IMG/VR virus record: IMGVR_UViG_3300017963_000145
Location: 1 to 39,060 of that record
Length of the DNA: 39,060 nucleotides
DNA from: a virus
Direction: 5' to 3' (one strand)
The notes beneath the pieces are model-generated. The model saw only the letters and a program-made list of their open reading frames with translations, was not told where the DNA came from and made no database searches. Below, one piece after another: positions 1-39,060 of the stretch. Each line of letters opens with the position of its first letter. Positions within the stretch are counted from its first letter, which is position 1. Made by a program: the position numbers and the translations under genes.

Positions 1-123
1 GTAACACTTGGTGAAGTAAATACTTATATTGCTGGAGGTGCTGTTACTTCAGGTACTCATCTTACAGAGATATCTTGCGGAAACGTAGCAGCTGGTACAG
101 CAACATTAAATTTATCTGATGGA
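1..123. repeat. Terminal overlap, copy 1 (circular contig)
   Basis: These 123 bases are identical to the last 123 bases of the window. Both copies lie in the same reading frame of one tail gene, which reads through when the copies are merged. This is the expected sign of a circular or circularly permuted molecule whose ends overlap in the assembly. The unique circle is about 38,937 bp. A true short direct terminal repeat is less likely, because it would sit in mid-gene. Confidence 0.95.
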
Positions 124-1233
124 ACAGGAACGAAAACTGTTAATTTGGGTAATGCTGATGCTAATACTACATTTAATATTGATGCGATTACAGCAATCAA
201 TACTAACGTAAATGCTGCTGTTACTGTAAATACTGGTACTTCAACAGGAGCAATAACATTAGGTAACATTGCTAATAGTGGTGCTGTTGCGATTGAATCA
301 AGTTCAACAGTAGATGTAGATGCAGCTGGCGCTGTTTCTATTAACTCTACTGGAGCTGCTATTAACATTGGTAATGATGCTAATGCATTCGCGGTTAATG
401 TTGGAACAGGAGCGGCTGCTAGGACAGTAACGGTTGGTTCTACAAATACAACTTCCGCTACAACAATTCAGTCTGGTACTGGTGAGATCACTGTTACTGG
501 GACTGTTAAGCAGATTGATGCTGAATTAATGGGGCAAAGCGGTGTATATATTCCTGCCTTTACTCAAGATTCAGTAGCAGCAACCGCAGCGAATACTGGT
601 GGAGTTCCTACGGGCGCTACAGGTGATGTAAATGTTATATCACTTCAAACAGGCGCAGTAATGCAAGGATTTGTAGTTGGCGCAGGCCAGACAATTCTTC
701 AGCCTATTATGGGCGCGAATGGGCTTATAATAAGTGCTGACCAAACAAACACAGAAGGAATGGAGTACAACTTCCCATATTTACAATATACAATAGGAAC
801 GAGTGCTGCATTTGCGTTTGAGCTTGATCTATACATAAATGATATGGACATGGCGGCACCTGTAGTGTTTGGATTCCGTAAAACAGAAGCCAATAATGCT
901 GCATGGGCAAACTATGATACTTATGCAACTATGGGTATGATAGCTGCTTCTTCAGCAACAAATGTTGTGCTTGCTACCGAGCTTAATGCTGGCGGCCAGA
1001 CTGTGACCAACACAAACGATGCCTGGGGCGGAGATGGAGCGAATAATGTTCTTAGAGTGTTAGTAGATGCTTCTGGGAATGTTACTTATACGAATGGTGG
1101 GGCGGCGCCAACTGCGACTGCAGCCTTCCAATTCGACAATGCAGATGTAGTTATTCCCTTTATTAGGGTTGGTCAGTCTGCTAGTCCGTCTGATTGTGCT
1201 ATTCAAAGAATGAGAATAGGCTTTCAGGCTTAG
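1..1233 (+). CDS. Tail spike/fibre protein, C-terminal part (continues from 37444)
   Basis: This is the 3' part of the gene that starts at 37444. Frame 1 is open from base 1, so the ATG at 145 is internal and not the start. Joined across the circular junction the protein has 908 residues. The region up to about base 510 encodes Gly/Thr/Asn/Ala-rich beta-repeats with recurring 'GTSTGAITLGN' and 'VNVGTGAAARTVTVGS' units, as in trimeric fibre shafts. From about base 520 the composition changes to a compact domain ('ELDLYINDMDMAAPVVFGF', ending 'IQRMRIGFQA') that looks like a distal receptor-binding jelly-roll head. A terminator follows at once. The tail fibre/spike role is inferred from composition, repeats and neighbours. 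The receptor is unknown. Confidence 0.85.
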   Translation, partial: VTLGEVNTYIAGGAVTSGTHLTEISCGNVAAGTATLNLSDGTGTKTVNLGNADANTTFNIDAITAINTNVNAAVTVNTGTSTGAITLGNIANSGAVAIESSSTVDVDAAGAVSINSTGAAINIGNDANAFAVNVGTGAAARTVTVGSTNTTSATTIQSGTGEITVTGTVKQIDAELMGQSGVYIPAFTQDSVAATAANTGGVPTGATGDVNVISLQTGAVMQGFVVGAGQTILQPIMGANGLIISADQTNTEGMEYNFPYLQYTIGTSAAFAFELDLYINDMDMAAPVVFGFRKTEANNAAWANYDTYATMGMIAASSATNVVLATELNAGGQTVTNTNDAWGGDGANNVLRVLVDASGNVTYTNGGAAPTATAAFQFDNADVVIPFIRVGQSASPSDCAIQRMRIGFQA

Positions 1234-1253
1234 CCGTTAATTTTCAACAGCTT

Positions 1254-1289
1254 AAGAGCAGGGATTGTTTTTCTTGCTCTTTTTTTTTA
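1254..1289 (+). terminator. Rho-independent terminator after the tail spike gene
   Basis: A 7-bp stem, AAGAGCA (1254-1260) with TGCTCTT (1275-1281), is followed by an unbroken T-run to 1289. It lies 20 bases after the spike stop codon. Confidence 0.85.
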
Positions 1290-1341
1290 TTTTTTGATAA
1301 CGTAAGACAAAGTAAATCCCTCTGGATTAATTGTGAATTAA

Positions 1342-1515
1342 ATTAATAAACTGCACGCTCACCATAAAGATCACGATCGGAACAATAATAAGTACGATAA
1401 TATTGCAATTTTATGTCAAAGTTGTCATGCATCCGTTCATTGGAAAATGAGAAAAGGAATGAAACCATTAGAAGCCTTCGAAGAGGTAAAAAACAAAAAA
1501 GCCCCCAATCTCTAG
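1342..1515 (+). pseudogene. HNH endonuclease remnant
   Basis: A frame open from 1342 (after a TAA at 1339) encodes the C-terminal half of an HNH nuclease. It reads 'LHAHHKDHDRNNNKYDNI', then 'ILCQSCHASVHWKM', then 'PLEAFEEV' before TAG at 1513. The paired histidines, the Asn-rich loop, the second CxxC and the final HW match the HNH core. The N-terminal half with the first CxxC is missing, and upstream frames are closed by stops. There is no ATG/GTG/TTG start with a ribosome binding site (ATT at 1342 would be needed). I read it as the decayed remainder of a homing endonuclease gene inserted downstream of the spike. A short expressed peptide cannot be excluded. Confidence 0.65.
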
Positions 1516-1520
1516 GGGGC
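1488..1520 (-). terminator. Terminator of the 1567-1821 gene
   Basis: GCCCCC (1501-1506) pairs with GGGGGC (1515-1520). Read on the minus strand, the hairpin is followed by T6-G-T6. It overlaps the end of the HNH remnant on the other strand. Confidence 0.85.
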
Positions 1521-1566
1521 TAATGTATTTAACTCCATTGGCAAGCTTTAATGGCTTAAACCGAAG

Positions 1567-1821
1567 TTACTTTTTATCTTCACCTTTCTTGGTTTTTTCC
1601 TCAGCCTCTTTTTTCTCTCTTTCATTTTTGTCAGCAATCGCTTTGATAATCTGATCTTTAATATCTGAAATAGAAGCCAGATTTTCTTCTAGTGTGGAGT
1701 TAAGAGGAAATTCGAAATTAAAAACTTTTTGTGCATCAATTAGAGAATATTTACCCCTACCTTCAGCGAATATTTTTTTTTCCTGAGGTTTTTTTTCTTC
1801 AGTTTTTACTTCATCTGCCAT
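1567..1821 (-). CDS. Small charged hypothetical protein (84 aa)
   Basis: The 84-residue product is not recognised. Both ends are rich in Lys and Glu ('KTEEKKPQEKK' near the N-terminus, 'KEAEEKTKKGEDKK' at the C-terminus). Between them lies a short ordered stretch, 'YSLIDAQKVFNFEFPLNS', and an amphipathic helix ('ISDIKDQIIKAIADKNE'). There is no signal peptide or membrane segment. An AAGGA ribosome binding site lies about 8 bases before the ATG, and a strong terminator follows, so it is a well-formed single-gene unit. It sits alone on the minus strand within the plus-strand tail region, as late-inserted accessory genes often do. The function is unknown. Confidence 0.75.
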   Translation of the reverse strand: MADEVKTEEKKPQEKKIFAEGRGKYSLIDAQKVFNFEFPLNSTLEENLASISDIKDQIIKAIADKNEREKKEAEEKTKKGEDKK

Positions 1822-1915
1822 AACAAATCCTTACGTAAAGTTGTTCAAGTTTATATTTAGCACTTTAGAATCCAGTTTGCTAAATTTATTTTTTTTTGAC
1901 AATTAAAATTTGTAG

Positions 1916-1942
1916 TTGGAGTTATTAAATAAATAATATAAT
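1916..1942 (+). promoter_or_regulatory. Possible promoter for the 2024-9768 tail operon
   Basis: A perfect TATAAT at 1937-1942 lies in an AT-rich gap. TTGGAG at 1916 is a possible but short-spaced (15-base) -35. A perfect TTGACA at 1896 is too far away to pair with it. The gap also serves the divergent minus-strand gene. Confidence 0.35.
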
Positions 1943-2023
1943 GTAAAATTAAACTTTAGTAAAAGGTGTGGCCAAAATCGCCACTGGACAAAACAGGAGT
2001 CCAAACAAGAAGAGAGGTAACAA

Positions 2024-2359
2024 ATGGCTTATCCAATAAGATTAAGAGCAGAAGCCGTGAGAGCTGTGGCTTTTGGAGCAGTGACAGGGGCGTTCGCCGC
2101 ATTAGGAGCTGCAACGACACATATAGGTCGTATCGTGCGATTTACTAACTATACAGATCAAATATTAGACTTTTCATTAGATGGAGTAGACGCTAATTAT
2201 AGACTTAGCCCTACATCTACTTTAGTTTTAGATATCAGTACTAACCAAACTAAAAAAGATAATCTTTTCATCCCTGAAGGCCAGATTTTTTATATAAGAC
2301 ATGCAGGTGTAGCACCTACAACAGGCTCAGCATGGATTGAGCTAAGTCATGGAGGTTAA
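2024..2359 (+). CDS. Small virion/tail-associated protein (111 aa)
   Basis: The 111-residue protein begins with an Ala/Arg-rich helix ('LRAEAVRAVAFGAVTGAF') and continues as a predicted small beta domain ('IVRFTNYTDQILDFSLDG', 'YIRHAGVAPTTGSAWIEL'). The ATG at 2024 follows an AGAGAGG ribosome binding site. The overlapping ATG at 1966 in another frame has no such site. It is the first gene of a tightly packed plus-strand run ending at 9768 and lies four bases before the next gene. The C-terminal layout resembles small phage tail or head-completion proteins of unknown function seen in similar clusters. A structural role is inferred from position only. Confidence 0.7.
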   Translation: MAYPIRLRAEAVRAVAFGAVTGAFAALGAATTHIGRIVRFTNYTDQILDFSLDGVDANYRLSPTSTLVLDISTNQTKKDNLFIPEGQIFYIRHAGVAPTTGSAWIELSHGG

Positions 2360-2362
2360 GTT

Positions 2363-2878
2363 ATGAGTCAAGCATCAAGCTTAGAGTCAGGTGGATCAAT
2401 AGCACCTAACATTGAATACCTAACAGGAGATGTTGGAGGATTGGTCGGTCCAGACGCAACATTTAATATAGATCTTCTTGGCGGGACTGGGTGTACAACA
2501 ACAGGAACACCAGCTTCGAACCAAATAGTATTCGATGTTACAGGAGGAGGAATAACCTGGAGCAGAGTAGCAGGTCCAGCAGTGGCGGCAGCTATTGATA
2601 GCGGTTATATCCCCACAAATGCAGCTTTAGTTACATTTACGCTTCCAGTAACAGCAGCAGTCGGAACCGTAATAGAAATAGCTGGGGAGGGCGCTGGCAT
2701 GTGGGCGATAGCTCAGAATGCAGGTCAGTCTATACAATTTGGAAACCTTTCTTCTACAGTAGGAGTTGGTGGATCAATCACCGCATCTAATCAATGGGAT
2801 ACAATTAAGATTGTGTGCCGAGTAGCTGATACTACATGGAGTGTTCTGTCTAATATAGGAATCTTAAATGTTGTATAA
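2363..2878 (+). CDS. Tail fibre-like protein (171 aa)
   Basis: The 171-residue protein is rich in Gly, Ala, Thr and Ile. Its N-terminal segment 'GGSIAPNIEYLTGDVGG' is a pattern I associate with tail fibre shafts of many environmental phages. The C-terminal half ('VTFTLPVTAAVGTVIEIAGEG' to 'IKIVCRVADTTWSVLS') looks like a single beta-sandwich. It starts four bases after the previous stop, with a GGAGG ribosome binding site inside that gene's end, so the two are translationally linked. It probably forms a short fibre or a cap on a spike. The assignment rests on composition and context. Confidence 0.7.
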   Translation: MSQASSLESGGSIAPNIEYLTGDVGGLVGPDATFNIDLLGGTGCTTTGTPASNQIVFDVTGGGITWSRVAGPAVAAAIDSGYIPTNAALVTFTLPVTAAVGTVIEIAGEGAGMWAIAQNAGQSIQFGNLSSTVGVGGSITASNQWDTIKIVCRVADTTWSVLSNIGILNVV

Positions 2879-2888
2879 GGAGTAAGAG

Positions 2889-4109
2889 ATGGTTTATCAA
2901 ACAGGGGACAATCAATACCAGATAAGCAAATATATCGTAGATGCAACGTCTGGAGACTCTCCTTATAACACGATACAGTCTGCTCTAGATGCAGCTAATG
3001 CTGCAGGAGGCAATGCTAGTGTTATAATAAGAAATGGGACCTATACAGAAAATCTAACTCTTTATAGTGGGGTAGATTTAGTAGGAGACAGCGAACAAGC
3101 AACAGTTATTATAGGGACGCATACTCCGCCTTCTTCTGGGGTATTAAATATTTTTAGATGTGCCTTTCAAAGTGCGACTGATATTTTTAATTCAGCTATT
3201 GCAGGAACGACCGATATAATAATAGAAGATTGTGCAGTAACAGTTACCAATGGATATACATTTAATTTATTGAATTGGACAGGTAGCGTTGCAATATTTG
3301 ATATTGGAAACGGTGGAACAAATGATGGTTTTTTCAATAATACTGCTGGCGCTTCATTTTTTGCCTTTTCTACTGGTTTTGGTAATGGAACTGGAAACAC
3401 AATGAATGTTTCAGGCTTTACATTAATTACTACAGCAGATTGCTTATGTCCAATAAACTTTCAATCAACAGCTATTGTTGATATTACAACAAGTAGCTTT
3501 GGTCAAACGTTGACTACATCCAATACAGCAACTGTGTCAATAAAAAATAGTTCATTATCAACGGGAGCAAATCAATCAATAACACATAATTCTTCAAATG
3601 CTATTACATTATCAGATGTAAATATAAACACATCGAATGCTACCGCAATAGGAGGGACTGGATCAGTTATATTCGGATCAGTAACTTATGAAGATAGTAG
3701 TACAATAGCTGGAACAATTACCCAAACCTATGGAACTACATTCCAAACTGGAAATATAATCTCTGGCGGAATAGTTTCCCAAGTGCCAACAAGCACACAG
3801 AATATAGTAGCAGGAACGGGAATAACCGCAGCAATGTTTGCTGGAATAGTTAGAGTCCAAGGCTCAGGAGGCGCAGTAACAGTAACTGCAACGCCATCAA
3901 TAGCAGATGGGGTAGATGGTCAAACAATGATCATACAAGGTGATTCTGATGCTAATACGGTTACTTTACAGGATGAAGGCACATTGGCTAATTCAGGGCT
4001 TTCACTTTCTGGAGCAACTAACTTTACCCTTGGAGAAGGTCATATATTACGATTAACTTTCGATGCAGGCTTAGATAAGTGGCTTGAAGTTTCAAGGTCA
4101 GCTAATTAA
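2889..4109 (+). CDS. Beta-helix tail spike (406 aa)
   Basis: The N-terminus (residues 1-70) carries 'IVDAT', 'YNTIQSALDAANAAGG' and 'IIRNGTYTENLTLYSGV', the start pattern of right-handed parallel beta-helix (pectin-lyase/pectinesterase-like) spikes. Residues 70-290 are irregular Ser/Thr/Asn-rich rungs ('TVSIKNSSLSTGANQSITHN'). The last 100 residues form a separate beta domain ('VQGSGGAVTVTATPSIADG'). Residues 1-290 are paralogous to the N-terminal half of the protein at 4720-6588, including the shared 'MVYQT' start, 'HTPP' and 'VNINT' elements. No catalytic residues could be assigned, so it may bind rather than cleave surface glycan. Ribosome binding site: AAGGAG. Confidence 0.8.
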   Translation: MVYQTGDNQYQISKYIVDATSGDSPYNTIQSALDAANAAGGNASVIIRNGTYTENLTLYSGVDLVGDSEQATVIIGTHTPPSSGVLNIFRCAFQSATDIFNSAIAGTTDIIIEDCAVTVTNGYTFNLLNWTGSVAIFDIGNGGTNDGFFNNTAGASFFAFSTGFGNGTGNTMNVSGFTLITTADCLCPINFQSTAIVDITTSSFGQTLTTSNTATVSIKNSSLSTGANQSITHNSSNAITLSDVNINTSNATAIGGTGSVIFGSVTYEDSSTIAGTITQTYGTTFQTGNIISGGIVSQVPTSTQNIVAGTGITAAMFAGIVRVQGSGGAVTVTATPSIADGVDGQTMIIQGDSDANTVTLQDEGTLANSGLSLSGATNFTLGEGHILRLTFDAGLDKWLEVSRSAN

Positions 4110-4120
4110 AGGAGGAAAAA

Positions 4121-4711
4121 GTGACAGACGCAGGATATGGAAAAATAGATTACCTTAAAAATACCTGGGACGATTTAAGAATAGTACCAGGAGCCTTTAG
4201 TTTTGCAGGGGCAGCAGATCCTTCTCTATCAGCATGGCAGCCTACAGGGGCGGGAACTTCTTTTCTGGTATATGAATTTGCTAGTGCAGACGTAGGATAT
4301 TTTACAGTTCAAATGCCCCATAAGTATCTTCAAGGTTCCGATTTAAAGCCTCATGTACATTGGACTCCTAGAGGGTTTGGGGCTGCAGAAAATGGAAATA
4401 CGGTGTTTTGGGAGCTAGATTATACAATAGCGAATGTAAATGGCACTTTTGGAGCTGCTGCAAATGTGCAGATGCATGACACATGTTCTGGAACCAATGA
4501 AAAACATGAAATAACTACATCTGGAACGATAACAGGAACAGGATTGACAGTGTCGCACATGATAGTTGGAAGAATAACTAGAGCGGCAGGTGATACATGG
4601 AACTCTGGAGTGCCGAATCAACAACCTGTTCTGTTGGAAATAGATTTCCATTATCAATTAGACACTACAGGTAGTGATAATGAGACAAGTAAAACAAATA
4701 AAAATAGCTAG
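4121..4711 (+). CDS. Conserved phage tail-region protein (196 aa)
   Basis: The start is GTG at 4121, five bases after a full AAAGGAGG site. The protein has a sequence type I recognise from other phage and prophage tail clusters: 'WDDLRIVPGAFSFAGAADP', then 'PHVHWTPRGFG', 'NTVFWELDYTIANVNGTFG' and 'LLEIDFHYQLDTTGSDNE'. It is conserved but uncharacterised. The many Trp/His residues and alternating hydrophobic strands suggest a compact beta-sandwich, perhaps a carbohydrate-binding or fibre-associated module. It sits between two beta-helix spikes, consistent with a distal tail role. No enzymatic motif is visible. Confidence 0.75.
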   Translation: MTDAGYGKIDYLKNTWDDLRIVPGAFSFAGAADPSLSAWQPTGAGTSFLVYEFASADVGYFTVQMPHKYLQGSDLKPHVHWTPRGFGAAENGNTVFWELDYTIANVNGTFGAAANVQMHDTCSGTNEKHEITTSGTITGTGLTVSHMIVGRITRAAGDTWNSGVPNQQPVLLEIDFHYQLDTTGSDNETSKTNKNS

Positions 4712-4719
4712 GGGGAAAA

Positions 4720-6588
4720 ATGGTTTATCAAACAAGTACAAACCAATACCAATCAAGTGAATATATTGTAGACCCTACATCAGATGAGTCACCATATAAC
4801 ACCATACAGGCTGCGTTAGATGCAGAAAATGCAGTAGGCTCTGGATCAGAAATATATGTTAGACCTGGAACTTATAATGAAAATTTAACTCTATATGATG
4901 GACAGGTTATTAAAGGAGCTACCCTAGAAACAATAATTGTTGGTAACCATACGCCACCAGCTTCAGGGATTTCTACATTAAAAGATTTATATTTAATTGC
5001 TTCTTCTGGGGATGTTCTAACTTCAGCAGTTGCCGGGACAGCAATAATCTTAGTTGAGAATTGTTATATAACAGTGACTAATGGATACGTGTTTGATCTT
5101 CCTAACTGGGCAGGTGGTACTTTAGCTTTGATTAGTAGTACGGATGCTTCAACTAATAATGGAGTAATAAATTGTACTGGAGGAGCAAATGCATTGATCT
5201 CTGGTTCTTTTGCAGGAAGAGGTGTTGGGAATACTTTAACGTTCTCTAATGGAAACTTGGATATAATTAGTACTAGAGTTGGATGCCCGGTCTCAGTAGC
5301 AGGAACGGGAACGATTACGATAAATGAAGGATCATCACTCCTTGGAACTTTGACAACAGGTGGCTCAGTTACAACTTCAATGACTAATACCAAGGTAAGC
5401 ACAGGGGCAACACAGGCTATCACACATAGTTCTAGTAATACCTTAACATTAGCAGATGTAAATATAAACACTACAAATGTACCAGCGGTTGGTGGAACAG
5501 GAACTTTAGTTCTTGGGTCTGTAACTTATATTCAAGAATCTGGTTATGCTGGAACGTTAACTGTAACTAGAACTACAAAGTTTGACGCTGGAGATGTTGA
5601 ATGCACCAATCTAGAGATAGACGTGCCCTCAGGTGATCCGTTTATGATCTTTAAGATAGCAGACGCAGATCAGTTTAGTTTTGGAGTAGATGATACTGAT
5701 TCAGATATATTAAAGCTTACAGATGGAGCAAGTCCGAGTGCTGGAACAGAGTTTATGACACTCGATTCAAGTGCTGATGGTGATATTATATTCAATCCTA
5801 ATGGAGAGGGAACTTTTGAGATTGGTGATGCAACACAGTCGCCAGGAGCCGCTGGAGATGTGTGTAGGTTTTTTGTAGGAGATACATTAGTTGGGCATAA
5901 TCAATTTTATGAATTTAAAAATACTGACAATACAGATCCAGCATCTACTTCCGAGCTTATTATTACAGTAGGGGGGTCTTCAGGTGGCGATCCTTTAATG
6001 GTTTATAGAATTGGCGCTGTTAATAATTGGTCTACTGGGGTAGATAATTCAGATAGTGACAAATTCAAAATAAGTTATGGAGCTGGGGGTCCATCTGTTG
6101 GTACAAATATAGAAGTATTTACAACAGCTGGAGAAATAACAAAACCGTTGCAACCCTCGTTTTTAGCATATAATTCAGCTAACGATGCGAATCAGACGGG
6201 TAATGGAGCCACTGCTACCGCAGATTTTGATACCGAAATATTTGATCAAGGTGGAGATTTTTCTGGAGACACGTTTACAGCTCCAGTAACTGGAAAATAT
6301 ATGTTAAATACTAATTTAGTTTTTTCAAATCTTGCAGGAGCGAACATTGGGAATGCTCTTATTGTAACATCAAATCGTACTTATGCTAGTGGCCCTTTAA
6401 ATTGGACCGCAATAAAAAGCTCGTCAAACTATGCATATGCAAAAGTGAGTGCATTATGTGACATGGATGCGGCAGATACGGCAACAGTTGCTGGTAGTTT
6501 AAGTGGACAGGGAGCTAATACTGTTGGCTTTTTTGGAGCTGCTGGGCCAAGCGTAACTACTTATTTTTCTGGTAAATTAGAATGTTAA
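4720..6588 (+). CDS. Chimeric tail spike: beta-helix plus C1q-like domain (622 aa)
   Basis: The 622-residue protein appears to be built from parts shared with its neighbours. Residues 1-290 repeat the beta-helix head of the 2889 gene ('YNTIQAALDAENAVGS', 'VRPGTYNENLTLYDG'). Residues 290-480 contain two copies of a shaft motif around 'SFGVDDTDSDILKLTDGA' and 'GGDPLMVYRIGAVNNWSTG'. Residues 482-622 ('FLAYNSANDANQ', 'FTAPVTGKYMLNTN', 'YFSGKLEC') resemble a C1q/TNF-like jelly roll and match the end of the 7189 gene. Such heads typically trimerise at the fibre tip and bind receptors. Ribosome binding site: GGGGGAA just upstream. Confidence 0.8.
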   Translation: MVYQTSTNQYQSSEYIVDPTSDESPYNTIQAALDAENAVGSGSEIYVRPGTYNENLTLYDGQVIKGATLETIIVGNHTPPASGISTLKDLYLIASSGDVLTSAVAGTAIILVENCYITVTNGYVFDLPNWAGGTLALISSTDASTNNGVINCTGGANALISGSFAGRGVGNTLTFSNGNLDIISTRVGCPVSVAGTGTITINEGSSLLGTLTTGGSVTTSMTNTKVSTGATQAITHSSSNTLTLADVNINTTNVPAVGGTGTLVLGSVTYIQESGYAGTLTVTRTTKFDAGDVECTNLEIDVPSGDPFMIFKIADADQFSFGVDDTDSDILKLTDGASPSAGTEFMTLDSSADGDIIFNPNGEGTFEIGDATQSPGAAGDVCRFFVGDTLVGHNQFYEFKNTDNTDPASTSELIITVGGSSGGDPLMVYRIGAVNNWSTGVDNSDSDKFKISYGAGGPSVGTNIEVFTTAGEITKPLQPSFLAYNSANDANQTGNGATATADFDTEIFDQGGDFSGDTFTAPVTGKYMLNTNLVFSNLAGANIGNALIVTSNRTYASGPLNWTAIKSSSNYAYAKVSALCDMDAADTATVAGSLSGQGANTVGFFGAAGPSVTTYFSGKLEC

Positions 6589-6601
6589 AAAGGAAAAAGT
6601 C

Positions 6602-7174
6602 ATGAAAAAGATAAACTCAAAAGGATACAAAATATCCACAGTAGATAAAAAAGCATTAGACCATTATCTGAACGTAGAGCCTGGAGTGTGGGCGCATAAT
6701 GCTTTGAGAGGAATGGTAAATAAAGCCGTTAAATCAATCATGCGAGAATGGTTTGAGAAATATAAGGCTATCCAAGATGGAGATGTATCAGCAGATTTAT
6801 CTGCAATAATCCCTGGAATAATAGCAATGGAAGACTTTAAGCCCTTCAATGTTCAAGCTCCAGAAGCTGTGACAATAGATAAGAAGGAGGCTTCAGAGAC
6901 CGAAATATGGGAAGGTGGGTTTGATGTTGAAGACTATGAGTTAGACGCTTTAAACGCCTATTATGAAGATCCAGAGGCCATGATGGAATGGTTTATGACT
7001 AACAAAATAGACCGCAGAAGAAAAGCGTTTGTTAAGGAAAAAGAAGTTGAGATGATAAACGACCCAGGAACGACTATTATTCCTAAGCATCATGATGATT
7101 TCATAAACCTAGTATGTTCTAAGCCTGGATACAAGAATAGAAAGCAAAAAGAAGCAGAGGAAGAAATATCCTAA
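6602..7174 (+). CDS. Hypothetical protein between fibre genes (190 aa)
   Basis: This is a 190-residue soluble, helical and strongly charged protein, unlike the Gly/Thr-rich fibres on either side. Its N-terminal third ('WAHNALRGMVNKAVKSIMREW') is an amphipathic helix. The middle is acidic ('FDVEDYELDALNAYYEDPE') and the C-terminus is basic. There are no cysteine pairs, signal peptide or membrane segments. Similar proteins occur next to tail fibre genes in related phages as far as I recall, so a fibre chaperone or a virion protein are both possible. That is a guess from position. The ATG follows AAAAGGAAA and lies 13 bases after the spike stop. Confidence 0.65.
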   Translation: MKKINSKGYKISTVDKKALDHYLNVEPGVWAHNALRGMVNKAVKSIMREWFEKYKAIQDGDVSADLSAIIPGIIAMEDFKPFNVQAPEAVTIDKKEASETEIWEGGFDVEDYELDALNAYYEDPEAMMEWFMTNKIDRRRKAFVKEKEVEMINDPGTTIIPKHHDDFINLVCSKPGYKNRKQKEAEEEIS

Positions 7175-7188
7175 CATAGGAGAGTGTA

Positions 7189-9414
7189 ATGCCATTTATA
7201 GATAGATCCCCGTTGGAATATAACGTTAATACAACCTCTTCTTTTAGGAGATTTGAGGATGCTAGAGCTCCCACCAACGCTGATTATAAGCAATTCAGAG
7301 TCGGTGATCATTGGCTCGATACATCATCAGATGATTGGTATATTTTGTGCTATAGAGATTTGACTATAGGAATCTGGCGTAAAATGGCAGGGACGGGAGG
7401 CGCAGTTGAAAGCTTTATTCCTGACTCTGGAACATCGCCAATAGTCCCAAACGCAGCAAATGAGATAACAATAACAGGAACCAATGGTCTTTCTTTTGTT
7501 GGAGGATTGAATCAGTGGACAGTTCAGTCTGATAACGGTCAATTGATGACACAATTTGCTCTTAGTACAGGAACGTCTCCAGTAGTGCCAGACGCTACTG
7601 GTTTGATTACGCTAACAGATGGTGGTGGCATTACAATGACTGGCGGCTTAAATGCCGTAACTGTTGCGATTGACGCTCCTTTAGATGTTCAATATGGAGG
7701 AACAGGAGTAGCTACTATAACCGATGGAGCATTAATTGTAGGATCTGGCGTAGCTGCAGTAACAGAAGTTGGACCTCTTACAGACGGTCAGCTGGTAATA
7801 GGTTCTACAGGATTAGATCCTGTTGCAGCAAATTTATTATCTGCAGGTGGGACGGTCGCTATTACTAACGGAGCTGGATCAATAAATTTAGAGGCAGGAG
7901 CTGCAGTACCGACTTCATTTGTAACAGACGCTGGAACAGCAACTCCAGCATTGAATGTTCTAAATGTTCTAGGTGGGAATAATATTGGAACAGCTGGTGC
8001 TGCTAATAATCTAACAATTAATGTTAATGGGACAACAGACCATGCGGTCCAGGTTGGAAATGCTACTGCTAGCTTAACATCTCTTGCAGTCGGAACAAAT
8101 GGTCAAGTTTTACTTGGAAGCACAGGCGCTGATCCAGTATTTGGAACGTTAACCTCAACTGGTGGAACTATTACATTTACTCCAGGAGCTGGAACATTAA
8201 ATTTAGAAGCTGGTGGAGGAGTCGTAGCTACTACATATACGGCGGAAGACGCATCAACTTGTTCTCCAGCGGCTGGTAATCTAAATATTGTAGGAACCGC
8301 AACTAATGGTATAAATACCACGGCTGCTGGGAGTACTATGACTGTAGCGATGGCTAGTCCTTATTCTGATGGTGATTTTACTTTTACTACAGCTAGTGCC
8401 GGGACAACAAGGACGTTAACAGCTTCTAACACTGACAATACAAATGCTGCTTCCCATGCTCAGGTTGATATTGTGACTGGTGGGGCGAGTGGGGGTGATC
8501 CTTTTCTTCATCTTGAGGTGGATTCTGTTACAGAATATTCATTTGGGATAGACAATACAACCACAACAGATCTTGTGAAGATAACGACAGGGGCGAGTCC
8601 GTCCGCTGGAACAACATTAATGACAATCGGAAATAATGGAGTAAAGGATTTTGTTGGTTTTTTTGATTATACAGGTCCAGGGGCAACGGGAAATGCAAGT
8701 TTAAGGGTAGAAGATACAATAGTTGGTGGAAATGTAGGTCTTGCTACGTGGAATAATGATAATACAGATACTGATTCAAATTCAGCAGTTGTAGCAAGAG
8801 TTGGTGGGGCGTCAGGAGGTGATCCATTTCATACTTGTGAAATACCAAGTATAGCTGTTGTTTGCTGTGGTATAGATAATTCAGACGGTGATATATACAA
8901 AATAACGAATTCATCAAATCCATCTGTTGGAACAACATTTATGGAAATGACAACGGCGGGAGAATTCACGTATCCAAAACAACCAGCATTCCTAGCATAC
9001 AATGCTTCAAGTGATGCAAATGTCACTGGTGATGGAACCGTAGTGGTTTTACCTTGCGATACGGAGGTTTTTGATCAAAATGCTGATTATAATAACGGAA
9101 CATTTATTTTTACAGCCCCTGTAACTGGAGTATATAACTTTTCGACAGGTTGTATTTTCGGGGCGTTAGGAGCTGCTCATACTTTAGCCTATATCCGTGT
9201 TGTGACCTCAAATAGATCATATAATTCACATACTATTAATGCTGCTAATGCAAGAGATTCAGCAAACCAATTAGGTATTAACATTAATAATTATTGTGAT
9301 ATGGATGCAGCTGATACAGCTTATGTTGATGTAAGAGTAGCAAATAGTACTAAAACTGTTACTATAGCAGGTGGAAGTACAAAAGTATTTTTTAGTGGAG
9401 GGTTAACATGGTAA
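7189..9414 (+). CDS. Long tail fibre with C1q-like tip (741 aa)
   Basis: Residues 1-70 form an attachment domain ('YKQFRVGDHWLDTSSDDWYI') with the same plan as the start of the 37444 spike ('DYALGTTWINEVTNQAW'). A long low-complexity beta-repeat shaft follows, with units such as 'LISAGGTVAITNGAGSINLE' in variant forms. Two modules containing 'GGASGGDPF' and 'FGIDNTTTTD' match those in the 4720 spike. Residues 600-741 ('FLAYNASSDANVTGDGT', 'FTAPVTGVYNFS', 'FFSGGLTW') form a C1q-like jelly-roll head. The shaft and head arrangement is typical of trimeric receptor-binding fibres. It overlaps the following lipoprotein gene by seven bases. Ribosome binding site: AGGAGAG. Confidence 0.8.
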   Translation: MPFIDRSPLEYNVNTTSSFRRFEDARAPTNADYKQFRVGDHWLDTSSDDWYILCYRDLTIGIWRKMAGTGGAVESFIPDSGTSPIVPNAANEITITGTNGLSFVGGLNQWTVQSDNGQLMTQFALSTGTSPVVPDATGLITLTDGGGITMTGGLNAVTVAIDAPLDVQYGGTGVATITDGALIVGSGVAAVTEVGPLTDGQLVIGSTGLDPVAANLLSAGGTVAITNGAGSINLEAGAAVPTSFVTDAGTATPALNVLNVLGGNNIGTAGAANNLTINVNGTTDHAVQVGNATASLTSLAVGTNGQVLLGSTGADPVFGTLTSTGGTITFTPGAGTLNLEAGGGVVATTYTAEDASTCSPAAGNLNIVGTATNGINTTAAGSTMTVAMASPYSDGDFTFTTASAGTTRTLTASNTDNTNAASHAQVDIVTGGASGGDPFLHLEVDSVTEYSFGIDNTTTTDLVKITTGASPSAGTTLMTIGNNGVKDFVGFFDYTGPGATGNASLRVEDTIVGGNVGLATWNNDNTDTDSNSAVVARVGGASGGDPFHTCEIPSIAVVCCGIDNSDGDIYKITNSSNPSVGTTFMEMTTAGEFTYPKQPAFLAYNASSDANVTGDGTVVVLPCDTEVFDQNADYNNGTFIFTAPVTGVYNFSTGCIFGALGAAHTLAYIRVVTSNRSYNSHTINAANARDSANQLGININNYCDMDAADTAYVDVRVANSTKTVTIAGGSTKVFFSGGLTW

Positions 9415-9617
9415 GACTACTAAAAGACCCAACCAAAAGAGAAGGAATCATATCCGCATCCCTAATAGGAATAATGTTTTTGTTTGCAGGCTGTGAGTTG
9501 GTAAAGAAATATCCTCAAGATAATATTATTGAAGAGATTGCAGAAGAAATAATAGAACAAAAAACGGGATTAGATATAGACCTAACGCCATTTTCAAAGG
9601 AGAAACAAGATGAATAA
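9408..9617 (+). CDS. Small putative lipoprotein (69 aa)
   Basis: The 69-residue protein has a basic N-terminus, a hydrophobic stretch ('IISASLIGIMFLFAG') and a Cys directly after it, giving the lipobox-like 'LFAGC' at residues 25-29. The mature part is short and acidic ('IIEEIAEEIIEQKTGLDIDL'). That suits an outer-membrane-anchored lipoprotein, as expected for an o-spanin. Together with the single-pass protein at 9610 it could form a lysis-related pair, but no endolysin lies nearby to support this. The start overlaps the fibre gene, and the end overlaps the next gene, so the three are translationally coupled. Confidence 0.65.
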   Translation: MVRLLKDPTKREGIISASLIGIMFLFAGCELVKKYPQDNIIEEIAEEIIEQKTGLDIDLTPFSKEKQDE

Positions 9618-9768
9618 ATTGAAAACATTTTATACCCATATGCTGATAGTAATACTTATAATACTTATCGTTGCCTTAGTGGGTATCTTCGGTGTTAAAG
9701 GCTTAGATATAAAAAAAGATGTTCCACCAAGTGAAGAGGTAACTAAAGCTTTGTATTTACATCTTTAA
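9610..9768 (+). CDS. Small single-pass membrane protein (52 aa)
   Basis: ATG at 9610 overlaps the end of the preceding gene, whose AAGGAGAAACAAG tail supplies the ribosome binding site. The 52-residue product has one strong transmembrane segment ('MLIVILIILIVALVGIFG', residues 11-28) followed by a short polar tail ('LDIKKDVPPSEEVTKA'). A holin-like, spanin-like or superinfection role is possible but not shown. Its 3' end overlaps the end of the convergent minus-strand gene at 9743 by 26 bases. Confidence 0.65.
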   Translation: MNKLKTFYTHMLIVILIILIVALVGIFGVKGLDIKKDVPPSEEVTKALYLHL

Positions 9769-10078
9769 TCGGTATGGTTATCTTTTCTTCCACTTTCTCT
9801 TTCTTAGCTCTTTTAGGTCTGTTGTAAATGGAAGCTATTTCCCCTATTTCAGCATGCAAGTCTTGTAGCTTCATCATTATTTCTACATGAGAACCCAATT
9901 TTTCCTTAGTATGTGTGTCTATAATTGCTTTTATTTCCTCTATCTTGGTGAAGAAAAGGCCGTAATTGTAGTCCAAGTCTCCTAAGATTTTCTTGCTAGA
10001 GTCTTTCATGTTTTTTTTATGCATAAGGTCTTGAATAATCAATAAAATTATGCATATTATGATAAGTACATATTCCAT
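9743..10078 (-). CDS. Membrane-anchored coiled-coil protein (111 aa)
   Basis: The protein begins with a transmembrane anchor ('YVLIIICIILLIIQDL', residues 3-18). A charged, heptad-like helical region follows ('ILGDLDYNYGLFFTKIEEIK', 'IMMKLQDLHAEIGEIASI'), then a basic tail. This N-in, single-anchor, coiled-coil design resembles inner-membrane spanins or membrane tethers. It is, however, the last gene of the replication block, not of a lysis cassette. A GGAGA ribosome binding site precedes the ATG. No specific family is recognised. Confidence 0.65.
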   Translation of the reverse strand: MEYVLIIICIILLIIQDLMHKKNMKDSSKKILGDLDYNYGLFFTKIEEIKAIIDTHTKEKLGSHVEIMMKLQDLHAEIGEIASIYNRPKRAKKEKVEEKITIPIKDVNTKL

Positions 10079-10086
10079 AAAATCTC

Positions 10087-10347
10087 CTAAAGTTCTATTT
10101 TTTTATGTAGTTCTTTTAATGTAGCATTTAAAATATTGTTAATAGGAGGTTCTCTATCGTAACGTTTTACCCATTTTCCGTTCCTGTAGACATTTCCTAT
10201 GTCCAGCCATTTTCTATCTCCTTTTTCGAAATAAACAATATTTCTGAAGATCTCGAACTTGCCGTTTCCATGGGATACTTTGAAGTCGACGAACCCTTTT
10301 CGGAGTCCTTTATCTTCTGGGATGAAGTCTAAAATCTCAATTTCCAT
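10087..10347 (-). CDS. Hypothetical phage protein (86 aa)
   Basis: The 86-residue protein carries a pattern I have seen in small replication-region phage genes: 'EIEILDFIPEDKGLRKGFVD', then 'EIFRNIVYFEKGDRKWLDIG' and 'VKRYDREP'. The alternating strands and basic/aromatic positions suggest a small beta fold that could bind nucleic acid, possibly SpoVG-like, but I cannot confirm a family. Its start codon lies inside the end of the 41-residue gene upstream, so it is translated by coupling within the minus-strand operon. Confidence 0.6.
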   Translation of the reverse strand: MEIEILDFIPEDKGLRKGFVDFKVSHGNGKFEIFRNIVYFEKGDRKWLDIGNVYRNGKWVKRYDREPPINNILNATLKELHKKIEL

Positions 10348-10462
10348 AAACCCTCTTTATTTGAGCTCTAAGCGCCGATCTTTTTGCAGATGGCAAATTA
10401 TACGTTTTAACCCCGCAAAGGCTCTGGTGGTGCTTTAAAACACGTTTAACTCCCTTTATCAT
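10337..10462 (-). CDS. Tiny basic protein (41 aa), coupled on both sides
   Basis: ATG at 10462 overlaps the stop codon of the upstream Hc1-like gene (ATGA), and its TGA lies 11 bases inside the next gene. The 41-residue product is strongly basic ('MIKGVKRVLKHHQSLCGVKT', 'AKRSALRAQIKRVYGN'). A nucleic-acid-binding role is plausible. It fills the only gap in an otherwise continuously coding operon, which argues that it is real despite its size. Confidence 0.6.
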   Translation of the reverse strand: MIKGVKRVLKHHQSLCGVKTYNLPSAKRSALRAQIKRVYGN

Positions 10463-10656
10463 TTCAGACCTGCAAGGCAACTTAGCTTCCTGAAGTCCTT
10501 TAGTAGCTTCTGAAGCTTGATTGATGTTTTTCTTATTCTTCTAGCTGCTGCTGTAACCCTTTCAGCCTTTCCTAGATCTTTGCATATCTCTTGGATGGCT
10601 TCATGTATCTCATCAACTGTTATTGCTAACAACCATTCTGTACTATCTTTTTCCAT
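10459..10656 (-). CDS. Hc1-like histone H1 homologue (65 aa)
   Basis: The segment 'DLGKAERVTAAARRIRKTSI' followed by 'KLQKLLKDFRKLS' matches the N-terminal domain pattern of the chlamydial histone-like protein Hc1 and the related bacterial 'histone H1' family (GNKAAAQRVRTxTIKLEK-KxYRK type). That family binds and condenses DNA. The lysine-rich repeat tail of true Hc1 is absent, so this is the dimerisation/N-terminal domain only. I place the start at ATG 10656 because GAGGG lies just before it. The ATG at 10668 has no ribosome binding site. In an operon with the replication initiator, it may organise phage or host DNA. Confidence 0.6.
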   Translation of the reverse strand: MEKDSTEWLLAITVDEIHEAIQEICKDLGKAERVTAAARRIRKTSIKLQKLLKDFRKLSCLAGLK

Positions 10657-10683
10657 AAAAACCCTCATTAAAGTGTAGTGTAA

Positions 10684-11718
10684 CTAACTTTCTTTTAAAA
10701 TAGAACATATTTTTTTGTACAATCCTTCTGTTATTTGGTATTTATTTTTTAACAGGTCTAGGAACTTATCTTGGGAGAGGTTGTATTTGTAATCAGAGTT
10801 TTTAGAATCAAACATCTTTTCTCCTGAGAGGATTAGTTTTCCCTTGTTTTTGAGAACTGGGCAGTTTAGGACGCTATACCATTTCTCATATTCCTCATAA
10901 GCCTCTTTGATTTTATCAAGGTTTTGGGGCGTTTTGTGTGCCAAAACGATGTGATCAGCAATATTGTCATATTTCTTTCTTAGTGAAGCTGGAGATTGGA
11001 TGTTAAATAGATTGTCCGGCTTCATAGTGAAGTCTATTGCTTCTATTATTTTACTTTTTGGAATCTTGTCAATTCTAATCATTAGGTCAAAGTCTCTATC
11101 CCAAGTTTTCATCTTTGGAGGTTTTCTGTCAGACCTTCTTTCTTTTAGTTTTTTTAATAAATATTTAGAAAGAAAGTGAGCATCTTCAGATGCGAGAGGA
11201 GCGGGAGCGACGGCCTTCTTTGGAATATCCTTAGCTTTCTCAACTTTCTTTGGTTTACTTTCTTTATTCTTAATATGGTTCTTCTTAATAGGTTCTTCTT
11301 TATGTGCACCACATGCATGACCCTCATGCACGACATGCACTACCCCTCGTGCACCACATGCACTACTAAACTTTTCTTTAAAGTACTCAAAATTTCTAGG
11401 CCATAAATCGGTAATTTGAATTAAATTTGTATCTGGCGATCCATCTTCTTTTTCTCTTTTTTTTATTTTAATGAGCCCTTTTTTTTCTAATTCCTTTTTA
11501 CAGATTATAACTTTTCGTAAGCTAATTTTCGTTTTTTCTGACAATAATTTATTTGAAGCAAAACAAGCGCCTCTGTCACCAGCTATTCTTTTTAAATGAA
11601 TATAAAATGCTAGTTCATATGGATCTAATTCTGTTTCTAAAATAATATTAGGAATTTCAGTTCTGTATTTGTGCAAAGAACTGTGATCTTGAAGCTGAAA
11701 GTTTTGATATTCTGACAT
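10684..11718 (-). CDS. Replication initiator, lambda-O-like, with internal origin (344 aa)
   Basis: Residues 25-115 form a winged-helix domain of the phage replisome-organiser/O type ('ELDPYELAFYIHLKRIAGDR', 'ASNKLLSEKTKISLRKVIIC', 'ELEKKGLIKI'). Residues 116-180 are a low-complexity basic linker. Its codons contain three iteron-like DNA repeats (11304-11365) in different reading frames. The C-terminal domain ('RDFDLMIRIDKIPKSKIIEA', 'SPASLRKKYDNIADHIV') is of the kind that recruits the helicase loader or helicase. Lambda O has the same plan, with the origin inside the gene. The phage encodes no polymerase or helicase, so the host replisome is presumably recruited. Ribosome binding site: CAGGAG before ATG 11718. 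Confidence 0.75.
   Translation of the reverse strand: MSEYQNFQLQDHSSLHKYRTEIPNIILETELDPYELAFYIHLKRIAGDRGACFASNKLLSEKTKISLRKVIICKKELEKKGLIKIKKREKEDGSPDTNLIQITDLWPRNFEYFKEKFSSACGARGVVHVVHEGHACGAHKEEPIKKNHIKNKESKPKKVEKAKDIPKKAVAPAPLASEDAHFLSKYLLKKLKERRSDRKPPKMKTWDRDFDLMIRIDKIPKSKIIEAIDFTMKPDNLFNIQSPASLRKKYDNIADHIVLAHKTPQNLDKIKEAYEEYEKWYSVLNCPVLKNKGKLILSGEKMFDSKNSDYKYNLSQDKFLDLLKNKYQITEGLYKKICSILKES
11304..11365 (-). repeat. Three iterons inside the initiator gene (putative origin)
   Basis: Three 17-base units on the plus strand begin at 11304, 11326 and 11349: GTGCACCACATGCATGA, ATGCACGACATGCACTA and GTGCACCACATGCACTA. Units 2 and 3 are each preceded by CCCTC. Each core is a dyad (TGCA...TGCA). 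The spacing of 22 and 23 bases, about two helical turns, is not a multiple of three, so the repeat is conserved as DNA and not as protein. An AT-rich stretch follows in the direction of transcription, as at the lambda origin. Confidence 0.75.
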
Positions 11719-11737
11719 AATAACTCCTGTTGTTAGT

Positions 11738-11851
11738 GGTGTAACCTGAACAAAGAGCTAGCCTTATAAGAAAATAATCTTTATTATTTAGTTAAATCTA
11801 AAGATCGTGTAAACTTGTTTTCATATAAGGTTAGCTTTGCATTGTGACACC
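11738..11851. repeat. Imperfect inverted repeat upstream of the initiator gene
   Basis: GGTGTAAC...AAAGAGCTAGCCTTATAAGAAA on the left faces a right arm whose complement reads GGTGTCAC...CAAAGCTAACCTTATATGAAA. The arms are about 33-36 bases with a few mismatches, separated by about 45 AT-rich bases. It could be a structured leader, a regulator-binding site or part of the replication control region. Confidence 0.6.
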
Positions 11852-11860
11852 TTTATTTAC

Positions 11861-11898
11861 GAGCTAGTGGTTTGCAGGCCTCTAGCTCATTCTTTTTT
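11861..11898 (+). terminator. Plus-strand terminator-like hairpin
   Basis: GAGCTAG (11861-11867) pairs with CTAGCTC (11882-11888), followed by ATTCTTTTTT. No plus-strand protein gene lies upstream, so it would end a short non-coding transcript. The same GAGCTAG word recurs in the neighbouring inverted repeat, so a protein-binding dyad is an alternative. Confidence 0.5.
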
Positions 11899-12000
11899 AT
11901 AAAGAACATTTATAAGTAAACACATAATAAGAAATTAATTTTTATTTTAACACAAAAAAATGGTTTCTTGTTATTTCTTAAGTTAGAAATTAGAAATTGT

Positions 12001-12031
12001 CCCTTGGGGTTTCCCAGGGGATTTTTCTTTT
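12001..12031 (+). terminator. Plus-strand terminator
   Basis: An 8-bp stem CCCTTGGG (12001-12008) pairs with CCCAGGGG (12013-12020) around a GTTT loop, followed by ATTTTTCTTTT. It has the form of a strong Rho-independent terminator but follows no plus-strand protein gene. Confidence 0.6.
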
Positions 12032-12032
12032 A

Positions 12033-12056
12033 ATAAAAATGCCCCAAGAACGGGGC
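12033..12056 (-). terminator. Minus-strand terminator (second)
   Basis: GCCCC (12041-12045) pairs with GGGGC (12052-12056). Read on the minus strand it is followed by ATTTTTATTA. It is a back-up to the terminator at 12146-12174, or ends a small RNA between them. Confidence 0.6.
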
Positions 12057-12145
12057 AAGTATTCGGTGAAAACAAATATGTTTGAAGCTTCCTTGAACTA
12101 GGAGAAGCAAACAAATCCATACTCTTATATTTTTAAATTAATGGG

Positions 12146-12174
12146 AAGAAAAAAGAGCGGGGATGGCCGCTCTT
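12146..12174 (-). terminator. Terminator of the ERF/YqaJ operon
   Basis: AAGAGCGG (12153-12160) pairs with CCGCTCTT (12167-12174). On the minus strand the hairpin runs into TTTTTTCTT. It lies 25 bases after the exonuclease stop codon. Confidence 0.85.
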
Positions 12175-12198
12175 CTATTGAAATTTCTAACAATATGA

Positions 12199-13074
12199 CT
12201 ATTGTTTATTGCTGAACGTCACACATGGTATGCCTTCCTTGCGATATTTGGCAAGTATATCTTCAGTGATGTCATAGTCATTACAAAACTTAACCCAGTC
12301 AATAGTTCCTTTTCTAGAGAAACGTTTCATTTTAATATTGGCATGAGTGAAAAAGCATTTCTTCCCGCCGTGTAGGCTCTTTAGCTTTGTCTCTATATCT
12401 TTTCTTTCCTGAACAATAGATTGCTCGTTAGCCTTTAATTCTGCCCACTTTTCGGCCAATCCATTAGACATAGCATCAGAGATATATTCCTCATCTCGGT
12501 CAGTTGTGTCGGGAGGGGTGTCTTTTACAACGTACTCCCAGAATTCCTTTGCCTTTTTTACCATTGATAGTTGATATTTAACATCAGGATAAACAGGTAT
12601 CATCGTGTGTTCCGAATCGTCAACATATACAAAGTAATCACATCTATCCGCCTTTGTTACCCACAGTTGCCATTGCATTTGGTCATGATAATAGTCAGGA
12701 ATCTTTAGCTCTAAGGCATTTTCATACAGTCTAAAGGATGTAGGGCATTTTATTTCACAGATAACACCAGCGTTTTCAGTAATGCCATCCAGAGAAGCCA
12801 TTGCTACTTCCCATTCTTTAGAGTACATGACTCTTGGGATTAAAGGAATTCCGTGTAATTCAATATATTTTGCTAATGCCACTGGTTCCATGTCAATACC
12901 ACGTTGCATAGCTGGAGTTGTTTTATCTGGACCCTTTTTACCTGTCTTTTCAAGCCATAAGGTGTAAGGGCTTTTCCAGGGGTTTGTTCCATTAATTATA
13001 GAAATGTCGGAACCACCGATGTGGCTCCTTCTGTTTTCAAACCATTCGGGTGATCTCTGGTCAGTTTTATTCAT
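12199..13074 (-). CDS. YqaJ-family recombination exonuclease (291 aa)
   Basis: This is a lambda-exonuclease-like nuclease of the YqaJ family that resects dsDNA ends for single-strand annealing. 'QRSPEWFENRRSHIGGSDIS' at residues 5-24 is the family's start signature ('R...IGGSD'). The PD-(D/E)xK site is visible: E63 in 'RGIDMEPVA', D96 in 'MASLDGI', and E107-I-K109 in 'VICEIKCP'. The C-terminal 90 residues are helical. It overlaps the ERF annealing gene by eight bases and so is translationally coupled to it, the usual exonuclease/annealing-protein pair. It probably serves recombination-dependent replication or end repair in the host cytoplasm. Confidence 0.92.
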   Translation of the reverse strand: MNKTDQRSPEWFENRRSHIGGSDISIINGTNPWKSPYTLWLEKTGKKGPDKTTPAMQRGIDMEPVALAKYIELHGIPLIPRVMYSKEWEVAMASLDGITENAGVICEIKCPTSFRLYENALELKIPDYYHDQMQWQLWVTKADRCDYFVYVDDSEHTMIPVYPDVKYQLSMVKKAKEFWEYVVKDTPPDTTDRDEEYISDAMSNGLAEKWAELKANEQSIVQERKDIETKLKSLHGGKKCFFTHANIKMKRFSRKGTIDWVKFCNDYDITEDILAKYRKEGIPCVTFSNKQ

Positions 13075-13702
13075 GTTCCATCGCCTCTATTTCTTGTTGT
13101 ATTTTTAATTTTAAAGGTCCCAATTTGTCTCTAGTTATATCATATGGAGTTTTAGCTTGAGCGTACTCCAATATTTCTTCTTGCCTATCTTTATCTAACT
13201 TCTTAAGCAGCCTGGCTACTTCTTTAACTTCAGAAGCAATTAGTTCTTTTTTAGGTCTTCTATGCATTGCCGCTTCTCCATCATCATCATCCCCATTAGC
13301 AGTTACTCCAACAATCGAAGCCCAATTATATCTTCTAAGATAAGTTAGGTAACTACCGATGCTTTGTATATCATTTTTAGGCGGGGTTATTGGCATTTTA
13401 GATTCAATCCACTGTCCTGAAGCATGGCATAAGCGGGTGAATAGATACATTTGATTGCTTCCATTACTCAAAACTCTTTGTATAACAGAAAGTCCATTCT
13501 TAGCCAAGTAAGGTCTGCTAGCTTTTACTATTTGAGATAAATCCGCATAATTACTCTTAAAAAAAGGGTTTTTACTAGTAGTTTTAGCTATTTCTATTTC
13601 CCCCTGAGCCTTAGCCAACGCAGTGAATAGTTCTCCTAATTCAGCACTTTCACTTTGTGGTTTTTGTTGTATTACTTTTACTGCTTCTTCTTTGTTTTCC
13701 AT
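13067..13702 (-). CDS. erf: ERF-family single-strand annealing protein (211 aa)
   Basis: The protein shows the ERF signature. 'NPFFKSNYADLSQIVKASRP' lies at residues 45-64 and 'NGLSVIQ' soon after. 'LCHASGQWIESKMPI', 'IQSIGSYLTYLRRYNWASIV' and the acidic 'ANGDDDDGEA' complete it. ERF proteins form rings on ssDNA and anneal complementary strands, as in phage P22 recombination. The length of 211 residues is typical. The C-terminal part is a helical charged tail ('VKEVARLLKKLDKDRQEEIL'). Its partner exonuclease overlaps its 3' end. An AGGAGAA site precedes ATG 13702. Confidence 0.92.
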   Translation of the reverse strand: MENKEEAVKVIQQKPQSESAELGELFTALAKAQGEIEIAKTTSKNPFFKSNYADLSQIVKASRPYLAKNGLSVIQRVLSNGSNQMYLFTRLCHASGQWIESKMPITPPKNDIQSIGSYLTYLRRYNWASIVGVTANGDDDDGEAAMHRRPKKELIASEVKEVARLLKKLDKDRQEEILEYAQAKTPYDITRDKLGPLKLKIQQEIEAMEHE

Positions 13703-13704
13703 TG

Positions 13705-13902
13705 TTATTCTCCTTGCTTTTCAGCGTAATCTTTTGCGTAAGATATGATATTGAAATCATCAAATCTCATCTCACCATGTGTGTCTTCTATTTCTTCTTT
13801 TGCATACTCAGCAAATTCTTCTGGATTAATAGTTCCATCTACATCATAGCATCCATATAGATCTTCTATTATTTCATTTAGTTCATATTCTCTATCAAAC
13901 AT
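13705..13902 (-). CDS. Small acidic protein, first gene of the recombination operon (65 aa)
   Basis: The 65-residue protein is strongly acidic ('EYELNEIIEDLYGCYDVDGT', 'EEFAEYAKEEIEDTHGE') and not recognised. I choose ATG 13902 because GGAG lies eight bases before it. The in-frame ATG at 13929 lacks a ribosome binding site. It is two bases from the ERF gene and is the first gene transcribed leftward from the regulatory gap. Small acidic proteins in this position are sometimes nuclease inhibitors or DNA mimics, but nothing here proves that. Confidence 0.7.
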   Translation of the reverse strand: MFDREYELNEIIEDLYGCYDVDGTINPEEFAEYAKEEIEDTHGEMRFDDFNIISYAKDYAEKQGE

Positions 13903-13942
13903 AGTTTTCTCCAAAATTTTGTAGTACATTAATTTCTTTGTA

Positions 13943-13958
13943 TGTTAACATACTATCA
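13943..13958. promoter_or_regulatory. Operator 1 of the Cro-like switch
   Basis: TGTTAACATACTATCA overlaps a perfect 14-base palindrome (GTATGTTAACATAC, 13940-13953). It matches operator 2 at 14 of 16 positions and lies 44 bases from it (about four helical turns). It sits in the divergent gap between a leftward operon and the Cro-like gene. Confidence 0.65.
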
Positions 13959-13986
13959 GAAACATTAAATATTACGCAACATAAAA

Positions 13987-14002
13987 TGATAACATATTAT
14001 CA
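13987..14002. promoter_or_regulatory. Operator 2, upstream of the Cro-like gene
   Basis: TGATAACATATTATCA is a near-perfect dyad (TGATAA with TTATCA). It covers a possible -10 (TATTAT, 13995-14000) for the gene starting at 14018. Binding here would shut off that promoter, as expected for Cro-type autoregulation. Confidence 0.65.
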
Positions 14003-14017
14003 AAAAAACATAAAGCT

Positions 14018-14209
14018 ATGAAACTTAAAGACTACCTAAAAAAACACGGCATGAGCCGCACCAAGTTCGCAGAGAAAATAGGAATGAATCGACTTTCCAT
14101 GGGACGATATATTAGCGGAAAACATAAAATCCCTTATGTTGTAATGTTAGCTATTGAATACGTAACGGCAGGAGAGGTTAAACGTGAAGACTGGGATATT
14201 AAAACATAA
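14018..14209 (+). CDS. Cro-like XRE-family regulator (63 aa)
   Basis: The 63-residue protein is almost entirely one helix-turn-helix: 'MKLKDYLKKHGMSRTKFAEK', then 'IGMNRLSMGRYISGKHKIP'. The recognition helix lies around 'NRLSMGRYISGK', the XRE/Cro pattern. There is no dimerisation or cleavage domain, so it is Cro-sized and not a CI repressor. The putative -10 is only about 18 bases before the ATG and no ribosome binding site is visible, so the mRNA may be nearly leaderless. Two operator-like dyads lie directly upstream, and a third lies before the terminase genes. No integrase or CI partner is present. Confidence 0.8.
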   Translation: MKLKDYLKKHGMSRTKFAEKIGMNRLSMGRYISGKHKIPYVVMLAIEYVTAGEVKREDWDIKT

Positions 14210-14501
14210 GTTTAAAGCAAAGAAAATAGAACTAGATGGTATTAATTTTAGTTCAAAGCTCGAGGGCAGATGGTATTCTATTATAAAAGAAATGAAAGAA
14301 TCAGGGGAATTACTCTTTTTCTTAAGACAAGTGCCATTTCACCTTCCAGGAAATGTGGTTTATAGGGCTGATTTTATGCTTTTTTATACAGATGGTAATA
14401 CAGAAATATGGGAATGCAAAGGTTTTGAAACTCCTGAATGGAGAATAAAGAAGCAATTAGTTGAATCTTTATATCCAGTAGAAATAAAAGTTGTAAAATG
14501 A
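14184..14501 (+). CDS. DUF1064-family nuclease-like protein (105 aa)
   Basis: The protein matches the DUF1064 pattern of small phage proteins with a PD-(D/E)xK-like fold. It has 'KFKAKKIELDGINFSSKLEG', 'FFLRQVPFHLP', 'VVYRADFMLFYTDGNTEIWE' and 'CKGFETPEWRIKKQLVES'. The acidic residue in 'YRADF' and the E-x-K-like 'EIWECKGF' are the candidate active-site positions. A Holliday-junction resolvase or VSR-like nuclease role has been suggested for this family. The start is GTG 14184 with AGGAGAGG just upstream, inside the Cro-like gene, so the two are coupled by a 26-base overlap. Confidence 0.8.
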   Translation: MKTGILKHKFKAKKIELDGINFSSKLEGRWYSIIKEMKESGELLFFLRQVPFHLPGNVVYRADFMLFYTDGNTEIWECKGFETPEWRIKKQLVESLYPVEIKVVK

Positions 14502-14629
14502 AAGTATATACATACAGGTATGCATGCCCAAAATGCTTAAGAACATTTATATCAGATGAATATCATGAGGACTGGATTTGTTTTAAGTGTGGTGAATTAT
14601 TAATAGTCATACCAAAAAGGATTTATTAA
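14498..14629 (+). CDS. Zinc-ribbon peptide (43 aa)
   Basis: The gene starts with an ATGA overlap with the DUF1064 gene and ends one base before the next ATG. The 43-residue product has two Cys pairs, 'YACPKCLRTF' and 'WICFKCGELL', a minimal zinc ribbon. Such peptides in phage accessory regions often bind nucleic acid or host polymerase, but no target is evident. Confidence 0.75.
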   Translation: MKVYTYRYACPKCLRTFISDEYHEDWICFKCGELLIVIPKRIY

Positions 14630-14815
14630 ATGATTGAATCAAGTTATATATGCAGAGACTGTGCTATAAAAAATGGTGCAGAACCAGTAATAGGACATTG
14701 CTTCACTGCTCACTCAGATAAATGTCCTCATTGCAACAAAACAAAAAGTCTAGCTCACACTAGCGATTGGAATTGGCCTAACAATAAGAAACTAGAAAAA
14801 AACAGGGAGTTTTGA
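14630..14815 (+). CDS. Small zinc-binding protein (61 aa)
   Basis: The 61-residue protein has 'YICRDCAIKNGAEP' and 'DKCPHCNKTKSLAHTSDW', two Cys pairs plus His residues that suit a single zinc site. The Trp-rich segment 'SDWNWPNN' follows. This type of short zinc protein is common in phage early regions and uncharacterised. It directly follows the 43-residue zinc peptide with no gap and abuts the next gene (TGA then ATG), so the group is one operon behind the Cro-like gene. Confidence 0.75.
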   Translation: MIESSYICRDCAIKNGAEPVIGHCFTAHSDKCPHCNKTKSLAHTSDWNWPNNKKLEKNREF

Positions 14816-15001
14816 ATGATAAAACTAAAGATAAGAATAAAAGCAGAAGCAACTACTTTTACTCACATAGAATTTCTGCCTGAAGAATATTGTATTTCCA
14901 AAAACAACAAGGATCTTCAGCATTTAGTTGATAAAGCTTGTCATGATTCTCATTTAGAAAATATTGAAGACGTAAAACTAACAGCAACATTTGAATGGTA
15001 A
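14816..15001 (+). CDS. Hypothetical protein (61 aa)
   Basis: This 61-residue protein is not recognised. It begins with a basic beta-strand ('MIKLKIRIKAEATTFTHIEF') and ends with another ('IEDVKLTATFEW') around a helical centre ('LQHLVDKACHDSHLENIED'), so it may form a small alpha/beta domain. An AGGGAG ribosome binding site lies inside the end of the previous gene. A terminator follows about 35 bases after its stop. Confidence 0.65.
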   Translation: MIKLKIRIKAEATTFTHIEFLPEEYCISKNNKDLQHLVDKACHDSHLENIEDVKLTATFEW

Positions 15002-15069
15002 CTATAGAAATAATAATTACCATTTTATTTATTGTAGTTGTAACTAAAGTAGTTTCTAAACTCCAATAG
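14995..15069 (+). CDS. Possible 24-residue hydrophobic peptide
   Basis: ATG 14995 overlaps the end of the previous gene in another frame and encodes 'MVTIEIIITILFIVVVTKVV' plus four residues. It is almost wholly a membrane segment and runs into the stem of the terminator. Its hydrophobicity is unusual for random sequence, but there is no clear ribosome binding site. Confidence 0.35.
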   Translation: MVTIEIIITILFIVVVTKVVSKLQ

Positions 15070-15085
15070 TTACAACCTTTTTTTT
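15037..15085 (+). terminator. Terminator of the Cro-like operon
   Basis: GTTGTAAC (15037-15044) pairs with GTTACAAC (15069-15076). A second small stem (AGTTT/AAACT, 15051-15062) lies in the loop, and a T8 run follows. It ends the operon that starts at 14018 and faces the convergent gene at 15088. Confidence 0.7.
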
Positions 15086-15087
15086 AT

Positions 15088-15636
15088 TTAAAATGACCAA
15101 CAATATTTACATTTAATACCGACTGCGTTTATAAAAACTCCATCAAAATATAAATAATTAGGGTATTTGATTTCCAACTGAGTGAAGCACTTCTTTCCAT
15201 TAGCTCTTTTCCACTCATAACCTAATACATATTGTAATCCGAACGCACCGTAATTAATTTTGTCTTTTCTAGCATAGGAAGTCCTAACTCCTAGACCTTG
15301 GTATATCTTCTTATGATATTTTAGAATGCTAGCTTGGCCTTCTAATCCCCATATGCCGTATGCCATAGTTGCGCCAATACTGCCATCCAATGCTATATTT
15401 TCCTCTCTGAATCTATAACCTATATCTAAGCCAGGCATTGGAAGAGGTAATGGGAGGACATGTACCCCTGCATAAGCGTATGAGTTATTATTATAACATC
15501 TACTTACACTTCTATTTATTGGTAGTTCATCTGCTCTTTTAGGCAACTTAAACATTGGACGATTTAGCGTTTCGCTATCAGCAAATAGGCCAAAACTCAT
15601 AACAACGGCACTAATGCCGATCAATATCTTTTTCAT
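15088..15636 (-). CDS. Secreted barrel-like outer-membrane protein (182 aa)
   Basis: Residues 1-20 ('MKKILIGISAVVMSFGLFAD') form a clear Sec signal peptide. The mature part has 'GVHVLPLPLPMPGLDIGYRF', 'LDGSIGATMAYGIWGLEGQA', 'LGVRTSYARK' and 'LQYVLGYEWKRANGKKCFTQ'. These are alternating strands with aromatic girdle residues, and the C-terminus is Phe, as in many outer-membrane barrels. From memory it resembles small barrel-like families repeated in environmental Chlamydiae. Inside a phage genome it is a cargo gene: possible roles are superinfection exclusion, receptor masking or altered host surface. It has its own promoter and sits alone between two plus-strand operons. Confidence 0.7.
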   Translation of the reverse strand: MKKILIGISAVVMSFGLFADSETLNRPMFKLPKRADELPINRSVSRCYNNNSYAYAGVHVLPLPLPMPGLDIGYRFREENIALDGSIGATMAYGIWGLEGQASILKYHKKIYQGLGVRTSYARKDKINYGAFGLQYVLGYEWKRANGKKCFTQLEIKYPNYLYFDGVFINAVGIKCKYCWSF

Positions 15637-15662
15637 ATATTCTCCTTAATTTCTACATCTCA

Positions 15663-15690
15663 AGCATACCAGGTTTAGTTTTTTTTGCAA
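15663..15690 (-). promoter_or_regulatory. Promoter of the barrel-like gene
   Basis: TTGCAA (15685-15690, its own complement), 16 bases, then TATGCT on the minus strand. It shares the same -35 hexamer with the divergent promoter to its right. An AAGGAG site precedes the ATG. Confidence 0.5.
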
Positions 15691-15713
15691 TAATATAATT
15701 TATGTAGTACAAT
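15685..15713 (+). promoter_or_regulatory. Promoter of the HAD phosphatase gene
   Basis: TTGCAA (15685-15690), 17 bases, TACAAT (15708-15713): near-consensus sigma-70 spacing and sequence. The expected start of transcription is about 20 bases before the ATG at 15740. Confidence 0.65.
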
Positions 15714-15739
15714 TAACCAGAATATAAGGAGACTAAAAT

Positions 15740-16267
15740 ATGATATGTCCAGACTGTAAAGCCGAAGTATGTTTTGAATGCGGTTATTGCGATTGTAAGA
15801 AAACACCCGCTGTAATAGTAGATATAGATGGAACTCTTGCTAATATTGATCACAGGAGGCATCTAGTAGAAAAAGATAAAAAAGAGTGGGAAAAATTTAA
15901 ACAAGAAATAATTAATGACAGACCCAATCAATGGTGTAGAATATTATGCTGTTGCATAAGTGCGCCTCCAATCGCCACATATGACCCAATTCATATATTA
16001 TTTGTTACAGGTAGAGAAAAAAAATACAAACCGATTACTGAACTTCAAATCAAAGATTGGATTGATCCTGATTATTACTGTTTATTCACTAGAAAAGACA
16101 ATGACTTTAGACAAGACACTGAAATAAAAAGAGAAATTTATCAAGAAAAGATAAAGGATAGGTATAACATTATATTTGCCATAGACGACAATGCAGAAAT
16201 TGTTGAGTTATGGAGGTCACTTGGCATAGCCACGCTAGATTGCGCAGGATATAAAAGAAATAGTTAA
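15740..16267 (+). CDS. HAD-family polynucleotide 3'-phosphatase-like protein (175 aa)
   Basis: Residues 3-19 form a Cys-rich zinc knuckle ('CPDCKAEVCFECGYCDC'). Then comes a HAD phosphatase with motif I 'VDIDGTLANIDHRRH' (D28 and D30), motif II 'ILFVTGRE', and motif IV 'FAIDDNAEIVELWRSLGI'. The order and the 'DIDGTLAN-DHRR' wording match the 3'-phosphatase domain of T4 polynucleotide kinase. The kinase half is absent, so it would clean up 3' phosphates on nicked DNA or RNA without the 5'-kinase step. The N-terminal zinc module is unusual and may bind nucleic acid. Ribosome binding site: AAGGAG. Confidence 0.8.
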   Translation: MICPDCKAEVCFECGYCDCKKTPAVIVDIDGTLANIDHRRHLVEKDKKEWEKFKQEIINDRPNQWCRILCCCISAPPIATYDPIHILFVTGREKKYKPITELQIKDWIDPDYYCLFTRKDNDFRQDTEIKREIYQEKIKDRYNIIFAIDDNAEIVELWRSLGIATLDCAGYKRNS

Positions 16268-16292
16268 AAATTATTTAATTAAAATATATGAT
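16264..16292 (+). promoter_or_regulatory. Promoter of the packaging genes
   Basis: TTAAAA (16264-16269), 17 bases, TATGAT (16287-16292). The predicted start of transcription falls inside an operator-like sequence at 16294-16309, so the promoter may be repressed by the Cro-like protein. Confidence 0.5.
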
Positions 16293-16293
16293 T

Positions 16294-16309
16294 GGTTAAC
16301 ATGTAATCA
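16294..16309. promoter_or_regulatory. Third operator-like site, before terminase
   Basis: GGTTAACATGTAATCA matches operator 1 at 12 of 16 positions, including the GTTAACAT core and the ATCA end. It also has TGATT/AATCA arms (16289-16309). It covers the expected transcription start of the packaging operon. Confidence 0.5.
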
Positions 16310-16330
16310 AAGAAGGAAAGGAGGCATCTT

Positions 16331-16756
16331 ATCGCAGCGGCTAAAGGCAACGACTATACGTTAAAAAGAAAAGTCAGTCCTCAATACACAAAAAAACAAA
16401 TAGATAAACTTGCAGAAGATTTATTGGATTATGCTGAAAATTCCAAATCCATTCACTTAGCTCCTTGGTGTCGCAAGAAAAAAAAATCCATGTCATGGCT
16501 GAACGAATTGACAAAAACTCACGTTGAGATGAAAGCGGCTCACAAGCATGCCAAAGAGCTTTTATCAGCAAAGGTGCTTAATTCTAGCTTCTATGGAGAA
16601 GGCAACGCAACGGTTGGAATGACGTACCTTCCAGTCTATGATGAAGACTTCAAAGCGCTACTAAAATGGAAGGCAGAGATCCAAAAAGAACAGCCGAAAG
16701 AGCCTGAAAACAAGTGCGCATTCAACGACTGGAAGAATAAGCAGAAAGATAAGTAA
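16331..16756 (+). CDS. Terminase small subunit, probable ATC start (141 aa)
   Basis: The frame reads 'AAAKGNDYTLKRKVSPQYTK' before the first ATG (16424), and that stretch looks like a proper TerS N-terminus. A perfect AAAGGAGG ends at 16324, six bases before ATC 16331, and no ATG/GTG/TTG exists in frame upstream of 16421. I therefore take ATC as the start, a rare codon like AUU of infC. The sequence 'LAEDLLDYAENSKSIHLAPW' with 'MSWLNELTKTHVEMKAAHKH' fits a TerS DNA-binding domain, and the tail 'LLKWKAEIQKEQ' fits oligomerisation. It would select viral DNA and stimulate TerL. The gene lies two ORFs before TerL. Confidence 0.65.
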   Translation: MAAAKGNDYTLKRKVSPQYTKKQIDKLAEDLLDYAENSKSIHLAPWCRKKKKSMSWLNELTKTHVEMKAAHKHAKELLSAKVLNSSFYGEGNATVGMTYLPVYDEDFKALLKWKAEIQKEQPKEPENKCAFNDWKNKQKDK

Positions 16757-16814
16757 ATGACAATATAAAAGCTATCGGGTAACATTTCTTTATATTAAAC
16801 AACTACACATTGGT

Positions 16815-17093
16815 ATGAAAATGGAATGGATTCCAATATACACTCCAGAAGGAGAAGAAGACATTGTTCCTGACGAGGAGGATTATGATCTACTACTTTT
16901 TTTAGTAGATGAATGGCCTCATTTAGGATGGATATCCACAGCACATGAGTCCAAAGTTAGAAAATGGAACTGGTATTCTTTTTCAACACAAGAATCTCAC
17001 AAAACATTTGACGCTGACATTTCTACTGATATTGAATTAAGAGTTACACATTGGTGTAGAATTCCAAAAATACCTGATAATGATAAAAAATAA
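16815..17093 (+). CDS. DUF551-like small protein (92 aa)
   Basis: The 92-residue protein fits the DUF551 layout: 'EWIPIYTPEGEEDIVPDEED' at the start, a central strand region, and the closing 'RVTHWCRIPKIPD', which matches the family's 'VTHWMPLP-P' ending. The family is common in phages and has no known function. An insert 'YDLLLFLVDEWPHLGW' makes it slightly longer than usual. The stop codon directly abuts the TerL ATG. The ribosome binding site is weak. The ATG at 16821 is an alternative start. Confidence 0.65.
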   Translation: MKMEWIPIYTPEGEEDIVPDEEDYDLLLFLVDEWPHLGWISTAHESKVRKWNWYSFSTQESHKTFDADISTDIELRVTHWCRIPKIPDNDKK

Positions 17094-19310
17094 ATGCTAG
17101 ATCTCAGTCCTAAACAACAAATATCTCTTAATGAATCTAATGCACGTATAAATATATGGGAAGGAGCTGTTCGTTCAGGCAAATCATATTCTAGTCTAAT
17201 AAGATGGTTAGAATATATTCAAGAAGCTCCGCCTGGAAACTTAGTTATGGTTGGAAGAACAGCTACAACCATAAAGCATAACCTTGTAGATGAGATATGC
17301 AATCTTTTAGGAACAGACGCTAGGTATTATTCAGGAAAGAATGAACTGAACCTTTGGGGAAAGAGAATATATTTAGTAGGCGCTTCAGATGCGAGGAGTG
17401 AACAAAAGATACGGGGAGCTACTTTCTCTGGTGCTTACGTAGATGAGGCTACTCTTATACCAGAAGCTTTCTGGACTATGCTACTATCTAGGCTTTCAGT
17501 TCCCAATTCTAAGATATTCACCACAACAAACCCTGATTCACCTTTTCATTGGCTCAAAAAGAACTACATAGACAGGATAGATGAACTAGACATGAAGAGA
17601 TGGAAGTTTTATTTAGAAGACAACCCCTCTCTTTCTGAAGAATTTAAAATCTCCCTAAAACAAGAATACCGTGGATTATGGTATAGAAGGTATATAGACG
17701 GCGAATGGTGTCTCGCTGAAGGAACTATCTATGACTTCTTTGATGAGGCTATTCATTGCATAGACTTTCCTCCAGGACAAGGAAAAGAATATTATGTTGG
17801 GATAGACTATGGTACAACAAATCCGTGTGCTTTTGTTTTGTTAGGTTACAACCCAATGAATTATCCAAATATGTGGGTAGAAAAAGAGTATTACTATGAT
17901 AGCGCTAAGCACAGTAGGCAGAAAACAGATACAGAATACGCACAAGATCTAGCGAAGTTTATAGAAGGAATTCCAATATCTGGGATATATGTTGATCCAG
18001 CCGCTGCTTCTTTTAAATTAGAATGCAGTAGGCAAAGCATCCGTAACGTTTTTGATGCTAATAATGATGTGTTGGATGGAATAAGATTTGTAGCAGGTTT
18101 ATTTACTAACGGAACTCTTAAGATATGCAAAAGTTGTCGTAATTTAATAAGAGAGATGGGAGCCTATGTTTGGGATCCTAAAAGCAAAGATTTAGGGGTA
18201 GATAAACCATTAAAAGCTAATGATCATTGTTTTAGTGAAGGAACGCCAATTGCTACACATTTTGGCCAAAGACCAATCGAGCGAGTGATGATAGGAGATA
18301 TGGTTTTAACACCAATAGGTTATAAATATGTGATAGAAACTTTTGAAAATGAATCTGAAGTATATGAGTATGAGGTTTTAGGTCAAAAAATAAAATGTAC
18401 TCCAAATCACAAATTTTTCACAATTAATGGTTGGAAAGAAGCCCGAAGCTTGATACAATCAGATATGTTTCTAATCAAAACAACGGGTGAAACATGTCTG
18501 AGGAAATCATCATATTTAACGGAATCAAGTACAGACGGTACTTATCCTCCAAGAATCTTTCCGATAGAAGATATTTCAGAGCACATAAAGCAGATTGCCT
18601 TAAAGGATGCGGCTATCTCCATCGAGATGTATGGAAATTCTATCATGGAGAAATACCCACAGGATGTCATATTCATCACATCGATGGAAATACCGCGAAC
18701 AATGACATTAGCAACCTCAAGCATATATCAGCTAGCGAGCACTTATCCAAACATATGGCAAATCGTTCAAAAGAACAAATTGAAGCTGCAAGAGTTCATT
18801 GCGAAGAAATTAGACCGCTTACAAAAAAATGGCACAGATCAGAAGAAGGAAGAGAATGGCATAAAGAACACGGAATTAAAGCATATAAAAAAAGAAAACC
18901 AAAGAAATATAAATGTAAGCAATGCAATAAAGAATTCAAATCAACAAAATACACAAACACAAAATTTTGTTCAAATAACTGTAAATCACAATGGCGTAGA
19001 GACAATAAAATTGATGATGAGACAAGAATATGTCCGATATGTAGTAAAGAATATAGAATTAATAAATACTCAAAAGCAAAAACATGTTCAAAGAGTTGCG
19101 GAATCATTCATAGGAAAACAAAAAGTTTATAATCTGCACGTTGAAGATATGAATGTATATTATGCTAATGACATTTTAGTTTTAAACTGCAACGATAGTT
19201 TACGCTATTGCCTCCACACAGTATTTGGGCAAACATTAGGAAATCAAGATAGAATGACAAAAGAAAAGCTTGACTCTTTAAAGCGAAAAGTTCAATCTGA
19301 ATGGTATTAG
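17094..19310 (+). CDS. Terminase large subunit interrupted by an intein (738 aa; 418 aa spliced)
   Basis: The precursor has 738 residues. The ATPase domain shows Walker A 'EGAVRSGKS' (residues 23-31) and Walker B 'GAYVDEAT' (around 113-120). The nuclease domain has D in 'VGIDYGTTNP' (around 237) and D in 'YVDPAAAS' (around 300). The third acidic motif, canonically 'NDH..D.LRY', is split by an intein between 'KANDH' and 'CNDSLRY'. Splicing restores it and gives 418 residues, a normal TerL length. The enzyme translocates DNA into the prohead and cuts it at headful or site-specific ends. The start directly follows the previous stop. Without splicing the nuclease centre would be broken, so production of active terminase depends on the intein. 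Confidence 0.92.
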   Translation: MLDLSPKQQISLNESNARINIWEGAVRSGKSYSSLIRWLEYIQEAPPGNLVMVGRTATTIKHNLVDEICNLLGTDARYYSGKNELNLWGKRIYLVGASDARSEQKIRGATFSGAYVDEATLIPEAFWTMLLSRLSVPNSKIFTTTNPDSPFHWLKKNYIDRIDELDMKRWKFYLEDNPSLSEEFKISLKQEYRGLWYRRYIDGEWCLAEGTIYDFFDEAIHCIDFPPGQGKEYYVGIDYGTTNPCAFVLLGYNPMNYPNMWVEKEYYYDSAKHSRQKTDTEYAQDLAKFIEGIPISGIYVDPAAASFKLECSRQSIRNVFDANNDVLDGIRFVAGLFTNGTLKICKSCRNLIREMGAYVWDPKSKDLGVDKPLKANDHCFSEGTPIATHFGQRPIERVMIGDMVLTPIGYKYVIETFENESEVYEYEVLGQKIKCTPNHKFFTINGWKEARSLIQSDMFLIKTTGETCLRKSSYLTESSTDGTYPPRIFPIEDISEHIKQIALKDAAISIEMYGNSIMEKYPQDVIFITSMEIPRTMTLATSSIYQLASTYPNIWQIVQKNKLKLQEFIAKKLDRLQKNGTDQKKEENGIKNTELKHIKKENQRNINVSNAIKNSNQQNTQTQNFVQITVNHNGVETIKLMMRQEYVRYVVKNIELINTQKQKHVQRVAESFIGKQKVYNLHVEDMNVYYANDILVLNCNDSLRYCLHTVFGQTLGNQDRMTKEKLDSLKRKVQSEWY
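18228..19187 (+). mobile_element. Intein in the TerL nuclease motif (320 aa)
   Basis: The intein runs from Cys1 ('CFSEGTPIATHFGQRPIERV', block A with 'IGDMVLTP') through block B ('CTPNHKFFTINGWKEA', with the TxxH pattern) to blocks F/G ('VYNLHVEDMNVYYANDILVL' then Asn). Cys is the +1 residue. The penultimate residue is Leu where most inteins have His, and block F has Asn/Val where His is common. The splice may thus depend on other residues or be slow. Between blocks B and F, some 210 residues in this frame are low-complexity Asn/Gln/Lys sequence. They are the shadow of an HNH gene encoded in another frame. No endonuclease domain exists in the intein's own frame. Confidence 0.88.
18494..19132 (+). 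CDS. HNH homing endonuclease nested out of frame in the intein (212 aa)
   Basis: This complete gene lies wholly inside the intein but in a different reading frame (ATG 18494, TAA 19130). A TGA sits two codons upstream in its frame, so it must initiate on its own. GGGTGA a few bases before the ATG is a weak ribosome binding site. The product has the HNH core 'CHIHHIDGNTANNDISNLKH' (residues 58-77), preceded by 'CGYLHRDVWKFYHGEIP'. Two zinc-finger-like Cys modules follow: 'YKCKQCNKEFKS'...'FCSNNCKSQW' and 'RICPICSKEYRI'...'TCSKSCGIIH'. This is a complete free-standing HNH design. It presumably cuts intein-less TerL genes and drives homing of the intein. Confidence 0.85.
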   Translation: MSEEIIIFNGIKYRRYLSSKNLSDRRYFRAHKADCLKGCGYLHRDVWKFYHGEIPTGCHIHHIDGNTANNDISNLKHISASEHLSKHMANRSKEQIEAARVHCEEIRPLTKKWHRSEEGREWHKEHGIKAYKKRKPKKYKCKQCNKEFKSTKYTNTKFCSNNCKSQWRRDNKIDDETRICPICSKEYRINKYSKAKTCSKSCGIIHRKTKSL

Positions 19311-19325
19311 ATTAAGGAAAAAGCC

Positions 19326-19445
19326 ATGGGAACAAAAAAAATAAAGCACGATATTTTCCAAGCATTTATGATTTATTATCATATATTTGCTTATATATTT
19401 ACCGCTGGAGTTTTAATATGGCTTTCAATAAAGTCTTACTTCTAG
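19326..19445 (+). CDS. Small membrane peptide after terminase (39 aa)
   Basis: ATG 19326 follows AAGGAAAAAGCC just after the TerL stop. The 39-residue product is basic at the N-terminus ('MGTKKIKHDIFQAFMIYYHI') and then has a membrane segment ('FAYIFTAGVLIWLSI'). The end overlaps the next gene by 28 bases. A holin-like or membrane accessory role is possible, but no family is recognised. Confidence 0.55.
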   Translation: MGTKKIKHDIFQAFMIYYHIFAYIFTAGVLIWLSIKSYF

Positions 19446-19747
19446 CTGGTATTTGGGGAATGAGTATGTCCTCCCCTATCGATGTAAAAAAAGAAGACAC
19501 CAAAACAAATCCAAAACAAATACTTGAGGAAACTAAAATGAAGTCGAAGCTCAGAAAGTCCCTAACATCTGCATTATTTTTAACGGCAACAACATTTCCA
19601 TTAAACATGTTTGCATCGTGGATAAGTATCACACCTCACCCAATAGATATTCACATAATAACGCCTGATGAGTATGAAGATGTATTTGAACCAGAATCTG
19701 ATAAGTCATTGAGAGAGATGCGTAGAAATAATAATGAGGAGGATTAA
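19418..19747 (+). CDS. Hypothetical exported protein with possible second start (109 or 70 aa)
   Basis: From ATG 19418 (GGAG seven bases upstream) the 109-residue product begins 'MAFNKVLLLAGIWGMSMSSP'. An internal ATG at 19538 has its own GAGGA site eight bases upstream. It opens with 'MKSKLRKSLTSALFLTATTF' followed by 'PLNMFASW', a convincing signal peptide. The tail is acidic ('ITPDEYEDVFEPESDKSLRE'). Either two proteins are made from one frame, or the true gene is the shorter one. The position after TerL and the exported C-terminal part leave room for a lysis or host-surface role, but nothing specific can be named. Confidence 0.55.
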   Translation: MAFNKVLLLAGIWGMSMSSPIDVKKEDTKTNPKQILEETKMKSKLRKSLTSALFLTATTFPLNMFASWISITPHPIDIHIITPDEYEDVFEPESDKSLREMRRNNNEED

Positions 19748-19759
19748 GGTGGATGTACA

Positions 19760-19846
19760 ATGGCCGTATCATTGCAAAAGTGGCCGTATTGTAATAAAAT
19801 TTATGTTTGGAGAAGAAGATATGATGGAAAAACGGTACAAAAATGA
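19760..19846 (+). CDS. Possible 28-residue basic peptide
   Basis: ATG 19760 has AGGTGG seven bases upstream. The frame ends TGA in an ATGA overlap with the next gene's start. The product 'MAVSLQKWPYCNKIYVWRRR' plus eight residues is basic and Trp-rich. Coupling on its 3' side favours translation, but its size leaves doubt. Confidence 0.4.
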   Translation: MAVSLQKWPYCNKIYVWRRRYDGKTVQK

Positions 19847-20046
19847 GCCTTAACACACAACTTAACCTATTTGAAAACACAGAAGATCCTCTATGGCTAG
19901 AATATAGAAACCTAGAAAACAAACAAGATAAGCTTAGAAGGGGCATCTTCCAAAGGCATAATGCTATCTTAAAAATAGTTGTCTCACTCCAAGAAGAGAT
20001 TGTCTCCCTTAGGGAAGAATTAAATGAATACAAACAATCCAAATAA
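19843..20046 (+). CDS. Small coiled-coil protein before the portal gene (67 aa)
   Basis: The 67-residue protein is helical: 'LWLEYRNLENKQDKLRRGIF', 'QRHNAILKIVVSLQEEIVSL' and 'REELNEYKQ' give a heptad pattern over most of its length. I recall similar short helical proteins between terminase and portal genes in other podovirus-like phages, with unknown function. Oligomerisation, or binding to terminase or portal, would fit. Its start overlaps the stop of the 28-residue frame upstream. The long minus-strand frame across the same bases is a shadow. Confidence 0.65.
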   Translation: MSLNTQLNLFENTEDPLWLEYRNLENKQDKLRRGIFQRHNAILKIVVSLQEEIVSLREELNEYKQSK

Positions 20047-20052
20047 ATATAA

Positions 20053-20081
20053 TTGTCAAATAAAAACTTTCCTTCTATCTT
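20053..20081 (+). promoter_or_regulatory. Promoter of the portal operon
   Basis: TTGTCA (20053-20058), 17 bases, TATCTT (20076-20081). Start of transcription would be about 20 bases before the portal ATG. Confidence 0.45.
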
Positions 20082-20107
20082 AATGCATAAGACAAGGAGA
20101 GGTGACT

Positions 20108-22168
20108 ATGGCTAGTAGCACATATGGCTTAAGAGGATTTGAAGAATTCTATACTTCAGACGACGATAAAGAAATAAAAAGCAGGATGAGACAGATATAT
20201 AATGACACATCCTCTATCACACAGGGAAGGTGGATTCAGCAATCTATAGACGAGAGATTCTACGCAGGTGATCAATCACTTTGGAATGAAATCTATTCAC
20301 AAATACCTAACTTTAAAAGAAAGCAGTTTAACTTTAACAAAATAAAAAGAATTATAAACATGGTTTCTGGATACCAAAGAAGAAACCGAAAAAATCTTAA
20401 CGTAACCCCAATAGAAAACTCCGATCAACAGACAGCTGATCAATTCTCTAAGCTCTTAGTATGGGCAAATAATCAGCAGAACGTATTAAACACAGTATCA
20501 GACGCGTTCTTAGGCTCTCTAATTACTGGAATGAATCTACTATCAGTATGGATGGACTACAGAACCGACCCATTCTCTGGAGACTTAAGAGTAGACAACA
20601 TGAGCTACAATGGATATCTGATAGATCCATATTTCAAGAAAACAGACCTCTCCGATTGTAATTACATATGGACAAGAAAGTTTTTATCAAAGAAGCAGAT
20701 AGCCTCTCTTATGCCTGATCGAGAAGAAGAAATCATGTCAATGAGAGCAGACGCTAATAAAGATGGATACTTTAACTTCCTTCCTGAAAACTATAACATG
20801 TCACAAAGAAGCCTATTGCCATACGATGAATTCTGGTATCTAGACTACAGGGATGCAAAGATAATAGTTGACCCGGTAAATGAAGAGTCCATGGAGTGGC
20901 AGGGGCCAAAAGAAAACCTCAAGCTCTTTTTAATGAGATACCCACAACTTAAAGTCCAAACAATACAGAAACAGACATGTAAGTTAGCAATATGTGTAAA
21001 TAATAGAACCATGTACAACGGAAAGAACCCATATAAGGTTGATAAATATCCATTCGTTCCTATCATGGCATACTATCAACCAGAGCTTCCATATTATGAA
21101 TGGCGAATTCAAGGTATGGTACGTTCCCTAAGAGACAGCCAGTTTATCCTTAATAGAAGGCAACAAATTCTTCTAGACGTTTTAGAAAGTCAAATAAACT
21201 CTGGATTAAAAGTAATGGAAGACTCCTTAGTAGACGACAGTGATGCATTCAAAGCAGGGCAAGGAGAAGCACTATTCATCAAAAAAGACGCTCCTTTGGG
21301 AATGGAATCAGTGCAAAAAATACCTCCAGCAGATGTTTCTCCAGCATTCACTCAAGTAATAGAACAGATGAATCAGTCTATGATGGATATCTCTGGTGTA
21401 AATGAAGAGTTACTTGGCAGCGCAGACGATGATAAAGCAGGTGTTCTTGCAATGCTAAGGCAGGGAGCAGGTCTTACCACGCTTCAGGTTCTATTTGATC
21501 ATCTAGATGAAGGCTTAAAAGTATTAGGAAACCTAGAAGTAGACATGATCCAAAGCAATTTCACTCCTGCAAAGGTCTCTAGAATAATAGAAGAAGAACC
21601 ATCGCAACAATTCTATAATAAATCCTTCCAAAAATATGATGCGGTAGTAGTAGAAGGCTCAGACACGCCAACGCAGAAGATGAATGCGTTTAAACAAGCG
21701 CTTTACTTAAGGGAGACAGGAGTTCCAATACCAACAGACTTCTTACTTGAAATGTCAACACTTCAGAACAAATCAAAGGTTGTAGAGCAAATACAGCAAC
21801 AAGAGCAACAACAAGCTCAAATGCAGCAAATGAGAATGCAGCTTGAGATGCAAGAGCTTGAAGCAAGAGCTAAGTTAGCTGAAGCACGCGCCTATGCGGA
21901 CCATGGTTTGGGTGCCGAAAGATTCACTAGAATACCTGAAAATAGGGCTTTGGCTGTTGAAAGGCTAGCCGAGGCACAAAAAGATAGGGATTTGGGAGCA
22001 TTACATAAAGTAGAGGCTGCAAAAACTCTTACAGAAATGGATTTAAACAATCTCCAGAAAGCACTAGAAATAATTGAAAAGATAAAAGGTCAAGATAAAG
22101 TCGATGAGGCTAGAGAAGAAGCTAAAAGCCAGATAGAATCATCTAAAACGCCAATACAATCAATTTAA
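20108..22168 (+). CDS. Portal protein, P22-like (686 aa)
   Basis: The 686-residue protein follows the P22-portal-family plan. It has an N-terminal helical part with 'FNKIKRIINMVSGYQRRNRK' and 'VTPIENSDQQTAD'. The wing region has 'VSDAFLGSLITGMNLLSVWM' and 'FVPIMAYYQPELPYYEWRIQ'. The stem/clip carries 'GMVRSLRDSQFILNRRQQ' and 'MDISGVNEELLGSADDDKAG'. A long Gln-rich coiled coil forms the C-terminal barrel ('QQQEQQQAQMQQMRMQLEMQ'). Twelve copies form the DNA-entry channel that docks terminase and later the tail. ATG 20108 is chosen because AAGGAG lies eight bases before it. A GTG six bases upstream is too close to that site. Confidence 0.9.
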   Translation: MASSTYGLRGFEEFYTSDDDKEIKSRMRQIYNDTSSITQGRWIQQSIDERFYAGDQSLWNEIYSQIPNFKRKQFNFNKIKRIINMVSGYQRRNRKNLNVTPIENSDQQTADQFSKLLVWANNQQNVLNTVSDAFLGSLITGMNLLSVWMDYRTDPFSGDLRVDNMSYNGYLIDPYFKKTDLSDCNYIWTRKFLSKKQIASLMPDREEEIMSMRADANKDGYFNFLPENYNMSQRSLLPYDEFWYLDYRDAKIIVDPVNEESMEWQGPKENLKLFLMRYPQLKVQTIQKQTCKLAICVNNRTMYNGKNPYKVDKYPFVPIMAYYQPELPYYEWRIQGMVRSLRDSQFILNRRQQILLDVLESQINSGLKVMEDSLVDDSDAFKAGQGEALFIKKDAPLGMESVQKIPPADVSPAFTQVIEQMNQSMMDISGVNEELLGSADDDKAGVLAMLRQGAGLTTLQVLFDHLDEGLKVLGNLEVDMIQSNFTPAKVSRIIEEEPSQQFYNKSFQKYDAVVVEGSDTPTQKMNAFKQALYLRETGVPIPTDFLLEMSTLQNKSKVVEQIQQQEQQQAQMQQMRMQLEMQELEARAKLAEARAYADHGLGAERFTRIPENRALAVERLAEAQKDRDLGALHKVEAAKTLTEMDLNNLQKALEIIEKIKGQDKVDEAREEAKSQIESSKTPIQSI

Positions 22169-22181
22169 CAGAGGTAATATC

Positions 22182-22325
22182 ATGCCATTGCTTAAAGGGA
22201 AAACTCAAAAAATAGTTGGTAAAAATATTAGAAAGCTAAGACAAGAAGGTTATGGACAAAAGCAATCGGTCGCTATTGCTATGTCAACAGCTGGAAAGAA
22301 AAAAAAGAAAAAAGGAAAGAAATGA
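22182..22325 (+). CDS. DUF6496-like small basic protein (47 aa)
   Basis: The 47-residue protein has the recognisable phage pattern 'MPLLKGKTQKIVGKNIRKLR', then 'GYGQKQSVAIAMSTAGKKKK', i.e. 'KGKSQK-ISKNIKKL...PQKQAVAIA-S-AGK'. This family is widespread in phages, often beside the portal gene, and its role is unknown. The poly-Lys tail suggests DNA binding. It starts 13 bases after the portal stop with GAGGTAA upstream, and overlaps the following gene by ATGA. Confidence 0.75.
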   Translation: MPLLKGKTQKIVGKNIRKLRQEGYGQKQSVAIAMSTAGKKKKKKGKK

Positions 22326-22555
22326 CAGAGGAATATAAACAAGTAGAAGTAACATATAAATTCCACCTACCGGATAATGAAAATGAATTAAAAACACATC
22401 AATTAGCTCAGGATCTGTTTAGTGCAGTGTTTGAGATAGCTCAAGAATGCAGAACTGTCTTAAAGCATGGGCCTAGAAGCGGTGAGGGTGTCGAAGAGTT
22501 TGCTGAAAAAATACAAGAGCTATGTTCAGAGAGTAAGTTTTATGAAATAGTATAA
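22322..22555 (+). CDS. Hypothetical protein (77 aa)
   Basis: The 77-residue protein is acidic and mainly helical ('DLFSAVFEIAQECRTVLKHG', 'EGVEEFAEKIQELCSES'), preceded by a strand ('QVEVTYKFHLPDNENE'). The middle and pattern recall small phage proteins that accompany portal genes, but I cannot name a family. It is coupled to the previous gene by an ATGA overlap and lies 13 bases before the next gene. Confidence 0.65.
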   Translation: MTEEYKQVEVTYKFHLPDNENELKTHQLAQDLFSAVFEIAQECRTVLKHGPRSGEGVEEFAEKIQELCSESKFYEIV

Positions 22556-22568
22556 AAAGGACGTTATC

Positions 22569-22730
22569 ATGAAAAAAATAATAAAAAAAGTTATATCACA
22601 CCTTAAAAAGGACAAAAAGAGCTGGGAGAAATTGGCCAAAGAAAGCAATAAAGAGGCTCAAGATGATGATACGCTAATTAAAGAAGTTAAGAAAAAAAAG
22701 AAGTGTAAAGCCAAAAAGGCAGAAAAATGA
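22569..22730 (+). CDS. Lys-rich helical peptide (53 aa)
   Basis: AAAAAGGACG precedes ATG 22569. The 53-residue product is highly basic ('MKKIIKKVISHLKKDKKSWE', 'LIKEVKKKKKCKAKKAEK') with an acidic centre ('ESNKEAQDDD'). Lys-rich peptides with a 'VISHLKxDKK' start recur in phage head regions. DNA binding in the virion or on the genome is plausible. The end overlaps the next gene (ATGA). Confidence 0.65.
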   Translation: MKKIIKKVISHLKKDKKSWEKLAKESNKEAQDDDTLIKEVKKKKKCKAKKAEK

Positions 22731-23104
22731 GCGTCACAGTTAGTGACACACCAATGCAATTTCATTTTGATATAGATAACTGTTGTAATTGTTGTATACC
22801 AAGAACTCGCCTTAAAGATAAGTCTCCTGTTTATATTAATAAATCCAACAAAGTAGAGCTCTTTGATTACAAAAAAAGCGATGATGTAAGAAGAGATGTT
22901 GAAAAAAGTTTAAAAAGAATCAAGACGTACACTAAAGATCTATGTTTTTTAATAGAAGAAGAGGGAGTCTTCAACTTCGAACAAAGACAAGTGATAACGG
23001 TAAGAGACATAAAAGACATCAATTCAATTCTAAAGACAAAAGCAATTCACGACGCAAATCAAAGAAATAGATTTACACAAAAGCATAAAAATAATACACA
23101 TTAG
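22727..23104 (+). CDS. Hypothetical protein with Cys cluster (125 aa)
   Basis: The 125-residue protein is not recognised. Near its N-terminus it has 'DIDNCCNCCIPRTRLKD', a double Cys-Cys cluster that could hold zinc or form disulfides. The rest is charged and helical ('DDVRRDVEKSLKRIKTYTKD', 'DIKDINSILKTKAIHDANQR'). It is translationally coupled to the preceding Lys-rich peptide. It is not essential-looking by any motif, but the tight packing between portal and scaffold suggests a role in virion assembly or an early accessory role. Confidence 0.6.
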   Translation: MSVTVSDTPMQFHFDIDNCCNCCIPRTRLKDKSPVYINKSNKVELFDYKKSDDVRRDVEKSLKRIKTYTKDLCFLIEEEGVFNFEQRQVITVRDIKDINSILKTKAIHDANQRNRFTQKHKNNTH

Positions 23105-23199
23105 AATGAGTAATCTGTCTTGCATGGGATAGTAGCGGGAGAGCTTGCGCCCGCGCGCTCATAAACATGTTGAAACAACTTAACTTCGAGAGGTGTTAT

Positions 23200-23385
23200 A
23201 TGGCACGCCGAGAGAAGGGTGGCAAATATGGGGGAATGTCTAAAAAAGGCAATTCTAATGATTCCAAGTTTGTAGAAAAATCACCTGGCAATTATAATAG
23301 TAGATATAAAGGTTTAGTATCTCCTGAGAAGGATATAGTAGAAGGCCCAGTGCCTCCTACGTATAAATCTAATAGATATAAATAG
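23200..23385 (+). CDS. Small basic Gly/Lys-rich protein (61 aa)
   Basis: I choose ATG 23200 because GAGAGG lies seven bases before it. The in-frame ATG at 23167 has no ribosome binding site. The 61-residue product ('MARREKGGKYGGMSKKGNSN', 'VEGPVPPTYKSNRYK') is basic, low in hydrophobic residues and probably disordered. Position between portal and scaffold suggests a minor head protein. A terminator follows within 30 bases. Confidence 0.6.
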   Translation: MARREKGGKYGGMSKKGNSNDSKFVEKSPGNYNSRYKGLVSPEKDIVEGPVPPTYKSNRYK

Positions 23386-23413
23386 TTTTTTTGCATTGTA
23401 ACTAGTTTTTTTG

Positions 23414-23457
23414 GAGTTGTGTTAAGTATAATCTATTTGACACAGCTCTTTTTTTTT
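23414..23457 (+). terminator. Terminator of the portal operon
   Basis: GAGTTGTGTT (from 23414) pairs with the complement ending in ACACAGCTC (23448), followed by a T9 run. Its right arm and T-run also contain the -35 and spacer of the next promoter. Confidence 0.75.
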
Positions 23458-23464
23458 GCATAAT
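23437..23464 (+). promoter_or_regulatory. Promoter embedded in the terminator
   Basis: A perfect TTGACA (23437-23442), 16 bases made up mostly of the terminator T-run, then CATAAT (23459-23464). It would drive the 23488 gene, with start about 17 bases before the ATG. Confidence 0.6.
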
Positions 23465-23487
23465 AAGTAAAAACCAAAGGTTCTATT

Positions 23488-23949
23488 ATGTCAGTCATAG
23501 ATTTAAGCGCAAAATTGCAAGAAACTCAAGAGGACTATGTAAAGCAGCTTTACAATCCAATAGAAGCTGGCGAGTTAGCCAATGAAGCAGGCAAGAGTTA
23601 TATAAAGCAGCTTAACAAAAGCATAGAAAACAATGTAAAGCTTGGTCTAGATAAAATATTCATAATAGTTATCACCAAAAAAGACCCAAAAGTAAACAGA
23701 ATGATAAAGATAACCTTTGGTATCTGTGATAAGCCTTTAAAGTTTAAAAGAGAGAATGCAGATTTGTGGGAGTATAATTATAAAACCTCAAAACTTAAAC
23801 TACACTGGTCCCTGCCCCATAGAACTGAGATGAAAAACTTCCTACGTTCGCCAGAAAAGTACGATAAAGAAATAATAAAATGGATAAGAGAATATGTTGC
23901 TCAAGAGAACATTGATCTAACAGACAAGTCATCGCAGATAGTTTCGTAG
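23488..23949 (+). CDS. Hypothetical protein upstream of scaffold (153 aa)
   Basis: The 153-residue protein is basic and alpha/beta: an N-terminal helix ('QETQEDYVKQLYNPIEAGEL'), a strand region ('KIFIIVITKKDPKVNRMIKI') and a C-terminal helix ('DKEIIKWIREYVAQENIDLT'). It is transcribed as a single-gene unit with its own promoter and a terminator that begins inside its last codons. No family is recognised. The place just before the scaffold gene is often held by head-assembly or early-late switch genes. Bases 23536-23553 contain an 18-base sequence repeated at 32937-32954. Confidence 0.65.
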   Translation: MSVIDLSAKLQETQEDYVKQLYNPIEAGELANEAGKSYIKQLNKSIENNVKLGLDKIFIIVITKKDPKVNRMIKITFGICDKPLKFKRENADLWEYNYKTSKLKLHWSLPHRTEMKNFLRSPEKYDKEIIKWIREYVAQENIDLTDKSSQIVS

Positions 23950-24000
23950 GAAAGTTTCCTCCTCGAGAAATTACAAAACCTCTTTCTATCTGCGATTTTT
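23931..24000 (+). terminator. Long-loop terminator
   Basis: An 11-bp perfect stem, ATCGCAGATAG (23931-23941) with CTATCTGCGAT (23986-23996), starts in the last codons of the gene and is followed by T5. The loop has its own small hairpin (AGGAAA/TTTCCT), so the whole forms a structured 3' end. Confidence 0.7.
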
Positions 24001-24066
24001 CATAAGTAATTAACTTTTTATTTCCTATAAAATTAAAATATTAGTAGTATCAAATTAAATATTCGC

Positions 24067-24095
24067 TTGTCGGCGTTAAGACTTAAATTTTATAT
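24067..24095 (+). promoter_or_regulatory. Promoter of the scaffold/capsid operon
   Basis: TTGTCG (24067-24072), 17 bases, TTATAT (24090-24095). It is placed about 37 bases before the scaffold ATG, which has a full AAAGGAGG site. Confidence 0.55.
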
Positions 24096-24131
24096 AGCGT
24101 AATAGGGCGTCGCAACCCACAAAGGAGGCAT

Positions 24132-24833
24132 ATGACCGAAGAAGAAGCAAAAAGCGTTAACAATCAGGAAGCCGCTACCCCTGTAGCTGAATCAGAGGAC
24201 ACTAGCCAAGAAGCAACTCAGTCAGCAATAGACACCAGCACCCCCGCTGAAGGGACTAAAGAATATAACTGGAGTCAAATGCGTAAGAAGAATGAGGAGC
24301 TTGAGAATCGAGTAAATGAAATGCTCCGTAGAGAAGAAGAAAGAAATGCCCCTCCTCCGCCAAAAGAGGATGAAGAGCTTAATACTTTAGCAGATGATGA
24401 CATCATTACAGTGGCACAAGCCCGTAAGTTGTCAGAAAAGCAAGCTGAAGCATTAATAAAGAAGGCTCTTGAGCAGAGGGAAAGAGCGTCTCTTCCCGAA
24501 AGGACACGCGGTAAGTTTCAGGACTTCGATTCTATAATGACAGAAGATAATATTAAAAAATTAGAAAAAGAAGAGCCTGGGCTAGCTGAAGCATGTTCTA
24601 AAGCAAGCAATCCTTGGGAAGCGACTTATAAAATTTTAAAAAAATTTGTGTTACCATCAGAAGATGTAAATAAAAACAAAGGCAATCAAAAGATGGAAGA
24701 AAATCTTTCAAAGCCTGCATCTTCTAATTCTGTAGGGAGACAAAGTCCCCTTTCCGACGCTAACACGTGGGCAGAAGCTTCAAAGGACGAACTGTACAAA
24801 GAAATGATGCAAGCAGCGAGGTCGGCTCAATAA
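24132..24833 (+). CDS. Scaffolding protein (233 aa)
   Basis: The 233-residue protein has the features of a phage scaffold. The N-terminus is acidic and disordered ('EEEAKSVNNQEAATPVAESE'). Coiled-coil helices follow ('SQMRKKNEELENRVNEMLRR', 'ARKLSEKQAEALIKKALEQR'). A charged C-terminal helix ends it ('WAEASKDELYKEMMQAARSA'). The position directly before the capsid gene, 14 bases apart, supports this. It would guide prohead assembly through C-terminal contacts with the coat and then leave. The sequence is not matched to a specific family by a diagnostic motif. Confidence 0.8.
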   Translation: MTEEEAKSVNNQEAATPVAESEDTSQEATQSAIDTSTPAEGTKEYNWSQMRKKNEELENRVNEMLRREEERNAPPPPKEDEELNTLADDDIITVAQARKLSEKQAEALIKKALEQRERASLPERTRGKFQDFDSIMTEDNIKKLEKEEPGLAEACSKASNPWEATYKILKKFVLPSEDVNKNKGNQKMEENLSKPASSNSVGRQSPLSDANTWAEASKDELYKEMMQAARSAQ

Positions 24834-24847
24834 CAAGAGGATAAAAT

Positions 24848-25685
24848 ATGACAACAACTACCACTATTTTGCCGCAACCAGTGCAGCAGAAGTTTAGTGC
24901 AAAAATGTTATCAACTCCTCAAGCAAGATTGATTCATAGACTTGCTGCTGTTCCGTACAGAATGCCTGAAAACTCAGGAAACATTTTACGTATGAGAAGA
25001 TATACAAGACTAGCTACAGCGCCAGTTCCTGTAAATCCAGCAATGATGAATCCTCCTTCACAGCTTTTAACAGCGGTTGATATCGATGCGACAATCGATT
25101 GGTATGGTAGTTATGTAATAATTACAAAAGAAGTTACATTAACTAACCAAGACCCTGTATTGAATGAAGCTGCAGCACGTTTAGGGCAATCTCTTAGAGA
25201 AACAGAAGATCAGCTAATACGTGATATGCTTGAGGCGACAGCATCAATAGTAAACTGTACAGGTGGCACGAACGCGGACAATCCTACAGAAATCGTAAGA
25301 TCAGATGTAGATGGCGTTATAGCTACATTACAGAATAACGACGGAGAATTTATCTCCGAAATGATAGGCGGCGAAGATAAGTTCGGAACTGGCCCAATAC
25401 GTGATTCCTACTTTGCAATGGCAGATAGCAACATTATTGGCCAGTTGGAAAATGTAAACGGCTTTATAGCTAAAGCTCAGTATCCAAATGATAGAGGAAC
25501 TCTTGCTTCAGAATGGGGAAGTATTTCCAACTTAAGATTCTTCTTATCATCAAGAGGCTCTGTAACAACAGCTGGTTCTCTATTAGGAGCTGATGTTTAC
25601 AATATATTCGTTACAGCTCAAGAAGCATATTGCAACGTTGACCTAGATGGGTCAGCAGCTAAATTTATCTACCATCCACCAGGAT
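24848..25685 (+). CDS. Major capsid protein, exon 1 (N4-gp56-like)
   Basis: Exon 1 encodes 279 full codons plus the first base of the next. It carries the N4-gp56-type coat pattern: 'ILRMRRYTRLATAPVPVNPA', 'DWYGSYVIITKEVTLTNQDP' and 'LRETEDQLIRDMLEATASIV', ending 'AAKFIYHPPG'. The frame continues past 25685 to a TGA at 25799, but those codons belong to a group I intron and do not resemble coat sequence. Ligation of 25685 to 26800 gives 315 residues, a normal length for this family. The capsid protein forms the icosahedral shell on the scaffold. Splicing is therefore needed for virion production. Confidence 0.88.
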
Positions 25686-26799
25686 TAACAAGAATAAAGA
25701 CCCAAGTCCTGGATAAATCTTCTCTGATTGACTCGGAAGCCTACGGTGAAAGCTATGGTGACGAGGCGCAAGCCGAAGCAATTATGCTTCTTGCAGCGTG
25801 AACGACTTAGCGAGAAGACTCCGAAAGGAGATGCAAAAGTCTGGACTCGTGACGAAAGCACGAGAGGCCGATCCGAAGAGATTAGCCCGCTTAATTTAAT
25901 TTGAACCTTTAAGGTTAAGAAAATGAACTTGTTGAATAATAGATTCTCTCAAAGACAAAACTTCGGAAGATATTCTTTTTCCTGGAGATATTGTTTTGTG
26001 AAATTCAATAAGCTTTTCACAAACTGTTTTTTTATATTTAAGAAAAACACTGATTTTAATGAGAAATTTATAGAGAGCTTTGCTAGAAATATACCATTGA
26101 AATTGGTTTCTAAGTTTTTTGCATTTAATGTTTCTAGGAATAAAATAAATGTTTCCACCAAATCTATTCAAAAGCCACGGAAAAATGGTAAGTTTGCTGT
26201 TGTTGCATGTAAGATAAATTTTATTAGAATTTATCCTAAGACAGCATTCAGCATCAATAAATCCCGCAAAATAAGCATAATCAAATTTAGAAGGATCTAT
26301 TTTAACAATATTTTTGTAAATAAGGTCTTTATCGGTTTTATTTATAAGATTATATTCTTTTTTGATGAGTTTAAGTTTTTGAATAAGAGAATCTTTAAAA
26401 TCTTTTCTAGTTTCTTTATAAAAATCACACAAAAGAGCTGCTTCATCTTTTTTTTCAATAAGAAATGGCATTATTTTGTTACAAAGATCAATAGCTTTTT
26501 TTCCTTGAATATGAAAACAGAACTCAGGTTTCCATTTTGGATGTTTCTTGTGCCGATTAGTCGCGCAGAAAGATCCTCCAAAATTATCAACAAAAAAACT
26601 AATAATTTCTTTGTTTGTAGAGGTAACTTGAATGCCGCACCTATATTGGAATCGGTTATCACGTTTGTCGAATTCTTTTCGGCAATAAAAACAGCCATCT
26701 CCGTCAAAATAGCCAGCGGTATAAGCAAATATAAATTTCTTTTCCATGCTAACCAGTATAGAGTTTTAAATTATTTTAAGTCAAAAAGTAACAGATTCG
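25686..26799 (+). mobile_element. Group I intron in the capsid gene, with antisense endonuclease
   Basis: The 5' exon end CCAGGAT pairs with GTCCTGG at 25706-25712, forming P1 with the expected U-G at the splice site. The catalytic core follows: an R-like 'GTGAACGACTTAGCG', a P7 pairing (GACT near 25804 with AGTC near 25838), P8 CTCC-GAAA-GGAG, and a P9 hairpin CTCGTG/CACGAG (25846-25864). The intron end is set at G 26799, which keeps the frame and lets exon bases GGGG pair with CCC before the guide (P10). Joining at 26797 instead would give Phe in place of Trp at the junction. The 1114-base intron carries a LAGLIDADG gene on its opposite strand. Confidence 0.85.
25896..26747 (-). CDS. LAGLIDADG homing endonuclease, antisense in the intron (283 aa)
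   Basis: The 283-residue single-chain LAGLIDADG protein has its first motif at residues 8-20 ('AYTAGYFDGDGCF', acidic D17) and its second at 158-170 ('AYFAGFIDAECCL', acidic E167). Between them lie the usual saddle strands ('YRCGIQVTSTNKEIISFFVD'). It would cut intron-less capsid genes at the insertion site. Unlike most intron endonucleases it is on the strand opposite to the intron, so it needs its own minus-strand promoter. Apart from one TCA near its end it uses no TTA, CTA or TCA codons, despite about 23 Leu, leaving the exact antisense frame open. Confidence 0.88.
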   Translation of the reverse strand: MEKKFIFAYTAGYFDGDGCFYCRKEFDKRDNRFQYRCGIQVTSTNKEIISFFVDNFGGSFCATNRHKKHPKWKPEFCFHIQGKKAIDLCNKIMPFLIEKKDEAALLCDFYKETRKDFKDSLIQKLKLIKKEYNLINKTDKDLIYKNIVKIDPSKFDYAYFAGFIDAECCLRINSNKIYLTCNNSKLTIFPWLLNRFGGNIYFIPRNIKCKKLRNQFQWYISSKALYKFLIKISVFLKYKKTVCEKLIEFHKTISPGKRISSEVLSLRESIIQQVHFLNLKGSN

Positions 26800-26909
26800 G
26801 GGGCGATGATCCTGTTGAGTTAAGACAAACAGCAGGTTATAGATTTGCATATGCAACACGTATTACAAATGATGCGTGGATTATTAATTTAAGAGCAACA
26901 CTAGCATAA
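26800..26909 (+). CDS. Major capsid protein, exon 2
   Basis: Exon 2 encodes 'GDDPVELRQTAGYRFAYATR' then 'ITNDAWIINLRATLA', the usual end of N4-gp56-type coat proteins ('DPL-QR-TVGYK...ILNDAW'). There is no start codon or ribosome binding site at its beginning. The open frame running back to 25923 is the antisense shadow of the endonuclease gene. The stop lies 11 bases before the next gene, which has a GGAGGGAG site. Confidence 0.85.
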
Positions 26910-26920
26910 GGAGGGAGACT

Positions 26921-27862
26921 ATGAGTACACCATTAGCGTTGATCGCTCAAGGCACCTTCACATCAACTGGTGCTGCACAGACAATAGAGTTGCCAAAACA
27001 ACCGCATTATTTTGTAATAACAAACCGTTCTACATGGGGAACAGCTCCAACAGCGGTTGTACGTTCAGAATGGTATGATGGTTTTGGTGATGGACAAGCT
27101 ATTACCACAACAGAAGGTGGTGCTAGCGCATTAACAGCAACTGCAATAGCAGCAGGTGGCGCTGGGTTTACATATGTAGATTTAAGCGATCAAGAGCCTG
27201 GAGCTTTAGTTGCAACAGGTACAGCGATTACAAACGCTAACCCTGCAGTTGTTTCAGACGCAAACAACCCAGCAGTAGGAGACATTGTAAGAGTGTTTAA
27301 TACTACAGGGATGTTACAGATTGGAGGTATGGATTTCACAGTTACAGCAATAACAGCTGGTGTGGATTATACTTTAGGATATCTAGACGCATCTGGATTC
27401 GCTGCAGCAGCGACTAATGTTGATTATAGAGTAATTCCACAAAAATATTATTCACCATATAGAAGATACATAACAGGTATTACAGCGGCTAACCCTGCAG
27501 TATTAACTGTTTCAGTAGCACACAATTATCTTGTTGGTGATAGAATAAGAGTTTATTGCCCTGCAGCCTTTGGCATGACAGAAATAAACGGAGTAGAAGG
27601 AACTATAACAGCAGTAACAGCAAGTACAATAACAACTGATATCAATAGTGCGGCGTTTACAGCGTTTGCTTTCCCAACATCTGCAGTAGCAGCTGCTGGG
27701 GTATCATTCCCTCATGTTGTTCCAGTAGGTGAAGTGGCTACAAAGCTAACTTCTTCTATGGATAACACAGCATTTTATGGAATGACTCTTGGTACAGGAG
27801 TTGTGGGAGCTAATACCAATGTAATGGATTGGATGGCATTCTCACGTGATTATACTGTTTAA
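26921..27862 (+). CDS. Head protein with E1-FCCH-like beta domains (313 aa)
   Basis: The 313-residue protein follows the capsid gene. Residues about 100-165 ('ITNANPAVVSDANNPAVGDI') and 185-255 ('ITGITAANPAVLTVSVAHNY', 'GDRIRVYCPAAFGMTEING') repeat a small beta-barrel pattern annotated as E1-FCCH-like in other phages. Similar wording recurs in the tail nozzle gene. The N-terminus ('QTIELPKQPHYFVITNRSTW') and C-terminus ('VMDWMAFSRDYTV') may contact the shell. The place and composition suit a capsid decoration or head-completion protein. The exact role is not known. Confidence 0.75.
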   Translation: MSTPLALIAQGTFTSTGAAQTIELPKQPHYFVITNRSTWGTAPTAVVRSEWYDGFGDGQAITTTEGGASALTATAIAAGGAGFTYVDLSDQEPGALVATGTAITNANPAVVSDANNPAVGDIVRVFNTTGMLQIGGMDFTVTAITAGVDYTLGYLDASGFAAAATNVDYRVIPQKYYSPYRRYITGITAANPAVLTVSVAHNYLVGDRIRVYCPAAFGMTEINGVEGTITAVTASTITTDINSAAFTAFAFPTSAVAAAGVSFPHVVPVGEVATKLTSSMDNTAFYGMTLGTGVVGANTNVMDWMAFSRDYTV

Positions 27863-27868
27863 TAAATA

Positions 27869-27890
27869 GGGGGAGTAAAATCCCCCAATT
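27869..27890 (+). terminator. Weak terminator or attenuator after the head protein
   Basis: GGGGGA (27869-27874) pairs with TCCCCC (27881-27886), followed by AATTTT. With only a short T-run it probably ends part of the very abundant capsid transcript and lets the rest read on. Confidence 0.5.
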
Positions 27891-27904
27891 TTAAAGGAGA
27901 AAAG

Positions 27905-28276
27905 ATGGATTTTGTAAAAGAAATATCAGTAGGCAACAGAAGAAAAAAGACTAAAGAAGAGATAAAAAAAGCAACAGAGCTTTTAGAAAAGGCGAGAGCA
28001 GAAGATTCTAAAATGGTTACAGGTGTTTTTATAAATAAAGAGGTTGAAGGCGGAGATTTATCCTTCACATATAAAAAATATAAAGAAGACCCACATAGAA
28101 CATATCATTTTGAAGATGGTAAGACATACACAGTGCCTCTTGGTGTTGCAAAACATATTAATAATCAAACAAAAGTTAAAAGACATTCCTATTTAGTAGA
28201 TAAAAATGGTAAAAAGATTTTAGGAACAGGAAACCCTAGACAAAGGTACCAATTTAACTCTACTGAGTTTATGTAA
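27905..28276 (+). CDS. Conserved head-region protein (123 aa)
   Basis: The 123-residue protein matches a conserved but unnamed phage family seen between capsid and tail-adaptor genes. It has 'ATELLEKARAEDSKMVTGVF', then 'GGDLSFTYKKYKEDP', 'YHFEDGKTYTVPLGVAKHIN' and the ending 'QRYQFNSTEFM'. The N-terminal basic helix and C-terminal beta part suggest a small virion protein. Context supports a head-tail joining or head-completion role, without direct motif evidence. Ribosome binding site: AAAGGAG. The next gene starts 20 bases later. Confidence 0.7.
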   Translation: MDFVKEISVGNRRKKTKEEIKKATELLEKARAEDSKMVTGVFINKEVEGGDLSFTYKKYKEDPHRTYHFEDGKTYTVPLGVAKHINNQTKVKRHSYLVDKNGKKILGTGNPRQRYQFNSTEFM

Positions 28277-28296
28277 AATAAGTCATAGGAGGAAGT

Positions 28297-29268
28297 ATGA
28301 CTGTCACAGGAGATCTAGAGCAAATAAGAGCGAAGGTAAGAAGACTAACCGCTAGACCTTCTGCCAATCAAATAACAGATGCCGAATTAAATGATTATAT
28401 AAATGATTTTTATATATACGATTTGCCACAGGTATTAAAACAATGGGATCTAAAGTCTAGTTTAAGCCCAATAGAAGCTACCACAACAGGTGGAGACAGG
28501 ATATTGACAGAAGGCAGGTGGCTTTATACTGTTGATTCAAATCAATATATTAGCTTAGAACCTCCATTTTACGTTGGAGGATATGAAATAGAATACTTTC
28601 AGGATGTAAGATCATTCTTTAATTATTTTCCAACAAGGACTTCATCTCAAACTTTAGCTACTGCAACGGGAATTGCAGGCCCATATTCTGGAACGGTAAC
28701 TGGAACCCCGATATTATTTAATAGCGTGTTCATTACAGCTCAAGATGGAACAGGAAACACGTTAGTTGTAGAATCTGATGAAGCTGGTAATTTAATAGGA
28801 GATGTAGTTGCAGGAGGAACAATTGATTTAATAACTGGAGCAGTTGCTAATCTAACGTTTACAGCATTAATCCCTGTTGGAAATATTATAAACTCTCAAG
28901 CAGTAAGCTATGTAGAAGCAAGACCTCAAGCTGTATTGTATCAAGACGATACTTTAACATTCTATCCAGTTCCTGATACAGCATATGAAATATCTTGTGT
29001 GGTATATTCTAATCCAGCTGAACTCACAGGAGTTGCAGAGCCAGAGATAAGGCAGTGGTGGAATTTAATTGCAATGGGAGCAGCAATAAAGATATTTACC
29101 GATAATTTAGATGTGGAGAGTATTGCAAAAATTCAACCTCTGTATGATCAGCAAAAAAGGTTAGTATTAAGAAAAACATTAAAACAATTATCAACCCAGC
29201 GAGTAGGAACCATCTTTGACGGCTATAATTACGGAGATTATGGACAAGGTGGCTACAGGGGCTGGTAG
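28297..29268 (+). CDS. Head-tail adaptor with inserted beta module (323 aa)
   Basis: Residues 1-115 ('LEQIRAKVRRLTARPSANQI', 'TDAELNDYINDFYIYDLPQV') are the helical start typical of phage adaptor/connector proteins. The C-terminal third resumes it ('QPLYDQQKRLVLRKTLKQLS', ending 'GYNYGDYGQGGYRGW'). Between them, residues about 118-203 ('GIAGPYSGTVTG' to 'INSQAVSY') form an inserted beta-sandwich module, the same kind as two copies in the nozzle gene at 29854. It would bind below the portal and form the tail attachment ring. The family assignment is by order and N-terminal pattern. Confidence 0.7.
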   Translation: MTVTGDLEQIRAKVRRLTARPSANQITDAELNDYINDFYIYDLPQVLKQWDLKSSLSPIEATTTGGDRILTEGRWLYTVDSNQYISLEPPFYVGGYEIEYFQDVRSFFNYFPTRTSSQTLATATGIAGPYSGTVTGTPILFNSVFITAQDGTGNTLVVESDEAGNLIGDVVAGGTIDLITGAVANLTFTALIPVGNIINSQAVSYVEARPQAVLYQDDTLTFYPVPDTAYEISCVVYSNPAELTGVAEPEIRQWWNLIAMGAAIKIFTDNLDVESIAKIQPLYDQQKRLVLRKTLKQLSTQRVGTIFDGYNYGDYGQGGYRGW

Positions 29269-29278
29269 GAGAAAATAA

Positions 29279-29854
29279 ATGGTTTATTATAATAATATTC
29301 CGCAATCTGGGGACAAACCCTCGCAATCTCAATCACAATTAGCATCAAACTTTGCTGATCTAGACACAGTCTTTAATGATAATCACATTGGATTCTCACA
29401 GGCATCAGATAGAGGAGAGCATAGAAAGGTAACGTTTAATAGCGTTATAGCTGATCCAGCGGAATCTGATCCAAAGACTTCTTTGTATATTAAAACGGTG
29501 GCGGGCGATAGCGAACTTTTTTATGAAAAATACGACAATGCTGCAGCAGCAAACCTCGTACAGCAGCTGACAAATTTGAGTATTACAAACCTAGTGAATG
29601 GAGGAACCGCTGGAGGAAGCCTTTATAGAATAGACTCACCTCTTGGCTTTACAATCTATTGCGGTACAACAAATTCATTTAGTGGCAACCGAACAGTTGT
29701 ATTTCCTTCTGCATATACAACAAATTTAGCCACTCAAGCTACGGCTGAAGATGCAAATGTCCAGAAGACATCAACAACAACAACATTAACAGGGTTAACC
29801 TTGCGTACTGAAAACAATGTAAAGGTTAACTGGTTAGCAATAGGAATAATCTAA
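29279..29854 (+). CDS. Tail protein (191 aa)
   Basis: The 191-residue protein begins 'MVYYNNIPQSGDKPSQSQSQ' then 'LASNFADLDTVFNDNHIGFS', an N-terminal pattern ('NNIPQ-D--SQSQ--L--NF--L') I know from many phage tail proteins. 'GEHRKVTF' and 'SLYIKTVAGDSELFYEKYDN' follow. A C-terminal beta domain ends 'NNVKVNWLAIGII'. It probably attaches to the nozzle or forms a short fibre/tail-tip base. Its stop overlaps the ATG of the nozzle gene by one base. Confidence 0.7.
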   Translation: MVYYNNIPQSGDKPSQSQSQLASNFADLDTVFNDNHIGFSQASDRGEHRKVTFNSVIADPAESDPKTSLYIKTVAGDSELFYEKYDNAAAANLVQQLTNLSITNLVNGGTAGGSLYRIDSPLGFTIYCGTTNSFSGNRTVVFPSAYTTNLATQATAEDANVQKTSTTTTLTGLTLRTENNVKVNWLAIGII

Positions 29855-32451
29855 TGGCAAAAACATTCATAGGTCCATATGAGACTGGAACACAGAGAAA
29901 TCTAGAGCCTCTATGGCTACCTAATGAAGCTTTTGAGACTTTAGAAGATGTTTATGTATGGAGAGGAAGAGTAAGAAAGAAGTCTGGCTACTCAACACTT
30001 GGTAGGTTGAATGACGCAGGCGCAACAGCGACTCCAGTTGCAATAGGAAATGCAATATCTGGCAACTCTACTTTTTCAAGTGGAGCTTGGGCAGCAGCAG
30101 GGGACCTTCCGTTAGCTCCAGGGTCTGTTGCAATAAATGTTGCAGTTGGTGTTGCGCTTTGGCCAGCAAATATTACTTTAGTAGATAACGGAAATGGAAC
30201 ATTAACTGCATCTAATGCAGCAATAGCAGGAGGATATACATTATGTTACGGAACAATAAATTATGAGACTGGTACGTTTGATCTATATTTTGATCCTGTT
30301 CTTCCTGTTGGTGGCCCTTTTGCCGTCACTGTTACTGCTTTCAGACATCTTCCTAGATTATCTGCAATGGGGCTTGGAACATATGAGCAAACTAATATCA
30401 ACCGTGAGGAATTAATTGCTTTCGACGAAGATTTTTCTTATTTGTATAATACTGCTACTGGAGTCTTTGATCCTTTGGTGGATGGGGCTGCTGTAGTTCA
30501 AGAGTGGTCTGGTTCTAATTCTGATTTCTTTTGGACATGGAACTATTACCAAGATAACGCCAGTAATTATTTATTTTGGGCCACAAATAATATTGCAAAC
30601 TCAATAGTAGCTGGTCAGACAAGAGACGGAATACAGATCTATAATGGAACTAATTGGACGGCTCAGACTCCTCAAATAGATGCTACACCAAATGAATTAA
30701 GAGGCTGTCTGATCCTGGTTTCGTATAAAGATCGAATGATAGCTTTAAATACTCTTGAAGGTTTAGTAACTCCAGCAGGAGCAACTAGACACCCTAACAG
30801 AGCAAGATGGTCTCAGAATGGAGTGCCATATACCACAACTCTCGGGGGAGCAGATGCAAATGCTTGGAGAGATGACATAGTTGGAAGAGGTGGTTTTATA
30901 GATGCGCCTACTAGAGAAGCAATCGTATCCGCTGGATTCGTGAAAGATACACTATTGGTGTATTTTGAAAGATCAACTTGGCAGTTAAGATATACAGGTA
31001 ATGAACTACTTCCATTTGTTTGGGAGCAAATAAATGCCGAATTAGGCTCGGAATCTACTTTCTCTAGTGTTATGTTTGATAAGGGCGTGATGACAGTAGG
31101 AGACAAAGGTATATATGCTTCTAGCGCAATCAACGTAGAGAGAATAGACAACAAAGTGCCTAGCTTAGTATTTAATATTCATAACGACAATGAAGGCCCA
31201 GCTAGAGTCCATGGAATAAGAGATTTTTATAATGAGTTAGTTTATTGGTGTTACCCCGATGATGACACCGATGGAACTTTCCCAAATAAAACAATCTGTT
31301 TAAATTATGCTGAAGGAAGCTATTCAATATTTAATGATAGCTTTACATGCTTTGGATACTGGCAAGATGTAACAGACTATACGTGGGCAACACTTCCATT
31401 TGACACATGGAGCTCATGGGATATTCCGTGGGGAAGTCCAATAGGGCAGAGCTATTTCCCATCAATAGTAGCAGGAAATCAGAAAGGTTTTATCCTTAGA
31501 TTGAATCAGGGAATAGAGAACGGAGCATATGCAGATATAGAAAGTATCACTAATGCTAATCCAGCTGTAGTTCAAGTAGCAAATCATAATTTAAACACTG
31601 GACAATTCATAAAATTTTATTTTACAAGAGGTTTTACAGAAAATGTCGTTGCTGAAGCGGTTGGCACAGCTGTTGCTGGTTCAACTTCATTTACGGGCAC
31701 ACTTGCTAATATTGGGGTATTCCCAGCATCTGCGCCTACTGGAGGAGGTCCTAATTTCGTATCTATCCAGATAGGAGCCTTAATCTTTACAGATTTGGGA
31801 AATGGGACTTTACTTGAGTCAACTTTAGGAGTGCTAACTGGAACAATAGATTATGAGAACTCTACTTTTACTATAAATTTTGGAGCATTAGGTGTAGATA
31901 CAGCGGTTACTGCGGACTATAGTTATAATATTTTAAACTACAGAGTTTTTTATGCAGCTAGGCTTACTGATAATACTTTCTCAATTTACAGCATTAATCA
32001 AACATCTGGATTAACAGAGGCGGTAGATTTATCAGGATATGGAGCAGCTTATACAGGATCTGGGGAAATATCACAGATATCAAACTTTAAAGCTAAGACA
32101 AAGAAGTTTAATCCTCATCTAGAAACTGGTAGTAATTTCAGGATGTTATATTATGACATGCTAATGAGTAAGAGTGACATGACATTTACTAGCAATATCT
32201 ATGCTGATGAAGACGATAATCAAGCTGTATTGCAGTTAAATGTAACATGTGCAGATGAGACAGGCTCTGGCCTTGCTAAAGAGAAGACATGGAAAAGGGT
32301 TTATGCCAACACTAATTCAGATTTTGTACAATTAGAATTTGAACTATCTAGAATACAGATCACAGATAGAGACAATTACGCATCAGACTTTAGATTTCAT
32401 GCCATGTTAATAGAAACACTAGCAACAGGAAGACAGGTTAATAGATCATGA
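29854..32451 (+). CDS. Tail nozzle/tubular tail protein, P22 gp10-like (865 aa)
   Basis: The 865-residue protein follows the tail-nozzle plan. The N-terminus is 'TGTQRNLEPLWLPNEAFETL' with 'DVYVWRGRVRKKSGYSTLG'. A central beta-propeller-like part has 'MIALNTLEGLV', 'FERSTWQLRYTGNELLPFVW' and 'KGVMTVGDKGIYASS'. The C-terminal part is 'IYADEDDNQAVLQLNV' to 'RFHAMLIETLATGRQVNRS'. Two extra beta modules are inserted at about residues 63-163 and 602-692. They share 'DNGNGTL/DLGNGTL' and 'GTINYETG/GTIDYENS' with each other, and their type is also found in the adaptor gene. It would form the hexameric tube through which DNA exits, carrying the spikes. Confidence 0.78.
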   Translation: MAKTFIGPYETGTQRNLEPLWLPNEAFETLEDVYVWRGRVRKKSGYSTLGRLNDAGATATPVAIGNAISGNSTFSSGAWAAAGDLPLAPGSVAINVAVGVALWPANITLVDNGNGTLTASNAAIAGGYTLCYGTINYETGTFDLYFDPVLPVGGPFAVTVTAFRHLPRLSAMGLGTYEQTNINREELIAFDEDFSYLYNTATGVFDPLVDGAAVVQEWSGSNSDFFWTWNYYQDNASNYLFWATNNIANSIVAGQTRDGIQIYNGTNWTAQTPQIDATPNELRGCLILVSYKDRMIALNTLEGLVTPAGATRHPNRARWSQNGVPYTTTLGGADANAWRDDIVGRGGFIDAPTREAIVSAGFVKDTLLVYFERSTWQLRYTGNELLPFVWEQINAELGSESTFSSVMFDKGVMTVGDKGIYASSAINVERIDNKVPSLVFNIHNDNEGPARVHGIRDFYNELVYWCYPDDDTDGTFPNKTICLNYAEGSYSIFNDSFTCFGYWQDVTDYTWATLPFDTWSSWDIPWGSPIGQSYFPSIVAGNQKGFILRLNQGIENGAYADIESITNANPAVVQVANHNLNTGQFIKFYFTRGFTENVVAEAVGTAVAGSTSFTGTLANIGVFPASAPTGGGPNFVSIQIGALIFTDLGNGTLLESTLGVLTGTIDYENSTFTINFGALGVDTAVTADYSYNILNYRVFYAARLTDNTFSIYSINQTSGLTEAVDLSGYGAAYTGSGEISQISNFKAKTKKFNPHLETGSNFRMLYYDMLMSKSDMTFTSNIYADEDDNQAVLQLNVTCADETGSGLAKEKTWKRVYANTNSDFVQLEFELSRIQITDRDNYASDFRFHAMLIETLATGRQVNRS

Positions 32452-32936
32452 CGTTTAGACCGATAAACACATTAGAGACACCTCTTCCAGAGAATGTATC
32501 TTTTTCAGAAGATTACAAGCAGTTTCTTGAGCAGATAACCAGATATTATAGAGACATTGCAAGGACTGTTAACGACAAGGAAAGAGGGTTCTATCCTGAA
32601 GAGCTAGAGATTTTAAACAGTCAGAAGTATTTCGTAGCGGGCGACCCCCAAAGATATAGAAATGTTTTTAGAAAGGTTTTTTCATTTGGGGCTATAGCAG
32701 CGGGGGCCGTTTTAAATATTGCTCACGGAATCACTGGCTTGACAGAAGTAACAGATCTATATGGTGCTGTAATCACAGCCGTTCCAGACGACAGGCCTAT
32801 TCCTTATGTTGATACAGTTCTAGTAACGAATCAGATATCAGTGCTTAGGAATGGCATAAACATAGTCGTTACAAACGGGGCTACTGCACCTAATGTTACT
32901 TCAGGTACCATAGTCATCGAGTACCTTAAACAATAG
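32448..32936 (+). CDS. Tail protein (162 aa)
   Basis: The 162-residue protein starts with an ATGA overlap with the nozzle gene. The N-terminal part is helical ('FSEDYKQFLEQITRYYRDIA') with 'YPEELEILNSQKYF'. Then comes the phrase 'VFSFGAIAAGAVLNIAHGIT', which I associate with small tail proteins downstream of nozzle genes in several phages. The C-terminal half is a beta domain ('ISVLRNGINIVVTNGATAPN', 'TIVIEYLKQ'). It probably closes or decorates the tail tip. A perfect 19-base palindrome follows its stop. Confidence 0.7.
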   Translation: MTFRPINTLETPLPENVSFSEDYKQFLEQITRYYRDIARTVNDKERGFYPEELEILNSQKYFVAGDPQRYRNVFRKVFSFGAIAAGAVLNIAHGITGLTEVTDLYGAVITAVPDDRPIPYVDTVLVTNQISVLRNGINIVVTNGATAPNVTSGTIVIEYLKQ

Positions 32937-32955
32937 ATGTAAAGCAGCTTTACAT
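32937..32955. repeat. 19-base perfect palindrome
   Basis: ATGTAAAGCAGCTTTACAT directly follows the stop at 32936. Its first 18 bases recur at 23536-23553 inside another gene. It could be a protein-binding site or a small hairpin. Confidence 0.6.
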
Positions 32956-32970
32956 TTGTTCGTTAAACTG

Positions 32971-32999
32971 TTGCAATAAATCAAAGAAAAGATTTTACT
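32971..32999 (+). promoter_or_regulatory. Possible promoter of the ejection-protein genes
   Basis: TTGCAA (32971-32976), 17 bases, TTTACT (32994-32999). The -35 equals that of the 15685 promoter; the -10 is weak. Confidence 0.35.
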
Positions 33000-33020
33000 T
33001 AAGAGAAACAAGGAGAGGAC

Positions 33021-33536
33021 ATGTCTACTTTATCACAAGCATTATTCGGGAGAAGAGAGAGACTTGAACAAGTCCCTACTGTATCCCCTCAACAACAACA
33101 GTTTCTTACTCAGCTATTAGGGCAAATACAACGCCCTTTAGGAGCGGGAATAGAAAACTTACAGCAATTAATATCTGGTGATGTTTCAGCATTTGAAAAA
33201 CCAGCGATGAGACAATTTCAAGAAGAGATTATTCCTGGGATAGCCGAAAGATTTTCAGGTCTAGGAGCTGGAGCACAACAGTCATCAGCATTCCAGCAAG
33301 CATTGGGCGGCGCTGGAGCTGGTCTTGCTGAAAGATTAGGAATGCAAAGGGCAGGACTTCAACAACAAGGATTAAGTCAGTTAATGGGGCTTTTAGGGCC
33401 AGCCCTAACGCAACAGCAACAACCAATTTTTAGGCCTGGAACTCCAGGTTTATTTGGCGCACTAGCAGGTGGGTTAGGCTCAGCGTTAGGAACAGCTGGT
33501 GGCTTAGGTTTAGGAAGATTACTAGGAGGGATATAA
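33021..33536 (+). CDS. Gln/Gly-rich internal virion protein (171 aa)
   Basis: The 171-residue protein is Gln-rich in its N-terminal half ('VSPQQQQFLTQLLGQIQRPL', 'ERFSGLGAGAQQSSAFQQAL') and Gly/Ala/Leu-rich at the end ('FGALAGGLGSALGTAGGLGL'). That glycine-zipper-like tail can insert into membranes. Such short amphipathic proteins ahead of larger ejection proteins are typical of podovirus-like gene clusters. It overlaps the next gene by one base. It probably travels in the capsid and helps form the conduit across the host envelope. This is inferred from composition and position. Confidence 0.65.
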   Translation: MSTLSQALFGRRERLEQVPTVSPQQQQFLTQLLGQIQRPLGAGIENLQQLISGDVSAFEKPAMRQFQEEIIPGIAERFSGLGAGAQQSSAFQQALGGAGAGLAERLGMQRAGLQQQGLSQLMGLLGPALTQQQQPIFRPGTPGLFGALAGGLGSALGTAGGLGLGRLLGGI

Positions 33537-34396
33537 TGGCAATACCAATAATACCGCAAGAACCATCATTACTGGAGACTTTGGGCGTTGGATTAGGTGG
33601 TGGTGTGCAGACAGGTATGCAAACTGCACTACAACGTCAATTACAACAAACTCAGCCAATAACAGAATATCAGCAATTGCAAACAGCTTTAAGAGCTAGA
33701 GAGTTAGAACAAAAAGAAGTGAAAGAGGAGGAAAGAAAAGCAGAATGGGAGTATACGCAACATAAAGATTTTAGAAAAGAGGTAACAGAGAATTATAGAG
33801 ATGCATTGGAGACGGATATGCGTCTAAATAGAATGGCTGAATTGAATAATACTGGGCAATTAACAGCTCCTGCTACTGCAGTTTTGTTAGATAAGCTAGG
33901 GCTGCCAGTTTCTATTTTAGGAAACCCTGATTCTGAAGAATTTGATAAATTATCAAAAGATCTTTTAAAAAACATAAGAACTTATTTTGGAGCAAGAATT
34001 AATGTTGTAGAAGTAGAAAACTTCTTAAAAACTATCCCATCATTAATGAACTCTCAAGAAGGTAGGTCTAGGGTAATAAGTAATTTAAAAATGCTATTGG
34101 AGCCTAGAAAGCTTATGTTTGATGAATATAGAAGAATTAGAGAGGAGCGTTTACAACAGGGAAAGCCTTTGCCTATTGATTTAGAAGAGAGCGTTATAGA
34201 GGGAATAAAGCCTCAATTAGACGAATTATCACAAAGGTTTGAAGCTGGACCTTCTCAAGATATAGGTCCTCAAATTGCACCTGAAACAAATATTTTTCAA
34301 AAAATGCCAGCGCCTAAAGATTATTCTGGAGCCGTTATTGAAGATGATAAAGGAAACAGATATAGAAGTGATGGTAAAAAGTGGAGGAAAATCTAA
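33536..34396 (+). CDS. Internal virion protein (286 aa)
   Basis: The 286-residue protein has a Gly/Gln-rich start ('LETLGVGLGGGVQTGMQTAL', 'QRQLQQTQPITEYQQLQTAL'). A long charged helix follows ('RARELEQKEVKEEERKAEWE'). Helical segments then run to residue 240, and the end is a short beta tail ('GAVIEDDKGNRYRSDGKKWR'). The design resembles ejection or internal core proteins. Its TAA overlaps the ATG of the next gene by one base, so the three proteins from 33021 to 35685 are made together. No enzymatic motif such as a transglycosylase signature is visible. Confidence 0.65.
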   Translation: MAIPIIPQEPSLLETLGVGLGGGVQTGMQTALQRQLQQTQPITEYQQLQTALRARELEQKEVKEEERKAEWEYTQHKDFRKEVTENYRDALETDMRLNRMAELNNTGQLTAPATAVLLDKLGLPVSILGNPDSEEFDKLSKDLLKNIRTYFGARINVVEVENFLKTIPSLMNSQEGRSRVISNLKMLLEPRKLMFDEYRRIREERLQQGKPLPIDLEESVIEGIKPQLDELSQRFEAGPSQDIGPQIAPETNIFQKMPAPKDYSGAVIEDDKGNRYRSDGKKWRKI

Positions 34397-35685
34397 TGCC
34401 ATTTAGATTAGTTCAAGAAGATCAGGCAGGACAGCCTGAAGAAGTCAACGGTAAATTTAGGCTTGTAGATCCTTCGGAACTTGAACCTACAAAAGAAGAG
34501 AAGGTTGCAAAAAGTCTAAAGTTTTTTGGATATCAACCCTCTCCTGAAGCTATAAGAAAAATAAGACAACCTGTAGGTGTTGGGTTAAAGGGATTAACAA
34601 AAGGACTACTTGGAACAGCGGGAGAACTTATTGCGTTTCCACAAAGAATAGCAGGTGTTAAGAAACCTATTACAGGTTTGCCTACAACAGAACAAGTTGG
34701 AGATTTTTTTGAAAAACTTTCTGGGGAAGAATTTAAGCCAGAAAATTTAACAGAAGAATTTATTGATAGAGGGGCTGAATTTCTGGGTTCTATCCTAGGT
34801 CTAGGAGGGCCGCTAAAGGGGACCACATTAGCTAAAACAATGGGAAGGACTATATTGGGTGCTTTTGCTCCAGCTGGTGCTTCAATAGCTGCAGAAAAGG
34901 CTAAATTACCGCCTTGGGCTCAGATAGCTAGCACCATAGGAACAAGTTTCTTAACTCATAGGTTGACTGGTAAGGGGCTTCGAGATATCGAGAGGGGATT
35001 ATATAGAAATGCCAGAGAGTTGGCAGCGGACAATGAAATTTCTGCAACTTCATTAAGAAATGGAATTAAAAACCAAATAAAAAACTTAAAAAAAGGAGGA
35101 ATAGAACAATCGGATAGAGAGGCCTTAAGAAAGTTAAATGATACTTTAGGAGCCATAAAAGATAATAAAATTAAAATTTCTGATTTAATGGAAACAAAGG
35201 TTAAATTAAACGAAGCGCGAGGAAAATTATTTGCTAAAGATTTAGGAAAGTCAGGAGTAAGGGCTGCAAGGAAAAAATTAAAAGACGTAGCAGGCTTGTT
35301 AGACAAAAATGTAGAAAAATTTGACAATCCTAAGTTTCAGACAACTTTAAAACAAGCAAACCAACTTCATAGTGGAGTCGCAGAAACAAGAAAAATGTTT
35401 AATTTTATAAAAGATCACCCTCAATTATCTGGGTTAAGTTCATTGGCTTTAAAATATTTGTTTCCATCATTAATAAAATGGGGAGGTCCAATAGCTGCTG
35501 CTGGGCAAGTCGGGCAATTTATGAAGGCCATGACCAAATTTCCAGGCTATAGAAAAGCTTATTTTGATGTATTAAAGAATGCAGCAAAAGAAGAAGTAAG
35601 GGGGACAGCAGGTGCTCTAAAAAAATTTAATAAACAAACAGAAGATTTAGAGAGAAAAGGGGAGTTTAGATTAATAAAGGAATAA
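34396..35685 (+). CDS. Ejection protein with glycine-rich membrane segments (429 aa)
   Basis: I set the start at ATG 34396, with GGAGG upstream inside the previous gene. The GTG at 34381 lacks such a site. The N-terminus is polar ('FRLVQEDQAGQPEEVNGKFR'). Residues about 60-200 hold Gly/Ala-rich hydrophobic stretches ('GVGLKGLTKGLLGTAGELIA', 'FLGSILGLGGPLKGTTLAKT', 'ILGAFAPAGASIAAEKAKLP'), typical of membrane-penetrating virion proteins. The second half is basic coiled coil ('IKNQIKNLKKGGIEQSDREA', 'GVRAARKKLKDVAGLLDKNV'). It probably leaves the virion at infection and joins a trans-envelope channel. No lytic domain was found. Confidence 0.7.
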   Translation: MPFRLVQEDQAGQPEEVNGKFRLVDPSELEPTKEEKVAKSLKFFGYQPSPEAIRKIRQPVGVGLKGLTKGLLGTAGELIAFPQRIAGVKKPITGLPTTEQVGDFFEKLSGEEFKPENLTEEFIDRGAEFLGSILGLGGPLKGTTLAKTMGRTILGAFAPAGASIAAEKAKLPPWAQIASTIGTSFLTHRLTGKGLRDIERGLYRNARELAADNEISATSLRNGIKNQIKNLKKGGIEQSDREALRKLNDTLGAIKDNKIKISDLMETKVKLNEARGKLFAKDLGKSGVRAARKKLKDVAGLLDKNVEKFDNPKFQTTLKQANQLHSGVAETRKMFNFIKDHPQLSGLSSLALKYLFPSLIKWGGPIAAAGQVGQFMKAMTKFPGYRKAYFDVLKNAAKEEVRGTAGALKKFNKQTEDLERKGEFRLIKE

Positions 35686-35691
35686 TAAAAA

Positions 35692-35772
35692 TTAAATTTC
35701 AGGATCAACTGATGCGTCTTCCATTCTATATATTGATACAAGAATTGTTATAAATACAATTATGCCTATCAT
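35692..35772 (-). CDS. Tiny membrane peptide (26 aa), third of a coupled trio
   Basis: ATG 35772 overlaps the stop of the preceding minus-strand frame (ATGA). The 26-residue product 'MIGIIVFITILVSIYRMEDA' plus six residues is a single membrane segment with a short acidic tail. It is credible mainly because it completes a row of three overlapping frames. Confidence 0.5.
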   Translation of the reverse strand: MIGIIVFITILVSIYRMEDASVDPEI

Positions 35773-35867
35773 CTTTTAAAGTCTCCTTCTCCGAATTCTA
35801 TATCTGAATCTTTCCAACATCGATGAAGGTGCCATATGAAAATTGCACATCCTAAAATAAATATCAT
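35769..35867 (-). CDS. Tiny membrane peptide (32 aa), second of a coupled trio
   Basis: ATG 35867 overlaps the stop of the 54-residue gene upstream (ATGA), with GAGGAGG just before it. The 32-residue product has a short hydrophobic start ('MIFILGCAIFIWHLHRCWKD') and an acidic tail. It ends in another ATGA overlap. No family is recognised. Confidence 0.55.
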   Translation of the reverse strand: MIFILGCAIFIWHLHRCWKDSDIEFGEGDFKR

Positions 35868-36028
35868 TTCCTCCTCTCCTCGATAGCACAAAGTCTTCCG
35901 TGAAAGTTCTTCATTTCTTCATAAATAGACTTTTGTAAAGAATCTATTTTAGATGAAATGTATAAAAGATAAGGTAATATTATGCCTACAATAGCTATTA
36001 ATAAAACTAATAATTGAAACCAGCTCAT
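35864..36028 (-). CDS. Small membrane protein (54 aa), first of a coupled trio
   Basis: TGGAGGAG precedes ATG 36028. The 54-residue protein has one membrane segment ('FQLLVLLIAIVGIILPYLLY', residues 4-23) followed by an amphipathic helix ('SKIDSLQKSIYEEMKNFHGR') and 'LCAIEERRK'. The 'MKNFHGRLCAIEER' ending is a pattern I recall from many small phage proteins of unknown role. It has its own promoter and leads a three-gene overlapping operon inserted between plus-strand genes. Lysis (holin or regulator) or superinfection immunity are the obvious candidates; neither is shown. Confidence 0.65.
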   Translation of the reverse strand: MSWFQLLVLLIAIVGIILPYLLYISSKIDSLQKSIYEEMKNFHGRLCAIEERRK

Positions 36029-36050
36029 GTCTCCTCCAAAATCTCAACCT

Positions 36051-36079
36051 AGTGTATCAGAGGTTAGGGTTTTTGTAAA
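36051..36079 (-). promoter_or_regulatory. Promoter of the membrane-peptide trio
   Basis: On the minus strand TTTACA (36074-36079), 17 bases, TACACT (36051-36056). The spacer contains AACCCTAACCT. An AACCT/AGGTT inverted repeat (36046-36065) overlaps the -10, so the promoter may be regulated. Confidence 0.55.
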
Positions 36080-36154
36080 TACGAAGGATTATTTTAATCT
36101 TTAAATAAAATCTTTAACCCTATAAAACATTAATATAACAAAAGGAGGTTCGAT

Positions 36155-36430
36155 ATGAATCCTGTTGCATTAATGTCTAAGCACTGCAAGATCTATGAGC
36201 AAGATAGATATTTTACTGTAAAAAGTTTAGCAAAGAAAAACAGGCAGCTCGGCGTTTGGCCATCTAATGAGTTTACCATTAGGGATTTTCAGGGAGATTT
36301 TAATAGGATGGGGTTTAAGGATGTTTTTGTTATCAAAGATCATACGTTGTTTGTGAATGAGATGAAGTTTTGGCAGGCTTTAATTACTATAAGGGATATA
36401 AAGTTTATTAAGGTTAAAGGGTTGTTTTAA
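36155..36430 (+). CDS. Hypothetical protein (91 aa)
   Basis: The 91-residue protein has an excellent AAAGGAGG site and an isolated position. It is basic, with helical and strand segments ('YFTVKSLAKKNRQLGVWPSN', 'FTIRDFQGDFNRMGFKDVFV', 'IKDHTLFVNEMKFWQALITI'). This suggests a small folded domain, possibly winged-helix-like, that could bind DNA. I cannot assign a family. It lies head-to-head with the membrane-peptide operon. The gap between them holds two copies of AATCTTTAA and a TAGGGTT/AACCCTA inverted repeat, which may be its regulatory sites. Confidence 0.65.
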   Translation: MNPVALMSKHCKIYEQDRYFTVKSLAKKNRQLGVWPSNEFTIRDFQGDFNRMGFKDVFVIKDHTLFVNEMKFWQALITIRDIKFIKVKGLF

Positions 36431-36452
36431 TCGTCGGGGATGTGGCGCCAGG

Positions 36453-37199
36453 TTATTTGAGCTTCTTTAAATCCTCATGGAGCTCTTTTCCAGTAGCAAC
36501 TCCTTTTTTAATGATAATATTTACTTCTTTTTCATCAATATTATTATTTAACAATGTATTTGTTAATAAAGTAATTACAGAATCAGCAAATTTTTTTAGA
36601 GAATAGATGTCCCTATATTTATCTTCTAATGCCATAATATCATTCCATAACTCATCTTTTATATTTCTAACCATTGGTGTCCCCTTTGTTTTTTTACGGA
36701 TTTGAATTGTATGCCGTCCTTTTTTTATTGCATCTTGGTGATTGTCTTTATGAGTTCCCAAAAATAGATGTTGTGGGTTACAACACGATCTCACGTCGCA
36801 TGTGTGACATACTAGAAGCCCCTCTGGTATTTCGCCATTGAATAGTTGGTAAGACAAACGATGAGCCGAAACTCTTCTTTTAACAGATGAATTTCTTAAT
36901 CTCCCGTACCCATTTCTTTCTATGTAAAAAGGCCAAATTTTACAGCCATTTTTATCTGGTTTAATATTATTAATAATCTCAATAAACTTCTTGTCAGATA
37001 TTTTTTGGTGACAACCGCAAGATATAACCCTTTTTTCTACTAGATGATCTCTTCTGACTAATTTTTTTTCACCACATTCACATTGGCATTCCCAAAAGTA
37101 TTGATACAATTTTCCAGTTTTTTTGATGTGTGAAAATTTTAATACAGTTAGTTTCCCACTTTTTAATCCAGTAAGATCTTTAATTTCACCTTTTTTCAT
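36453..37199 (-). CDS. Free-standing HNH endonuclease (248 aa)
   Basis: The N-terminus is a zinc-binding module with 'YFWECQCECGEKKLVRRDHL' and 'VISCGCHQK' (C38, C40, C42, C61, C63), preceded by 'DLTGLKSGKLTVL', as in AP2/NUMOD-type phage HNH proteins. The HNH core follows as 'AHRLSYQLFNGEIPEG', 'LLVCHTCDVRSCCNPQHLFL' and 'GTHKDNHQDAIKKGRH'. The last 70 residues are helical and may bind DNA. It is not inside an intron or intein, so it probably homes into the intergenic region near the spike gene. Its start overlaps the end of the ribbon-helix-helix gene. Confidence 0.88.
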   Translation of the reverse strand: MKKGEIKDLTGLKSGKLTVLKFSHIKKTGKLYQYFWECQCECGEKKLVRRDHLVEKRVISCGCHQKISDKKFIEIINNIKPDKNGCKIWPFYIERNGYGRLRNSSVKRRVSAHRLSYQLFNGEIPEGLLVCHTCDVRSCCNPQHLFLGTHKDNHQDAIKKGRHTIQIRKKTKGTPMVRNIKDELWNDIMALEDKYRDIYSLKKFADSVITLLTNTLLNNNIDEKEVNIIIKKGVATGKELHEDLKKLK

Positions 37200-37368
37200 T
37201 TATTTCTTCCTCACATAATATCTCGCTAAAAGAATATAATGCTTTTTCTACAAATTCTTTAATCGTCATCCCACGTGATGTAGCTGCAAGTTTTATCTCT
37301 AAATGTTTGTGCTCTGGGAGGTCTAAGGCTATTCTTTTTATCTTTTCAATTTTTTTATTACTAGACAT
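37186..37368 (-). CDS. Ribbon-helix-helix DNA-binding protein (60 aa)
   Basis: The 60-residue protein fits the Arc/MetJ-type ribbon-helix-helix layout: a strand 'KIKRIALDLPEHKHLEIKLA', then helices 'AATSRGMTIKEFVEKALYSF'. Such proteins act as dimers that repress their own operon. Here it is the first gene of a two-gene unit with the HNH endonuclease (14-base overlap). It may therefore limit endonuclease expression, or regulate the divergent spike promoter 75 bases away. No toxin partner is visible. Confidence 0.7.
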   Translation of the reverse strand: MSSNKKIEKIKRIALDLPEHKHLEIKLAATSRGMTIKEFVEKALYSFSEILCEEEINEKR

Positions 37369-37443
37369 GTGTTAAGCTCAACTTGTAATAATTAACTATT
37401 TAAATTGTTACATATTTAAAAATTTTAAACAAGGAGAAATATT

Positions 37444-39060
37444 ATGCCTAGTAATAATAGAGATGGATATGGATTTGGATTAGGTGGCCCTACTCCAAGA
37501 CTATCTCCAACGCCTGTTATCGCAAGACGTGTGCCTGCAACGACAGATACAGACTATGCTTTAGGAACTACGTGGATTAACGAAGTTACCAATCAAGCCT
37601 GGGTGATGACTGGAGCGTCCGGGGGAGCAGCGACGTGGTCAATTTCAAGTCCGGGGGCCTCAGACGTTGACACCATCAACGGCCTGTCCCCAGTAGCCGG
37701 TAATATCATCATAGACGGCGGTACAAACGTCACAGACGTAAACGCAGGTAATACCGTAACCTTAAACCTAGATGATGCCATAACGCTGGCAACAAGCGTA
37801 ACATCACCAATATATACTTCAGCAGCGGCGATGGATATAAACGCTCCAGCGGGAAGTAATATCACAATCCAACTTGGAGATGCAGCAGGGGCTAATATAC
37901 TAGAGATAGAAGATTCAGCTTCAGCAGCAGTAGCAACAATTGATTCTAATGGTGTAGCAACATTTGTTGGAATGGATGGAGTATTAGGTGGAGTAACACC
38001 AGCAGCCATTACAGGAACAACAATTACAGCAAATACCTCTGTAACAGCTCCAGTATACACAGCTAATGCAGCAGATGCATTAGTTCAAGCAGGTGGAGTA
38101 AACGATGTTGTTTTAAGATTAGGCGATGCCGCAGGAGCGACTTTCTTTAGAGTTCAAGACAGTGCTTCTGGAGATCTTTATACTATTGACTCTAGTGGTG
38201 CACATAGCACATTTGCTGGATTAACAGTATCTGGAGCTGCAATCTCTCTTAATGATAACTCAAACTTTAATACAACAATAAATACAGGGACATCAACAGG
38301 AACCGTTTCTGTTGGAAGTGCTAATGCAGGAGCTATAACAATAGATTCGGGCGCAGGTGTTTCAATAGACGGTGCTACTGCCTCTAACTTCACAGTTACA
38401 GGAGCAGCGCAGGATCTAACATTAGGAGCTACTGGTGGTTCTATCAATGTTGTAGCAACAGAAGCAGATGCACAAGCTATATTAATAGATGCATCTAACG
38501 CGGCAGGTGGTATTGATGTTGATTGTGGTACAGGAGGCTTCGATCTTCTAACTACAGGTGGAGGATTCTCTATAGATGGAGAAGCAGCATCAAATATTAC
38601 AGTAACAAGCGCTGGGCTAGATTTAAGCCTTCAAGGTGTTGGTTGTGCAGTAAATATTACATCTACTGAAGCTCAAAATGATGCTATACATATCAATGCA
38701 TCAGCAGCTAATGGTGGAGTTCAAATCCACGCAGGAACAGGTGGAATCTTGATAGGAGATGAAGCAGATACTGCAGGCATCACAATTGGTAATATAGCTC
38801 CTACACAAAATAGAACTATAGTTATCGGTTCTGGTACTGTCGTAACAGCAGCCGTAACTGATGATATAAGCATTGGTGATGGTGGTGCTACAACTAATGT
38901 TAACTCAATAAAGCATGTTGATATTAACAATGGTGGGGTAACACTTGGTGAAGTAAATACTTATATTGCTGGAGGTGCTGTTACTTCAGGTACTCATCTT
39001 ACAGAGATATCTTGCGGAAACGTAGCAGCTGGTACAGCAACATTAAATTTATCTGATGGA
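37444..39060 (+). CDS. Tail spike/fibre protein, N-terminal part (continues at base 1)
   Basis: The gene starts at ATG 37444 with AAGGAG upstream and has no stop before the window end. It continues in the same frame from base 1 to 1233 on the circular molecule, giving 908 residues. Residues 1-60 ('RVPATTDTDYALGTTWINEV', 'TNQAWVMTG') resemble the attachment domain of the 7189 fibre. From residue 75 the sequence is a long shaft of Gly/Ala/Thr/Ser/Asn repeats ('VDTINGLSPVAGNIIIDGGT', 'INTGTSTGTVSVGSANAG'). Minus-strand open frames across it are shadows of this biased sequence. Confidence 0.85.
   Translation, partial: MPSNNRDGYGFGLGGPTPRLSPTPVIARRVPATTDTDYALGTTWINEVTNQAWVMTGASGGAATWSISSPGASDVDTINGLSPVAGNIIIDGGTNVTDVNAGNTVTLNLDDAITLATSVTSPIYTSAAAMDINAPAGSNITIQLGDAAGANILEIEDSASAAVATIDSNGVATFVGMDGVLGGVTPAAITGTTITANTSVTAPVYTANAADALVQAGGVNDVVLRLGDAAGATFFRVQDSASGDLYTIDSSGAHSTFAGLTVSGAAISLNDNSNFNTTINTGTSTGTVSVGSANAGAITIDSGAGVSIDGATASNFTVTGAAQDLTLGATGGSINVVATEADAQAILIDASNAAGGIDVDCGTGGFDLLTTGGGFSIDGEAASNITVTSAGLDLSLQGVGCAVNITSTEAQNDAIHINASAANGGVQIHAGTGGILIGDEADTAGITIGNIAPTQNRTIVIGSGTVVTAAVTDDISIGDGGATTNVNSIKHVDINNGGVTLGEVNTYIAGGAVTSGTHLTEISCGNVAAGTATLNLSDG
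38938..39060. repeat. Terminal overlap, copy 2 (circular contig)
   Basis: Identical to bases 1-123, as described for copy 1. It should be counted once when the circle is closed. Confidence 0.95.

Follow-up and report, generated by a model that had tools for sequence, protein, structure and literature searches.

A candidate lambda-type replication origin inside an HTH_36 phage initiator gene and a possible code linking initiators to their half-sites

A short array of dyads in the viral DNA analysed here (IMG/VR record IMGVR_UViG_3300017963_000145, 39,060 nt, hereafter the window) is, judged from sequence and comparison, very probably the part of a bipartite theta-replication origin to which the initiator binds (11304-11363), located in the phage's own initiator gene. 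In addition, it appears fairly likely that O-like initiators share a recognition code, with the recognition-helix residues at columns 51 and 55 of the initiator HMM setting which bases occupy positions 4 and 5 of the half-site, and that an AT-rich repeat of 11-17 nt, which stands beside the array though not always in the same frame, is conserved as the other component of the bipartite origin. The features concerned are listed in Table 1.

Table 1. Coordinates of the initiator gene and of the proposed origin elements in the window
Feature	Position	Strand	Basis or description
Initiator gene P0001, 344 aa	10684..11718	-	winged-helix HTH (approximately residues 29-105), then a disordered linker and a helical C-terminal part
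Winged-helix domain codons, residues 29-105	11404..11634	-	HTH_36 match, pLDDT, PDB matches
Recognition helix codons, residues 67-79	11482..11520	-	AlphaFold helix and HMM column mapping
Iteron nearest the HTH codons	11349..11363		GTGCA-N5-TGCAC, arms paired 10/10
Middle iteron	11326..11340		arms paired 9/10
Iteron nearest the AT-rich tract	11304..11318		arms paired 9/10
AT-rich tract, 14-nt direct repeats, proposed unwinding/loading element	11267..11303	-	coding strand AGAAGAACCTATTA-AGAAGAACCATATTA

The dyad array is real and is not codon-driven. Each copy is a 15-base dyad with 5-bp arms and a 5-bp spacer, and the copies start at 11304, 11326 and 11349 on the plus strand, that is, with spacings of 22 and 23 nt. 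The sequence-only reading had described three 17-base dyad repeats with this spacing in low-complexity linker codons; number, spacing and location were borne out, whereas the length was not. The dyads fall in codons 118-138 of the minus-strand initiator ORF, a disordered linker in the AlphaFold model, and encode the peptides SACGARG, VVHVVHEG and HACGAH, which differ because neither 22 nor 23 is a multiple of three (the first and third copies, being 45 nt apart, share a frame). When the linker was recoded synonymously 20,000 times, three dyads were never obtained, two were obtained 10 times, one 849 times and none 19,141 times. A scan of the window in 388 tiles of 300 nt for any tandem 5-N5-5 half-site detected three or more copies in three overlapping tiles, all at the array, which also had the top TRF score (91) in the whole window.

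These results bear on the idea that the repeat is a protein-level feature, a low-complexity VVHVVHEG/ACGAH linker with no function as DNA. The linker is indeed of low complexity, and some matches to the dyad pattern proved to be repeats at the peptide level (L004 and L015, with MHDMQG units at 21-nt spacing, which were rejected as initiators). However, the idea is already contradicted in the window, as had been argued earlier from the spacing, by the shift of frame and the different peptides of the copies as well as by the recoding null, and it is also at odds with the mixed spacing remainders in the three half-site classes described below (modulo 3, remainders 0/1/2 in HTH-positive loci: 96/60/64 for GTGCA, 23/27/43 for GTGAC and 13/69/52 for GTGTC) and with the covariation of half-site and recognition helix. 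Its probability is thus close to nil. The linker peptide is probably tolerant, and therefore the DNA would be free to be conserved for its own sake.

The AT-rich tract that had been noticed beside the dyads corresponds to a 14-nt repeat at 11267-11300 that adjoins them and has the second-highest TRF score in the window (61). An AT-rich repeat of 11-17 nt adjoins the dyad array in about half of the homologous initiator genes. On the C-terminal-coding side, at most 60 nt from the array, direct repeats with a period of 11-17 were present in 39 of 71 non-redundant loci, as compared with none of 71 on the other, upstream side, 1 of 68 further downstream and a mean of 2.5 (maximum 6) in 50 shuffled sets. 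GC content was 41% in the repeat-bearing flank, 48% upstream of the array and 53% distally. GAACC was present in 26 of the 71 loci versus 7.2 in shuffles. It should be noted that, of 80 occurrences of a GAACC-like motif (GAAYC/GAACT), 53 stood in codon frame 0, and protein constraint may therefore account for the AT-rich repeats in part, though not entirely.

The same repeats help to weigh a second alternative, in which initiator binding at the dyads serves chiefly to control replication, through titration, handcuffing or incompatibility, and the active origin lies at a separate site. Iterons are able to titrate initiators or to pair them, a role that passages of PMC3349717 propose for lambda. 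We consider this alternative highly improbable here, because the array is repeatedly accompanied by adjacent AT-rich direct repeats and neither TRF nor the tandem half-site scan revealed a second dyad array in the window. The GC skew of the closed circle, suggested earlier as a check on the origin, was uninformative: it showed no clear origin and followed gene orientation, from which its detrended extremes (9579 and 21831) were inseparable.

On the basis of profile matches, P0001 is an ordinary HTH_36/O-like initiator, and the earlier suggestion of a new initiator type is not supported. It matched HTH_36 (7.4e-10 at residues 29-83) and DnaD_N (3.4e-4) in Pfam, passing the curated cut-off of HTH_36 (PF13730; 38.9 bits versus 25), and in PHROGs a DnaD-like helicase loader (1e-18) and a replication initiation O-like family (1.8e-13). 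Neither Phage_rep_O (PF04492) nor a RepA_N profile was among its matches at E<=0.1, the resemblance to RepA_N proteins being one of fold only. In the AlphaFold model, the winged helix has a pLDDT of about 90-97 over residues 31-100, the repeat-encoding stretch is of low confidence and largely unstructured, and the C-terminus is helical with low confidence. R68 and I72 correspond to HMM columns 51 and 55, respectively, and both lie in the first turns of helix 67-79. PDB structural matches of the model cover residues 20-113. Among them, 4pql/4pt7 aligned with Z 9.4 over 87 residues (rmsd 2.4-2.6 A); we take these entries, whose titles read 'DNA binding protein' and 'initiator', to be pSK41 RepA. 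Foldseek returned no match of the model at E<=0.001, and a sequence search of solved structures with P0001 gave none either. When the HTH profile was compared with solved structures, a chromosome replication initiation protein and DnaD came out on top (2vn2, 2.8e-5; 2v79, 0.008).

The C-terminal part of P0001 resembled the DnaD-like helicase loader phrog_2514 (1.3e-13). Helicase loading is conjecture, because none of the window ORFs that were scanned, with Pfam and PHROGs among others, could be recognised as a helicase or as a separate loader. With this in mind, the following mechanism could be proposed. The N-terminal winged-helix domain would bind each GTGCA-N5-TGCAC dyad as a dimer, and since the dyads are spaced by 21-24 nt, or about two helical turns, adjacent dimers would stack on one face of the DNA. 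By analogy with lambda, the resulting nucleoprotein complex may melt the adjoining AT-rich direct repeats, to which the DnaD-like C-terminal part, or a loader, would deliver the replicative helicase.

Direct homologues of P0001 were absent from the phages and genome_contigs collections, and a single one was found in viral_contigs. The initiator of this nearest relative, an IMG/VR contig (L002 = L007), is 39% identical overall to P0001, and its gene carries three dyads at 23/22 spacing and an AT-rich tract almost identical to that of the window. In a codon alignment of the two genes, nucleotide identity was 57% in the HTH codons, 76% in the iteron codons and 90% in the AT-rich codons, and the third base was kept at 30 of 50, 12 of 12 and 13 of 15 identical residues, respectively. 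The half-sites were unchanged while the five bases of the spacer differed, and the C-terminal parts were 21% identical over the aligned part. A DnaC-like loader gene overlaps the 3' end of the initiator gene in this contig. A third example of the design (L128) has four dyads.

Because direct homologues were so few, the breadth of the arrangement was taken from the DNA pattern. Searching the array region by blastn against 50,697 phage records matched three Thermus phages only, at the annotated start of a 'replication initiation O-like' gene or shortly before it, with eight dyads in the matched region of phage Lalka8. The narrower two-dyad pattern was found in seven viral and six cellular stretches, mainly inside HTH initiator genes, the cellular ones including the unrelated lineages Paenibacillus, Longimonas and Zoogloeaceae. 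Four of its loci are clearly not initiators, namely the peptide repeats L004 and L015 mentioned above and two unrelated ORFs (L010 and L014). GTGCA-N5-TGCAC occurred twice in at least 120 viral stretches, as compared with six for the scrambled control of the same composition (GAGCT-N5-AGCTC), none of which was in an initiator. These stretches, the viral and cellular two-dyad matches and the window gave 127 loci with an ORF at the clustered motif, and the array lay inside an ORF matching the initiator HMM (E<=1e-4) in 106 of them, among the matches listed. This HMM had been built from 23 of these proteins and is not independent of the loci; 86 cluster representatives were therefore scanned with Pfam and PHROGs, of which, among the matches listed, 62 matched HTH_36, 67 matched phrog_270 ('replication initiation protein') and one matched Phage_rep_O.

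The 21 loci below the cut included four that are cut off at a contig or stored edge (L050, L114, L125 and L132), four with weak initiator HMM matches (L034, L078, L081 and L106) and the known false match L010; L035, with no ORF over its array, was left uncounted. The other 12 had no convincing initiator ORF and were rejected as initiators (L026, L037, L046, L047, L058, L066, L072, L085, L087, L088, L103 and L126). In five of these (L047, L058, L066 and L072, L087), the GTGCA dyads are spaced by 34 or 21 nt and lie in ORFs unrecognised as initiators. Elsewhere, spacings of 17 nt were added to the usual 21-24 nt (L022, L040, L060, L069, L079, L080 and L083), a distance that would place neighbouring dyads on different faces of the helix.

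A protein-similarity route was also followed, in which 25 annotated phage initiators were picked by HTH similarity for host diversity. In 17 of them, TRF detected a tandem array of 17-24 nt in or beside the gene; it found none in the other eight homologous initiators, and the arrangement is not universal. Half-sites among the 25 were GTGCA (mEp460 and Cumys), GTGAC (D77, mEp010 and Psychrobacter Y8A) and others. The earlier proposal of a lambda-type origin in an O/DnaD-like initiator gene is thus supported by the recurrence of array, position and AT-rich repeats in many phage initiators. The lambda-type layout is known and shared here; what is not supported is the view that the iteron of the window is an unrelated sequence of its own, since GTGCA is common to initiators of Thermus, Paenibacillus, Longimonas, Zoogloeaceae and enterobacterial phages.

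A third alternative is that the dyads are operators through which the HTH protein autoregulates its own transcription, with the origin elsewhere. Many winged-helix proteins act as repressors on 15-bp dyads, and the best PDB matches of the P0001 model include MarR/CRP-type regulators. However, the array lies mid-gene, far from a promoter, with the first dyad at a median of about codon 96-105 in three half-site classes. Moreover, the AT-rich direct repeats occur on one side only, the proteins match replication-initiator families and the layout is that of the lambda origin known from experiments (passages of PMC7466680). We therefore regard autoregulation as unlikely and favour an initiator-binding origin element.

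Initiators of two sister classes, with GTGAC and GTGTC half-sites, were compared with those of the GTGCA class, and residues of the recognition helix covaried with the half-site. Pattern search gave 101 stretches with GTGAC arrays, and 65 of 106 loci (these and five annotated phages) were HTH-positive. Counting initiators that were non-redundant at 60% within class, column 55 was Arg in 31 of 33 GTGAC proteins and in none of 62 GTGCA proteins (Fisher 5e-23), the next best of 95 HMM columns reaching 9e-4. It was predicted before any further scan that Arg55 reads C at position 5 and should hence be found in other C5 classes too. Three half-sites were named in this prediction, of which GTGTC is the one scanned. 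It gave 120 stretches, 100 of them HTH-positive, and Arg55 was present in 95 of the 100 (34 of 37 when non-redundant), as predicted. Arg55 was absent from 3 of 37 GTGTC and 2 of 33 GTGAC proteins. Column 51, noticed after the scan, was Arg in 31 of 33 GTGAC versus 8 of 37 GTGTC proteins (3e-10).

A rule combining columns 51 and 55 was correct for 106 of 118 proteins in a class-blind set that was non-redundant at 50%. In 60 label permutations, the lowest best-column P was 1e-4, as compared with 3e-28 observed. All of 14 greedily chosen closest cross-class pairs differed at column 55 as expected; in the closest, 81% identical outside the recognition helix, Arg and Asn went with GTGAC and GTGCA, respectively. 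Class labels were scattered on a tree that is weak (26 changes versus a shuffled mean of 27.6). As this tree was poorly resolved, with 4 of 92 inner branches starred, only three independent pairs lay on starred branches, and Arg55 was in the expected direction in 2.9 of the three on average and never in the opposite one. The lambda-type CCCTC pattern gave only five stretches. Two match the HTH profile, both with Arg55, and two more (L270 and L272) have a similar helix by eye only, so that the claim for this class is weak.

Taken together, there is strong indirect evidence from sequence that each initiator recognises, through its HTH, the dyads located within the gene encoding it. Within the shared-code reading, Arg55 would go with C5, Ser51 with T4 and Arg51 with A4 or C4, and we infer that bases 4 and 5 are contacted by the side chains of these two columns. 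Neither the shared half-site classes nor the residue-to-base rule was found in print among the open-licence PMC papers searched.

Several GTGAC arrays outside HTH-positive genes lie in other long ORFs, of a recurring MRWEDERYVRLYTRDT type and others, so GTGAC dyads may occur with an initiator family outside the HTH profile. Nine loci (L171, L198, L207, L215, L253, L258 and L260-L262) have GTGAC dyad pairs in ORFs starting about MRWEDERYVRLYTRDT, and such ORFs possibly represent a second initiator or regulator family that uses the GTGAC dyad.

The window is of the in-gene-origin kind and is a new example among HTH_36 initiators, the lambda-type layout being already known. Like the window, lambda O with ori-lambda and the Stx phages P27 and 933W have mid-gene iterons and an adjoining AT-rich tract, and the lambda/P27 iteron core, CCCTC-N5-GAGGG in a primer table of PMC7466680, has the same 5-5-5 dyad geometry. 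They differ from it in the half-site (CCCTC versus GTGCA), in Phage_rep_O, which P0001 does not match, and in iteron number (four in lambda, six in the Stx phages and three in the window, which also has no recognised P-like gene). The gp18 genes of P22 and phage L likewise contain repeats of their own, which differ in sequence. Passages of PMC8022706 report different iterons in the genes of lambda, P22 and L, and different specificities of the P22 and L gp18 proteins, and give no residue-to-base rule. The O-like initiator gp56 of Pseudomonas phage MD8 also has repeats inside its gene (passages of PMC8508860), of another sequence than those of the window. RepA_N initiators such as pSK41 RepA are described in parts of PMC5703833 as having the origin in a dispensable linker of the rep gene, a winged-helix N-terminus and a DnaD-like fold, and pPR9 Rep as having a pfam13730 (HTH_36) N-terminus. 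They belong to plasmids, not phages, and their likeness to P0001, which lacks a RepA_N match, is one of fold and layout. Finally, the DNA-binding domain of Vibrio PLE RepA covaries with its origin, and the two are swapped together as one module; unlike in the window, the PLE origin is intergenic with repeats of about 30 bp, and the passages of PMC8263062 consulted give no residue-level code.

Descriptions of in-gene origins deal with one phage at a time and present the iterons as different and unrelated. Our data suggest that very distant phages draw on a small number of recurring half-site classes and that a two-residue rule ties initiator to site. If the code is true, the origin would be predictable from the initiator sequence, and the reverse, for many uncultured phages. 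It would also explain a switch of origin specificity between relatives, such as the natural pair at 81% identity, and make lambda-O-type recognition testable with few purified domains.

Some other features of the window could be identified. An exact 123-bp terminal direct repeat (1-123 and 38938-39060) leaves 38,937 unique bases and is consistent with a complete genome or one with a circular map. On the minus strand, a YqaJ-type exonuclease adjoins an Erf-like annealing protein as a recombination pair (12199-13702), and a small ORF next to the initiator (10459-10668) matches histone H1-like Hc1 (2.2e-10). The name Hc1 is associated with Chlamydia, and this ORF is a possible hint of the host. 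The plus strand carries a PNKP-phosphatase-like domain (15740-16267), for which no kinase part is evident, and a large terminase ORF (17094-19310) that is interrupted by an intein-like domain (Intein_splicing 2.4e-11 and Hint_2 in Pfam).

What the first reader, a model, noticed from the sequence alone, without database searches (positions are those of the whole stretch)
18228..19187. TerL intein whose HNH endonuclease is a separate gene in a different reading frame
Seen: intein blocks A, B, F and G lie in the TerL frame, while a complete 212-residue HNH protein lies in another frame between them (18494-19132), with its own ATG and an upstream in-frame TGA. The TerL frame stays open for about 210 codons through the HNH gene, although the sequence is AT-rich and the encoded linker is low-complexity. 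Known: homing endonucleases of inteins are normally fused in frame. Inference: an HNH gene invaded a mini-intein out of frame, and both frames must now be kept open, so the essential terminase precursor and a free nuclease come from the same DNA. I do not know of a described case of this arrangement.
Basis: partly seen in the sequence, partly recalled or inferred. Interest (0 to 1): 0.92.

Follow-up and report, generated by a model that had tools for sequence, protein, structure and literature searches.

The report
Out-of-frame nuclease gene inside terminase intein
A phage's DNA-packaging gene carries a self-splicing protein insert, and the same stretch of DNA, read in another frame, encodes a complete DNA-cutting enzyme that probably spreads the insert; the double-coded parasite occurs in phages of many different hosts, but print sources I could read mention it in only one passage.

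Summary
TerL (17094-19310) holds an intein (18228-19187). A complete HNH endonuclease gene (18494-19132) lies inside it, out of frame, and both frames are open. This is not an assembly error: 71 loci (61 distinct HNH DNAs), plus seven contigs of bacterial and archaeal genome assemblies, show the same design, always with the same frame offset. Where intein N and C blocks share a frame, 71 of 72 loci have no stop between them. Free or split-intein relatives of the same HNH have 3-12 stops in that frame. HNH codons that would create a TerL stop occur 0/822 times nested, against 105/255 free. Synonymous sites of the HNH are suppressed (30% differ, against 45-57% outside the overlap). Intein-bearing and intein-less alleles of near-identical phages show a co-conversion footprint, as homing would leave. 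The composite also sits in unrelated terminases. Best reading: a mini-intein splices out of TerL while a separately initiated HNH nuclease drives mobility. Splicing and cleavage are inferred. Novelty is limited: a 2015 brucellaphage paper mentions the arrangement in one passage, and the 2025 'ShiLan' paper describes out-of-frame HNHs without an intein. New here: breadth, two-frame selection, homing footprint.

The parts
17094..18227 (+). TerL N-extein (378 aa), ending ...LKANDH
   Evidence: TIGR01547 PBSX-family TerL 1e-46; PF03237 3.8e-19; 76-82% identical to the N-exteins of intein-bearing and intein-less relatives
18228..18476 (+). Intein N-terminal splicing half (Cys1, TxxH of block B)
   Evidence: PF14890; AF2 pLDDT above 90 for about the first 80 residues; Hint fold matches gp41-1 intein 6qaz E 6e-6
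18477..19112 (+). Linker of the intein in the TerL frame: shadow translation of the HNH gene, predicted mostly disordered
   Evidence: AF2 pLDDT below 50 for most of residues 87-287; no TerL-frame stop; synonymous sites of the HNH suppressed here
19113..19187 (+). Intein C-terminal splicing half (blocks F, G; Asn320)
   Evidence: PF14890, TIGR01443; intein-C HMM 1.8e-14
19188..19310 (+). TerL C-extein, CNDSLRY... (Cys+1; the DxxRY motif is rejoined by splicing)
   Evidence: intein-less homologues read NDH-A/L-QDALRY at the same place
18494..19132 (+). Nested HNH homing endonuclease gene, 212 aa, -1 frame relative to TerL
   Evidence: PF13392 2.4e-14; phrog_15471 HNH endonuclease 2e-40; AF2 mean pLDDT 95.8
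18485..18490 (+). GGGTGA: Shine-Dalgarno-like sequence 3 nt before the HNH ATG
   Evidence: sequence; SD matches of 5 nt or more precede 40% of nested HNH starts, 12% of shuffled upstreams, 5% of internal ATGs
18614..18742 (+). HNH_3 catalytic domain (HNH residues 41-83; conserved H61 H62 N69 N70 N74 H83)
18914..19099 (+). Two C-terminal CxxC...CxxxC zinc-finger-like motifs of the HNH protein
   Evidence: C141 C144 C159 C163 and C180 C183 C198 C202 invariant in 39 sequences

Best explanation
It is a mobile composite element with two gene products from one stretch of DNA. (1) In the TerL frame a class-1-type intein is translated with the terminase. Its Hint domain (about residues 1-84 plus 290-320) excises itself and rejoins the TerL motif NDH-CNDSLRY; the 200-residue middle is a disordered loop that has to be translatable and harmless. 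(2) In the -1 frame, ribosomes initiate internally at ATG 18494 and make a free 212-aa HNH endonuclease with two zinc-finger-like motifs. (3) The nuclease cuts intein-less terL alleles at or near the insertion site, and repair copies the whole composite with flanking sequence. Shown by computation: both reading frames, selection on both, co-movement of both parts, the filled/empty allele pair with its co-conversion footprint, and start-site signals. Inferred: splicing, internal initiation, and cleavage and its specificity.
For: 71 loci (61 distinct HNH DNAs) have the same nesting and the same frame offset. Of 72 loci with intein N and C blocks in one frame, 71 have no stop between them. Seven more intact copies lie in MAG contigs. 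Free or split relatives have 3-12 stops in that frame inside the HNH and match codon permutation; the nested set has 0 against 158 expected. NTA codons before A/G: 0/822 nested, 105/255 free or split. Synonymous differences at identical residues: HNH overlap 30%, intein N block 45%, TerL N-extein 57%; Fisher p about 5e-6 for window/L005; the suppression holds in codon classes that cannot make stops. At 60-70% HNH identity, 0.33 nested against 0.56 free. Homing footprint: L006 (filled) and L008/L009 (empty) are 91-100% identical along the terL N-extein, but 57% in the 54 nt before the site and 85% in the 27 nt after. Composite moves whole: window and L025 share about 64% HNH and 64% intein identity, but only about 16% TerL N-extein identity. 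SD signals. Structures.
Against: No experiment shows splicing, HNH translation or cleavage. The penultimate intein residue in the window is Leu, not the usual His (S, L, K also occur in relatives). Foldseek's best solved match to the HNH model is I-HmuI (1u3e), but at E 0.25, so the assignment rests on sequence profiles. Five of 61 nested HNHs have no start codon near the expected position, and SD signals are weak in some. Kala et al. (as cited in PMC4422536) assign HNH proteins a packaging role, which could also explain an HNH next to terL.
Confidence: 0.83

Rival explanations
1. The HNH protein is a packaging co-factor of the terminase (the HNH-TerL partnership of Kala et al.), domesticated by the phage, and the overlap only guarantees co-expression; mobility is secondary or past.
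For: HNH genes commonly lie next to terS/terL, including relatives of this one; the HNH protein is well conserved.
Against: Close relatives with 97% identical TerL lack intein and HNH at this site altogether (L006 against L008/L009), so it is dispensable there. In the nested set HNH and intein distances go together, and the element sits beside a co-conversion tract. HNH frames with stops occur while TerL stays open (L032, L118, L125).
Confidence: 0.1
2. The nuclease is not made from its own start but by -1 ribosomal frameshifting from the TerL frame, giving an intein-N/HNH fusion.
For: The frame relation is always -1, the direction of common programmed frameshifting.
Against: Slippery heptamers occur near the HNH start in only 10 of 55 loci; HNH starts are preceded by SD-like sequences well above background; in the window a TGA closes the HNH frame one codon before its ATG. 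The frame bias has a simpler cause: in unconstrained relatives the +1 frame of HNH genes has far fewer stops than the other alternative frame.
Confidence: 0.04
3. Sequencing or assembly artefact: two compensating indels hide a normal in-frame intein endonuclease.
For: None found.
Against: 61 distinct copies from many samples, including named phages (TJE1, Highwayman, LS06-2018-MD07), all with the same offset. The TerL frame shows its own codon-level selection across the overlap.
Confidence: 0.01

Closest known systems
[quoted passage not shown]
   Same: Same host gene, out-of-frame HNH, intein named by the authors
   Different: Stated as putative, without tests of splicing motifs, homologues, selection or mobility in the passage read; the records are not in the collections, so I could not compare sequences
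ShiLan-type hidden HNH in phage DNA methylases (PMC11855218, 2025)
   Same: HNH with zinc fingers nested out of frame in an open host ORF; its stated start (bases 18-20 of the insertion) implies the same -1 offset; patchy, homing-like distribution
   Different: No intein or intron there: the shadow translation is thought to stay in the host protein; here a Hint domain would remove it from an essential protein
Canonical homing inteins (PI-SceI; HNH inteins such as that of Dalgaard 1997)
   Same: Hint domain, endonuclease inserted between blocks B and F, homing into an intein-less allele
   Different: The endonuclease is a separate overlapping gene, not an in-frame domain of the intein; no in-frame member was seen among the loci of this HNH family examined
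Split inteins with a free-standing endonuclease between the halves ('fractured genes', Dassa 2009; known to me by citation and memory)
   Same: A free nuclease gene lies between intein halves; the same HNH family does exactly this in Bacillota phages and contigs (L021 CL2, L075, L109)
   Different: There TerL is made as two proteins and the HNH region is free of TerL-frame constraint; here the precursor is one chain read across the HNH gene
I-HmuI and other HNH_3 homing endonucleases
   Same: HNH_3 profile match; I-HmuI is the top solved structure by Foldseek
   Different: Foldseek E 0.25 only; I-HmuI sits in a group I intron (own knowledge); no Rfam match here

Membership tests
Intein (Hint protein-splicing element) | N-terminal Cys/Ser, block B TxxH, C-terminal Asn followed by Cys/Ser/Thr | tested here: met
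   C1, T58-P-N-H61, N320, Cys+1; C1, T58, H61, N320 invariant in 39 sequences
Intein (Hint protein-splicing element) | Hint fold | tested here: met
   AF2 pLDDT above 90 at both ends, Foldseek 6qaz E 6e-6
Intein (Hint protein-splicing element) | Catalyses its own excision | not testable with these tools
   needs expression of the precursor
Intein (Hint protein-splicing element) | Precise absence from some homologues of the host gene | tested here: met
   L008-L012 are empty at the same codon
Canonical endonuclease-containing intein | Endonuclease domain in frame between blocks B and F | tested here: not met
   HNH is in the -1 frame in the window and in all 71 nested loci
HNH_3 homing endonuclease | Conserved HNH catalytic residues | tested here: met
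   PF13392 2.4e-14; H61 H62 N69 N70 N74 H83 invariant
HNH_3 homing endonuclease | Gene lies within the element that moves and leaves a homing footprint | tested here: met
   filled/empty pair with co-conversion, L006 and L008/L009
HNH_3 homing endonuclease | Site-specific cleavage of the empty allele | not testable with these tools
   needs purified protein and substrate DNA
ShiLan-type hidden HNH | HNH out of frame in an open host ORF | tested here: met
ShiLan-type hidden HNH | Insertion lacks a self-splicing domain | tested here: not met
   Intein_splicing PF14890 2.4e-11
Split intein with intervening endonuclease | Intein halves on separate polypeptides | tested here: not met
   One 738-codon ORF with no stop; split relatives do have stops
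Overlapping gene pair under dual selection | Stop avoidance in both frames and reduced synonymous divergence in the overlap | tested here: met

The most novel reading that the evidence does not exclude
The overlap is an entrenchment device: because an HNH-disabling indel that is not a multiple of three also destroys the essential terminase precursor, the endonuclease is shielded from the frameshift decay that normally ends a homing endonuclease's life cycle, and the linker of the precursor is itself under amino-acid selection. Homing endonucleases that overlap an essential splicing precursor would then be a distinct, long-lived class of selfish gene.
Probability: 0.3. Interest if true: 0.78.

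Novelty: new variant of a known kind. Interest (0 to 1): 0.62.

Why it matters
Textbook inteins carry their endonuclease in frame. In this HNH family the rule is broken: of the best 80 relatives fetched in one scan, 63 are nested out of frame in a contiguous TerL intein, and none is fused in frame. The family also occurs between the halves of split TerL inteins, so nested, split and free forms can be compared in one gene family, which makes the origin of split inteins and of overlapping genes testable. It also warns annotators: one PHROG of unknown function (phrog_35162) matches the shadow translation of the nuclease, and in several named phages only TerL is annotated at the locus.

Tried and rejected
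Group I intron: no Rfam match in 17000-19500, and the TerL frame is open. Assembly artefact: rejected by homologues. -1 frameshift: slippery heptamers in only 10 of 55 loci. Brucellaphage comparison: NC_019446, JN939331 and KJ133688 are not in the collection; JF939047, tried from memory, is an unrelated Burkholderia phage. Papers by Gorbalenya 1998 and Gosselin 2025 (bioRxiv), cited for unusual inteins and overlapping frames, are not held, so they may hold further prior art. A first codon-choice test used the wrong stop-forming context (T-ending codons) and was replaced. A first SD test could favour good SDs when choosing the start; one search chose starts blind to the SD. 'Nested' was defined partly by zero stops; independent of that, 71 of 72 loci with both intein blocks in one frame have none. 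Single against multiple origin of nesting: the HNH tree (quick method, 40 of 90 inner branches open) does not decide it.

Full report
What is there. TerL runs from 17094 to 19310 as one 738-codon frame, and a 212-codon HNH gene (18494-19132) lies inside it in the -1 frame. Pfam finds the intein splicing domain in the TerL frame (PF14890, 2.4e-11) and HNH_3 in the other (PF13392, 2.4e-14). The intein starts with Cys1 at 18228 and ends with Asn320 at 19187; the extein resumes with Cys+1. In intein-less relatives the motif reads NDH-A/L-QDALRY without a break, so the intein splits a conserved TerL motif that I take, from knowledge of TerL nucleases, to be part of the nuclease active site.

More than chance. 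With this phage's own codon usage the same HNH protein would put nine stops into the TerL frame on average, and none of 20,000 re-encodings had zero. In the other direction, re-encoding the TerL linker gives 14.5 stops in the HNH frame, again never zero. Ile, Leu or Val codons of the form NTA followed by A or G, which would write a TerL stop, occur 0 times in 822 chances across nested copies and 105 times in 255 in free or split relatives.

How widespread. tblastn of the first loci showed four close homologues with the same design. A search with an HNH alignment found 524 relatives in viral contigs and returned the best 80. Profiles for the intein N block, intein C block and HNH then classified all fetched loci. 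In 71 loci (61 distinct HNH DNAs; 63 of the 80) the HNH is nested in a contiguous TerL intein, always at the same offset, without a TerL-frame stop, and none is fused in frame. Named examples are Tetrasphaera phage TJE1, Acinetobacter phage Highwayman and Rhodobacteraceae phage LS06-2018-MD07, where the annotation under the HNH shows only terL; a human gut contig, MT838676, is another. Seven MAG contigs add copies under the names Bacteroides, Thermoplasmatales, Acidobacteria, Opitutae, Berkelbacteria, Rhodobacteraceae and one unclassified bacterium; binned contigs do not prove a host.

Natural control. The same HNH family also occurs as a free gene between the halves of split TerL inteins in Bacillota phages and contigs (CL2, L109, L110, L112, L113) and in viral contigs of the same HNH clade (L062, L075, L084, L086), and as a free gene near the terminase genes. 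There, stops in the frame corresponding to TerL are at the level expected from codon permutation (3-12 inside the HNH), while the nested set has 0 against 158 expected.

Selection on both frames. Where two sequences share the HNH amino acid, their codons differ at 30% of sites in the overlap, against 45% in the intein N block of the same elements and 57% in the TerL N-extein (Fisher p about 5e-6 for window against L005; pairs are not independent, so single-pair tests are given). The effect is present in codon classes that cannot create stops (0.28 against 0.45, and 0.35 against 0.67), so the TerL-frame linker is probably constrained beyond stop avoidance. At equal HNH divergence, free or split copies do not show it (0.56 against 0.33). 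L007 carries a third zinc-finger-like unit, which lengthens both frames by a multiple of three.

Mobility. L006 carries the element, L008 and L009 do not; along the terL N-extein they are 91-100% identical, except 57% in the 54 nt just before the site; the 27 nt after the site are 85% identical, with Ala+1 changed to Cys+1. That is what repair with co-conversion leaves. Window and L025 share 64% of HNH and intein residues but only 16% of the TerL N-extein, so the composite moves whole between unrelated terminases. Copies with stops in the HNH frame but an open TerL frame exist (L031, L032, L060, L096, of which only L032 is interrupted inside the catalytic part; L118, L125), as expected for decaying homing endonucleases.

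How it probably works. AlphaFold2 predicts a confident Hint domain at both ends of the intein and mostly disorder between residues 87 and 287; the Hint part matches gp41-1. The HNH protein is predicted with pLDDT 95.8; its best solved match is I-HmuI, at a weak E of 0.25. SD-like sequences of at least 5 nt precede 40% of nested HNH starts, 12% of shuffled upstreams and 5% of internal ATGs. I therefore propose internal initiation of a free nuclease, self-excision of the precursor intein, and homing of the composite. Splicing, translation and cleavage have not been tested. The constant -1 frame needs no special mechanism: in unconstrained relatives that frame has the fewest stops, and a methylase-embedded HNH in L012 shows the same offset.

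What is known. PMC4422536 (2015) says in one passage that brucellaphages have a putative intein-encoded HNH gene out of frame in the large terminase gene. PMC11855218 (2025) describes out-of-frame HNHs in phage methylases and finds no intein there. I could not read Gorbalenya 1998 or Gosselin 2025. So noticing the arrangement is not new. The breadth, the dual selection, the link to split inteins and the homing footprint are, as far as I could search, not in print. I rate it a variant of the homing intein rather than a canonical member, because the defining in-frame endonuclease was tested and not met.

Noticed in passing
L012:679-2241 and 1527-1964: An intein-less relative of this phage carries a 145-aa HNH out of frame inside a DNA methylase ORF, a ShiLan-like insertion with the same -1 offset.
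   Followed up: partly
L021:506-2774; also L062, L075, L084, L086, L109, L110, L112, L113: Split TerL intein with the same HNH family as a free gene between the halves; in Lactobacillus phage CL2 an unannotated 94-aa ORF (2490-2774) holds intein-C plus the TerL tail.
   Followed up: partly
L104 (Vibrio phage 1.245.O): TerL intein N half, then an HNH ORF in another frame, then an ORF annotated as hedgehog/hint that holds intein C and the TerL tail.
   Followed up: no
window 18627-19235 (TerL residues 512-714): PHROG 35162, 'unknown function', matches the TerL-frame shadow of the HNH gene at 1.8e-9, so a protein family in the database appears to be built on a shadow translation.
   Followed up: no
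L114:2505-4778: In a Spirosoma contig the HNH follows terL inside an ORF that ends in a near-copy of the TerL C-terminus (GDCFRYALVNFEYSTYKQI): possibly insertion with regeneration of the gene end.
   Followed up: no
L126 (archaeal virus vir335), L128 (Microcystis phage Mic1): Mini-inteins without endonuclease at the same TerL site: possible ancestors, or derivatives that lost the HNH.
   Followed up: no
L019:727-2607 (Brochothrix phage BL3): TerL intein with a truncated HNH; the TerL frame ends inside it and intein C lies further on: looks like a decayed or transitional form.
   Followed up: no
window 36453-37199, - strand: A second, free-standing HNH_3 endonuclease gene.
   Followed up: no
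window 12199-13702, - strand; 15740-16267, + strand: YqaJ/RecE-like exonuclease and Erf annealing protein next to each other, which could serve the repair that homing needs; a PNKP-type phosphatase at 15740.
   Followed up: no
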